Positions 1 through 64,000 of a DNA stretch of 64,000 bases are shown in pieces (the stretch's first letter is position 1; every line of letters starts with the position of its first letter). Under the pieces are notes generated by a model that did no database searches, was not told where the DNA came from, and saw only the letters and a program-made list of their open reading frames with translations. Source of the stretch: Opisthocomus hoazin (Eukaryota; Chordata; Aves; Opisthocomiformes; Opisthocomidae); assembly GCF_030867145.1 (NCBI RefSeq), contig NC_134440.1, positions 4,154,001 through 4,218,000 on the forward strand. Direction: 5' to 3'. The translations under genes were made by a program, and so were the position numbers.

Positions 1-175
1 TAAAAAAAGAGTAATTTTGAAATGTGAATTGAAGCTAAATCATATCTTGAGAAAGCCACAAATGCAAAATTAAAATATAATTTCTGATGTTATCTAAATA
101 AAAAGTGACTACCAGTTAAAACAATTTCATAAAAGTGTAAATAAAAATACATAATCCAGCAAAGTCTGTATTTAC
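1..175 (-). other. C19orf44 intron 2 (partial)
   Basis: AT-rich intron sequence downstream of the exon 2 donor. I see no further exon before the window edge. Confidence 0.7.
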
Positions 176-817
176 CTTTCCACCCCATTTAGAATCACTT
201 GCAACAACTCTCTGATTCTCATTTCCACTGTCAAACTCCAAAGAGCTCTCCAACAGTTCTCTCATCTCCTCTTCATCACTATCCAAACTAAGCTGCTGCT
301 TAACCATAACGTTGTTTTTAGGGCTTGGGATGCTTTTCCCCTCCTCAGAACAAGCATTACCCAGGGTCATACTTCCACTGGCAGCAGCATAATTCTTCAG
401 GTATTTCTTGCCCCTCGCACTGTGTTCGTGACTGGAAGCAGACGAGAAGGACTCTTCATCCAAAGGCTTCTGGCCCAAGTCAGCGTTATGCGATTCCATC
501 TGCTTTTTTCGATTCATGATCTTGCTTTCAAGTTGTGCCACCTTCCTCAGAGCTGAGCTCAACCGCGCATGGGAAGCGCTACTCGGAGCGCTCTTTGCTA
601 CCTGCCTGCTCCCCGCCCGCACAGGGCTTCCCGACGCCTGGCACCACTGGTTTCCCTGTACGTTTTCGCTGCGCCCCTTTAGGAATCTGCTGCGGCAGAA
701 TGGAGCTCTTCCAGTTCTCTCCAACTCTGTGTCATCCGCAGAGAGGTCACCACAGGAGCGGGGAAGGACGCTGCGCCCGGCTGCGATGGGTGTCCCACGG
801 GAAGCACGGCTGTGTCC
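176..817 (-). CDS. C19orf44: C19orf44 coding exon 2
   Basis: The acceptor is a pyrimidine tract ending in CTGGGCAG, and the donor GGAAAG|gtaaat is strong. The exon is 642 nt, phase 0 at both ends, with no stop. It carries the SRFLK, AQLESKIMNRK and DSDEEEMRELL blocks that identify the gene. Confidence 0.85.
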
Positions 818-1119
818 CTGCCCAGCAGAGGAGACAAAGAGCCCTCAGAGGCGGAGGCAGGCGGCCCGGTTCAGCTCCCAGCTCCCCGGGCTGGGCAGAC
901 CCTCCCGCTCCCCGAGGCCCTGCCCTCGGCCCAGCCTGTCCCGGGCCGCCTCCTCCCAGTCTCCGGTCTGGGCCCTCCCCATACGCGGCTGAAACACCGG
1001 CCCCGGGCCCGCGGCTGCCCGGCTACAGGCCGAGCGCGGCCGGCGCTGAGGCACAGCTGGCGCCTCCTCACCTGCCCTCCGCCCGCCGGCGCCCGGCAAG
1101 CCCGAGCGATGGCGGCCAT
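176..1119 (-). CDS. C19orf44: C19orf44 homologue, 5' part (two coding exons; gene continues past the left edge)
   Basis: This is the N-terminal part of an uncharacterised vertebrate protein; I know no established function. Two exons give 230 codons: a 16-codon first exon, then a 214-codon exon that ends at a GGAAAG|gtaaat donor, after which the gene leaves the window. The call rests on blocks I recall from human C19orf44: SRFLKGRS (human SRFLKRN), VAQLESKIMNRKKQ (human LAQLETRIMNRK) and the acidic SLDSDEEEMRELLESS (human SPDSDEEEMKVLLGS). The region is Ser-rich and acidic, without signal peptide or membrane segment, and looks disordered. The DUF4614-type C-terminus I recall for the family would lie outside. 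The start is ATG in the CpG island, the first that splices in phase 0 to the second exon. The exon 2 frame has a stop upstream and no internal ATG, so a 5' exon is needed. The gene is divergent from CALR3 and shares its promoter, as in human. Confidence 0.85.
1072..1119 (-). CDS. C19orf44: C19orf44 coding exon 1
   Basis: Sixteen codons, reading MAAIARACRAPAGGGQ, end at a GGGCAG|gtgagg donor in phase 0. It is very GC-rich and sits in the shared CpG island. The start codon is inferred from splicing logic and weak similarity to the human N-terminus (MAS...RP). Transcript data could move the exon boundary. Confidence 0.65.
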
Positions 1120-1324
1120 CCGGGACGGAGCATCCTGAGGCGGCAGCGGCATCCCCAGGCCGCGGAAAGATCGCTCGGCGCCGCGCCGTATCCCGGAGAC
1201 CGCGACTCCCCAACATTCCGCCCCCTCATTGGCTCCGCGCAGAGCCCCCTAGCAAGCCGGCGAGGCTTGGGCGTAACCACCCAATCCCAAGAAGACATAC
1301 TGCCGCCGGCCCGTGAGAGCGACG

Positions 1325-1343
1325 ACTACAACCCCCAGCATGC
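1325..1343 (+). promoter_or_regulatory. ZNF143/Staf (SBS)-type motif
   Basis: The bases ACTACAACCCCCAGCATGC closely match the ZNF143/Staf consensus I know (ACTACAAYTCCCAGCATGC). The site lies between two divergent genes, where such motifs are often found. Binding is inferred. Confidence 0.75.
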
Positions 1344-1441
1344 ATTTCGCCGCGCAGGCAAGGGGCGGAATGCTCCTCCTTCGGGGGCGCTAAACCAATC
1401 CGATTCCGTCGCATAATAAGCGGAGCCAATCAGAGCCCGCC

Positions 1442-1631
1442 ATGGGAAGGGCGAGGCCCCGAAGGCACAAGGCTGAGGCCGGAGGTGTGAGGGTGGCGGC
1501 GGCGGCTGGGCTGAGTGGGCGCGGTGGCGGAGCCCCGGCTGCCGTCGCGCTGAGGCTGGCCCTGCTCCTCGGGGCTGCGCTGGGCTCTGCCCGGGCTGCG
1601 GTGTATTTCCAGGAGCAGTTTCTGGACGGAG
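1442..1631 (+). pseudogene. CALR3: CALR3 exon 1 (signal peptide region)
   Basis: A hydrophobic signal-like core, LRLALLLGAALGSARA, is followed by AVYFQEQFLDG, which matches calreticulin AVYFKEQFLDG. The donor is GGACGGAG|gtgggg, phase 1. The only in-frame ATG is the first base of this feature. It adds about 34 residues before the core, whereas the family starts about 17 to 20 residues before AVYF. The normal initiator therefore seems lost. Confidence 0.75.
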
Positions 1632-1693
1632 GTGGGGCGAGGGCAGGGGGGCAGCTGCCGGTAATGGCCGTGCGTGTGTGAGTGGGAGGGGAG

Positions 1694-1870
1694 GGACTGG
1701 AACAGGCTGCCCAGGGAGGTTGTGGAGTCTCCTTCTCTGGAGATATTCAAGACCTGCCTGGACAAGGTCCTGTGCAGCCTGCTCTGGGTGACCCTGCTTT
1801 GGCAGGAGGGTTGGACTGGGTGACCCACAGAGGTCCCTTCCAACCCCGACCATTCTGTGATTCTGTGACT
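1694..1870 (+). mobile_element. CR1 LINE 3' fragment in CALR3 intron 1
   Basis: A 5'-truncated CR1 3' end, from GGAACAGGCTGCCCAGGGAG to the tail ATTCTGTGATTCTGTGAC. It is closely similar to the CR1 copies in CALR3 exon 3 and EPS15L1 intron 1. Confidence 0.9.
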
Positions 1871-1928
1871 GCACCGTGCTTACTGACTCGGTTCTTGTGG
1901 CGTTGCTGGTGCTGGCCTGGCGGGAGAG

Positions 1929-2030
1929 CCAACTGGCAGCAGAGGTGGGTGGATTTGGAGCGCAAGGCAGACCTTGGGAGGTTTAAACTCACCGCTGGGA
2001 GGTTCCACGGAGACCCGGTGCGAGATAAAT
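1929..2030 (+). pseudogene. CALR3: CALR3 exon 2
   Basis: 102 nt, open, encoding NWQQRWVDLERKADLGRFKL and then TAGRFHGDPVRDK. This corresponds to calreticulin SRWIESKHKSDFGKFVLSSGKFYGD. The acceptor is GGGAGAG|CC. The donor reads AAAT|gtgcgt, where the expected last exon base G is T, so it is weaker than usual. Confidence 0.8.
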
Positions 2031-2167
2031 GTGCGTGGGTTTCATTAAAAATATGCTAAGGGAACCATCTTGAGAGCTTGGGATTTGCTGTGCATGGCAA
2101 TGAAAGTATTTTTTCTTTGCGAATGGAGAAAAACATAAGTTTTACTATTGCACTGATGCCTTCCCAG

Positions 2168-2558
2168 GTCTACAAACTAGTGAAGGTTATAAATTTTACG
2201 CTATCTCCTCATGATTTAAACCATGTAGTAACAAAGGGAAGACTTCTTCCCTCTGAGGGTGACGGAGCCCTGGCCCAGGCTGCCCAGGGAGGCTGTGGAG
2301 TCTCCTTCTCTGGAGATATTCCAGACCCGCCTGGACGCGGTGCTGTGCAGCCTGCTCTGGGTGACCCTGCTTGGGCAGGGGGTTGGGCTGGGTGACCCTG
2401 CCAACCCCAACCATGCTGGGATTCTGTGACTCTGGTCATTCAGTATACTGTGAAATATGAGCAGAAAATAGATTATGGTGGGGGATACGTTAAGATTTTT
2501 CCCTCCAACTTGGACCAGAAGAACCTGAGTGGAGATTCACAACATTACATCATGTTTG
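2168..2558 (+). pseudogene. CALR3: CALR3 exon 3, broken by TGA and a CR1 insertion
   Basis: The left part reads LQTSEGYKFYAISS, stop, FKPCSNKGK. The right part resumes at TLVIQYTVKYEQKIDYGGGY and ends at YIMFG with donor TTTG|gtgagt. The acceptor is CTTCCCAG. The TGA at 2212-2214 replaces the codon before FKP, where family members have a sense codon. A CR1 fragment splits the exon between Lys and Thr of GK-TLV. Without it the exon is exactly 204 nt, so nothing was lost at the insertion point. The insert shifts the frame and adds stops. Confidence 0.88.
2242..2428 (+). mobile_element. CR1 LINE 3' fragment inside CALR3 exon 3
   Basis: A 187-bp CR1 3' end in sense orientation, starting at CTTCTTCCCTCTGAGGGTGA and ending at GGGATTCTGTG. 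The bases GACT occur at both junctions (2241-2244 and 2428-2431), so there is a short direct repeat or microhomology and the exact edges may shift by up to 4 bp. Compared with the intron 1 copy it lacks a short internal segment near its end. Confidence 0.9.
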
Positions 2559-3004
2559 GTGAGTTTATAGTTGTTTACTCATACTACAGTACTGTCGCTT
2601 CTGCAGTTGTGGAAATGGTCGAAAAAAAATAAAGGAAGGCTGTCTTAAAAAAAATAAAGGATGTTGTGACTGTAAGGCATTAGCTCTTCCATGCTTGAGA
2701 GATCTCTATTTATTAACAAAATATGTATTTGTGGAAACATTCTGAGCTGATTTGAAGGACATAACTGAAGATTATTAGAGTGAGCTTAGAATAAAAGTAG
2801 TTGTTCAGCAACATTTTTTTTTTAAGACCTTTAACTGAAGCAACATACTGTAGGCCATTATCTGCCCTTATATACTGATATTTAATTTCCAGTGACTTAG
2901 TGAAATTTGTACATTTATATGTCAAAGTGAACTTTGTAATTATGTATCCAATGTAATTATACTGTTATTCATCTTGTGCCGTAGATAATTTTTATTTTGC
3001 CTGG

Positions 3005-3150
3005 ATTTTTAGCTTCTGAATAACAGTAGGAGGCCTGATTAACATCTGTTTAATGAAATGGACATGTTCAGAGACCTCTGAAGACATCTGTGAACATACA
3101 GACTGTTACCAAAAGTATCAAAACCACGCAAAATCTAATTCTAAGGTAGA
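3005..3150 (+). repeat. Copy A of a direct repeat shared with EPS15L1 intron 1
   Basis: The core CTTCTGAATAACAGTAGGAG and the following bases through GTTTAATGAAATG recur almost exactly at 8747-8793. The part starting ACATGTTCAGAGACCTCTGA recurs after a CR1 at about 9006. This copy has no CR1 and shows the empty site. The repeat family is not recognised. Confidence 0.8.
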
Positions 3151-3315
3151 CTTAGAGACTTTGAGTAGAAGTCACGTCATCCATTAAAAATGGAATGGAA
3201 TACATCAAAATGCGTGGAATGGAAGAGATGTCTAGCAGTATTAGAAGGAAATGGTAAACAATCTGTATTTTTCTGCAAAGAAGTTAAGGATACAAAGCAT
3301 ATAATCTCTTTGCAG

Positions 3316-3410
3316 GGCCAGATATTTGTGGATCTGAGACAAAGAAAGTGCATGTTATTTTAAATTACAAGAATAAACCCCATCCAATCAGGAAACCAAT
3401 CAGATGCAAG
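3316..3410 (+). pseudogene. CALR3: CALR3 exon 4
   Basis: 95 nt, open, encoding PDICGSETKKVHVILNYKNK and ending PIRCK. It matches calreticulin PDICGPGTKKVHVIFNYKGK and IRCK. Acceptor TTTGCAG, donor GCAAG|gtaaat. The lectin-domain PDICG motif is kept. Confidence 0.85.
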
Positions 3411-4169
3411 GTAAATACACATTTCAAAGATACATAAACTTTAAAATAAACAAGTTACAGGAGTATTAGGAAGAAGAAAAAACAAACCAAAACCCCAGAC
3501 AACTGTTCCAAACACGTAACACCTTTGAGTAGTTCTACTTTTCATCGTGTCTTATGTTAATTTTGGGATTTCAGATATTTTTTAGTTTATGATACACTTG
3601 CAATTTAATGATTACATTTGTAATAACTGATACTGATACAGGATGGAAGAAGGTTGCAATGGTGCTGTATGTTATTAAGAAGTGTTTGTGCTTCTTAATT
3701 GCAACTTTAATGCCACTTTTTCTAGTGAGGAAGTGCTTTCTCGTAATACAAATGTAAGATCCTGGCAATGTTTTAAATTTTTTTACTTTTAACCTATGAA
3801 GTAAGCCTTTTTATGTGCTTTTGCAGTAGCTATTTGGTATATAAATAACTTGTATTTGATATTAACTAAAATAATTACTTTATCTGATACTGTTTTCAAT
3901 CTTGTGACGATTCTTGCCAATCAGATATAGAGTGTGTTTTCTTGCAAACATTTAGTTTTGTTCAGAGACCCAGATGGGAGGACTGGAAAATATATGTGAA
4001 AAATGTCAATTTTATTTTCCCCCTTTATGAGACTTTGGAAATTATTTTTTCTTACTACTGCTTATGAAAAATCCATTAGAAATCAGTATTATATTTCTGG
4101 TACAAGGCAGTTCCTAAGAGCTATACTTAAGGTTCTTAAAAAATTTTACCTGCTTTCTTTAAAACCCAG

Positions 4170-4379
4170 GTTGATGGATATACACATCTATATTCTTTGA
4201 TTATAAGGCCAGATCAGACTTATGAAGTAAAAATTGATAACGAAATGGTCGCATCCGGAAACTTAGAAGATGATTTGGATTTTTTGCCACCGAGGAAAAT
4301 TAATGATCCAACGATGAAGAAACCCACTGACTGGGATGATCGAATCCAAGTTGATGATCCAAATGACATCAAACCTGGG
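4170..4379 (+). pseudogene. CALR3: CALR3 exon 5
   Basis: 210 nt, open, acceptor AAACCCAG, donor CCTGGG|gtaatt. It encodes HLYSLIIRPDQTYEVKID, then DFLPPRKINDP and the first P-domain repeats (TDWDDR). The family's DDWDFLPP is DDLDFLPP here, a change at a strongly conserved tryptophan. Confidence 0.85.
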
Positions 4380-4497
4380 GTAATTTCCTCTTCTTTTTCT
4401 GTGGTGCTGGATTATTTCATTTCTACTGAATGCATATTTGAGATAGTTGAACTGTGCACGAGCTTTGCTTTCTTAATCTTGCTGTGCCTTTTTAAAG

Positions 4498-4611
4498 GAT
4501 TGGGATGAACCCGAATACATCATGGACACTAGTGCTGAGAAACCTGAAGATTGGGAGGATGCTGTGAATGGAGAATGGCATTATCCTGTGGTCAAGAATC
4601 CTCTATACAGA
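4498..4611 (+). pseudogene. CALR3: CALR3 exon 6
   Basis: 114 nt, open, acceptor TTTAAAG, donor TACAGA|gtacaa. It encodes P-domain repeats DWDEPEYIMD and KPEDWEDAVNGEWHYPVV. Confidence 0.85.
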
Positions 4612-4699
4612 GTACAAATAATTTCATAATCCTAGCTATGGATAGCACTTTAAGCAACTTTTCTTTGTATGACTGTATTCCAAACGTGGTTTATCCTAG

Positions 4700-4843
4700 G
4701 GTGAATGGAAACCAAGGCAGATAGATAACACAAATTATAGAGGAGTTTGGCCTCATCCACAGATTGACAATCCAAATTACTCACCAGACTTCAGTATCTA
4801 CAGCTATGAAAATATTAGCATAATTGGACTAGGTCTCTGGCAG
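4700..4843 (+). pseudogene. CALR3: CALR3 exon 7
   Basis: 144 nt, open, acceptor TATCCTAG, donor TGGCAG|gtgaga. It encodes [30 protein letters not shown] and ends GLGLWQ, matching the end of the P-domain and the return to the lectin domain. Confidence 0.87.
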
Positions 4844-5458
4844 GTGAGATGCCTTTACTGGAAAATAAAGAATTTTTCTCTTTCTGAGTATATAGCAACT
4901 TGTTTACCCTTTACATATAAACATTATCTATTGTTTTGGGATCTTAGGGACCTATATCTTTAACACACTCTTATGTAAATATATGTATAAAATTGAAGAA
5001 TCTGTAAGACGCACCGATCTTCTGTTGTAGTTACTGGTTGAATGCTACTCATCTGCAGGTAAGTAATTTGTGTAAGTATTATAAAGTATGATTTACTCCA
5101 CCTGACCTGAGGTGTGGAACCGAGGCTTTGAGCAGCTCAGTTACTCCTGACTTACCCGAAGATTAACAAGGAGAAAACTGTCCTCTGGGGTGCCTCAGAT
5201 CGTCCTCTCTCTTGGATTTCTTGACTAGCCAGTGATGAGACTTAAAACTTCTTAAAGAGCAGTGAGGTCCCTGAAGTTAAAACAAGTTCTTTAGATTCTT
5301 GAAAACAGTTGTCCAAAAAGAGAGAATTCTTCATCAAATTCTGCAAAAATCTTTGGGGTTCTTAACATGCTTATATCGAATATATAATACATATTTTAAA
5401 AAAACCAAAAAAATATTACAAAGAGGCATCCTCATTTTTTTTCCTTATTCCTTCAAAG

Positions 5459-5551
5459 GTGAGAGCTGGCACAATTTTTGACAACTTCTTGATAACAGAT
5501 GATGAGGTTTGTGCAGAAGACTTTGGAGATGAAACATGGGGAGAAACAAAG
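5459..5551 (+). pseudogene. CALR3: CALR3 exon 8
   Basis: 93 nt, open, acceptor TTCAAAG, donor ACAAAG|gtaaca. It encodes VRAGTIFDNFLITDDEVCAE and FGDETWGETK, matching calreticulin VKSGTIFDNFLITNDEAYAE. Confidence 0.87.
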
Positions 5552-5657
5552 GTAACATGAAATCGTTGTGTCTGGTTTGGTTCTTTATTACCAGATTTTA
5601 AAAATCCCCTGTCTAATCTGATCGAGAACCTATTGGTGCATAAAAATTTAATATTAG

Positions 5658-5843
5658 GGTCCTGAAAAGGAAATAAACATAAAGCAGACTGAGGAAGAGC
5701 AGGGTAGAGGAAGAGTTACAGAAGAAAAATACTTTCAGCAACGGTTTAAAAAAAAGCTAGGAAGAAAAAAATCTGGAAAAGATAGAGCAGTGAGGAACAC
5801 TATCGAGAAGGAAGAGCTTGAATTGTTGTGTGAAAGAAGTTAA
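5658..5843 (+). pseudogene. CALR3: CALR3 exon 9, basic C-terminus without an ER-retention signal
   Basis: After acceptor AATATTAG the frame runs 61 codons to TAA. It starts GPEKEINIKQTEEEQ, turns basic (FKKKLGRKKSGK) and ends LLCERS. There is no KDEL or HDEL and no long acidic tail. Whether intact bird CALR3 ends differently is not known to me. Confidence 0.75.
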
Positions 5844-7340
5844 CTTTTTTTTTTACTTAAATCTCTCTGTAGAGATTTTGATAGTTTCTTAACAGCTTGT
5901 TGGAATCTGCAGTGATACAGTTGTATTAAAACAGGATTTTTTTAAAAAATTCAACACTAAATTTTGTGACCACTTTCAGTTATGTTTACTAAAAATACCA
6001 TAGCATTTAACTTCTATATAGAAATGTTATTTTTTTATTAACTGTATCTTAACTGTGCTAAAATGTATTAAAAGCACCTCATAAAGCACTAGGTTTTGGA
6101 ACTGTTTTACACTTTCATGGCTTAATATTAAATGTAAAATTTATGCTCACTTTTGTTGAGGAAATATAATAAGCTTTTAGTGATATTAAAGGGTTTGGCA
6201 TGTCAAATGTGTGAAGTGTGTTTCACAACATGCTTCAAACTAAGGAGGAGATAAGCTTTGCTAAGCTTCTGTAGCCATTGTGCACCTGTCAGAGTTTCGG
6301 GGATTGCTGCAGCTGTAAAGTTGTCACAAACGCACCAGGGCTGCGCTGGGCTGTTCTGCCGTTGCTTGTCTGCCGGTGGAACATTCTAGTGCTCTGTCTC
6401 CAGTGTGGGACCTGCGTGGCAGTAGGCTGTCCAGCGACAGATCTGTCCTTAAAAGTTTAAATGGATTCAGACAATTTTTTCTCATTCAAAAGTCTGAAAT
6501 GAATACATTCAATGCCTGGAAGCTGGCTTAAAGTTGTTGGTTTTTTTGTTTTCTAATAGGGTGGGTGGAGGAATTTGAAACAGTGAATGGCGTGCCTACT
6601 TTTCCGTCTGACCTCTCTTGTAACTCACTCTCATAACTTGTTCAGTCACTTCAACCCCTCTCAGGTCCTTCTGCATTCCCCCCACCAAAGGACTAATGCT
6701 ATAAATTTAGCAAAAACTGAAGGCGGTCTTCCAGAGCCAATGGTTTTGGTGTTGTGTGGGAGGATCTGGGGAAGCCCCAACTTCAGCTGGGCCAGTTTCT
6801 AGCTTGCGGAGCAGCGGAGGTCAAACTCTTTTGCTTCTGCTTGTCTGAGTGCTGTCCCCTGTGAAACAATTCCCATGACGCTGTGGGGTGAACTCTAAAG
6901 CTATCGAAATACACTGTAATGACAGTTGCCCTTTACCTTTTTTCCCTGAACAAGTTCCTGCAGGTTTGGCTTTTATATGACCCTGTTGATCTAGCCTCGT
7001 TCAGGCTGCTGCTCAGTATTTGCACATTCCAGGCAGAGATTTGTTAACTTTGTTATTCGATGTCGCGTATTTCATCATAAACCAGAGGAAGCTTAATTTG
7101 ATGCAGTCTGTTTTGACAAGGTTTAGTGTAATGAAGTAAAAATAACGAGGTTTGTCCAGGAGGAGGTTAGAGGCAGGTCATCCAGCTCAAAGGCCGATCA
7201 GTGCCTGGACGCGGTTACCTGGACGAATATTCCCCAGGGCAGCTGCAGTCTTCCCTAGACCTACTTTGCCCACCACGTAGGTAGGTCACCGCCAGCTTCG
7301 CCTGAGGCAGCTGGAGCAGAGCCATGTCTGGCAGCAGGGG
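5844..7340. other. CALR3 3' region and intergenic DNA before EPS15L1
   Basis: AT-rich at first, with a possible ATTAAA polyadenylation signal for CALR3 at 6127-6132, then mixed composition. I see no gene, exon or clear repeat. Confidence 0.5.
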
Positions 7341-7586
7341 CTGAGCTGCGGCAGGACGGGACGCCGAGAGCAGCCCCAGCTCCTCGGGGCCGGGGACCGG
7401 CTGCTGGGGACAGATAAACCGCGGCTCCTCAGCCTCCCGGGCGGCGGCGGCGCAGCAGGCACCGGCCCCCGCCCGCCGAGGCCCGGCCCAGCTGGGCCGT
7501 GCGGTGCCAGGCGCGGCCGGGCGGGCTCCCGCCGCCGCTCGCCCCGCCTTCCCCCCGCCCCGGCCGCTGCCCGAATCAGTGGGAGG

Positions 7587-7597
7587 AAGATGGCGGC
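7587..7597 (+). promoter_or_regulatory. YY1-type motif over the EPS15L1 start codon
   Basis: AAGATGGCGGC is a full YY1 consensus that overlaps the ATG. YY1 sites at this position are known in many CpG-island genes and often mark downstream promoter control. Binding here is inferred. Confidence 0.6.
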
Positions 7598-7619
7598 GCT
7601 CATCCCCCTCAGCCAGCAG
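7590..7619 (+). CDS. EPS15L1: EPS15L1 exon 1
   Basis: Encodes [10 protein letters not shown] (human MAAPLIPLSQQ). Donor CAGCAG|gtaaac, phase 0. The ATG is in a good context (GAAGATGG). Confidence 0.95.
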
Positions 7620-10600
7620 GTAAACCGGCCCGGCCCGCCGGTGGCCGGACCCTGCTGGGGGGTGGGCGGCTGAGGGGAGACGCGGCCCTCGGGGCCCAGC
7701 GGTTGAGCCCCGCTCGGGGAAGGGGGAGCGGGCTCTCCCCGGCACGGGTCCCCCTCCCGCGGGCGGGTGCATCCGGGGCCGGGTCGGCGCTGGGGCATAG
7801 GCCCTGCCTCTCGCCGCGGCCGGGGGGTGGCTCGGCCCGCGGGGGGTGGTGCGCGGCGGGGAGCGGGCCCCGGGCGGGGGTGAGGGGGGCGAGGAGCCCC
7901 CGGCTGGCCCCACCACCGGGCTGGGGCTGAGCCTCCCGGGGGCGGCTTCTGTGGGGGGCACAAAAGGCGCTGCCGCCTTCCCCTCATGGAGGCCCCGGAG
8001 CTGTCCCGCGGGGGAAGGGGCTGGGCAGCCCCGAGGCTTCCTGAGCGCTTTCCCTCCCGGGTTTGAGCTGCGGGGATTCACGCGGGCCGGGGTCTGCGGT
8101 GCGGGGCTGGGGGCAGAGCTCCCTGCTCGGGGCTCTGACCTGGGGCAAGTCACCCCGTTTTCCGGCTGGTGACACGGGGTCGGTGCCGCCCGCGGCTGCT
8201 GGGGCGTCGCGGCAGTGCTGGGTGCCGGGGCGGTGCCGGTGAAGGACTCGGTGTGAAGAGGAGCTTTTCCCTCAGCAGCAGCAGGAGGAGAAAGACCCTG
8301 AGCCCTGGAGCGTGGCGTGTCCTGCGAAGAGGCTGCGCTCCGAGCTCTGGCGCAACGTGTGCCGTCCTTGGGTAGAATTTTGCTGCTGTTACAAGTTTCT
8401 TTTTAATTAATTTCTCACCCGAATAATTTAAACCTAAACAGCGTGATCGCTGTTTATTCTTTTCCATGCTCCTGTGAAGACAGTTTACTTATTTCCTTTA
8501 AAGCAAAAGAAAAGCACCATCACCCCCCAACGCCTTGAGATTAGAATTATTTTCTACGCTGCGCCTAGGCCGGCTATTCAGAACAACCGCTATTGGCAGT
8601 TCAGATTATTTAAATATATCTATTTCCTTTTGATAATGGTCTTTTATTTGTGAAACTCTGAGAGTTTATCTTGCAGTGGAGTTATGTGATGCTTGGGTAA
8701 TACATAGTTTGCTGTGCGTCTTATTAAGAGCGTGCTGCTTTTTAACTTCTGAATAGCAGTAGGAGGCCTGATTAACATCTGTTTAATGAAATGAATCACA
8801 GAATGTTCGGGGTTGGAAGGGACCTCAGTGGGTCACCCAGCCCAACCCGCTGCCGAAGCAGGGTCACCCAGAGCAGGCTGCACAGCACCGCGTCCAGGCA
8901 GGGCTGGAATATCTCCAGAGAAGGAGACTCCACAGCCTCCCTGGGCAGCCTGGGCCAGGGCTCCGTCACCCTCAGAGGGAAGAAGTTCTTCCTCGGGTTC
9001 AGACGAACATGTTCAGAAACCTCTGAAAACATTCGTGCACATGCAAACTGTTATCAAAAGTTTTCAAGTGAAGTAATGTGGTGCAAAATATGTATTTAAA
9101 GTAAACTGGACTCAAGAGAGCTCGTTGTGGAACTTCTACAGTACATTGGTGAAAATGTATCAAATTTTGATTATACTCAAAATCCTTCCTCTGTGGTGTT
9201 TAAATTCCAACTGATATTTCAGAGATTGGCCTCAATGTTGTTGTGGGGGTTTTTTTATAACATATTATGTTGAGGGAGAAAGGGCTGCATTCTGTGAACA
9301 TATCAGTTATTTTGACATACTATTTTCCAGCTAATTCGGTGGAAGCATTCTAGTTTTAAATCTTCTTTTTCTATGTTGAACTGTCAAAAGTAATCTAGCT
9401 GTAATCAGGGCATAAACAGAATTTCCCTGGAAATTGCTAAACTTCCTCTTTTAATAGCCTCAGTTTCATGATTGCTATAAAGAATGTGCTAGTTATAATT
9501 GATGCCACAAATTGTATTAAAAGGAATGGAGGAGGGTACATGTGCTGTAATGTTGAAGCATGTTCACTCAAAAAAATATGAGAAGAATACTGATACCAAT
9601 GTTTTAGGAGCTATAAACAGTATGGGTAATTCAAGCATGTGGAAGTGTTTAATCATACTTGTTTTCATAAATGAATTTTAGTATGTTGTCCTTATCGTTG
9701 TATGAAATTACATTTTTATGAAAGAGAATTTAGATGTCTAATGTACAGTATGCAAGCTATTTAACGTTTCAGCTGTCTTTGTTTCAACTGGCTATGCATA
9801 AAAACAGTTGAAGACTAAGCATGTGAAATCGGTTCTTGAGTTAACAACTGAAACTGGATTGGATTTATCTTTGATAACTTTTTTTTCTTGAATATTTGAT
9901 CACCTTATCAGTGATCTTTCCACTGTGCCAGGCATGTTCAACCTACAGCCTCTGAAGGTTATGGAGAATTACGTTAGAGATATTGGGATATCATTTTGTA
10001 GCTCAGTCTTCTGAGACACATCGGGATACTCGGCAAGTAGAGTAAGGGCAAAGGTATTCTTTCTGGGGCAGCAGCAACCTTCTTTTCGCTCTCATCTTTG
10101 TGGAACACCTTTCACAGTACCTATTTTCATCCATCGTATGATGTGACAAGAGTGGCTGTAAAAAAATTCTGAAGCAGGAGGACACTAATTCACCTGATGC
10201 AGAGTTCTTGGTGGCCCTGAGATGACCTCAGGAAAGAGGGCTGCTAGGAACTGGCTTTATTGATTGTTCTGGTGGCAGCACGTTACACCTGCCTTTTTTC
10301 CAGGCCTGTGTTAAGGGGTAAGGAGACGCATCCATGTGTATGTGCTGCGTAGCACAAGTGCAGTGTACCAAGTCTGCTGGGAGAGTGCAGGTTCAAGACT
10401 TGGACTTCAAATTTGTACAGGAAATCAACTCAGAGATCAAACAACAAGGCACCAGGGTTCTGAAGTGTCTGTTCGGGAGACGGCGTAAAGTGTTGGTCAT
10501 CGATGACATTTTGGGGAATATGGAGTAGGCACAGAAAGCAGAGTTTTGTGAAATTGTAACTCAAACTGAACTGCTGTGTGACAGGTTATATCTTTTGACC

Positions 10601-13600
10601 ACTCATCAGCTGCAAACTCTGCAAAATGTTTTTCTCTGGTTGCCAGCATTGACCATGTCTTGTGTAGGTTCTTCATCAGCAGATGCCAACAAATTACAGA
10701 ATCATCTTTAATGATAGTGACGTAGTCGCGTGTGGTGACGGGTAGATAGGTGGCTATGCTATTTTTATCACTTGAGCCCATTTTGTCTGGTCTGCTTCAT
10801 CACAGAGGTGCAGTCATTTAGGTAAATCAGTCAGAGAGGCTTAATCTTTGTAAAATTCTCCAAGTAGAGAGTCGAGTGGTGGAGTGCTTTCCAGCAGCAC
10901 TTGGATGAATGTATTGCTGTAGAAGACACTTCATAGCATTTAAGCAGATCGCCCTGGATTCTTGTCACCTCTGTCAGGTAAGTCAGCTGTATGTCATGGC
11001 TAACAATGTCAAATGAGGATGACAAGAACATCCGGTGATGGGATGAGATCATTCGACACTGCTGCTGAAGGGGTTTGCTCTCTATCTTGGTATGAATCCA
11101 GTCTCTGCGTGCTCTAGGATACTCGCCAAATGAGTTAGAGGAGCTTGTAGTTAGTCTTTGGCTAGCTTCTCTGAGCCTTCTGACAAACAAGAGGTATATA
11201 GTTGGGTGATAGTTGGCTAAAATGTACTAGATTTTATTCAGAGTTGGACTGACTGTTTCCTGCTTCCACCTTTTCTCTGAAGGATGTGTTTCCTACTTTG
11301 GACAGGAACACAGTGCTTATCTGTGATGATCGTTTACAAGCTAGCAAAAAGATGAGTCAGATTATGAGTTACGGTCACAGCTTTCTTCTGAACTCCGGTC
11401 CAGCTTCTGGAAGAGCAAGAGCTTCTAGAGCGTGCTGGTGGAGTGTGCAGTGGATTGTTTCGTTGGTGGGCAGAAGTGAAGTAGATTTAAGATGTTCAGG
11501 AAGCTCTTCTGAAAATGCAGGATCTTTCTAGCCAAGTGGAGCAATTGATGTTGAAAGAGCTTGGTGTTCGCTTGCTTTTGATTAATAGGGTTTAATTATT
11601 TTGGATGTTTCCTTAAATTAAGATTTGACAAGTTTGTTATAAAGCTACAGGAAGATTCTCTTTGTATAAAATAAAATTTCATGCTCTTTATCTGTCTTTT
11701 CTTTCATCATATTTCTGTCTCCCTTCCCCTCAGTGTAGGCAGAATATCCGGAAATCCATGTGGATGACAAGGAAGAAGGTGGCATCTGGGAGGGATCAGA
11801 GTTAGAGCGAAATAATGCTTCGTCAGGTGTCCAACCGGTGTCCTGTAGGCGGAGAGCGGTTGTCCCAAGCAGGCTTTGGGATGTTTCAGCATCTCTGCGT
11901 CTCAGTCGTTTCACTGTGTTTATTGGTGTGTTTTGTTGCTTGTTTTGTAAGGCCTTTGACTGCTCTAAGGGATGACTTGTTTGAGTTTGAATTGTAGTGT
12001 TTTTGCTGTTGGCATTGAGGCTGGAGAACGGTATGGAGGTGTAACCCACACCTGGCTAGAACTTGTGTGGCAGTTGTAGGAAGCAACGGAGATGATGAGT
12101 GTTGGGGCTTCTGCCTCTTCTGGCTTTTCAGTTCCCATTTGCTTGGAACGTTAGCAAGAGGGAAGAGGGATCTGCTTGTTTAGTGTTCCAAAAAGGCAGG
12201 GCCTACCTTTGTGCCTGCTGCTTTGGTGCAACGCAGTGATAACACGAAGTTGAAATTCTTAGACAGCATTGTCAGGGAATTGTGACATTTGTTAATTAAC
12301 CATTCATTCTGTAGTTTTTGTTTTTTTTTTACTCTGTTTCAGTTTAAAATCCAAGTCCTGAAAACTCAGAAACACAGACATATTTTGATACCAGGGCTCT
12401 CTGCGTGTGTGTATAACTGTGCGCTGAAAATATTCCATAAGTATATATACAATGCAGGAGATAGTCAAGTCAGCGTTATGCTGAAAACTCTGAAATACCT
12501 TGGCACATAATTCAAAGCTGTTCTGCAAAGCCTTATTACTGTATAGTGTTGTTAATTAAAAGCGTGAATATAAGTATGAATGCTGGTGAATAGGAAGTTT
12601 TAAGAGGTGGCAACAGTCTGTTGACTGCAAATTTTGGAGAATTCCTGTTATCCACACTTAGATTTCAAGCATCCAGTTTGGAACAGAGCGAATTAATACA
12701 TGGTTTTATATTTTTGCTAGAAGTAATACACAAAGTACTATATGCTTTTTTTTCTGTCAGTTGGTAGAGCTGGGCTATCTGTGATTGCAGATCATTCTTG
12801 GTTTTCTTAATGTCTCTCTTGTTTTTCAGTTTTCTACTGGGAATCCGTTATACGAAACTTACTACAAACAGGTAGGTTCTTAAAAAAAAAAAAAAAAAAA
12901 TAAAGTGCGATTTCCTCTTCCACAAGATTTCCGTCTCTTTCCTTTCCCCAGTGCAGTGCTAAACTTCTGTAAATTCTTTCTGCTGAGTGGTAATGCGTGC
13001 TTGTATAACTGCTTTGACCTAGAGACAAGGGATGTTTCATTTCTTATCTCTGCTTTCGTGACAGACATGCTTCAATTGAATGTGAATTTTTATCTTTCAG
13101 GTAGATCCAACATATACGGGGAGAGTTGGGGCAAATGAAGCTGCACTGTTTCTTAAAAAATCTGGTCTCTCTGATATTATCCTCGGAAAAGTAAGTTGAA
13201 GGAATTGGAGAACACAGTAATTATTTGTACACTTGCTTAAGTGCAGCCAACATTAAGCAGAAGGGGTTTGCAAAAAGGGATTCAGTGGAGTGCAAGTCAG
13301 ATCCTTTGAACATTGGGTTAACCGCAGATTGGTAGTAGCTCCAAGGTATTGTTCTGAGCTTCAAAGGATTCTAAAAGGAAAATTTGTCTTTTGTGTAACA
13401 TTTTTGTTGTTAACTTGAGAATTAAATAACGTTATATGTCATAACGTGAAAGCTGCAAGTTCAAGAAGGCATACAATATGAATTATAGAGCTGAGTTAAG
13501 TTTTTTATTTTAAAATCACAATGGCTTTTATTTTGTATCTCCACAGATATGGGATTTGGCTGACCCGGAGGGTAAAGGATACTTGGATAAACAGGTAAAT

Positions 13601-16600
13601 GAAATGTGCCTGTAGACCTCTTGCGTTACCTTCAGCAGATTACCTTGTTTCAAGAAAACTCTGATATCAATAGCAGTTATACTTAGCTTTTTTTTTTTTG
13701 TTAAGGTTATAGTTTAAAAGATGAGGTGTTTTTTTCCCAGTGCTGCTCATATCCAAGTATATTACTTAGTGAGGCTGCTGGAGAAGTTTCGATCTAATTT
13801 TCTGTCCCTCTTCTGTAAATAAACAGTGTGTGTGATGTATAAATACATAATAATCGAGTCTAACAAATACAAACTATTATTTTAAGATTTATTTTAGAAG
13901 TCTTTCTTGTGTGAAAGAATATAACTAGCATTACCAGAAATGTTCTGGAATATCAAATATCAAGTTACTTGTAGATATGGAGAATTTTTTAAAATATTAT
14001 TAATTTTTAAGGAAAATTGTTGCAATTTACTCAGTTATAGGAGAGTCTTTCTTGAAAACTAGCTTTGAGGTTTTCAGCTCTTTGTTCCATGTTACTGTAA
14101 AGTTTTTCCTGACTCATCTTTACAGGCAGTGGGGTGGTTGTTGCTTGCAGTTAACTGAATGGGTCTATATGTCTGTTGTTTCCATACTTTTCTCAGTTTC
14201 ACATGTACAGTGTTAGTAAAAATCATAAATGGGTTGGTTGCTTTTTCTAATAGAAAATGCTATTGTTTGTAGGGTTTCTATGTCGCGTTGCGCCTTGTAG
14301 CATGTGCACAGAATGGCCACGATGTTAACCTAAGCAGTCTGAACCTGACTGTGCCACCTCCTAAGTTTGTAAGTAATATATACCTAGATGTATGTGTGTA
14401 TTATATGAGAACTAAGGCTTCAGTTGGAACGCTGGAATAATCTTCTGTTTCATAAATGAAATGGCTGTGAGACTTCAGGCTGCTGTCAGGCTGTTCCTTC
14501 AGACAATTACAGTCATGGCTGCCATAGTCCTGGCTTCCCGAGAAATATGTGCCAGCCCCTTCCTGGACTGCAAAACCGATGCAAGTTTAACTACAGTCGG
14601 CTTGTTTAGGAAGCTGACGTGGCTAAACTCTAAATTTATGAAAAAAGGAAAAAAAAATTTACTATTTTTGGACTGGGTCAGCAGGAGTGTGTAGTTAGGG
14701 GCATGACTGCAGCTTTGCCTGCAGTAGCTGCTGTGGAACCTCCTTTACGTTGCCTTAGTTCTGTGTCTGCATTAGGACACCTAATGCACGGTGTCCTTAT
14801 TGAAGGACTTTAATAGTACAAATCATATGACTTTATCTTTTTGTTTGGGTACATGTGCAGCCTTTTTCGCTTTTTCAGTTTAGTCAAGGTTCATGTCTAT
14901 AACCATCTGTTAAAGCAATTTGTAAGGATTAGAGATGGAAGTGTGCGTACAGTTATATATATACATATAAATAAAAAATTCTTTAATTTTTAGCATGACA
15001 CTAGCAGTCCTTTGCTGATCACACCACCTTCAACAGAGACTCACTGGGCTGTTAGGGTAAGTGTAAAAGACAACACATTCCATCCATTCTTTAAAAGTAA
15101 ATATTTTCCTTGTCTGTAATTTTCCCAGTGAGAGAATTTTGTATCAAATGTATTTCCCATTTCAGAAGTCCTCCCTTTCTGATGACAGACTTGTGCACAA
15201 TAGAGAATATTGAGCTGTAGTTTTATATTTGAAATAAGTATTAAACAAGCCTTTGACAACCCCCAATGTGATCTTTTTAAGACACAATGAATTTTAATCT
15301 TCTGCCTGGATTTCTTCCAGAATCCTAACAGTAGGCACTTTCATGTTTGTATAAAGGAACCCCACTGAGAACAGCAAAGCATTTCACCAAATCCATCCTG
15401 AAGTATTAATTTAAAGCTTGAGTTCATATGTTCTAATTAGTATTCAGTGATACACACAATATAGATAGTTGGAAGAAAGTAACTTTTGATACATTCATGG
15501 GACTATTTGTATTTAGTTAATTTTCAAATGTGAACAGTTTCCAAAAGATAGAAATTTAATAAAAAAACTTCTAATACAGATTTTTTTTGTAGTTACATGT
15601 TGTGGGAAGCAAATTATTTGGGAAGAATAGTTTTTAGTTCTGCGGAGTTTGTAAAAGTTGATTTAAAATCTGGTCAGCAGTGTTTTAGTCAGAACACATT
15701 GTCCTTTTGGAAAACTACAGAAACACATCTTCTATGCTACATGTTAAAATTTCTCAGTTATCATAACCTTAGCTTTGAAATTAAGCTCCTAAATCTAGCT
15801 CCATGGGTTTTACATTTAAATACAGCCTGGGTGGTACTTGCAGGAGAGCTTGGAAATTTAGAATGAATACATTACTGACCAGTCTTAATTTCTTGCAAGA
15901 TCTCATTTTCAACACTCACACAGGCACACTTTTTTACTTATTCAGGCTATTTCTTACCAACTAGGTGGAAGAAAAAGCAAAGTTTGATGGTATTTTTGAA
16001 AGCCTTTTGCCAGTAAATGGTTTACTTTCAGGAGACAAAGTAAAACCAGTACTGATGAATTCAAAGCTACCTCTTGATATCCTTGGAAGGGTAAGTATGC
16101 TGTTTAGATTTAGCTATTCTCTATTTAGCTTCTCGTAGTTGCAGTGTTAAATATTTAAATGTAACTTATCAACATAGATCAGGTTTTGGCTGAGATTTTA
16201 CATCAGGTGCATGCTGTAAAGCAAGAACGTTAAGTAGGCCCTGAAGTCTTCCACTTAGAAATAAGAATAATAGTAGTAATTTGGGCCCTAGGGTAGATTG
16301 GCTTCATTATCTCTGTATGCGTTTTAAGAGCTGGAAATTTTTATTTTGGTTGTTTAAAAACAAGAAAAAGCTCTCCTAAATCATAATAGCTTTTATAACA
16401 CTGTATTCCACTGTTTTGTCATTTTTCCAAATACAAGTTACTAGACATACCATTAAATCTATCCGCTGTTTGTACAAGAGAACACTTTAAAACATGCTAG
16501 TTTATTGTAGCTGTCAAATCGTCAGTATTTTTTTCGTGTATATTTATAAGTACTTCTGAGATCTGAGTTTAGTGCATCCATTGCATATTTGCAAGGGAAG

Positions 16601-19600
16601 CAAAGTATTTTTCTGCTTCCATTTATAATATGTATTCTTTAGTATTTTGCATATTGATATGACTGAGAATGAATACGTTCTATGTAAGAGCTGTTTCTGC
16701 GTTACAAAGGATCATCTCTTTAGGAAGAACTGCCTCTTTCTCTGTATTATCTACAGAATCTAAGTATGACTTGTTTTAATTCTGTACTTGAATATTGTGA
16801 AGTGCTCAGTCTTGAAGGGCTTCGTATTTTATCTTGTTATTGTCACGATAGAAATTCAGGAAGCTTTTTCCTGTTCCAGAAAAGTTTGTGGACGAGATAG
16901 AAGACTGAGGAAATGGACAAAGGAGATAAATCAGCTAGCTTAAATTTGTACAAGGATCCAGTGATATCGCTGGGAGTAGAGTCTGGATGATTAAGCCTCA
17001 GTTTTAGCTTTCTGTCCACTCTACTGTACTGTCTCCAAGTCATATTGATGATTTAAGCAGTGCTGGCTGGTGGCTGAGTATGAGAGTACACAAAGTTTTG
17101 TATCCTTCTAAATCTCTTGCAAGTTTTGTTGACTGTACTTGACCTAATAATGAAGTAAATTTAATAGATACTTAAATTCTCTCCTATACAAAGTTTTAGG
17201 GGGTGGACATATTTTTTTGACTAAAAATGAAAACTAGAAATTTAGGAATGGAATGCAAATCAGAAATTTATTTACTTTTCTAAAATACTTTAACTTTCTT
17301 AGAAGACACATTTGGACAATCTGCTAGCCAGCATCCTCTGGATGTTTTTAGTCAGCTTGATGATTCCTTAATTGCAATGTGGAAAGATGAAAAACCTACC
17401 AGTGTTGCATCCAGGGTTTGTTAGGGCCAATGTTGATTCACATTGTCAGAGAACTCTAATCCAGTCTGTTTCATCAAAGAATGTTTAGCTAGGTCTACTA
17501 TAACTAGCATGATCTTCACAAACATCTGTTAGGAGTCTTTAGAGAGCGTGTTTAATATGATGACAGTTAACATCAAAAGTACAAAATGTAACTTGTTTGC
17601 TAAATTGTTTTTTTGTCATCGTTGCTGTAGGTCTGGGATCTCAGTGATATTGATAAAGATGGTCACCTGGACAAGGACGAATTTGCTGTGGTAGGTTGCT
17701 TTAGATTCTCAATTCACAGTGTGTCTGCTAGAGCAAATCACTCAGTTTTTTCTCAGCAGCTTTGCAGCTTTCTCTGCTACAGTCGACTGTTCTAATCTAA
17801 ATTGTTCACATGGAGCTGTTGTGTGATCTTTCTCAAATCCGTCTACTGACTCTTGCCTGTGTCATCAAGATTAAACTTTTTGGAATTACATTCAACATTA
17901 TCTGCTCTGGTTTACATCTCTAATCTTGCTGTCTTTGATGTATTAATATGTAAATGACTGACACTGGAAAATATTGTTTCTTTTTCTTGTAATTGTTAAT
18001 GTTGTCTGACTTTTTTGCCTTTGCAGGCAATGCATTTGGTTTATAGAGCTCTTGAGAAAGAGCCAGTTCCTTCACTATTACCCCCTTCTCTCATACCACC
18101 TTCTAAAAGAAAGAAGACGCCTGTCTTTCCTGGTGCAGTTCCTGTTCTCCCTGCAAGTCCTCCACCAAAAGATAGCCTCCGTTCTACCCCGTCTCATGGT
18201 AGTGTCAACAGTCTAAACAGCACAGGGAGTTTGTCTCCCAAGCACACCATCAAACAAGCACAGGTACAAACCTGTTTTCTTTTTTCTTCTTTTTGTTTTT
18301 GTGTTCTTTTTTGTATCAGTAAACTGCAGGGAAAAAAACCCCTGTTTTTTGATTTCTGCTTCGTGGGAGAACTTTTCTGGAAATGTGTTTGTTGTTGGGT
18401 GATTTGGATAGAGGGAATGAAATGGGAATGGCAAGACTTGGAGGAGTGGAAGAAGAGCAAGTGAATTTTAGTCAGAGTGATCATGAGGTAGAAAATCTTA
18501 CGGGGAATTTTCACTTGCCATAGAAAGTGAAAGCAGAAAGGTTTTATTCACGTATCTGCTTTAATACCCAAGAAATCATGAGTCTACTTCCTACAGCTCC
18601 TGTGTTATTAGCCTGAGGAGTTAGTGTGTTTAGCTGGGTCTGTATTTCCAAAGAATGAATGTTTTTCAACTGGTGAATAGCTGTTTATCAGTGTTTATAA
18701 TTCAAGTAAAAAGTATTGGGCTAAAACATTTCTGGAAAATGGGGAAATGCATGTTTACCAACCAGATTTGATTGTGCAGGATGTTCAGCACATCCCACTC
18801 TGAACAGTGTTGTCTATACTTAGTGTGTTGATAAAGACCATTTATCTTCTTTTGAAATGTAAAACTTTGTTTTACAGCCATCTGTGAATTGGGTAGTACC
18901 AATGTCTGAGAAAGTGCGATACGATGAAATTTTCTTGAAAACAGACACAGACATGGATGGTTTTGTGAGTGGCCAAGAAGTAAAGGACATTTTTATGCAT
19001 TCAGGTCTGTCTCAGAATCTCCTAGCACATATATGGTAAGAATTCCCTAGTAGCTGTATTTTTGTAATTTGCTCATCTGGGAAGTCAGATTATCCAGCCA
19101 GTGTTGTGATCCTAGCACTAAGAAAAACGCAAACAAAAACCAGCCTCTTTTATTTGTCCTGTTGCAGTGCTAGAATGTGTGGGCTATATGGAAAACCAGA
19201 GGTGAAGTAAATTCTCACTTTGCTTTTTCTGGGAGGGAGGATAGGTTAGTCTGTGAACTGTGATTTTTTTGTGTGTGTGTGATTCTAGTGCTCTAAATAT
19301 GTTCTCAGAGTAATGCTGTTCTATTCAGTTAAACATGTCTAATAAAATACTGCTCTGTGTATGGAACTCTTTCACTAGAATAAGCAAGCTCTGATGAGGC
19401 TGAATCAAAAGAAAATTACATGTATATGTGTATTTCAGACTTCTTGGTAGAGGAGAAATAAGCTTTTCATGTTCATAAGTGTGATCTGTTTTTTACCAGG
19501 GCTTTGGCAGACACAAGACAGATGGGAAAGCTAAGCAAAGATCAGTTTGCACTAGCAATGTACCTCATTCAACAGAAGGTCAGTAAAGGGATTGATCCTC

Positions 19601-22600
19601 CACAAGTGTTGTCCCCGGATATGATGCCTCCCACGGAGAGGAACACTCCCATACAGGTAAGTTATTGATTATTCGTAGATAATACTGAGCTTATGTGCTT
19701 TGAAAGTAAAGAGCTTTGAGTATTACTTTTGTACTTTTTTTTAATATTATGGCAAATAATTGACAATTTTTTTTTCTTATCTCCTCTTAGAAATTTCTTT
19801 AACATTTGAGAATATACATAATTTTTTAACAACACAAGACGGTCAGTAAAGAAGAAAGCAGTAGAATATTCCACAAATAATGGAATAATAACACTGAGAA
19901 AAGCCTAGCATGAAAAATACCCCTTTGTCATAGAGAAGGGTTTTTGTTCTAACTTCAGGGAACTGTTAAAAGCAGCTGTTAAATGCTAGTTTGGTAGCCT
20001 GTCCCTGTCTGTGATCTGCACCAAATTCCTCCCATGAAAATGTACCATTTTTTTAATGGGTAAATGAAGAGTGATGACTTCCTAGTTTCTGGGAATTGGT
20101 GGTTGATTCATCCCTTACAGCATGGCAGTCTATAGTCCTGTATCCATCACTGTTAATACCATTTTACTGAAGCATCTGATCTTTTGCTGAACCCTGCTTT
20201 GTTCCTTTCCTCAGTGTGTGTTAGCGTATTTTTGAAACTTAATTGAATAAATACTTCTGTCATGTCAATACTTTCATCTTTTCTATAAATTATATAGTGT
20301 TTTGCTTTACTTTTTTTACCTTCCCAACCGAAAAGCTATCGAGCCTCTAAATACATTTTAATTGTTGCTGTTGCTCTGGTCCTTTTATTTTTCCTATATC
20401 CTTGTTCTATAGACTCTGTCAGGTTACTTGACCTCTGTAGGAACTGAGATCTCAGCACTAACAGAAATGCGTCGTGTGAGTAATTGTAACATGCAAAAGA
20501 ATGCAAATTTCTTTATGTATGCTCCTTGTAACAGTGAAAACGTTTTTTATTTCTACACCTTCTCCTGTCTCTTTGCTCTTTTGGTCTGTGACACTTGCTC
20601 TTGGCATGTTGAGAATGTCGCAGTAGGGTGAAGTTACACGTACTGGCTGCTGACCTGGTGATATTGCTTCCTGCAACAACTTGAGATGCGTTGGTCTGTC
20701 AGGAAGTTCTGTGACAGGCAGCTTGGTGTTGGCATGTTAAAGTTACTCGTGTGCTAGTGCTTTGACGCTGTGGGCAGTAAATATACCTTGGTGGAGAGCT
20801 TTAAGCTTCCTATTATTTTCAGTTCATTGTATCTTTTTTTTATCTACTGCGGTTTTAGCTGAATATAACATGACATAAACTGTATGTTACTCTTAACATA
20901 GACGATTAGTTTTCATTTCACATGAAACAATGAACTGTGTTGTCCTAAACAATGCAGCAACTCATTTAAACTTATTTCATAATCAAATAGGGTAACACCT
21001 TACTGTGGTCCTGTACAGCGTACAGTACAGGTCTCTCAGCAAATCTATATCTAGTCTGAAAATATAAAAGGGGTATTAGAAGCTGTTGATTTTCTAGCTT
21101 TAAGAATTAGTCTGGATTATTGTTGTTATTTATGATTACTTATGGCATATTAACAAAAGAAATGCTCATCCAAAAATGAGGACTGAATTAACTTATTTAA
21201 ACTGAATATTCATCTATTGTTTCCGCAAGAAATGTCACATTTTACTGTGCTATCTGTTTGTGGTTTGTTGGCTGGATTGTTAGGATTGTTTATATTGAAT
21301 AAAGCCAAACTTTCTGTGGTTATCACGGCAATCTCAAAGTGCACAAAGTAAGCAAACTGTATGTTCTTCTTTTTAAAATGCTGTTTAAAAATGCTAGGTC
21401 TGATTCGTCATACTAGCAGTGAGTTCAGAGTTGCAGTTTTTGCTCAGTCGCAGTGATTTTTTTCAAAGAAGTAGCAATCCCTTTTATAATAATGACAAAC
21501 TTTGCACCAAATGCTGAGATCCTTTCTTGATAACTTTTAATGACCATTTTCTTGCCTGAAAGGCAAGGCACACTGTCTGCATCTTTCCTGATCTACATCT
21601 GACTGGCTGTAGAAGGGACCTGCGCTGCAGGAGATTGGGTATAATTGCAGAAATGGGCATAAATCTGTGGCAGGGCTCAAGAGACTGAAATTACAGTCTG
21701 GTTACCTGAAGTTCCCTGGAAGCTTTGCTGTTGACTATAGCAGAGCTGAGTTTTTAGTTTCTGAATTTTAATTCTACCATTGCCTGCAGTTTATTCATTG
21801 ACATTATGTGTGTCCTTTGACTGCTGAGTATTTTGGCTATCCCATCTGGTAAATGGGCATAGAAAATATTCTCCTGTCTCACAGGCAGAATTGTGTGGCA
21901 TGCTTAGTGGTTGTTGTGTAATAATTTGACATCTCCCGTAGAATTTTATAAATGAGGGTTGTGTCCCACCTTTGTCCTCAGCCTTTGTAAAGGAAGATCT
22001 GCTGTTACAACTTGGCATTTTAATAGGCTGCTTCATTCTTAACAGGATAGTTCAAGTTCCGTTGGATCAGGAGAATTTACAGGGGTGAAGGAACTGGATG
22101 ATATCAGTCAAGAAATTGCACAGCTGCAGAGGTAATAGTTGTGGACTATTAACAGAAAATCTTGGAGTAGGAGAACCGATTATGTATATAGCACTGATGT
22201 GTCCATTACTTTTGTATTCTTGTAGTCAGTTTATCATTGCTTGTCCCTGCAGTTGGTGGTAAATCTCTCACTGATACCCTACAGTTAGCGAATTACGTAG
22301 AGCCAGCCTGGATTCTACCAGGTGACTTCAAAAGATTGATTATGGAACAGGTAGTATTTTTTGAAGAATAATTCATATGTGTACACCTTTGCTCCTTTAA
22401 AGAATATATCAGAAAGTGGGCTGGCATTTTTGGCTGCGTGGTATTTCCAGAATAACGTTTAATTGATTTTTGCATACGTGCATGTATGTTGTATTATTTA
22501 ACTAATCATGAATGTATGTGCTTGTTTATCTTGCAGAGAAAAATACTCACTAGAGCAGGACATTAGGGAAAAGGAAGAATCAATCAGACAGAAAACCAAC

Positions 22601-25600
22601 GAAGTTCAGGTAAAAACTCTGTTTATCATTATTAGTTTTCATTTTAATCTAATATATGGGGAATTAAGGATTCTTTCTTCGATCTTTCCTTATGTTTCTT
22701 CTGGGCAAGACTTTCCTCCTCTCAGGGAATTTTCCTCTAGCTTACAGAAAGATCTTTATTTTCCTGTTCTCCATCAGAAGTGTTTTCTTCTGATGCTGGT
22801 TAATATAAATAGAAGATGATGTGTGAATAGTTTGAAATGTCTTTTTTGTTAGTGCTGCACTAACACTGTAGTTTAGGAAATCATTGCTCAAAGTGTATTG
22901 GTTTTGATAATTAGGATAGCTCAATTACATATGCTCTGTGTCACAGTCTCTTTCCATCTTGTGGGCACCGATTTGTTTCCTGATGTCTCATACAAGTTCC
23001 TGCAGAAACAAAACGTATGCATGCCTATATGACACAGAAAATCTTTTGGAGTTTGCTAGCGTGTTTGTCTGTAGTTGATCGTTCCTATAAGACAACAGCT
23101 AAATGTAAATTACAAACTGTGGAATTTTCCTCAGGAACTGCAAAATGATTTAGATAGGGAGACAAGTAACTTGCAAGAGCTAGAGGCTCAGAAACAAGAT
23201 GCCCAAGACCGCCTGGATGAAATGGACCAGCAGAAAGCCAAACTGAAAGATATGCTGAGTGATGTGAGGCAGAAATGCCAGGAAGAAACACAGGTGGTGA
23301 GTGTATGTTAATTCTGGATGTGCTGAGAAGTACTCAGTCTTTTGTTGAAGGAAACTATTTATTTCATGAATAAGCTTGCTTTGTTTATTAATTTTTACCA
23401 TAAATAGCAATTTCCACACAAATACAGAGGTCTGAGAAAGGATTTTGTTAACCTAAGTACCTTTCATAATGGTCAGAAATGGGGGTTTGAACCAGATAAT
23501 CTCCAGGGGTCCCCTTCTACAGAGATTGTTGTTGTTCTGTGAATATATGAAACGTTTCTTCAACACAATAGGGTAGTTGAGAAGCATTATCCGTGACCCA
23601 TGAGACCGTTCATAGGCAGTGGTGCGTATTTTGATCGCTGTGAACCTCATGTCAATATTCTGAGTTAAAAAGGAGTTTTCAGGGGTGTGTAATTGACAGT
23701 ATAGCTAGTGTGTTATCTTCATGTGGAAACTTAGTGTATAAGGTCATGTAAGGAAGTGTATAAGGAGTTAAAAATCAACTTTATAATACTTCATAAATAT
23801 TTGAATGGAAAAGGAGCCAAGTTCTGAAAACTACAAGGTAACCATCTAAAAAACACCTTTTAATTACCTTTGTAATTAGTGTAGTATTTCTGTTATTTAA
23901 AATATTAGTATTTCTTGGTTTTATTGAATGTCCTGTGTGCTTGTATCAAGGATTTTCTGTAAAGTAAAAAGTGTGCAGTTCTTCATATTAAGTTCTTGTT
24001 ACCTTCCTTAGCAGTTGATAGGTTGCTTTGCAACTTCCTGTTATTTATTATAAATTCATAATGTATTGTTACATTTATTTCAAATTTCACTCTGATTTCT
24101 GTAACATTTTGGTTCAGATTTCATCACTAAAAATGCAGATTCAATCTCAAGAATCAGATTTAAAATCACAGGAAGATGACCTTAACAGAGCAAAAGCAGA
24201 GCTGAATCGCCTCCAGCAAGAAGAGACTCAGCTAGAGCAGAGTATCCAGGCGGGAAAAGTGCAACTTGAAACAATAATCAAATCTTTAAAATCAACACAA
24301 GAAGAAATAAACCAGGTATTCACTGTAGTTTATACAACTTTTTGCTTTTGAAAGGCTAAGAGTTGAACATCAACTAGAAAGATTATTTTTCAGAAGAGGA
24401 AAAAAAATATTGGTTCATGAACTAAGCCTTTTTGGCTGGTGCTTATTAGGTTAATTCCCAGTTTGAGTCAGGAGCTGTTCAACTCTGGTGGGGAGAAAGC
24501 GCAACTATCTTGCAACCGTGTTTAACATGAATGTGAGAATGACAGTGTTATTGAATGTGTAACATACTAAAGCATTTTTCACTACTTAGGCAAGAAGTAA
24601 ACTTTCTCAACTTCAAGAGAGTCATCAAGAAGTCAATAAGAGTATAGAAGAGTATAATGAAGCTCTCAATGGGATTCACAGTGGTAGCCTGACAAATTTA
24701 GCAGACATAAGTGAAGGCCTTGGGCAGACGGAAAGAAGCAATTATGGAACTATGGTAAAAAAATTATTGTTATTTAGTGTATTTTACAATAATTAGATTT
24801 GTAACTTGCACCTAATGTGAAATCGTTAAGGTGTTTGTTTAGTTGGCTGTTGGTATGTTAGCAAATGCCACAATCCCTGCAAGGCAGCAGTCTGCAGTGC
24901 AAGGCAAAGATTTTAATGCTCATAGAAAACCTAATTTTTTAAGCTTTGGGTTAGATCTTGTGCTAGGATTTAGTGCCTACACAACTCTTAACAGTATGGA
25001 TGTGTAAGCAAACTGTAATGATGTAAACAAAAAAGAAAAGGTCATGTTGACCCTTGATTTGCAATCTGGCACATCTTTAGTCTCAGGAAATAGGTAGGAC
25101 TTTATTTCCATTTCAAGTGTTTTGTTTTTTTCCTGCAAGTTCTCTGGTTTACCAAGGTGACCACTTCTCTTGCTGCAAATTTCCCTTTAATAAAGTATTT
25201 CTTTCTTATTTCCAAAAGAAGCTATAGAAATTTCTCCTTTGCAGTGAGCTATGTTTATTACATGTTTTGGTAAAAAACAAGTTCACTTCCCAGAACACAT
25301 CAGTAGCTCTCTTCTGCTTAAACAATTCCAGCATGATTTATCATGTTTTATTTTAGCCAGTATTTTTAACAATTCGTAAGATCCTCCAGGTTCTTAAAGA
25401 TTTCTTTTGGATATCTATTGTTGATTTGGATATTTCATAAATCACTCTAAATCGCAAGCTTTTTCATTTTTTTAAGCCATTTCTTCGCTTTAAATATGAA
25501 AGTTACATGCTTGCTTGATTCTACTTGCACGTCTACTTGGTGCTTCGTCATTAGGGAAACTTTTTTTCCAGAATCCTTATAAGCACAGCATTTACTATGG

Positions 25601-28600
25601 CTACTGTGGCAAGGACTGGTTTCATCAAAGAGACCCAAAACAGACACGGGACAGGGGTATGAGATGCAGACGAACGTGGTGAAGAGGTTTCATAGCTTTA
25701 GTTTGCTACTTGTTTGTGCAGGATTTTTTTGGAACTTGACAAAGCTTGGCATCCACTGACAAACTTCTTGGTCGTCAAAGTGTTGGGGTGACACTCTTCC
25801 TACCGTGTACTGCTTTGAAATGTGAAGTCAATACTTGGAGCTTTAAGCTTGAGTTGACAAGAAGCAATCTGGAGTATGACTACTCAGTAGTAATTTCTTG
25901 TATTTGTAGTCCCCAAATGATTTGTGGATCCTTTTCTTTTAAAAAACTGTCTTACCTGAAGTTGAGCTGTAAAATAAGTGGAAGAGAAGAATTTAAGTAT
26001 TTGAGAACTGAATATATTAATATGAGAAACAGTTTAACCTTTTATTGTTATCTGTATATACTTGCGATGTTCTGTGTAGCCTCAGGTTGCGTGTTTATTT
26101 CTACTGTATAATTACTTCTGCTTAGAAGCCACTTAGAAAATTCTTTAGGAAGTAATTTTTAAGATCATTAAACAGGAACCAAAATACCATAGAATTTCTA
26201 CAAAATGGGTAATTGAGCATTTTAATCATGGTAAGTTGCTGTGAGGTTTCTCCTCTTAATTTTTAGGATGATCCATTTAAGAATAAAGCCTTGATGTTTA
26301 CCAATAATACGCAAGAATTGCATGCAGACCCATTCCAGTCAGAAGATCCTTTCAAATCCGATCCATTTAAGGGAGCAGACCCTTTCAAAGGCAGTAAGTG
26401 ACCAATGGCTTATCTGAGACCTTGAAGACGAATTGTTGAGCAAATGATATTTTCACAAACTTTTATCATCTTGCTAAATAGTGGATAAAACAAATGATTT
26501 TTCTATTCTGCATAGGTGACCTATTCCAGCATGATCCTTTTGCAGAACAACCACCTGCTCCAGCAGGTAATAGCCCTTTGGATGACAGGACAGATAGGAT
26601 ATAAACAACTTGTAGCCAAACACAAGGATTTCCAAGGTTTCCCTGGCTTCAGGTGTTTGGTTTGCATGTGGGAACTTAGAAACCTGACAGGGTGTACATT
26701 CAGGATCAGTATGTTAATAACATGCATGTAACTCTTTATGAAGTCCATAACCTTAATATAAACATGTACTTGTTAAAACTCAGTTAATACCCTGTTTAGA
26801 GAGGTACCTGGAATTTTGCTGGGTTTACCAAATCATCGTGTGTTTTTATATGAAAAACTACATCACTAAGTTTGAGGTCAAATATAGAATGGTTCATTGT
26901 GGACATGCTAGGTGCTTCATTCTGTTTACCTTTTAATACTCCTCCTAGATCCATTTGGAGGTGACCCATTTAAAGAAAGTGACCCATTTCGTAGTTCTGC
27001 CCCTGAGGATTTCTTCAAGAAACAGGTGAAGAGTGACCCATTTACCTCAGATCCATTCACAAAACCCCCCACTTTACCCTCAAAGGTCAGTAATTTTTAA
27101 ATCTACACGTAATAGATTTCTTTATTATTGACAGACTTATTGTCTGAAAGCTAAAAGGAACAAAATATCACTAAATACTTTTCTTACAACGGATGAAATA
27201 TCCTTAATTTTATTTGTAATATTGAAGTATGGATTGTTAACAGCAGTCAGCAGTTGGTTCTTTCCAGTTCCATGATAGAGATGTATATTCACCATGAAGA
27301 TTCAGTTAGGTGGATTTTTTTTCTGCTCTGTTGGGAATTTCAAGCCACCAGCACCCACTCATTCACACCATTACCTCCATTCCATCAGTGTTTCTATTCG
27401 TGCAGTCACATAGTGAATCGGATCGAGGAACTGATCTGGCTAAAGGATTACTGAGCCACCAACAGACAATAGAGCGAACACAGTGGAAGGACTGCACAGC
27501 ACACGTTTGTCAAATGTATAGTCACAGTTCTTAAGCTGTCCTTACATGTATGGGTGTGGTTGTTTTGGGGGGGGGTGGCATGGATTTTTTGTTCTGTTTT
27601 TAGTTAATCCTTTCCCTCACCCTTATGGCATTCAATGACTATTGCCACCCAAGTGTTCTAACAGTGTTCCAGTATCAGTGAGTGGGATGTTAGTTTGTCT
27701 TGCAGTATAGGTTTGTACTTAGATAACAGCAGACTTTTCAAATTAAAGAGCAACTGTGAACACCATCTGTTCACAAAGAAGCGATATACAGACTCTCTGA
27801 ATTAATAATAATGTAAATACATGACCTGAGTATTCAGTCTCTGTTGCTTAAAGACTGAACGCTCCTGAGCATAATTTCTTATTTTGCCCTGGTAACTAAT
27901 ATTGCTTGTATTTCCATGTGATACACTTTTCACTTGAATGTGTTTCGCTTGTAGGTACTTGGTGTTTTGTTCAAGGCTATCAATAGCCAAATGCAATAGT
28001 AATGCAAATTTCATATAATCAGTTGATTTTATCCTCCCGTATGTCCACTGAACAGAGTGGTGTGAAATTGGAAATATTTTGTCTTAAAGGAAGAGATTTT
28101 GATATGCATAAAAAGACAAGTGCACAGTGTAGCAGAACAGTAATTATGTATATCTGTTCTTATTTAGCCTGACCCTTTTGAAAGCAGTGATCCTTTTACG
28201 TCTTCCAGTATCTCTTCAAAAGGTCCAGGTAAGAAGAAAAAATTTTCTCATGAAGATGACTAAGGAGGTATCTCTTTATGAACAAAGAATCAAATGTAAA
28301 AGTTGAGTATAAAGAAAGTGTCTTGTGAACTGTTTGCTTATATCATTGTGGTCCTGTTACAGCTTATGAAGATTAAGTCTTCACGTGCACTATATAGTTC
28401 ACTTTTTTTTTCTTTTTTTTCTCCCAAACAACTGGTAGAAAACCTATTGTTTTATGAAATTCTCTTTTAACCTATTATGCCAGGTCAAAATGCAAGTGTT
28501 TTTCAATCACCTGCCTAGTTCTGTGCTTCACTGACAGCAAGCATTCTTCGTGATTATTAAGTATTACTTTAAATAACTTCCCCCCGCCCCGTATGTGTTT

Positions 28601-31600
28601 CAGATCCGTTTGGAACACTGGATCCATTTGGAAGTGGTGCTTTCAGTAGTGGTGAGGGATTTGCAGACTTCAGTCAGATGTCAAAGGTAAAGGTTACAAG
28701 GAAAGCAACTGTCCTTTTAAAAATGTTTGTACAGATACTTTTTATTAAAGGGTGTGATATGATTGTAACTTTTCAGCTGACAACCCGCTTTTGTTAATTT
28801 TTTTCCGATCCGCCTCACCAGTTACTTAGCAAAGCATTTTCCATCCACCTCGGGTATGGCAAAATCTTACCAAAACTGGCAGATTCAGCAGGGATGAATC
28901 AACTTTTCACAAACATTTGCAGATACTAGAGGAGCAAAAGAAATAACTTCTAGTTTTTGCTTGTAAGAGAAGGTATTCCAGGTATTAATATATTTCAGTG
29001 CCCAGCCTTCCTCTAAGTCCTGAAGTCCACTTCTTGGGTACTTCATCACTCATAATACCCTGACTTGTTCTTAAACTTCTCCAGGAGTACAAGGAACCAG
29101 AGGAAGGTGGAAAGCATGGTGTGCTGGCATTTCTTAGCTCTTAACAGAATTGCTGTTTCCTTTGTTTCTTGGTGTAGAGTATACAGGGTATTTCAAGTAG
29201 AACTAGGTTCTTACCTCCCCATCTGGATCAGTCACACTCTGCTGTTAGCTGTCTGAGGTGGGGTTTGGAATATAAAGTTGATACCAGTTGCCCAACTTTT
29301 TACGCTTAGTTCCACAATAACACTTGAACATTGTAATGTAAATGTAACTGTTGAAAATAGATTATCAGATCACTTTGACTAATTAAACTTCCATTTTTTT
29401 CCTGACTTTTCTTACTGGGTTTTGTGCGGGTTTTAGCTCTCCACTAGGTGGCAACAGGCTTTAGAAATACTGATGCGTTTGGCTTGAGTTAGAAGTGCTA
29501 GCAGAGGTCCGGCCGCGAGCTTTAGCTTTGCCTACAAAATTCCTTTCTTCGTTTCAGGATGATAAATTCCTCTGCATGGCATAATTTTTTGTGCCTTTTT
29601 TAACCAATAGGAGAGTCCTTCACAAGCGCCAGCTGAATATAGGAAACATTAAAAAAATATGGTATTGGATTTTTCCCTGAGCTTTTGCAGAAAAGACAAA
29701 TAGCTGTGTGTAACTTAAGAAAAGCTTGGAAAAAAGCTATCCATTCTGCAGTCTACCATGTTTTCCCAGTTTCTGTCGTGGTTCTGTTTATCAGAGTGAA
29801 GGACAGACTGTAGCGTGACTGTTCATTGCCAAATAGTAAAAAGTAGGGTTTTACTTCCTTTTATTTTCTCATCAGCTTTTTGCTAGGACTAAAAGTTCTA
29901 GAAGTACTTAAGTGATTAAGTACTTTTGAATGTTAATGAAATCCTAACACCTCTTGTCTGTGGGCGTTTGCCTCTTACACCGCTGACATAATTCTGTAAA
30001 CATGTCCTCATTTTTTGAAGTTAATGCTTTTACTTGAGTTAACTTGTAGCTTGCATGAAACAACAGATGTTCTACAGTGTGCTTACATTCTTTTTCTTTT
30101 CTTTTTTCTCATGTAGTCAGTAGCTTCAGACCCCTTCGCCTCCTCTTTTGGAGGGATGGGATTCTCAGATGACCCTTTCAAAAGCAAATCAGACACACCA
30201 GCATTACCACCGAAGAAAAATGTCCCTCCACGACCCAAGCCACCCAGTGGTAAGGAGGTTTCCTTTTTTTAATAGGCAGTTCCCCCAATTTTCTTATATT
30301 ATTGCACATAAGGACAAGTTATCAGTCTTCTGTCTCATTATCTTCTCTTTCAACCATGGAGGAAGGTAAGAGATTATCAGTAAACTGGCAGAAATTGTCA
30401 GTAAATCAGATGAGAACTCTTCAGACTGGAGAACAGATGATTAGGGAGTGGTATGACAGATCTGTAAAATCACTTGTGGCAGAGAAAAATGGGGAAAAAA
30501 CATTCTGTCTTTTCTAAGCAGGCAACAAATGAGATTAGTAAATGGCACCTTCAAGATAAACAAAGAGGTTTGTGGTTTTATACAATACTCTAAATTTGGG
30601 ATTTTTTTTTTTTTTTTTTGCCAGACAATATGGTGAATGCAAAAAAAAATTAGTGGGTTTAAAAAAGAGCTAGATAATTCTTAGAAGAAAAATCCAACGG
30701 GGCAACAGCGTCTACCAAAAGCCAAAGTACTACTCTTTCTGGCTCCTGTGTTGCTGTTTGTCTGCAAGGTAGTCTGAACTATAGCTGTATCTTTACCTTG
30801 TTTTGATGTTCCTCCTGAGGCATCTGCCAGTAGATACTAACAAGAACAGGGTACAGGGCTAGATAGACCTGTCCTCATCTGTTCAGGTATGGTCATTCTT
30901 GCATTCACACATTGCTGCACTAATTAAATAGAAAACACTTTCTGAATGTATGGCTTGTTCCTGCTTCAGGTCCATTAGATGTGGAAATTCTTAGAGACGT
31001 ATGAATCTCCTGAATTTAAAACAAGATCTCTTTTAATGGAGATTGAACTTCTACTTGTTTGTTCTGCCTAGATTTGATTTTCAAAATATTCAGGTACCAG
31101 TGAAACTGTTTTAAGAACTGGAGCCACTTAGAGCTGTTAGTTTCAAGTCTCCTTTTAAGAACAGTGATGTAGTTCAGTTAATAATAGCAGTGACCATTTA
31201 GTTGTCTAAAAAAAATAAAGCTGGATTCTGCTTATGGATAGACACATAATTTTGCACTGAACGTGTGGGTCAACATTTAGCATTCGCATGTATCCTCTAA
31301 GAGTGTTAGGAAGCATAATACAAAGAAAACAGATCCATTATTAATGTCTACCTGTCTAAATATGTGGATTGTCTACCTTTCTGCTGTTGCATTTTGAAGC
31401 AAAGCATGCACCCTACACCCATCCTGTTTATGACAGATATTGTTGATCTGGCTGGTTGGTTTTGCAAGCCAGTTATGCCAGAACTAGCTCCTTGGATAAT
31501 GTGAAAAGTGCTTTCTGTTTACCGGGGTGTCCTGAAGGTGTCATTAACTATCCCATAGACTGATCCAAGGTTTGGAAAATACTGTTTAATACAGTAGACT

Positions 31601-34600
31601 TACAAGCAGGCCATTGCAACAGCATTAGTTTGTTGCTGTTAGTGTGATTTTAATGCTCAAGAGGTGATGATGCACACTAAAACCCTGAAATCAAATGGTG
31701 AGGTTCTGTGTAGGTAAGTATTGATGAAAATTTGTCAGGAATGCTCTAGGGTCGTGGAAAAGTTCTTGAAGCAATCTGTTCCATGTTTCCTCTGTGTAAA
31801 TATTTTCTGCTATTGAGGCACTAGAGAACTTTTAGTCATTGAAAGAACCCGTAATATGTGGTGTTGACAAATATCAAGTAATAGGACACAAATGAATAAA
31901 AGCAGAAATACAAAAGCTGAAGGTAACCTTATTTGTCATTGTGAATGATGCTATTTTTATTTATTAGGTTTTCAAGGGAAGTATGTAAGTGGCCATCTTT
32001 TTAAGACATTTCTACATAAAATTATTTGGTGTTTAAAGGGCTATATAAAGTTGAATGAGTCAAACAAATACTAAATACACCTGTATTATCTCTTTCATGT
32101 GGTTTCTTTCTATTTCTTGTTTGAAACATGATTATTCCTAGCAAATACAATGTAATAGCAACAGCAAAGAACAGAGATACATGCGGTAGGATAAACTCAC
32201 ATTCATGGGTTTTTTTTGGATTTGTGTCTCTTAATTCCCTCCTTGTACAAATTGAGGAATTTTGAGAATGTTTAGCTCTAATAATTTGTTTTGATTTTAG
32301 ATGTGTGCACTCAGCCTTTAATCAGTCTTTTAAAAAATTTGCTTAAATGTCTACCTTCCCCTCTTCTTGGGAGACACAATATTTGTAAGGTTCAGCTGCT
32401 CTACCAAAAGCAAATGTTGTTGTGATAAAATAGACTAAGGAGGAAACAAAGCAGGGTTTTTTTAAAGCAAATAAGCCTCATGTGCGTATGCAGTTATACT
32501 CCTCCCTTCCTTCCACAACTAAGGCAATCTTCAGTGGTTACTTAAAGCATGAGAAATTATATAGTAATATACTGCGATTCTAACAAGAGATACAGGCGTA
32601 CAAGTGTGTGTTAGAAATGGGAACGCTGCTCAGAAAACAAACAACAGACAAGAAACTTCCGTTGTTTCTTACCTTTCTCATTGGTCTGTTTAATTAAAAA
32701 ACAAGTAGGTGATAAAGATCTTGCTGAAGGATGAATATATGCTAGTTATTACCAGACAAATCTGTAGTTTGCCTTTCTGTTCCCAGTTTATACTCTTTTT
32801 AGTAAAACAGTTCTTTCTGTTGGGGAGGATTTTTAATATTGAAAAGCACTTGTGGTGTTTGCCTGCGTTTTGTTAGGCAGGTGCAACGAAGAGCTAATGT
32901 AAAGCTCTGCTGGTCCTCAACACTCTACAGTCAAGTAGAAAATACTAATAAATATTTCTGCAGAGTATTGGAAGCTGTCTGATTTCCCAAGCAGTTGTTG
33001 ATAGCAGAAACGAACAAAATCCAGCAGGGATTGTCCCGATTCAGTGTTTTTCTATAGGCAAAGTTACTTAGGAGTTATGTGATGCGCAGGCACCATCTGA
33101 TCAATCTGCTGAGGTATTGCGGGGTGTCCTGGATGGTCAGCATGCGGCCAGCGTGTGCCACAGCTCCCTGCTTGCCCACATGTCTGTGTTTTGTCCAGTT
33201 GAATGACGTTGTGCGTCAGGTCTTGATTCTTCACGAAGACAAAAGCAGAGCAAACCTTTGGAACTAACACGGGGCCAGGGAAACGCGTCAGCCATAGCCT
33301 CTTTTTCCTATATTCACCGTCTAGTAAAGGTCACATCAAAAGGCCTTCAGGTGTGCCTGGAAAAACCTGTGTGAGGCATGTGTAGTTAAGGTTAGCTGCT
33401 CTCGTATGAAGGCTTTGGAGACAGTCTTTGTACCATGCTTGAGGGAACTTTAATGCCACTGCCAGATTTGTCAGCAGCAGGGTTGCAGTGGGTTATCATT
33501 GTCTGGCCTTACAAATCGTGCTGACTGCTTGTGAAGTGAAGGTTGGATGGTTGTTTTTGTTTGGTTCGTTGGTTTTTACCTTTTTTAGTTGGTGTTTAGG
33601 ATTTTTTTGAAGCTTGGATGTTGAGAAGCAGCTATGATCTCCTGACTGTATTAACAGATACTTCAGTTCACAACTGTCTGTGGTTGTTACTGTCTGGTGA
33701 GGATAGGCAAACACTGTGTGGCATGGATTAGACATCCTTGAGATCAGTATCTTTCCCTTCTCGAAAACTAAGAGAGGGGAAGACAATCATGAGATTATGT
33801 CCTTAAAGTTGTGTCTTAGGCTGGATCTCAGGCTTGAGCTTGTTCTGTTCTTCATGAATCATTTTCTTTGTTTCTCACTCCTTTTGAACCAAAGTCTTTC
33901 AAGATCTTTTAGATGCTACAGAGTCTTAAACTGATCCTTGCTTGTTCCAAGAGAAATTTCATATGTTTGTTTTTCTGATTAAATGCTCTATTGTGTTTTT
34001 TCAACATAACTATTTAAAATGCAGAATCTCTAAAGAGAGTTGAAGGATGGCTAATAAATCAGTGAATAAAAATAGAGAATGACATGGAGAAGGCATTTCA
34101 GAATCAGCAAGCCTGGATACCAGTGTACATCAAAGTTCCAACATAGCTGTTACTGATGCTTCAAATCTTTGCATGTATCTCTGTCCCTTACCTGGTTTAG
34201 GATTCTCTTTTTAGGCTGAGGAAAATCAGCTAAGAAAAAGTTCTTTACCTCTGCTGACTAGACTGTTCTAATAAAAATCTTCAAGGGAGTGTGGGCATGT
34301 TCTTTCTTTTCAGGAATGCGTTCATAGTCCATGAAGTTCCTAGCAGACATTAGGTTTCGTACAGCTCCCCTGGGATTTGGCTGAAGCAATTTGATGTTCA
34401 CCAGGTGGTACTGGAGAATTTGAAGGTTTCTTCAGAGAGAAGTGGAAGGTTTTCTATATTTGTTGATGCTGTATCTTGAATAATGCTCAAAAAGCACAAA
34501 AAAAATATCCAGATATAAACAGGCCTGTGCCTGGCATATTAGGTTATGATAAATGGAAAACGAGACAATATTAATTACTTACACAAAAATAATGGTAGTG

Positions 34601-35014
34601 TGTGTTGACATACTTAAGCAAAGATGCCCAGTGACAGGGACCTGAATTCCAGTGCAAATTATTTTCTCTAGCTGTCCAAAGACATAGCTAAGTCTTGTGG
34701 ATTTCGAAGTACATGTTATTTTCTGGCCTGGAGGACTACCTGTAGTGTTCAGCGCTACTGAACTTCTGGTTGCTTCATGTTCTTACGCTGGTTCTTGGGT
34801 TTTGTAAGACTTTCGTGTAATTCAGAATAAAACGGTCTGAAAGAGCTGATACACTGAAACCTGTCAGTTAAAATGGTTTTTACAGGTTCTCACAGATGAA
34901 CAATTATGTTTTCTGCCGTGAGCTGCAGATTGAAATCAGTCAGAGTTCACCGCTAACTAGTTTCTAGGTAAAAGTTGTTGATTACAAAAAGAGAGAAACA
35001 GATTTTTTTTTCTC

Positions 35015-35045
<31 letters not shown>

Positions 35046-38000
35046 AAGTACAGGAAGCTGCTGTGTGGGTGTCAGTGATTGGGTTATAAGTAAAATTCAA
35101 TGCTCTAGTGCTTTGATCGTGGGACCTACTGCTTTTGCCCCACCCTTACCACTTCCTTTAAATGCAGCACCATGCATTCCACATTGCGGTTATAACAGTA
35201 CTGTTAACCAGTGATATTAGTGGAAGAACCTTCACCACTAACCAGTGTGTAACCTTCAACCTCTTCTAAATTTTTATTGCTTGCTTATAGTGGTTTTGAC
35301 CTTTTTAACCTTGAAAGAGTATAAAAGTCCTAAAAACGCAGGAAGAAAATGTACTTTCCAATTTCAGTGTGCCTTCTTCTTGCAATGATTTTTAAATAAA
35401 ACCAATTATTTTTATCACTCTGGCTTTTTCTTTAGCCTGTGTAAATGTTATAATTTGTATTAACTATATTGTATATTAGTGACAGATAGAGGTTGTGGGT
35501 ATCGTATTAGTAGTGAGCTTCTTCATTGCTAATGTACTTTTAAAAAATTCAGTTTTTCTTTGGGATGCCAATACATACATAGCAGAAGAGTATCATGTAA
35601 CTTGGAATTCCAAGGGCTACATATTGAATTCATCCTGTGTAAGAAAGAAATTAATGGATTTATTTAGCTGCTGTTTGAAAGACAGGTATTAAAATAAATT
35701 ATATTGGGAAATTATTATTCCAGACTGCACACAGTAAGTTTGTCATAGAACTTTGGCTTTGTTTTTTGATCCATTTATTCTTTGTAGCTCTGATATATGA
35801 TGGCAACTGAATTTGTAAATTGGCAATTTGTAAAGAGGCTAGTGGTTAACACCTCTGTCTTTGAGTTAAGGACATCGATTCCGTTCTCACATTGTTTTTA
35901 TGACTGGTAATGGTTTTGAAATGTCAAAACATTGGAAAAAGTCTTTAGAAGGCAGGATAGGGGACTAACCAGCCTGCACTTGAATTAGAAAGTATGATTC
36001 TAATCCCTCAGAGATGCCTGGATTGTGTGGAGCCACAGAAGACCTCAGTGTGAGCACAAAGGTTTGCACACTGTTTAATATGAGTGAGTAGAAATTATTA
36101 CCAAATAATAGTAATGATGTTATTGATAATAAATTTAACCAGCCAAGGTGTTAGGGTTCAGTGTTCTTGCCAAACCACAAATTGCAAAACTGCTAGCTGT
36201 ATTTTGCTGTCCCACCAACGAAGTCAGAAAAGGCCCCTGCTGACTTAAGCAAAATCTGACTGATCAAGTCCTACTTTTTTCATCTTGCCAGTTGACAGAT
36301 GAAGAGAAATGATATCTGGACCTGTTGATGGCTTAAAAAAAATGAAAAGGGGTCAGGGCTTTAAAATCTGTTAAAGATCTGTGAAGATCTTCAGGATCTT
36401 AATATTTTATTGAACTAATCTGGAGACTTTTAGCTGTGATGCATGTTGTAATTTGTTATCTACAGAAATAATAATTCCCTAGTCTTGGGTGAGGATGCTT
36501 TGCCCTTTTCTTGTGAGTGTGGTTGCTGGAGCAGTAAAGAAGCTAGAAATGCAAGAAAAATTAACAGCCAACTCATAGAGCAGCTTTCCATTCTGTGCAT
36601 ATGATGCATGGACCTTGGAAGGTAAATTTAAGAGAGATTTGCCCACGGAGTGGTCATGATTAAGAACCTGTACTGAAAGAAAATATTCGGAAGGCAGTTT
36701 GGCTTCAGAGCTTTAGTGAGTGGGTACCCGGCTGGGGTATGCACACATACTCCAGGCTTATCTGGACCAGGATTGTCTAACTAGAAGCTTTGAGCTAGAT
36801 GCACTCTCTAGGATGTCTTTTGCACCCCTTGAACCATTCTCTTACTCCTCCTGTGCGTAATCAGATGCTCGGTGCTGTCAGCCACCACTGTGCCTGCCCG
36901 AGTCAGAAGGGGAGTGCAAGCAGCTCACAGAAGGGCGATGTTTCTACAGCCCTGCTCTGCTGCTGTCTTCCTTTGTATTTGATGCTTCCTCCTCCTTTAT
37001 GTCAATGACAAATATAGTTCTTTTTTGTATGTGTCACTTCTCTAAATGTAAGGGATTTTATAGTTTGACTGTTTTTACCATCTTAGACTTTTTTCATCTC
37101 TAAAGCAGTACAAGACCACTGTCAGTTCACACTGCCCTCACATTGACAGTTTTCACTGAGGAAAAAAGAGCATAGATCTCTGTTACTTTTTGAGTTGGAC
37201 ATATAAATGGGTTTATAGTAGTGTTTGTTTGCCTGTGCTGTGTCTTCAAAGTCTCAATTAGATGAAAAATAAGGCTTCACAGTATGTTCAACGTCTTGCT
37301 TAGAAACGATGCAAACCAGAGCCTGCATGCTTTCTTGTGTGCATTTACCAATTTCATTTCTTGAAAGAAAGTGATGTCTTAAGAATGCTTAGTGTTTAAA
37401 CACATGGTGTTTTTGTGGCCGTTCTGTTTGACCTGCACCATGTACAGTGTTCCCAGGACATGAATTTGCGTAGAAATTTGCTCTGTGTATTTACTGAGAC
37501 AATTTTAAGAAGAAAGAAGCCATGTTAGGTGTAACAGATGTAATCAGGAGTTAGGAACAATAGAAAGAATTGTATTAATTAGAAAAAGACATAAAATAAT
37601 TCCCTTGCATTTATTTGCATGGGCATATTCAAGTTGTGGGGATCAGTCATTGAATCTAGAGGAGAGTATAGAGTTCTGTTCTTTATTCGTTGCATGCTCA
37701 CAGGAGTACGGGTGTGTTATGTTTATTTCTGAGTGGTACCACACACCTGTTTCCGTAGAGCTTCTCGAGTACCCAAGGTTATTCACAAGCAGCACAGTGC
37801 CTGTTTACCTTGATTTTTTTGTCCTCATCTGCAGCCGAGAGTGAAAAATTGAACCTCAAAGTTTGTGACTGACAGGAAAACCTTTTTTGTTTTTCATGCC
37901 TTCTCGAAGCCCTGACAGTTGCGTTAGAACACAGGCATCCCTTGTCGAGTAGGATAAATGACTCATGGGTGGAGCACCTGCCCAGCCACAAACTAAAAAT

Positions 38001-41000
38001 TCCATTCACGCTTTGATTCTGTTGTTTGTGCTGATCTCTCACAGTAAAGGTATTTCAGTACCGATTGTTGAAAGAGGTTGTTCAGAATCTGTTTCAGAAC
38101 AGATTGTTAGGCTGAATCTGTAACGATTTCTCTTCTCACCTTTCAAGAAGTTCGTAGTTTTCAGGATATTTCTCTTAAGCTAAGGTTTTCAGATTTGCGG
38201 GCTAGCTCAAGGTGCAGATTTTGCAAATGTTAAGCAAAAACAGTTTCAAGGGTTTTTTGCATAGGAAAAATTCTTCGTTCTGCTACTAAGAATACTAATT
38301 GCAATTTTGTGCAAAGAGCTTTATCGCCAAACAGTTGAGTTTGAAATACAGTGCAGAAATAGCCCCTGTTGATGACAAATAACTTTGAATATTCTGTAGA
38401 AAATTGGTTTTACTTTAACCTGCAAGCACATTTTGAAAACTAGTAGTATTTTTTCTGTAAGTCCCTAAAGTTCATAGTTTATGCAAGTTTTGTTCTGCAT
38501 CAGTGGAAAAGCTGGATAATTTTACAGGACGGTGAAAAACATACTGAGTAGGTTAGGAATGATACAGAAATTTGGTAAAGTGCCAAGAGAAAGATGTGCT
38601 GGGAGGCATCTTGCATACTGCACAGTCTCCAAAGTTTTGTAGAGCAACACTTCCTCAGGCATGTAAAAGGTGTGAGGGTAGGAACCCTGGTATTGCATGT
38701 TGAAGTATAAGCACAGGTATGGACTTAACTCACACTATCACTACTTATCCTTTGTAGCACCACTCTGACTTCTTAAAGCATATTTTTCACTTTAGAAAGT
38801 TTCCTGGAAAGGAGTGCTTGTTTAGTGAAAGTTTAAATCGTATCATCTCAGCTCTGCCCCGTTTGCCTGTGAGCATGCATAATCCAGTCTTCAAACCCAT
38901 GAAAACGTGCCGCTGCTTGTAATTTGGTAAGATACACTTCCAAGCAGAAAGTTAGGGCCATCCTTGAAACATGGAATCTAGAAAAAACTATAAATGTTTC
39001 ACTTCATTGTTTCATTGGCAATATCTTGTAATTCAGTAAGACAAAGTCTGTAATTGCATCCTACCAGTGAGATTATATTTGCCTTGAACTATAGATCTCA
39101 ACCCTGAAGTTTGCTGTGGGGTATGAAATTAGATAAACCCTGCGTATGGGTGGAGTTCACTACAAGTTAACAGCATTTGCTGTGGTAAACCATTTTGTTC
39201 ATCATCTCTTTTTGCTGAAGTGAGTCCTCGGTGTGGTTTGGGTGCACCACTTGGGTAACTGCTGAAACTGCTGTGGTTTCAGAATAGGACCTGTTTTGCT
39301 TTTTTCTGAACTTTTTTCCCCTGAAGCTATTAGCAGAAAAATCAAATAAGCAGGGGTTACAACTGTTTGCCTGCACTTTCGTACTGCTATACCTCAAAAA
39401 CGATGAGCAGTATTGTGTAAAAATGTAACATTTTCCAGTGAATAGGAGATTAATGCAATCTCAGTTACTACTAAGAGTATATTTTGCAATATTATGATTT
39501 TACCAGTGTCCTTCAGTTGGTGACTTTTTAATGTGGTTTGGGTATTTTTGCTTTGCGTAACAGAAATACTGTACCCACGTTCTTGACATACTAAACATGG
39601 GAATACAAAAATCTTTGTGTGCTGAAGTATACGCTTACTGCACTGGGAGATTCACACTTGGTGTAAGCCAGCAAGAAGGTCAGACAGATAATTCTGGTGT
39701 CGTTATTACTAATTTGTGGCTAATAAGTGAGTAAATTTGTACATCTAACTGAACCAAACAAACATCTGCCAGGCCTCAAAACCACGTTTGCTGAGTGTGG
39801 CAGGATAAAACAAACTGTAAGCAATGTGCAGAGGGCAGTGAGAGAGGGCTCGTTGAGGACTCTGCTGTAAGTGCCGGGATTGACATATTCAGCATGGGCA
39901 CTGCCCTTAAGATTGCTTTGCAGAAAATAAACCTGATTTTATAAGGGTCTCCTTCTTTCACCTTTTCTTCAAAATAACAAATTTAAAGCCCTCTTCTGTT
40001 ATTTAACATACAAAAACTGAAGACAATGGCACTCAGAATGTCAAATGAAAATTTTCAATATTATCAGCAGTTACTCTAGTATTCATGGTGACATTTCCTC
40101 TGAGCAAAGTTATTCTTTGTGATCTGGTGCGAAGATGAAGCATGAGAAACCCCGACGCTCTTCGTGTGCGTTGCGAAACCACCAGGGGCTTTGTGCAGCA
40201 GACGTGAAACAGGCCACCCAGAAAACCCAGGTTTGCTGAGCAAATACACTGCCAACCCAGCGTTTGTATGAACAGTCACCAATTCCACAAAGAGGTTTCG
40301 GCAACGGAAGATTTAACCTAAGAAAAGGGCAGCTTAAAATGGGTCATTTTGGCCTCTATCAGTCAAAATTGGTTTGGGGTAGTGTAGGGTGAAGGGTGCT
40401 AGGGGGAATTTGCTTGCTGGTAATGGGCAATAGAAGAAGGAGGAAAAAAAATGTAGAGGGCTTTTATTTTGCGTTCACCTTAAACTAGAACTGCAGATAC
40501 TTTTATTGTCTTTATAATTTAAAAGAAGTTACTCTTTTATCTGGAGAATTACATACGAAATGCTGAGTTACCCATCTCTTAGCAGGTTTGCTTGCTTCCC
40601 TAACACTACACAGCTGTGACTGAAGGTGGCATCTCCTAAAGGCCGTGGTGATGCAAATGCAGCAGTCCATTTCAGAGAACAAAGCCTGGCCTCTGTTGGG
40701 AGGAAAGGCAGTTTGAAACTGTGGTGAAGGAGGTTCCATGTTTGTGGGGAGAGCAAATGCTGCTGGTATTTCTTGTATATTTTGTCACTTCCTTCCATGA
40801 AGGACAAATCACTGGTCTGATGTGCCTGTCTTTAGAAGTCCCACATGTGGTTGTAACGCAGGTGTCCATATATCCTTGCCACATCTGTTAACCAGGATGG
40901 AACATGTACTGAACCATGAAAAGCAGTACTGGAGTGAACTTTAAGAGATCTCATTTATCCTCCAGCTTCAAGGCAGCTAAACCAGTGTGATTTCTAGAAA

Positions 41001-44000
41001 CCATTTCTCAAGCCTCATGGATATGTTGATGATGGAATGCAACAGGTTCGCTGGGCAGTCTTGGGTATTCTTAAGTTCTAAAAATGTTACAGATTGTCTA
41101 ATGTAAATCTCTCTTGGTAAAATCTAAATCTATTAGCCTATTTCTTGGTGGAAGGTTTGCCTACAGTACTATGATCAGGTTCCCCTTGAATACTCTGGAG
41201 ACTAAACAAATCCAGTTCTATCTCCTGCTGCATGTGTCTTGTTTTCTACGCCTCTTTCTGTCTGCTTGTTCAGCTGTGGACTTTCTTGCTTCACATTTTC
41301 CGTGTCTGCAAGTGATCACTGTACTGCACCTGAGGCCCAAGGGTGATGTTCGCGCTGAGATAAGAGTCTGCATGGTTCCTCCAGCTCCCCTGTAAATCTC
41401 TGCCTGGCTGAGTTTGAGGACTGCAGGTCTCTGCACCCCATGCAGTTGTGGAGGAGGTGTGGGCAGCATGGTGCGGAGCCCGCTGAGGGCTGTATGCCCG
41501 GCAAGCTGAGTGCGAGGGGAGATGGACTTCTGGCTGGCCCCTGGGGTAGGAGAGGCTGAGCTGTGATTTAACGGCGGGTGAGGGCAGGATGCTGGATAGG
41601 TTATTTAGTGTAAGTCTGCTGATCTTTATTTCTGTTTGACAAATGAGGATTTCCACAGATTTAAGCAAATATTATAAAGTTCATGAGCAACTCCCAAAGC
41701 ACCTTTTAAAAGCTGTCAGGGTGTCTTAGACATGCCAGGTACATACTCTGAAATTTGGGTGTTCGACTTAATTTCTCTGTGCTTTCCTAGTATGTGTATC
41801 CTGAGGTGAACAAATGACAAGATTCCTATTAAATTATAGTTCAAGGAATTGGACCTTGCAAAAAAGATAGCTTTATTAATGCAAATAATGTATGTAATTC
41901 AGGTTATTATGCAGGAAGCTGTGAATATTTGTTTCTTCTAAAAACGCTTCTAGATTTTTCCTTTTTTTTTTTGTCAAGTACGCATTATAATCAGGATTGT
42001 TCATCCAAGGAGTATTTTCCCTGGACGCTGGATTGTGTACCTGTCAGAAGCAATCTTTTTTTTTTTTTTTTCATCTGTTTAGTTGTTTGACCTAACAAAA
42101 TAGTACTTTTTGCAAGGGGAGTTAAAAATTAACCATTGAGGTTCTAATTGCAATAAATAAAATATCCAACTGTTATTTATGAGCATACACAATAGTTCCG
42201 TGATTTCATTTGTTACTGGGGTGGAATAGAAGAACAGGCAGTCACCTGTGAAAGGTGGGTTGCACAGCAAGCACCCCAGGACAAGGCGATTTCTTAATCA
42301 GTCTCCTTTCCCTTGGATGTGTGGTGGTAGAAGGATAAACCAGTTCCAGGAAAAAAACCCAGAATGCATGCATTCTGTAAAGTCACAGATAAGTTACTAT
42401 TTAATTCTGTTTAATGTTATTGATTACTTATCTTTTAGTGCTACATGTTTTTAACTATTTTGTCTTTTGTATAATCCCAAACTTAAACTTGAAATGTCTC
42501 CAATCCTGGAAAATGAACTGAAGTCATACTTACCAAATTCTTCTGACCAAATGTCTTTATATTGGATTTTATAATTTAAAATCTTAATGGTGTTAATATT
42601 GCAATATGTGTAAGTAAGATAATAAATCAATTTAAATAAAACAACTGTTTGAGATGACTTGCATTGAGAAATGAGTACCGTTATATTTGGTTAAATTTTA
42701 CACCACCTCAGAAGGAAAGGATGATGCTAAAGTGTATCAGCACAGTTTCCTATTTAAGGGGTTTGCATTGTCCTTGGTAAGTAACTTCTCTTTTTCTCCT
42801 CTTTTTTTTTTTCCCTAAACTTTCCAGGTAAAAGCACTCCTGTAAGCCACCTTGGGTCTTCAGATTTTCCCAAGCCCCATGATCCATTCCAGCCATTTGG
42901 GGCTGACAGCAGTGACCCGTTTCAAAGTAAAAAGGGGTTTGGGGACCCATTTAGTGGAAAAGATCCATTTGCTCCCTCCTCTTCAAGTAAAACTTCTAAA
43001 GACTCTTCCTTGGGGTTTGCAGACTTCAGCTCTGTAAGTTAAGTTCATTGTCTCTGAGCAAACCACTTTCTGCTCTGCTTGCAGCAATCTGTTGGGTTTG
43101 TGTTTTAACTGCAAACCTACTGTTCACTGGCTTCTGTCTTTTAGTACCTTCATGCTGTCCTCATTGTTTTTGTATTAATATTTCTGTAATAAAAAGGCAT
43201 TATTTCAATAAAAAAGGAGTTTCATACTAAATTTTGAAGGGTTTACTTGCATTTAAATTATTTTAGTACAGTGTGCCTTTACTCACAAATTCTTTGTAGC
43301 AGAATCTGTGTATTGTTTTTGTTGCATGGAGGCTATTTTGTAAACTGGTTTTTGAGAGCCAATGATGTAAAGATTCAGAAACAATTGTTGAAAACATATA
43401 GCAATTTCACCATATCCTGAGAAGCAGATCCTTAAAGGGAAAGATTCCATGGAGTATTTGTAATTGTTTATGAAAAAAGTTCTGACAATCCTGTCACAAT
43501 GTTTGCTGTATATGATGGAATGTTGTCTTAAAGATACATATACGAGACAGAGATTGAAAATTTAGGTGTTGAATTTTGTTCCAATTACTGATATTGTAGA
43601 AAAGCTCTTGTTAGACAAAGAAAACAAAATTGTTGTGTAGAACCGATACAGAAACATCCATACTGCACTCCAAAAGACAGCATCAGAAGGGTTGAAAGCA
43701 AAGCCAAGTACCCATTCATTAAAAAATATCAGGGTTTCTAAAAGCCTGGCTTTGTTTTTAGTGCTGGCAGGTACATTATTGAATTGGAAATCATTGTAAA
43801 TGTAGTAGTAGTGTGGTTCTTATTGCTTCCATGAGTAGATAGAAATCTGTTCCATCCACAGCCTCAGGCTTCTTTCTCCTTTCATGTGTTTTTGCGCTGT
43901 CCCATTGCCATGCAGTAACACTGCCAGCTCAGTCTGTTACTGGACTCTGATGGACACAGTTCAGTGTTCAGCAAGTGGAGATCTTTAAGCTGAATCTTTC

Positions 44001-47000
44001 AGGTTGCTTATTTTTAATGATTTTTCCCCTAGTTGTTAGTTAATAGTAAATGTGTATCACTTTCCTATTTGATATTGTTAGTGGAGGCCATCTGTGCATA
44101 CTTTTAGCTGGCCTCAGTGCTTTAATTTATCTATGATACTGAAGATGTCAAAGTTCAAGATATTATGTATGCGATACCACAGTTAGTACTAGCCTGTTGA
44201 ATTTGCACAGTTAAATTCTGTGATTGTATACACAATGGTGACATTCTTAATAAAAATAAGACGCAAAACTTGCTTTATTTGAAATTTCTTGAACAATTTC
44301 TTCCTTGAATGAAAGACAATGAAGTGGAATGACTGTTACCCAGTTATTGTCATCTTAACTTACAGACTGCATTGCTTAAGTTAACAGTGTGCCTTACACC
44401 GAGTGATTGTATCAAATGAGTAACCAAAAGCTCTGATCCCCATCCCAGTGGGTGCTCCAGTGTCAGATTTGCTGTGCCATCAGGTTTTCAGGAGATGAGA
44501 TTAACTTTAGAAGACAAGGAAGAAGTAGGAAAAATGAGATCTGGAGCAGTAGCTACTTACTACTGTTAAGTGGCACTAACTCAAATGAAATTAATTTTTT
44601 AATTGGTTTTGTGAATTGCTTTCTACTGCTGTAAGGAAACAAAAAGTGTTAACTGAATTTGACTGAAAAGAGAGAGACTTGCTCCCTGTTCTTTTCAGTT
44701 TCTTGGGGGTTTTTGCTTGCCTATAACACAATTATGTTGCTACACTTGATAATTTCTGTTCCTTCTGTATGAAGTCTGAAGCGTACTAGTTACCTTGTAA
44801 TCAGCAAGAATATTGTGCTTCTGTTTGCCTGATGTTTTGGGAAACTTTGTTCATAACGGAAATCAAAAGCAATTTTACTTACAGAACGTTTTTTTGAGAC
44901 GTATTCTGAGCCCACGGAATCTGAGAACAGGATCATAGAATCGTGTCCTTCTGAATAACTGAATAACCTGATTTTTAATTGGAATTCTTTACAGTTGCAA
45001 ATAAGTAACATGAAGACCTTCACTAGATTTTAATTTTAAATTTTCACTCTAGAAAGTCTGGAATTTTTTGGAGATGCTGGCACATTCATGCATCCAGAGT
45101 TGAAGTCTGTTCTTGTTGCATTCTTACCTTTTCTGCTGGCATTGAATATGACTCTTTGGAACAAAACAAAGTCTTTTGGTAGCTTGTATTTCAGGTATTT
45201 CTAGGTTCCAGCTTCAGTTTATGAAACAACAAGAAAAACAGTCTTTCCAAGAAACAGAGCGTTTAGAACTAAACTAAAATTTTTCTCTTGACACAAGCTG
45301 GTAATTCAGTAAGCAGAAGTGAGTGTGGCGGTTTGTGTATTTGATCAGTTTGGCTGCAGCCTGCTCTTCTCCTTGTTTGTGCCTTGGGTCTAGCTGTACT
45401 TCTGAAAAAGAAAAGAAAAAAAAGAAGAGAGGTTTTTAATCAAATAGCAGATGTGGTACATATTTATAGATTTCTGGAAACCTGGATGTATGCAAAGACA
45501 TTATTATTGTATTAAATTGCTTGTAATTCAGTTACGTTACCCTTTTTATAGGCAATCTGCACAAGAATCAGTGGCATTAATGAACTGTTGGGTATTTCAC
45601 TATCTAATGGTCAGAGTTATGCTCCTGAAAATTTAACTTTATGCTAGAATATGTGGTATTTAATTGTATTTCAATAATGTTGAATGCAAAGGTCCTCGTG
45701 TAAATTTTGGTAGCAATGAAAGCAGAGGTATTGTTTGAGGAAAAGCAATTTTAAAATACTCTTTTTTGCATCAAATCATCTGAAAAATCATGTTGACAGA
45801 AATATAATGAGGAATTGTGAGCATCTAGAAGCACATAGATAAAGCATAATTTAACTAAATTATGAGTAAATGAGAACTGGACTTTGGTTGAAAGAAATTC
45901 AGATAGGCACGTGTATTTAAAAATACGAATTACAGATACAATGCAGAGTGGAAAAGGCAGGGGTGGAAGCCATCATGTAGTACCTATGCGTGTATTAGGC
46001 ATATGTTAAATATGCAGCTTGCTGAATATTAAATGCAATTTTCAGTTGCATTTAATACTCAGTTCCAGACGTTGAGCTTGTCTGGGAAGGTGCAGCCGTA
46101 TCGGCTGGTGCGGGGGCAGAGTTTGCTGTCCTCAGAGTTACTGTGCTGTGGACCACAGGGCAATTTTTGCAGTATACATTCAGCTGAGATTGAAACTATA
46201 AATTCCATGTAGCTTTCTCTTCCAAAAAAACCCCAAATAATATGTTTTTCTGAAGATTCAAAAAAAGATAGTACAAAGCAAATTTTAGAAGTGGGATAGA
46301 ACACAGGCATTTGCATGCAGCTGTGCGAGTGCTGCTGTTCACATCATCCTCTTTAGCCAATGCTAAAATTAAACACGGATTATATTTTAGTTCTAAATTG
46401 TTACGATTTCAATAAAATATTTTAATATTTTGTGCAATAGTTCAAACAAGCAAACTTTTGCATACTTCAGTGGTAAATACTGGAATATAATTTTGGAATA
46501 GTTTGGCTGCAATGTGCTTAAAAGTGTTTTGGGAAGCTCCAGCAGGCTGAGCAGCTGAAGGTTGCAATGTGTTCTATTTCCTCCAGTGTTTTCTGCTGAA
46601 GGAAATTGGATTCTCTTACATTATTTCTTGCTGGAAAAACTCTGCATATATTTTTATGAACAGTAGCAGAAGCACTTTTTGTAACTTTTGATTTGGTGAT
46701 GAAACTTCCCACAAATCAGCAGTCTCCAGAGTCGTCATTAAACCCCCTCACCCTTAGCAGGAAATACTACACTGAAACTCTCTGCAATTGAGTTGCACAA
46801 GAGTAAATAACTCTTGTTTTTTACCAGCTGTTTACTATTCTTAAAAATGGATGTAGGTTGCTATGCTCCCAAACCACTAACTTGCTTTTTTTGTGTTTGT
46901 GGAGTTTTTGTTTGGCTCCAGTTCTCTGGCCATTTTCATACACAGCTGAGACATGGATGCAGGGATGTGCAGCCCAGATGGGGGGGAGATTCCTGGTGGG

Positions 47001-47348
47001 AGGAGGAAGAAATTAAGGAAATAAATGAAAGGATGAAGTGAGGAAATCAGTGAGCGAATGTTTGTCTTAATCCAGAAGATCTACCGTAAGGCAGCTTGGT
47101 TGATTCATATATTTAATAAGTCTGATTCGTTCTATTTTTCACATACTTTCTTGTAGCTTTTTGGTAAATTTATTAATTTCTTTTCCATTTTCATTTTTTA
47201 GTTTGGAAATGAAGAGCAGCAGCTGGCATGGGCGAAGCGTGAGAGTGAAAAAGCAGAGCAAGAAAGACTAGCTCGATTGCGGAGACAAGAACAAGAAGAC
47301 CTTGAGTTGGCTATTGCGCTCAGTAAGGCTGATATGCCAAACTCTTAA
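7590..47348 (+). CDS. EPS15L1: EPS15L1 (Eps15R), endocytic scaffold with three EH domains; 25 coding exons
   Basis: EPS15L1 is a clathrin-coat accessory protein that links NPF-containing adaptors, AP-2 and ubiquitinated cargo at the plasma membrane; nuclear roles are also reported. The spliced frame is 932 codons including an optional 21-codon exon; human isoforms are roughly 860 to 910 residues. Order: EH1 about residues 15-103, EH2 about 124-214 with EF-hand loop [12 protein letters not shown], Pro/Ser linker with PPSKRKK, EH3 about 272-362 with loop [13 protein letters not shown], coiled coil about 395-605, an AP-2-binding tail with about 21 DPF motifs (619-870), a proline motif PPRPKPP for SH3 partners, and C-terminal UIM-like helices ([27 protein letters not shown]). 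All exons join in frame with GT-AG sites. It lies downstream of CALR3 on the same strand and tail to tail with KLF2. I see no defect. EPS15 is excluded by the linker, exon 25 and synteny. Confidence 0.97.
8735..9100 (+). repeat. Copy B of the direct repeat, split by a CR1
   Basis: 8747-8793 matches 3012-3060 in CALR3 intron 3. The match resumes after the CR1 with ACATGTTCAGAAACCTCTGA and fades near 9100. Both copies are in the same orientation, about 5.7 kb apart. Confidence 0.8.
8794..9003 (-). mobile_element. CR1 LINE 3' fragment inside repeat copy B
   Basis: Antisense CR1 3' end, starting AATCACAGAATGTTCGGGGT and running to about TTCCTCGGGTTCAGAC. Copy A at 3060 shows the uninterrupted site, so this insertion came after the repeat copies separated. 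It is closely similar to the exon 3 CR1. Confidence 0.9.
12830..12871 (+). CDS. EPS15L1: EPS15L1 exon 2
   Basis: Encodes [14 protein letters not shown], the start of EH1. Acceptor TTTTTCAG, donor CAAACAG|gtaggt. Confidence 0.95.
12882..12900 (+). repeat. Poly-A tract (19 A) in EPS15L1 intron 2
   Basis: A simple homopolymer just downstream of the exon 2 donor. Confidence 0.9.
13101..13190 (+). CDS. EPS15L1: EPS15L1 exon 3
   Basis: Encodes [20 protein letters not shown] through IILGK in EH1. Standard splice sites TCTTTCAG and GAAAA|gtaagt. Confidence 0.97.
13547..13594 (+). CDS. EPS15L1: EPS15L1 exon 4
   Basis: Encodes [16 protein letters not shown]. The WDLAD motif belongs to the NPF-binding EH fold. 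Confidence 0.97.
14273..14368 (+). CDS. EPS15L1: EPS15L1 exon 5
   Basis: Encodes [20 protein letters not shown] and ends VPPPKF, the end of EH1. Confidence 0.97.
14994..15056 (+). CDS. EPS15L1: EPS15L1 exon 6
   Basis: Encodes [20 protein letters not shown] plus R, the linker to EH2 and its first residues. Confidence 0.96.
15965..16090 (+). CDS. EPS15L1: EPS15L1 exon 7
   Basis: Encodes the first half of EH2, [20 protein letters not shown] to KLPLDILGR. Confidence 0.97.
17631..17690 (+). CDS. EPS15L1: EPS15L1 exon 8
   Basis: Encodes [20 protein letters not shown], which contains the intact EF-hand calcium loop of EH2. Confidence 0.97.
18027..18263 (+). CDS. EPS15L1: EPS15L1 exon 9
   Basis: Encodes the end of EH2 ([15 protein letters not shown]) and the Pro/Ser linker with PPSKRKK and [19 protein letters not shown]. 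It ends at CAAGCACAG|gtacaa. Confidence 0.97.
18878..19035 (+). CDS. EPS15L1: EPS15L1 exon 10
   Basis: Encodes the first part of EH3, [18 protein letters not shown] and [18 protein letters not shown]. It ends in phase 2 inside the Trp codon of HIW. Confidence 0.97.
19500..19656 (+). CDS. EPS15L1: EPS15L1 exon 11
   Basis: Completes EH3 ([20 protein letters not shown]) and continues [19 protein letters not shown]. Donor ATACAG|gtaagt, phase 0. Confidence 0.96.
20413..20475 (+). CDS. EPS15L1: EPS15L1 exon 12, probable cassette exon
   Basis: An open 63-nt segment with acceptor TTGTTCTATAG and a strong donor CGTCGT|gtgagt, in phase 0 with both neighbours. It encodes [20 protein letters not shown] plus R. 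The human sequence I remember runs straight from exon 11 to exon 13, so it is probably alternatively spliced. RNA evidence is needed. Confidence 0.65.
22046..22131 (+). CDS. EPS15L1: EPS15L1 exon 13
   Basis: Encodes [20 protein letters not shown] and SQEIAQLQ, where the coiled coil begins. Donor CAGAG|gtaata. Confidence 0.97.
22537..22609 (+). CDS. EPS15L1: EPS15L1 exon 14
   Basis: Encodes [20 protein letters not shown] and NEVQ, a heptad-like coiled coil. Confidence 0.97.
23135..23296 (+). CDS. EPS15L1: EPS15L1 exon 15
   Basis: Coiled-coil exon, [20 protein letters not shown] to CQEETQV. Two donors lie 3 bp apart (CAG|gtggtg and GTG|gtgagt). The second is stronger and keeps a residue where human has Met, so it was chosen. 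Confidence 0.93.
23465..23550 (+). mobile_element. Degraded CR1 3' end in EPS15L1 intron 15
   Basis: GAACCAGATAATCTCCAGGG, then TCCCCTTCTA and ATTGTTGTTGTTCTGTGAAT resemble a diverged CR1 tail (GAACTAGATGATCTTTAAGG, TCCCTTCCAA, ATTCTGTGA). It is much older looking than the other CR1 copies. Confidence 0.55.
24118..24315 (+). CDS. EPS15L1: EPS15L1 exon 16
   Basis: Coiled-coil exon, [20 protein letters not shown] to KSTQEEINQ. It closely matches human [20 protein letters not shown]. Confidence 0.97.
24590..24754 (+). CDS. EPS15L1: EPS15L1 exon 17
   Basis: End of the coiled coil, [20 protein letters not shown], then a Ser/Gly linker [20 protein letters not shown]. Donor ACTATG|gtaaaa. Confidence 0.96.
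26267..26393 (+). CDS. EPS15L1: EPS15L1 exon 18 (first DPF repeats)
   Basis: Encodes [18 protein letters not shown] and then [20 protein letters not shown]. The five DPF motifs are AP-2 alpha-ear ligands. Confidence 0.97.
26516..26566 (+). CDS. EPS15L1: EPS15L1 exon 19
   Basis: A short exon encoding [16 protein letters not shown], with one DPF. Acceptor CTGCATAG, donor CAGCAG|gtaata, phase 1. Confidence 0.93.
26949..27085 (+). CDS. EPS15L1: EPS15L1 exon 20
   Basis: Encodes five DPF motifs, [20 protein letters not shown] to [17 protein letters not shown]. Confidence 0.97.
28168..28228 (+). CDS. EPS15L1: EPS15L1 exon 21
   Basis: Encodes [20 protein letters not shown], with two DPF motifs. 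Phase 1 donor GTCCAG|gtaaga. Confidence 0.95.
28604..28686 (+). CDS. EPS15L1: EPS15L1 exon 22
   Basis: Encodes [20 protein letters not shown] and ADFSQMSK. Acceptor GTGTTTCAG, donor TCAAAG|gtaaag. Confidence 0.96.
30117..30249 (+). CDS. EPS15L1: EPS15L1 exon 23
   Basis: Encodes [20 protein letters not shown] and the SH3-ligand stretch [18 protein letters not shown]. Acceptor TCATGTAG, phase 1 donor CCAGTG|gtaagg. Confidence 0.96.
30602..30619 (+). repeat. Poly-T tract
   Basis: Homopolymer of 18 T within intron 23. Confidence 0.9.
35008..35044 (+). repeat. T-rich low-complexity tract
   Basis: T runs broken by single C residues, ending in a 23-base T run. It could be a decayed retroposon tail, but no element body is recognisable. 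Confidence 0.85.
42056..42071 (+). repeat. Poly-T tract
   Basis: Homopolymer of 16 T within intron 23. Confidence 0.85.
42828..43033 (+). CDS. EPS15L1: EPS15L1 exon 24 (last DPF repeats)
   Basis: Encodes [20 protein letters not shown] through [20 protein letters not shown] and GFADFSS. Acceptor CTTTCCAG, donor AGCTCT|gtaagt, phase 0. Confidence 0.97.
47202..47348 (+). CDS. EPS15L1: EPS15L1 exon 25 (UIM-like C-terminus)
   Basis: Encodes [20 protein letters not shown] and [19 protein letters not shown], followed by TAA. The two amphipathic helices match the ubiquitin-interacting motifs at the Eps15 family C-terminus; the core LELAIALS is intact. Confidence 0.97.
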   Translation, partial: FGNEEQQLAWAKRESEKAEQERLARLRRQEQEDLELAIALSKADMPNS

Positions 47349-49690
47349 AAAGAGGTTCTTTGGCTCCACCCTGTCCGAGTGAAACCTTTAAACACGGCTT
47401 TTATAAAAATACTAAATTCTTGGTTTGTTGGGAAAATAATTTTAGTCACCTTCAACTCTAAAGAAGACTGGCTGGTTACGTCAGACTGGGCTTTGTGGCT
47501 TTTCAAGTGTGTGATATGCAGGAAACACTGTATAAGCTGTATTATATGTTCTAGATAAAATTTATTGCTTGTAAAAAATTTAACGTATGATCCTAAGATA
47601 CTGAAAGCAAAGTTTCTTTATCTGGAAGACAGTGTTGCATATAGTAATCTGCAACTTGTGAATCTGGCTTTTTGTTACCCGAATTCCATTGGTTTTCTGA
47701 GGCTGCAGTACGATTTCAAAGAAAATGCCATAAAGAGATAATATTTATAGAATTAGCTTTCACTTGTTACATTTATTTAATAATTCATGGTAGGCTAAAT
47801 CACTATGTCATCTGCGTCATCAATGTCAAAATCTCCAGCATAAATTCGTTATTAGATGGTCCCTTTTTATCCAGGAGATGTGGCTTTTACAAAAGAATCT
47901 GGCAATTTATAGAAGATGAATACAAACATAGTGAAACATATAAAATATTACGAATATGAAGCCTCTGTGAATGAGTAGTTCTTCTAATTTCAACATTGGT
48001 TGGCATTGAGTTTTTATAATTGTATGTGATGTTGTAAAAGAGGGAGTTTGTTCAGTTGTGGTAAATTGGACAAATAATTTGGCAATTAAATCATTAGGTA
48101 AAATCTTGCTTTATCTCACAGGCAAATACAACTGCAGAACTGTGATGTAAGTTTGAGTGCTGCTTTCATGTAAACATTAAAGCAGTGGAAAACTTACTAA
48201 GTGTTCATCCCCACAACTCCTTTTGCCCTCTTTTGCTCCAGCCGCCAAACATAGACCATATTATTTGTGTTACCCAGCTGACTGCATGAGACAGTCTTTA
48301 CCTCTGTTTCTTGAATTCCACCTATCTTGTAATGCGGGATTACAGATCAAACATAATTTAGCTGAAATAAGGCCAAGTTGAAACGGATTTTATTTGCCAA
48401 ATGCGTGTTCATGTGTAAGTTATAGAAGGCCTGGTAGACTGGATTGGCTTTGAAATACGGCTTGCAGTGCAAAGTCCAAGGAGGAACAGGTTTTCTGTAA
48501 ACCTGTAGAACCCAGTGCTTCCACCTGGTAAGGATAACACAGGAGGTATTTTATATGTCATATAAAAAAGAAGTCCTTACGATAAGTCTGTGAATTATTT
48601 ACTTACTAAAAATGCCTTTTCTGATTACAGGAATTCTAAAACTTCAGTTGTCTTTGCCTTGGACGTTTATGTCTAAATAGAGTAGGCATCTAGCACAAAA
48701 TTTTAAAAATGTCCTTACTGTATATCTGCTTTCCTATCCTTGGTTCTGTAGGAATACAAAACTGAACATTCTCTGTTTTCACTGATGCAGCCCTTATCTT
48801 GTAACATTTTCTCGTTTTTTTTGTTTTGTTTTGTTTTGTTTTACTGTGGTATTCCTTCATCACCTTTAACACATTTCTATTTTTTATGTCCTTGCTTCCT
48901 CTCTTTTATTTTTGATGATACAAAGATAGTGCCTGTCCACTGAATGAAAACAGTCTTTCCCCATTCTCTTGTAATTGCCTTATTCTGGATACTTTCCTTA
49001 CACAGAAGGAATCGGATTGGATCGTGTTAATCTTCTTAGTAGTTTTCAGCTCTGAAACGCAGCGAAGATGTGGCGTTTGTTGTCTTGGCTTTTGTGAGTG
49101 GGTATATGGGTGAGTGGATGTCTGTGTGTACGTACACACACACGCATCCAGCCGTTTACATACGCAGCAATACACGCGACAAAACTGAAACCGCGTGTCT
49201 CAGAATGGAGTTGTAGGAGTCCCCTGTTTGCTGTGTGGCTCCTGTGCTGATGGTACTACAAATGAGGTCAATCTTTAACTCCCTGTGAAAGGGGCGAAGA
49301 TGCACTCCAGTATCAAAACCAACCATAGAACGATCTTTAATACTGTCCTTTAATGACCCCTTTGGAATGTAGTGGAAGATATTTCTAATTTTACAGAACC
49401 TGATTTGTGGTAATTTTTCTCTGAAATATGTTAGATTAAATGATCAAACATACTAAAATGTCAACAGATTCTCTGTTGGTGTACAGGACTTGAAGTCTCC
49501 GATAGCAAACTTGGGTCTGCCTATAGCTAACAGAAAACTTTTGCCATGAAAGAGCAATTTTCAAAATTGAATGGCTGCGGGATTCTTCATGAAGTGAAAC
49601 AAATTGTATCCGTGTGTAAGATTCTCCTTTTTGTTTTCATTTGGGGCTGAGTCTTTGTGGTGTCTCTTCAGCTGCAATAAAACCCCGCTC
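47349..49690 (+). other. EPS15L1: Probable EPS15L1 3' UTR
   Basis: Non-coding and AT-rich after the stop codon. ATTAAA variants lie at 48085 and 48176. The first canonical AATAAA I see is at 49676-49681, so the 3' UTR may be up to about 2.3 kb. The true end cannot be fixed without transcript data. Confidence 0.45.
48815..48842 (+). repeat. (TTTTG)n short tandem repeat
   Basis: About four TTTTG units follow a T run. Confidence 0.85.
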
Positions 49691-50369
49691 ATACACACTG
49701 CTGTTCTAGAAAGGAAAAGCGCTTTTGGACTGCTGCTGGGATGAAGTCACTCCAGCGGGACGGGGTGGATGAGCTCAATAGCTTGATTCATTTGCTGAGT
49801 TATGTACCATAACAAGACTTTCTGCTACTTTGTCAGTGCTCTAAAATACTGTAATTTATAATGCTTCCAAGGCAATGAGTCGGTGTTTTCAAGATGCTCA
49901 GCAGAAGGCAGAAATGTGAATTAATCTAGCATTCCATGTAGGGTTAGAACCAATTGCTCACTTTCCTGTTTCCTTATTGACTTGTTCTTCAGATTAGCTT
50001 GGACAGTAACAGAAGATCAGGCAAATGAACAAGGACAGAACATGTTCTCTATGCACAGTGCATTAGATTTAGTAACCTTAGGTTTACTGAAACACTCTTG
50101 ATTCAAAATTTTAGACACTGCAGTAGAAGAAAACTTAGCTGTGGTTTCTCCCCATCGTATTTAATAACAGTTTTCCATGTAAAAAGGAAGATTACCCATG
50201 TTCTTCCCTTACGCTTGTAATTCAGTGTTTTGTATAATACCTGCGCTGGTTCTTCTAAGGCAAAACTTTTATCGCAAGGCATTGATCATTATCTTCCTCC
50301 AGAACAGTGAAATTTAAAGCACAAATAGGCCTATCGCTATTTGGGCAGAGAAAATATGTATGATGCAAG

Positions 50370-50605
50370 ATATATAAAATGTGAGTATACACAGTGCATA
50401 TACGGTGTACATTACGAGATCCATATTATTTGTGTCTAGGTGTGTATATATATATACATAGTGTATTGTATAATGTAATAATAGTGTGTGTATATACTAT
50501 ATATGTCCACATACTATGTCTAGGATATAGTTACTTGTGCTGTACATAAAATGTGTATATACAATGAATATGTAGAATATGCATATATATTCTATATATT
50601 AAAGC
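50370..50605 (+). repeat. TA/TG-rich simple-sequence block
   Basis: Imperfect alternating TATATA, GTGTGT and ACATAT steps over about 235 bp, a decayed purine-pyrimidine microsatellite. Confidence 0.8.
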
Positions 50606-53600
50606 TTGTGTGTATGTATGTATTCTCTAAACAGAGGTGGATACAGAAATGACATTTTTACAGAAATGCAGGTGAGATCATGGCTCTTGGAATTTCAAAG
50701 TTCTGGTGAAAGAAAAGAAAGGAGAAATGACTGCTTCCAGTACATTTGTTTCAAGATTACATTAATTGGCATGAAAAACTGTGTTCACTAGCTGTGCCAA
50801 GCGTGCGAGAGAAACCTGGCAGAAAGTAGGTGTCATCTGCGTGGGATGTGATCTCACATTCTTCTGAGTTTTTAAAGTGTGTTTGAATTGTAGGCTTAAT
50901 TTCTGATCATCTTGCGTGTGATGGTCATGTCGTCTTTTCTTTTTTCTCTAGACCGAGGCAATGATTTTCCTCCTACATTTGGTTGTAGCTTCACTTCTCT
51001 TTTTCTTTTTTTCCCTGTTTAAAAAAACGTTTTTTAGGAGCTATTCCCATACACGCATACACCCCAAAACAGTCGCACGCTAAGGTGGAAAACTTGTTTT
51101 TCTTGCTTCATTCCGGTTATATAGGTTGCACATAATTGTCATCTGGATTTCAGCTCTGTTTTTCCTCCGTTTCCACCTAAGCTTTTCCTTCAGGAGGAAT
51201 GACGATCCATTGCATTCTTGGCGTTGAGAAGAGAATGGAGGTGATTCTGCTTTCTACTCGGATAAATTATTAGACTCTGTGGTACACTGAGCAGTCACAA
51301 AGAGTTGAGTAGGCTTTTATAGTGGCACATGTGTGTTTTATACAGTGGATCGTCACTGCTGGAATGACTCATGGAAAACCATGAATTGCACCCAGCGCTG
51401 AGGCACAACAGCTAAAACAGGAAAGACGGACAATTATTCACGTTGAACCTACGCATGCAGACTTTGCATGTAGGACACAGGTATTGAATTCCCCATATTA
51501 TCCTTTATAGACCAGTGTGTTCACATTTGCCTCGAGTGGTTTCCCTAAGTTATATTCAGATAGTCGTCTTGTAAAACACACCCGTCATTCTGCAATAAAA
51601 ACAGATGCTCATAAAAGTAGTACTTCTACAATAATGCTGTATGAAATATTTTTCTATTGGCAAATTTTTCCATATGAAATCTTTGCCCTGTGAGGATCAT
51701 CAGTTCTTGCTGTGTTTTGTTTCATGTAGCGTGCTCTCGAAGTGTAGGAAATTCCACGCTGTGTCTGACTGCGTAACCTTTTCTTTGGAAATTCCTGTCT
51801 GTGAAATCTGTTGTCAGAAGTTTTGTAGAAATTATTTTGTCATCTTATGCTCAAAGATAATGCACTTTTCTTGGATTCTTCTTATAATCCTTTTGGGGTT
51901 ACTATTTCTTCTTTGGTGTTTCTCCATGGAGAAGAGTATTTATTCTGTAGAACTGAGGCCCAGGGAATTTTGGTCCAAGTAGAATTGTTGCTTTCCCTTG
52001 TGTAAGAGTTTGATTTCTTCCTCCTCCTGCGTTTTATTCCTCCCTCTCAGGAATTTCCTTTCTGTTTAATCCTCATTTAGAGTTGGAACTCTGTTAAAGT
52101 GAATTGATCTGTTCTAATAGTGATCTCTTTCAAATATCTTCCTACACTGGTGGAACAGCGAAGCTTTTGTTGTGTGTCAATGACTGCATCTCTCTGAAAC
52201 ATCTTTTCTTAGAAAGGAATTTTGCTTGGAGTATGGTGGAATCATAGAAGATTTATTTTTAGAGTAAATATGTTAACTATTATTCATTGACACACCTGTT
52301 TTATCAGCTGATATACTGCTCTTTTTACTTGAAAGTTTTATAAATAAAGGCTTAATTTGTTATAAAATGGAATTTTCATTTTTCCAACTTCTGCCTTCCC
52401 CTTTAAGTTTAAAAGGAAAACTCCTAGTGACTCTGATTCCTTCTGATGTTACAATTACAGAGTGCTCTTCGGGTGTCCCTTTTAATATGGTGTTCTTTCG
52501 TCTGACCTAAAAAAGGTGGAAACACAAAGTGGAAACTGCAATGTTGACCTAAATTTGATTAATATCTCCAAATATGTACATTATTGTAGTTATATTTATC
52601 TTTCAAATATCATAACAAATTGAAAGGTATTTTAATTTTAACCCATCTCATGTGTTTATTGTTTAATATAATAAGAGAAATGTTATTGTTTAATATAATA
52701 AATGAAAAGTTACTTTTTGGAGCTCTTAGACTTCAGCAATCTTTATTTTTTTTTTGTCCCTGATTTCACAAGCTTTTGTGTCAAATTTGTGAATCTTGCT
52801 TTGAACAACCGCTAGATTCTCTGCGTTGAGATCTTTTTCCTTTTGGCTGGTGCCCTCTGCGCGCTGTTTTCCCTTCTGTCCTTCCCCTTCTTCCTTGTCC
52901 CGGCCACATTTGGTCTGTACAGACCAGTCAGAAAATCCAGTGCCGCACCCTTTCCAAAACAATTTGTGTGCCGCAATGCTAAACATCCAGGCAATTTATA
53001 CTGGGAGGGGTTAGAGAGATCACCAGGGACAAACCCTTGCTGCTCACTGGAAAAACACACCTCACTACCATACTATTCGGCATTATTCACTTTGACTCAT
53101 TATTCTCCCATCTGTTTGTTTTATTTACTCTGCTTCTGCACATGTTGGCATGGTTAACAACAGATTGCCAGGGCAGGTTTCTCCTGAAATTGCTCCCCAG
53201 CAATATTTTTAGTACGTTGACATTTTGAAGCCAGGATTTGACTCCAGTGCGTCACAGATGGGCACAACTTCCTACCCAAGTTCTCTCGTCGCGTAATGCT
53301 CCACTTACAAAACCGTGGGCCACAGCTCCGTCATTTGCTCCCACTCAGGTTTTTGGAGTCTGACAGTGTGTTCATCTGAACGCTTTCCCAAATACCTGCC
53401 CGATCTCTATTGTCCGTGCCTCATCCGGCCGGACTCCCGGTACCAGCCATCGCGTCGGGGCCAAGAGGCTCTTCGTTGGGAAGAACAGCGTAGGCATCCT
53501 GCTCGAGAAAAAATATTTGCAAGCGGAAACTCGAACATAAGGGAACTCTTCAGCTACCAGCCCAGCTGTTAAACCTCAAAAATAAATGTAGCATTTGTTG

Positions 53601-56582
53601 ACTGCACCCAAATGCGGCCCAAGACCAGCTTGTGTTTGTAGTCTGAGCTCGCGGAGCCCTTGCTGCCATCCCCGCCACTGAAGTTGCCGTCATATTTTTC
53701 TTGGGGAGGCGCTGCCGGGAGAAGATTGCTGAATCTTCTGTCTGCTGTACGTGACTATCAGTTTAGTCACAGTGAGTATCTTTTGCCTCCTGTCTGGTTA
53801 GCATTTTTTTTTTAATGTAATGACTACAATTAGAACTTCTTATTGGTGCTGATACAGCGTCTCTTACAAATGCTATAGGCTTCCCTATCGATGAATTCTC
53901 ATAACACTCTTTGCCAGCTGCAAACATAATAGATTTCTGCTGTTGAACTTCCCATAAACATTGTCCTCAATCACAGCTTTTCAGAAGGAGTCTGTACAAA
54001 CGAACAAAGCCCTGTGCTCTCTCTGCCCATCCCTTGCACCCATAGAAAGGGCACCCGGGCATCCCTTGTTTCGCAAGGGCTTGCAATATAAATCATTAAT
54101 TTATCAAAACCCACTTCCATGGAAATGCTGTCATCGTGCATGGGCCATAAGAAAAGTGGCTGTTGGGATTTGAGGATTTTTGGTGTGTTTTGGTTTGTGT
54201 TTAAGCCTGGGGCTCAGTAGCTTCTCGCCTCATGTATTGAATATCACAGGGGATGTCCAGTGTGATATTCCAGATGTTTCCTGATGACATAGTGATAGGT
54301 CAGAACTCCAGGAATGCTTTGAGCTGCAAGAAGTGCAAGAAACCAAAGTAAAAGTGATTTAAAGGTGTACCATATCTGATTATAAACCTGTAGTAGTTAA
54401 GTTCATCTGCAATTTCTGTGTTGCTGAATTTATGCCTACTACAAAGGGCAGAACACTTTTGATTTGCAAAAAGGAATTGTAATTGAAAGAGGTGAATAAG
54501 CAGGTAACTAATGCTAACTATGGTTACAGCGCAAATGAGAACTTTGTTGCTCCTGCTCTCCTTCTGCTTGGAAAGGTGGTTTTAAAGTTAATACATCTTC
54601 GTTACGTAAAGCAGTGCGTGTGACTCATTTTTTGTGTCTACAGAGAATATTATAAGATCAAATAATTGTGGCTGAAAACTCAGACCTCAAAAGATTAAAT
54701 CAAACGTATTTTCTGCCTAACAAGGATAAGTCCTTGCCTTTGCTGTGTCCTTCAAGTTTAAAGTGCTGTTTCGTGGCAGAGGCTATTCCCAGTCTCAGCC
54801 AAAGCGATGGGGAATTGGTTGGTTGGGATCAAATCGTTGTCTGAGATCAAATTGATTTAAGGAGTCTCTGGGAACCAATAAGTTGAGCCAGTTACCTCTG
54901 GGGTCTGTGAACTGTGTATGGCCACGTGCTTTACGTTCCTGGTGTTTGGCTTGTAAATCTGTTCCTTCTCCTCCAAATCTAGGGGAAGCACAGCCTGGAG
55001 CGGAGGTGTGCCTGAGCCTGGGTCTTCGGTCGTGGCAGAGAGGGGTGGCTGCAGCCCCAGCCGGTTTCAGGAGCTCTGACCACTCTGCTCGTGGCACGCA
55101 GGATGAGTCCCCGGCAGGTGGGACCTGTTACAAACCCAGCTGAGAGCGGCTGCTTCAAGGACACGTGGGAATTTTAAGGTTTGCAGATGCCACCGAGTTT
55201 CGGATGTTGGCAACAGGGATAGCTTTCTCCCTATTAAATTCCATGGGTCTTGGATTGAATTTTCCTCTTTATGTTTCCCCCCAACACTGCTAGTTACCAT
55301 AGCGATGGCTACATGACTTTGTTGTAGTTGTTTTATTTAAATATAGCGAAAGAAATTGCTAGAGCTTGGGATTCTGGCTTCGAAAATTCAATTTAAGCAA
55401 AGCCTAACAGCTACTCTGTGTTATAGGTGCACAAAATAGCTTTAGAAACCACAGAGCCTCTACCACAGAAAACCACAGAACCACACGATCCTATAATTTG
55501 AAGCATGGACAAACTTTTTTTGGCACTTCTTGTGGATGGAGGACCAAAGTTTGGAGCGAGTCAGTGTTTTCAGGCAGTTTGTAAATGGCTGTGAGTAACC
55601 AAGGACTCACAGAGGCTGAAATCCCCCGTCTCTGCGCGAGGTGAGCCTTGCCAAATGTAAAGCTTAAACTCCCCTGGCTGTAATCAGCTGCGAAACTGCA
55701 AATCGAAAATGAACTTCCAGAAAAGCCGGGGGGTCGCTACTCCAGCCTTGTACTTGAGGGTTTAGAAAAATCGACGTGCGAGCGCCGTGCCCGCCTGCTC
55801 GCGGGGTGCTGGGCTGCTTTGCAGGGCACTGCGTCTCCCTCGAGAGCTGGAAGGCGGTGAGCGATGGCAACGGCCCCCGGGGCGGCCGGACGCGGTTCTG
55901 TTCCTGGTGCTGTTTCAGCAGCAACAGGCTCGGCGTTAGGCTGTTTGCTGCTGAGTTCCCATGCCCTGCAGATTTAACTGACTCCTCTGAAGTCAGCAGG
56001 TGAGAGAAAAACCGTTTTCAGCGTAGCGAAACGCAGCGCTCTGAAACCCGGAGTGGAATTAACTGACTTCAAACAGTAACTCCTCTGGATGGTGCCTCGA
56101 GTTCAGAAACATTTGCTAAAACTTTCACTAGGAACGTTGTGCAGGATTTGCTAGTTTCTGTACTTCGTGTGCTCTATCTTATCTGGCAATCTATCTTGCA
56201 AGTGTAGTGAGCCCATCACTGTGGTATCTTATAAGAATACGTGTGAAAATCTTGTTTACAACGGACTCTACATTTCCTCCATCGGGTTTAACTACAACTT
56301 CTTTTTTTTTCTGCTTTTTTTTGGTTCCCAAGTGTGTCAAAATCAGATCCAGGAGAGCTGCAGATGGAAAGGGCAGCTCTTCGCTGCATGCTCCCTGGGA
56401 GGCATCTGGGATGCTGGGTCTTTCGTGTTAATTAGCACAAAATCACTTAAAAGATAATGTCCTGATGGTCTGTTATTAGAAGATGTTGCAGAGCGTTAGT
56501 GATTTCCTGCTGGCCAGGGGAGGCTCAGTAGATTGGTGGAATCACATCAACACATCTTTGGATGTACTAATTTCAGGCAATT

Positions 56583-56596
56583 AAAAAAAAAAAAAA
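56583..56596 (+). repeat. Poly-A tract
   Basis: Homopolymer of 14 A followed by GGGAAAAAGAGAG. No element body is visible upstream. Confidence 0.8.
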
Positions 56597-59029
56597 GGGA
56601 AAAAGAGAGTTGACAATTACTCATAATAGAATGTGAGAAGAATGAGATCAGCATCTCTCTCCTTCTGCTACCAGATTATCTTGAGATTCAAGAACTTGCA
56701 GTTTCCTGTAAAGACCACACAGAAATTATCATATACGCCCTCCCTTAAACAATTAAAATAAAGTTGGTCATGAGCATTTATTAGTGTTTTGTCCCCCCCA
56801 TCCCTCCCCACTTCGAGACCTGTATTTATATATTTTTATATGGGTTCTTTATATTAATGTATTAGGGGATGGCTTTGCCCTATTTTCAGTTGAGTCACGA
56901 CAAATCTAAAAGCTCAGAGGACGCAACCTGCTCATTTTTACACTGTAAACAGCACACAGCTGAGCACGGCTCCACCGTTCATCGTGATTTGAGCGTTGTT
57001 GGGTAACACGGGATGGTGCCGATAAGGAGCGTCTCATCTGGCACCCTTCTCGTGAACAGGAGCGGAGGTGATGACCCCGACAGCTAGACTTGGGTGCTGG
57101 AGCCAAGGGGAGCTGGGCCCTTCCCCTGCGGAGGTAGCGGAGCCGGGGGGGGGAGCACCCCTTGCGCTGGGGGCTACAGAGGAGCCACGCAAGGGGCTTT
57201 TTGAAAGGTTGGTGAGCGCAGTAACGTTTATGGCTGCTTGCAGGCACCGTGCAGCGCTCACGCTTCGTGCTGGGTCACTGGCTGTAGCTCTTTCACCCGT
57301 AGGATTTGGGAGGATGCAGAAGTGGCCAGAGCGAAGGGTCGCCGAGCCCGGCACCCTGCCCCAACAGAGGTTGAGAGAGATGGCTGGAGCCGAGCCAAGC
57401 CAGAGAAGCACATCGTGATGCTTCCAAGCTCCCTCCACCGCTGGAGAGCTCTGTCTGGGGACCTTCCCGAGCCAGATGTGCAGCGAGGTGTCACACCTCT
57501 GCATCTGTTCTCATTACGTGACGAAAGAGGGCATAGTTTGATTGCACCGTATCACTGAAACCTGGGAATGACTAAAACCATTTCCAGCTCTTCAGAAAGA
57601 GCAGGGGAAAGCCAGGGGACTATGGAAAGGTAAGGGCAAGAATTAATTTTTCAAATGGTGTTATAAACACCAAAGGACATGCTGAAATATGAAAATCTTC
57701 GGCTATGGGGAAAGAGAAGGAAATACCTAGAACTGTTGCAACAATGAATGTGCTAAGTTTAGAACATCTTTCAGTCATCCTCACTTTCTGGAATTAGATT
57801 GTGCAATTTTTTTCTAGCAAATAGATGAGTTTTGTTTTTAATGAAGAAATGTTGAATCTCCCTTATATTTCACTTTGAAAGAGCTATAAAAGTGAAATGT
57901 GGAACTCATTCTTCCATGTCAATGATTAGAAGCCCAAAATACATCTGTTCCACATGAACAACTGCAGACTTTGCTTTCACAGAAGAATAGCTATATTTGT
58001 CATTACTTTAAATGTATTCCTGTTGATTTCGTTCTTGTGTATTCTAACTTGTAAAGTCAGAAAAATGTCACAACCTTGATTAAAACAAAGTTCCAAGTAT
58101 CCAGATGTTAAGGAAAAATGCTCCAATATTAAGCTGAACCTGCATACTTAATCAACAGTGATTTTGTTTAGCAAGTATCGAGGCTCACCACTAAGCTGTA
58201 GCTGTAAAAACAGAGGATCCTCGTTAGAGTTTCAGGGTAATTGCATGTTTGGACTCAGGATCTCATTTACAGCTATGGAAGAGATTTTTGGGGGGCTCCG
58301 TTTGGCTTGGTGCAGCTATTCACTGCTAAAGCTACTGCAGTATCCAGTTTATTTCAGGTTAGTTTTCAGAATCTAGATTCCTGGCTAACTTCTTTTCCTT
58401 CAAAATAGTAAATACCTTTCTTAACTCCTGAAATCTAGGTGGGATTCAAAATTAAGTGAATTTAAGTTTTGGGGAGTGAGTGATGAAGGTATTTTAACCT
58501 GTGTTGTGCATTTATGTTTAAATTCCACTACTGTTCTATTGGAATTCTGCACTGAGCTCTTGAGAGCAAGGATAATTTATGTACAAGAATGTCTTAAAAT
58601 AAGCCTCCGTAATTACAAAAATGCAGTGTTTAAATTTATAGTAAAAACCCACACACTGCTGGCAAAACTATAACTGCATCTGGAAAACATTAAGGATGCT
58701 ATTAAAATAGTCTAGCATAAACTAGAAATGAGACTGAAATTACAGTGTTGCTTACTTAGCCATTTTTAGGAAGTGTATTTTGAATATGATCTACTTTCCT
58801 ATTTGCTTTTTTTGATAAAACACCGTATTGTATCTTGTTTACTGCTGAGAATGAATGAGGTACTCTGTTATCTATTTTAGAAAAATCCATAGCACAGATT
58901 TTTTAAGCGTATTCTGACAGTTGCTGATAATTTAAAACATAACCAGGTGGCTGCTCCTCCAGTGACCAGGGGAAAAAGGAACAGGGAGAGCTCAAAGGAG
59001 AATAAAAATCACAGCAATTAAAAACTTAT

Positions 59030-59035
59030 TTTATT
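59030..59035 (-). terminator. KLF2: KLF2 polyadenylation signal (AATAAA)
   Basis: Plus-strand TTTATT reads AATAAA on the KLF2 strand, about 705 bp past the stop codon, which implies cleavage near 59005-59020. The intervening 3' UTR includes a UUAUUUAUG-type AU-rich element near 59515-59523, in keeping with a short-lived mRNA. Confidence 0.65.
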
Positions 59036-59740
59036 AAAAAGATGAAATGTTTTCAAACATTGAAAAATTATGTTTTTATAAAAACAGAAATAGGCAAAAT
59101 ACCCATTTGTCTTCTATTTACATATACAATATTTCTCATTGTATAAAATTATTTACAATATATAAAAAAATTACAGTAAAATAGGTTATTTTCTTACAAG
59201 ACATCAAGCCCTGTACTTCTAGTGTAGATCATGGCAAACAAGAATATTATTGCACCTGTGAAACAAACAGTCTAACAATAGGAGTGTTCTCTTAGCCATG
59301 CCTTCAACCGAGATCTAAAATAACATCATTAGCTACAGTAACATTCATTTAATCTCCTCTAGGGTCAACTTCAGGCAGTTTCCATACAAACATTGTCTTG
59401 TAAAGCTTAGGACTGGGCAGTTAGAACCGGAATAAAAAAAAAACCAAACATATTTACAGCTTCTTCTATACAATCTGTATGGAGTCTTACAGAGTTCACC
59501 CTTCACCGAAGCTGCATAAATAACCCCTTTCTCCTGACCGGGATGGGCAGGTTCACTGATACGGTCACGTCAGATTCTCTGCAGGAGATGACTGGCTAAG
59601 TCTCCTTGTGTCAAATGCTCCTCAGCTTCCATCGCTAGAGCGGCGGTGCCTCCCTACGTAGTACCAGCTACAAGTTTTTAACGCTTCTGCACCTGAGCGG
59701 TTAAACAACGTCCCCCGTTCGCAGGTCAGCACCTCCAGGG
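59036..59740 (-). other. KLF2: KLF2 3' UTR
   Basis: A non-coding stretch between the KLF2 stop and its likely poly(A) signal, increasingly AT-rich, with one AU-rich element. The extent is inferred from the hexamer. Confidence 0.6.
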
Positions 59741-61516
<1,776 letters not shown>

Positions 61517-61666
61517 GGTGCGGCCGGGCGGGACGGCGGACGGCGCGGCGCGGCCAGCCGCCCTCCCACCTTATAACGCGGGCGCGGGCGCCCTCAGGCC
61601 AATTGCAGGGAGCGGAGGAAACGCGTCCCGGACGGGGCGGGCGGGAGGCAGCGGCTCGGGCGCAGC

Positions 61667-61676
61667 CTAAATTTAG
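61667..61676. promoter_or_regulatory. Palindromic MEF2 site
   Basis: CTAAATTTAG fits the MEF2 consensus YTAWWWWTAR exactly. MEF2 downstream of ERK5 is an established activator of mammalian KLF2, so this is the likely orthologous element, about 150 bp from the ATG. Confidence 0.8.
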
Positions 61677-61682
61677 CCCCGG

Positions 61683-61690
61683 TATAAAAG
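61683..61690 (+). promoter_or_regulatory. TATA box on the plus strand, pointing away from KLF2
   Basis: TATAAAAG is a canonical TATA box on the strand opposite KLF2, next to the MEF2 site. It may support an upstream antisense transcript. No conserved coding frame follows. Confidence 0.4.
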
Positions 61691-61837
61691 GACGCGGCGG
61701 CGGCGGTCCCAGCCCGAGCGGGGCGGAGCGGAGCGGAGCGGGGCCGGGCCCGGCACGGTACGGTGCGGCATGGCCGGGCCCCCTCAGCGCGGGGCTCGCT
61801 GCCGGGCCCGGGGGCGGCCGTGGAGCGGTGACACACA

Positions 61838-61855
61838 CCCCCCCCCCCCCCCCCC
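61838..61855 (+). repeat. Poly-C tract (18 C)
   Basis: Homopolymer upstream of the KLF2 promoter; its length may be affected by sequencing error. Confidence 0.85.
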
Positions 61856-61920
61856 ACGCCTCGGAGAAACGGAAGGGTTCCCTGCCCCGGGGACGGCAAG
61901 GCACCCTCGTGAGCTGAGGG

Positions 61921-62290
61921 GAGGCTGAGGGGTTTTTGCCTCCCCTGGGGACGCTGAGGGGGTCCCAGCCCCGGGGACGCTGAGGGACCCTCCGTGACAT
62001 GAGGGGACCATACGCTGAGGGACACCGTGAGGGACGTGCGGTGGTGTGGGGGACACTGAGGGGTCCCTGCCCTGGGGATGCTGAGGGACTCTCCATGGCA
62101 TGAGGGGACCATGTGCTGAGCGACACCGTGAGGGACCTGCTGTGAGGTGGGGTACACTGAGGGGTTCCTGCCCTGGAAACACCAAGGAGGCACCCATGAT
62201 ATGAAGGGACACTGATGGGTCCAAGTTCCAACAGCGGCTGAGAGGGACCTGCTGTGGGGTGGGGGATGCTGAGGAAGACACCGTGAATGA
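61921..62290 (+). repeat. Minisatellite, about 101-bp units
   Basis: Unit starts at about 61951, 62053 and 62154 (GGACACTGAGGGGTCCCTGC type), with partial units on both sides. Each unit contains GGGACNCTGAGGG-like subrepeats, a CATGAGGGGACCAT block and CACCGTGAGGGACCTG. The third unit is more diverged and part-rearranged. Long open frames here follow from the repeat. Confidence 0.8.
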
Positions 62291-64000
62291 GGGGTTTGAT
62301 CCCCACCACCCCTCCTCACAGCCTGGATTCGTCCCTGGGGCTCATGGTGGGACCAGACCCAGGAAAAGAGAGTGGGAGCAGGAGGTGTAACGAGCACAGG
62401 GAGGCCGATGCGTTGCTCCACTCGGACGAGTGCACTGGTGATGGAGGCCTGCAAAGCTGGTCACCCTCAGGTCTCCCAGAGCCGTCCCAGTACTGACCGG
62501 AAGGTGTTTAATGCCACTCCTGTACAGTCTCGCTGCGAGGAAAATGCCAGAGACTTGCATTTAATGGCAGTTCAGGTCTCTAGCAGAGTTTCCATTTGCT
62601 GCACAAAGATTGCCAAAGTCAACGTTTCCCTATGACATTATAAGAGAAATAATGCAAGTAGCTTCTGTGATCTCCTCTGCCCACAGCCAATTTATGGTCC
62701 TGGGCTGAATTTTTCAGAAGGGGAGACTGTTCTCCTCCCTTACTTTGGCCTCTAGCTCAGATGCCCAATCTGAAGGAGCTATTCTCCAATAATTTTTGAT
62801 AACGTGCTCCAGGCTCCCGTTTTTGAGGATCACAGCTGCTTGGCGGTCATCCAAGAGCGAGAGAGCAGAAGTGGCAGTTCTTAAAGGAGGAAAAATGATG
62901 GTCTATCACAGGACAGGCTGATTCTTTGAGAGCCTGTTCAGAGAAAGAGCTGTGCTTTCCCCTTACCTCCTCCGTATTTCCTTTGCAGTCACTTCTGAAA
63001 GAATTTCTAAGTGAGCTGGAGATCAGAAGGGTGTAGGAGAACAACTCTCACTTTTACGCGCTGTGTGCCCCAGGAGGGGAAAGCGTGATGGCCCTCCGTG
63101 GGCTCTGGGTCTCAGAAGCATTTTGAGCATGTTCGCTAGAGCCCATCCCAGGCTTGCGGCTGTACACAGCCATCTCGGGACAGCACGGTTGCTAGGGTAA
63201 GTAAATGATCTTTTCAATAGCTACACATGTTTTAAGATAATGAATATCTCTTGTTTAACATTCTATACTTTTTATTCTAAAAGTTCACAAGATGGCCAGG
63301 AGGAGCAGCCAAACTTCTGTGACTGGAGCAGAATCAATACACTGAATGCATGGTAACGAAGTACACAAAGATGTATGACTCATAGCTATGTAATGTCACA
63401 CTTGTGTAATCTTTCAATGTAAACTCTTTTCCTCTAATAAAATGTTAGTGAGTGTACAATACGTATATATGGTGCTGTGAGTCAGCCAAGAAAATACACT
63501 CTGATGAATTCAGAATGAATGTGAACGTTCCCTTGATAACACACCGCGAATGTCTGTGTCAGTTTATGTGCTTGCGATTTCAGCAACAGCTATAACAAAA
63601 TATTTTGTTTCTAGGATATACAACTGTACGTGTACATCACACTGAGAAGCTCCAGCCGGATGCTGTCTTCCAGTAGGCACTGGAAGGACATTTGTTTATA
63701 GCACTGCGCTGACTCTGCCACCTAACTGGGTTTTTTTCTTTGCATAAAGGAAACGTTTAGTGGGTAGCGAGGACGAAAGCCAAGTGCACAAAATAATAAA
63801 TTCACTGCCTTTAGTTTCTTTTTGTTTTCAAATAAAGTGGCGAAGCTAAAAAACTAAACCTGGTGAGGCAAATGTGAGAACTTATTTACCTTGTGAGTCA
63901 CCAGTTCTGCACAAGCTGAGTACAACTTTGCAGTGACCTTCCACTCGGTCTGTGATCATTGTGCTGACATTTTCTGGCTTTTTGCTGTATGCAAAGCTTA
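62291..64000. other. DNA upstream of KLF2, no gene recognised
   Basis: Mixed composition without splice-supported coding frames or recognisable repeats. Isolated AATAAA hexamers (for example near 63437) are not tied to any gene. Regulatory elements for KLF2 could lie here, but none is identifiable by eye. Confidence 0.5.

What the first reader, a model, noticed from the sequence alone, without database searches (positions are those of the whole stretch)
2168..2558. CALR3 coding exon 3 interrupted by a CR1 retroposon and an in-frame stop
The exon's two halves read LQTSEGYKFYAISS-stop-FKPCSNKGK and TLVIQYTVKYEQK. The 187 bp between them are a CR1 3' end. Removing it leaves exactly 204 nt, the exon length I recall for calreticulin genes, so the insertion point is resolved almost to the base, with a GACT repeat at the junction. 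The TGA at 2212-2214 is an independent lesion and could be a CGA-to-TGA CpG transition. LINE insertion into the coding exon of a conserved chaperone gene is uncommon, and loss of a fertility-linked chaperone in a bird would be biologically interesting.
Basis: partly seen in the sequence, partly recalled or inferred. Interest (0 to 1): 0.8.

Follow-up and report, generated by a model that had tools for sequence, protein, structure and literature searches.

The report
Bird CALR3 gene broken by CR1
In this bird genome the only copy found of CALR3, a germ-cell chaperone gene, is broken in its third exon by a stop codon and a young insertion of a CR1 jumping-gene fragment, while the rest of the gene is still open, so it looks like a gene caught soon after it died.

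Summary
Exon 3 of a nine-exon calreticulin gene (window 1442-5843, +) carries an in-frame TGA (2212-2214) and a 187-base CR1 3' end (2245-2431). Without the insert 204 nt remain, the length of the uninterrupted exon 3 of the bird's own CALR, which has Arg at the TGA position. The other eight exons have no internal stop or frameshift, and all eight introns have GT/AG. The window's own 1.48 Gb genome shows one CALR3 locus, one CALR and two calnexin-type genes; no second CALR3. The insert is young: its one difference from the consensus of 27 sister copies is shared by 6 of them, so it has no private substitution, though it lacks 11 bases. Best explanation: recent loss of CALR3 by nonsense mutation plus LINE insertion, with nonsense-mediated decay inferred. 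The 'GACT repeat' is probably not a target-site duplication. Not shown: fixation, order of the lesions, exon 3 skipping (which keeps frame), or any effect on fertility. This is an ordinary kind of event (unitary pseudogene), well resolved, of modest interest.

The parts
1325..1343 (.). ACTACAANNCCCAGCATGC promoter motif (ZNF143-type, name recalled) between the minus-strand neighbour gene and CALR3
   Evidence: Exact pattern match
1442..1631 (+). CALR3 exon 1 (coding part; in-frame ATG at 1442; signal-peptide-like LRLALLLGAALGSARA then AVYFQEQFLDG)
   Evidence: the start codon is a prediction
1697..1870 (+). Another, more diverged CR1 3' end in CALR3 intron 1, 85% like the exon insert
1929..2030 (+). 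CALR3 exon 2, 102 nt, open
   Evidence: same length as exon 2 of the bird's own CALR
2168..2558 (+). CALR3 exon 3, 391 nt, interrupted (204 nt without the insert)
2212..2214 (+). In-frame TGA where the bird's own CALR has arginine
2245..2431 (+). CR1 3'-end insertion, 187 nt (borders can be slid by up to 4 nt), with one perfect TTCTGTGA octamer at 2422-2429, preceded by a variant octamer TGCTGGGA
3316..3410 (+). CALR3 exon 4, open
4170..4379 (+). CALR3 exon 5, open
4498..4611 (+). CALR3 exon 6, open
   Evidence: one search had placed its end one base early, at 4610
4700..4843 (+). CALR3 exon 7, open
   Evidence: the TAG that one search reports in its match lies in the acceptor site just before the exon
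5459..5551 (+). CALR3 exon 8, open
5658..5843 (+). CALR3 exon 9 with stop; no KDEL-like end (reads ...EKEELELLCERS)

Best explanation
This is the bird's single CALR3 (calsperin) gene, recently turned into a unitary pseudogene. A CpG transition (CGA to TGA, inferred) stops translation at an arginine in exon 3, and a 5'-truncated CR1 retroposon landed 30 bases further on, presumably by target-primed reverse transcription, shifting the frame and adding more stops. Transcripts that keep exon 3 stop about 1000 nt before the last exon junction and should be removed by nonsense-mediated decay (inferred). The loss is young enough that the other eight exons and all splice borders have not decayed. Shown: the two lesions, the open remainder, single copy in this assembly, youth of the insert. 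Inferred: the CGA ancestor, decay of the transcript, fixation, and that the ubiquitous CALR covers remaining needs. The confidence given is for the broken copy having arisen in this way, fixed or not, so it overlaps with the first rival.
For: Two separate disabling changes in exon 3. 8 of 8 other exons open, 8 of 8 introns with GT and AG. Own-genome protein search with exons 4-8: 18 matches from 20 of 20 scored candidates, all at four loci (C27 = this gene, C401 = CALR, C5 and C22 = calnexin-type genes). Exon 3 search: 4 matches from 6 of 6 candidates: the two halves here, CALR exon 3, and one match at E 0.44. DNA 3200-6000: 1 place only. The own CALR is open over exons 2-9 and ends RDEL; its exon 1 was not located. 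The insert has no private substitution against 27 sister copies. Exon 3 also departs from residues shared by human CALR and recalled human CALR3 at 7 of 45 positions, among them F to C, H to Y, C to Y and Y to H.
Against: Exons 1-2 and 4-9 look functional, which alone would suggest a live gene. No orthologue from another bird, no reads and no RNA were available, so fixation, an assembly fault or an exon-skipping isoform are not excluded. Exon 3 does not stand out in radical changes against CALR (4 of 58 conserved positions, against 4 of 31 in exon 4), and exon 2 departs from shared residues more often (9 of 20). The insert lacks 11 nt that 26 of 27 sister copies keep in full or but for one base, and its exact junction sequence occurs only here in the genome, so it is not wholly free of change. 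The octamer rule does not help: one perfect octamer is preceded by a variant with two changes, which by the counting rule of PMC2612034 may count as two.
Confidence: 0.85

Rival explanations
1. Segregating allele: the CR1, the TGA or both are present only in some birds of the species, and other haplotypes carry a working CALR3. (This overlaps with the best explanation, which leaves fixation open.)
For: No private substitution in the insert allows an age near zero; the eight other exons are undamaged. In geese, stop-inducing CGA to TGA sites in WDR93 are described as polymorphic (PMC10445033, passages).
Against: Two separate lesions on the same haplotype, plus likely damaging missense changes in exon 3, suggest constraint had already been lost. 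Only one haplotype is in the assembly, so this cannot be settled here.
Confidence: 0.3
2. Live gene with exon 3 skipped: splicing exon 2 to exon 4 keeps the frame (exon 3 is 204 = 3 x 68 without the insert) and gives a chaperone without 68 residues of the lectin domain.
For: The joined exons without exon 3 read open to the end. Enumeration shows whole-exon skipping plus 2 alternative acceptors, 2 alternative donors and 4 within-exon introns that keep the frame, each losing at least 33 of 68 residues.
Against: Exon 3 encodes part of the lectin sheet including the GGGYVK stretch and one cysteine of the structural disulfide (recalled from calreticulin structures). Exon 3's own splice borders are intact, so inclusion is expected. 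No RNA tested. Human CALR and the bird's own CALR keep exon 3.
Confidence: 0.07
3. Assembly or sequencing fault: the CR1 was joined in wrongly or the TGA is an error.
For: This CR1 has many near-identical copies in the genome (1745 first-look candidates), a usual cause of misjoins.
Against: The insert joins two halves of one exon with exactly 204 nt of host sequence and a normal CR1 end; the TGA and the C-to-Y change are separate; no alternative copy elsewhere. Flanking EPS15L1 exon matches show no stop inside the exons; two alignments run on into introns and meet a stop there.
Confidence: 0.03

Closest known systems
CALR3 (calsperin), testis-specific calreticulin
   Same: Calreticulin-family protein, exon lengths as in the bird's CALR, place between EPS15L1 and a minus-strand neighbour read as C19orf44 (synteny recalled); in chicken CALR3 is among the 15 top germ-cell genes (PMC4305369, passages)
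   Different: Broken in exon 3; no KDEL-like end
WDR93 and CFAP46 loss in distant birds (PMC10445033)
   Same: Lineage-specific loss of a gene in birds, including CGA to TGA stops (passages)
   Different: There CR1 is not mentioned in the main text (0 occurrences); here a LINE insert is one of the lesions
Young CR1 insertions such as that in the coscoroba LDH-B intron (PMC2612034)
   Same: CR1 3' end with a TTCTGTGA octamer (passages)
   Different: Here the insert lies in a coding exon, followed by CTCT rather than the preferred TTCT

Membership tests
CALR3 orthologue | Calreticulin family protein | tested here: met
   PF00262 E 9.9e-50 for exons 4-9 and 1.5e-06 for the second half of exon 3; exons 1-2 alone gave no family. 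PDB calreticulin 8tzo_C at E 1.5e-117 for the protein without exon 3
CALR3 orthologue | Distinct from CALR in the same genome | tested here: met
   CALR is a separate gene on C401
CALR3 orthologue | Closer to CALR3 than to CALR | tested here: inconclusive
   Against recalled human CALR3 and human CALR: exon 3 49 and 43 of 68; exon 8 24 and 23 of 31; exon 4 21 and 22 of 31; exon 2 11 and 14 of 34; exon 1 part 9 and 10 of 11; exons 5-7 not compared with CALR3. No tree with bird CALR3 possible
CALR3 orthologue | Neighbours EPS15L1 and C19orf44 | tested here: inconclusive
   EPS15L1: met, exons from about 12.8 to 28.7 kb by tblastn with recalled human protein, EH domains by Pfam. C19orf44: label and the synteny itself are recalled; Pfam gave one weak match below cutoff for that frame
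CR1 LINE 3' end | Octamer TTCTGTGA at the 3' end, element cut off at the 5' end | tested here: met
   octamer definition from PMC2612034 (passages)
CR1 LINE 3' end | Dispersed family in the genome | tested here: met
   40 further matches listed, 39 of them near full length, with 40 scored of 1745 candidates. The CR1 name itself rests on the octamer and on recall of the CR1 consensus; no repeat library was searched
Unitary pseudogene | Disabling lesions in the single copy at the expected place | tested here: met
Unitary pseudogene | Lesions fixed in the species | not testable with these tools
   One haplotype only
Unitary pseudogene | No functional product | not testable with these tools
   No RNA or protein data

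The most novel reading that the evidence does not exclude
CALR3 was killed so recently that intact and broken alleles still coexist in this species, or exon 3 had already become dispensable (skipped) before the CR1 landed, so that a shortened calreticulin without its lectin core is still made in the germ line.
Probability: 0.12. Interest if true: 0.6.

Novelty: new member of a known kind. Interest (0 to 1): 0.36.

Why it matters
CALR3 is needed for male fertility in mice, where it matures the sperm protein ADAM3 (PMC4585710, passages), and it marks germ cells in chicken (PMC4305369, passages). A bird that has lost it is a natural knockout that asks whether this chaperone is needed outside mammals. 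Because the insert is young, the order of events (stop codon, retroposon, relaxed selection) could be worked out from a few related species.

Tried and rejected
Second intact CALR3: looked for by protein and DNA; none in this assembly. Old insertion with a gene kept alive around it: judged unlikely from zero private substitutions against 27 sister copies. The 27 were taken from the best matches (L002-L008 plus 20 fetched, of 39 near-full-length others); this favours copies like the insert, and L028 and L029 share flanks, so at most 26 are independent. GACT as a true target-site duplication: considered and judged unlikely. Octamer number as a sign of youth: dropped after recount, because the perfect octamer is preceded by a variant octamer that the sister consensus shares. 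Loss of the start codon (LRLALLLG begins with CTG where a signal peptide could begin) and a one-base deletion that moved the stop past KEEL: both considered, neither can be tested without another bird; an in-frame ATG lies upstream at 1442. Calreticulin in viral contigs as a source of bird relatives: none. NCBIfam: none. Predicted structure: not run, since it would not bear on the question. Species name: not determined.

Papers. On CALR3 I ran (12 papers, 12 listed; 20 of 3,494 listed; 8 of 9; 12 of 15; 10 of 23); on CR1 and gene loss (20 of 41; 15 of 512). From titles, starts of abstracts and the passages cited, none of those listed reports CALR3 loss in a bird. The library lacks most subscription journals, and PMC3037677 (mouse calsperin) was not held. 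PMC12954441 on missing bird genes names no calreticulin in its main text (0 occurrences); passages of PMC9744295 and PMC8957256 added nothing decisive.

The 11-nt deletion: the exact junction occurs once in the genome; L003 has the same deletion with one base different, so separate origin is likely but not shown. The count of copies with and without the deletion was asked for and never answered.

Full report
What is there. The window is C27:4154001-4218000 of a 1.48 Gb genome in 415 contigs. A calreticulin gene lies on the + strand at 1442-5843. Its nine exons are 1442-1631, 1929-2030, 2168-2558, 3316-3410, 4170-4379, 4498-4611, 4700-4843, 5459-5551 and 5658-5843; all eight introns have GT and AG (one search had the end of exon 6 one base early). 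Exons 2 and 4-9 have 102, 95, 210, 114, 144, 93 and 186 nt. The bird's own CALR has the same lengths for exons 2 and 5-9, and 204 and 95 nt for exons 3 and 4 by the AG/GT rule on the sequence printed (the script printed 203 and 96 because it cut one base early). Pfam PF00262 matches exons 4-9 at 9.9e-50 and the second half of exon 3 at 1.5e-06; exons 1-2 alone gave no family. The name CALR3 rests on its place before EPS15L1 (EH domains by Pfam; exons by tblastn with a recalled human protein), on a divergent neighbour that I read as C19orf44 (recalled), and on a separate CALR in the same genome. Sequence identity alone does not decide it: exon 3 is closer to recalled human CALR3 (49 of 68) than to human CALR (43 of 68), exon 8 slightly so, exons 1, 2 and 4 not.

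The lesions. Exon 3 reads LQTSEGYKFYAISS, then TGA at 2212-2214, then FKPCSNKGKT, then 187 nt of CR1 (2245-2431), then LVIQYTVKYEQKIDYGGGYVKIFPSNLDQKNLSGDSQHYIMF in another frame. The bird's CALR reads AISSRFEPFSN at the stop, with CGC for Arg; recalled human CALR3 also has Arg, human CALR has Ser. Arg is thus the likely ancestor and CGA to TGA the likely step (inferred). 187 is not a multiple of three and the insert holds further stops in the coding frame. Exon 3 also departs from residues shared by human CALR and recalled human CALR3 at 7 of 45 positions, the stop not counted; four are notable: F to C, H to Y, C to Y (in DCGGGY, a disulfide cysteine by recall) and Y to H. The same count is 0 of 18 in exon 4, 2 of 23 in exon 8, 0 of 8 in the compared part of exon 1, but 9 of 20 in exon 2; exons 5-7 were not counted. 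Against CALR alone exon 3 does not stand out (4 radical of 58 conserved positions, exon 4 has 4 of 31). I therefore do not claim that exon 3 is specially decayed apart from the two lesions and the lost cysteine.

The insert. One search listed 41 places: the window, 39 near-full-length CR1 copies and one short piece; 40 of 1745 candidates were scored, so the family is larger than the list. I aligned 27 of the 39 with the insert. Over its 187 bases (185 if the last two are host) the insert differs from their consensus at one site (C81A), and 6 of the 27 share that variant (L004, L006, L007, L031, L035, L036). So it has no private substitution. It lacks 11 bases that 26 of the 27 keep in full or but for one base; L003 lacks them too, but the exact junction occurs only here in the genome. 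Zero in 187 gives an upper 95% limit of 1.6% divergence, or about 5-11 million years at 1.5-3e-9 per site and year; counting the shared site as one gives 2.5% and 8-17 million years (rates recalled). The sister copies were picked for likeness to the insert, which lowers the count somewhat. The end repeat is not decisive: PMC2612034 (passages) finds that coscoroba elements with one octamer are youngest, and the insert has one perfect TTCTGTGA, but before it stands TGCTGGGA, which the sister consensus shares and which that paper's rule (up to two changes) may count as a second. A second CR1 in intron 1 (1697-1870) is 85% like the insert, and one in an EPS15L1 intron (8830-8983, minus) is 97% over 154 bases. 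The GACT at both ends looks like a duplication, but GA belongs to the octamer, ACT at the left is also CR1 sequence, and 13 of 27 sister copies have CT after the octamer; a duplication of a few bases at most, or none, fits.

Is there another copy? Protein search of the own genome with exons 4-8 gave 18 matches from 20 of 20 scored candidates, at four loci: this gene, CALR on C401, and two calnexin-type genes on C5 and C22 (names of the last two from their residues and recall). Exon 3 gave its own two halves, CALR exon 3, and one match at E 0.44. DNA 3200-6000 gave one place. CALR is open from exon 2 to 9 and ends RDEL; its exon 1 was not located.

How it works. The first stop lies about 1000 nt before the last exon junction, so a message with exon 3 should be decayed (established for vertebrate transcripts; inferred here). 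Zero lesions in the 1134 coding nt outside exon 3 caps neutral divergence at roughly 1.5-3% for indel rates of 0.15 to 0.05 per substitution (assumed), which agrees with the insert's age. The picture is a gene that died recently. Skipping exon 3 keeps the frame, and nine splice choices in all (whole skip, two acceptors, two donors, four within-exon introns) keep an open frame, each losing at least 33 of 68 residues; I give a working shortened protein a low probability.

Known or new. In chicken CALR3 is one of the top 15 germ-cell genes (PMC4305369, passages); in mice it matures ADAM3 and null males are infertile (PMC4585710, passages). CR1 expansion in the last 10 million years is reported in kiwis, geese and Amazon parrots, and recent expansions in woodpeckers and hornbills (PMC8665684, abstract and passages). 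Gene loss in birds with CGA to TGA stops is known (PMC10445033, passages). My searches (several with capped lists) listed no report of CALR3 loss in a bird. This is a new case of a known kind. Human ADAM3 itself is a pseudogene (PMC4585710, passages), so the pathway is not universal even in mammals, which tempers the surprise.

Noticed in passing
window 3006-3116 and 8739-9061: The same dispersed sequence occurs in CALR3 intron 3 and an EPS15L1 intron (96% and 85% in two 55-nt blocks); in the second copy the two blocks are parted by a CR1 (about 8794-9006), so the first looks like the empty site.
   Followed up: partly
L028 and L029 (G000 C41 near 89.23 Mb and C40 near 2.12 Mb): Two CR1 copies with identical aligned sequence and identical 3' flanks on two contigs of 91 and 50 Mb, as expected if these are Z and W sharing a pseudoautosomal stretch (inferred) or of a duplication.
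   Followed up: no
window 5658-5843: CALR3 exon 9 ends EKEEL followed by ELLCERS and a stop, with no KDEL-like end; a TGA lies one frame over directly after KEEL. Could be a lost stop or simply the bird form.
   Followed up: no
window 1442-1631: The signal-peptide-like stretch begins at a CTG; an in-frame ATG lies 36 codons upstream in a GCCCGCCATGG context, about 100 bases past a promoter motif at 1325-1343.
   Followed up: no
L047 (G000 C401): The bird's CALR lies on a 261-kb contig in a stretch with 70.6% GC over 7 kb, the kind of place where bird genes are often missed (recalled).
   Followed up: no
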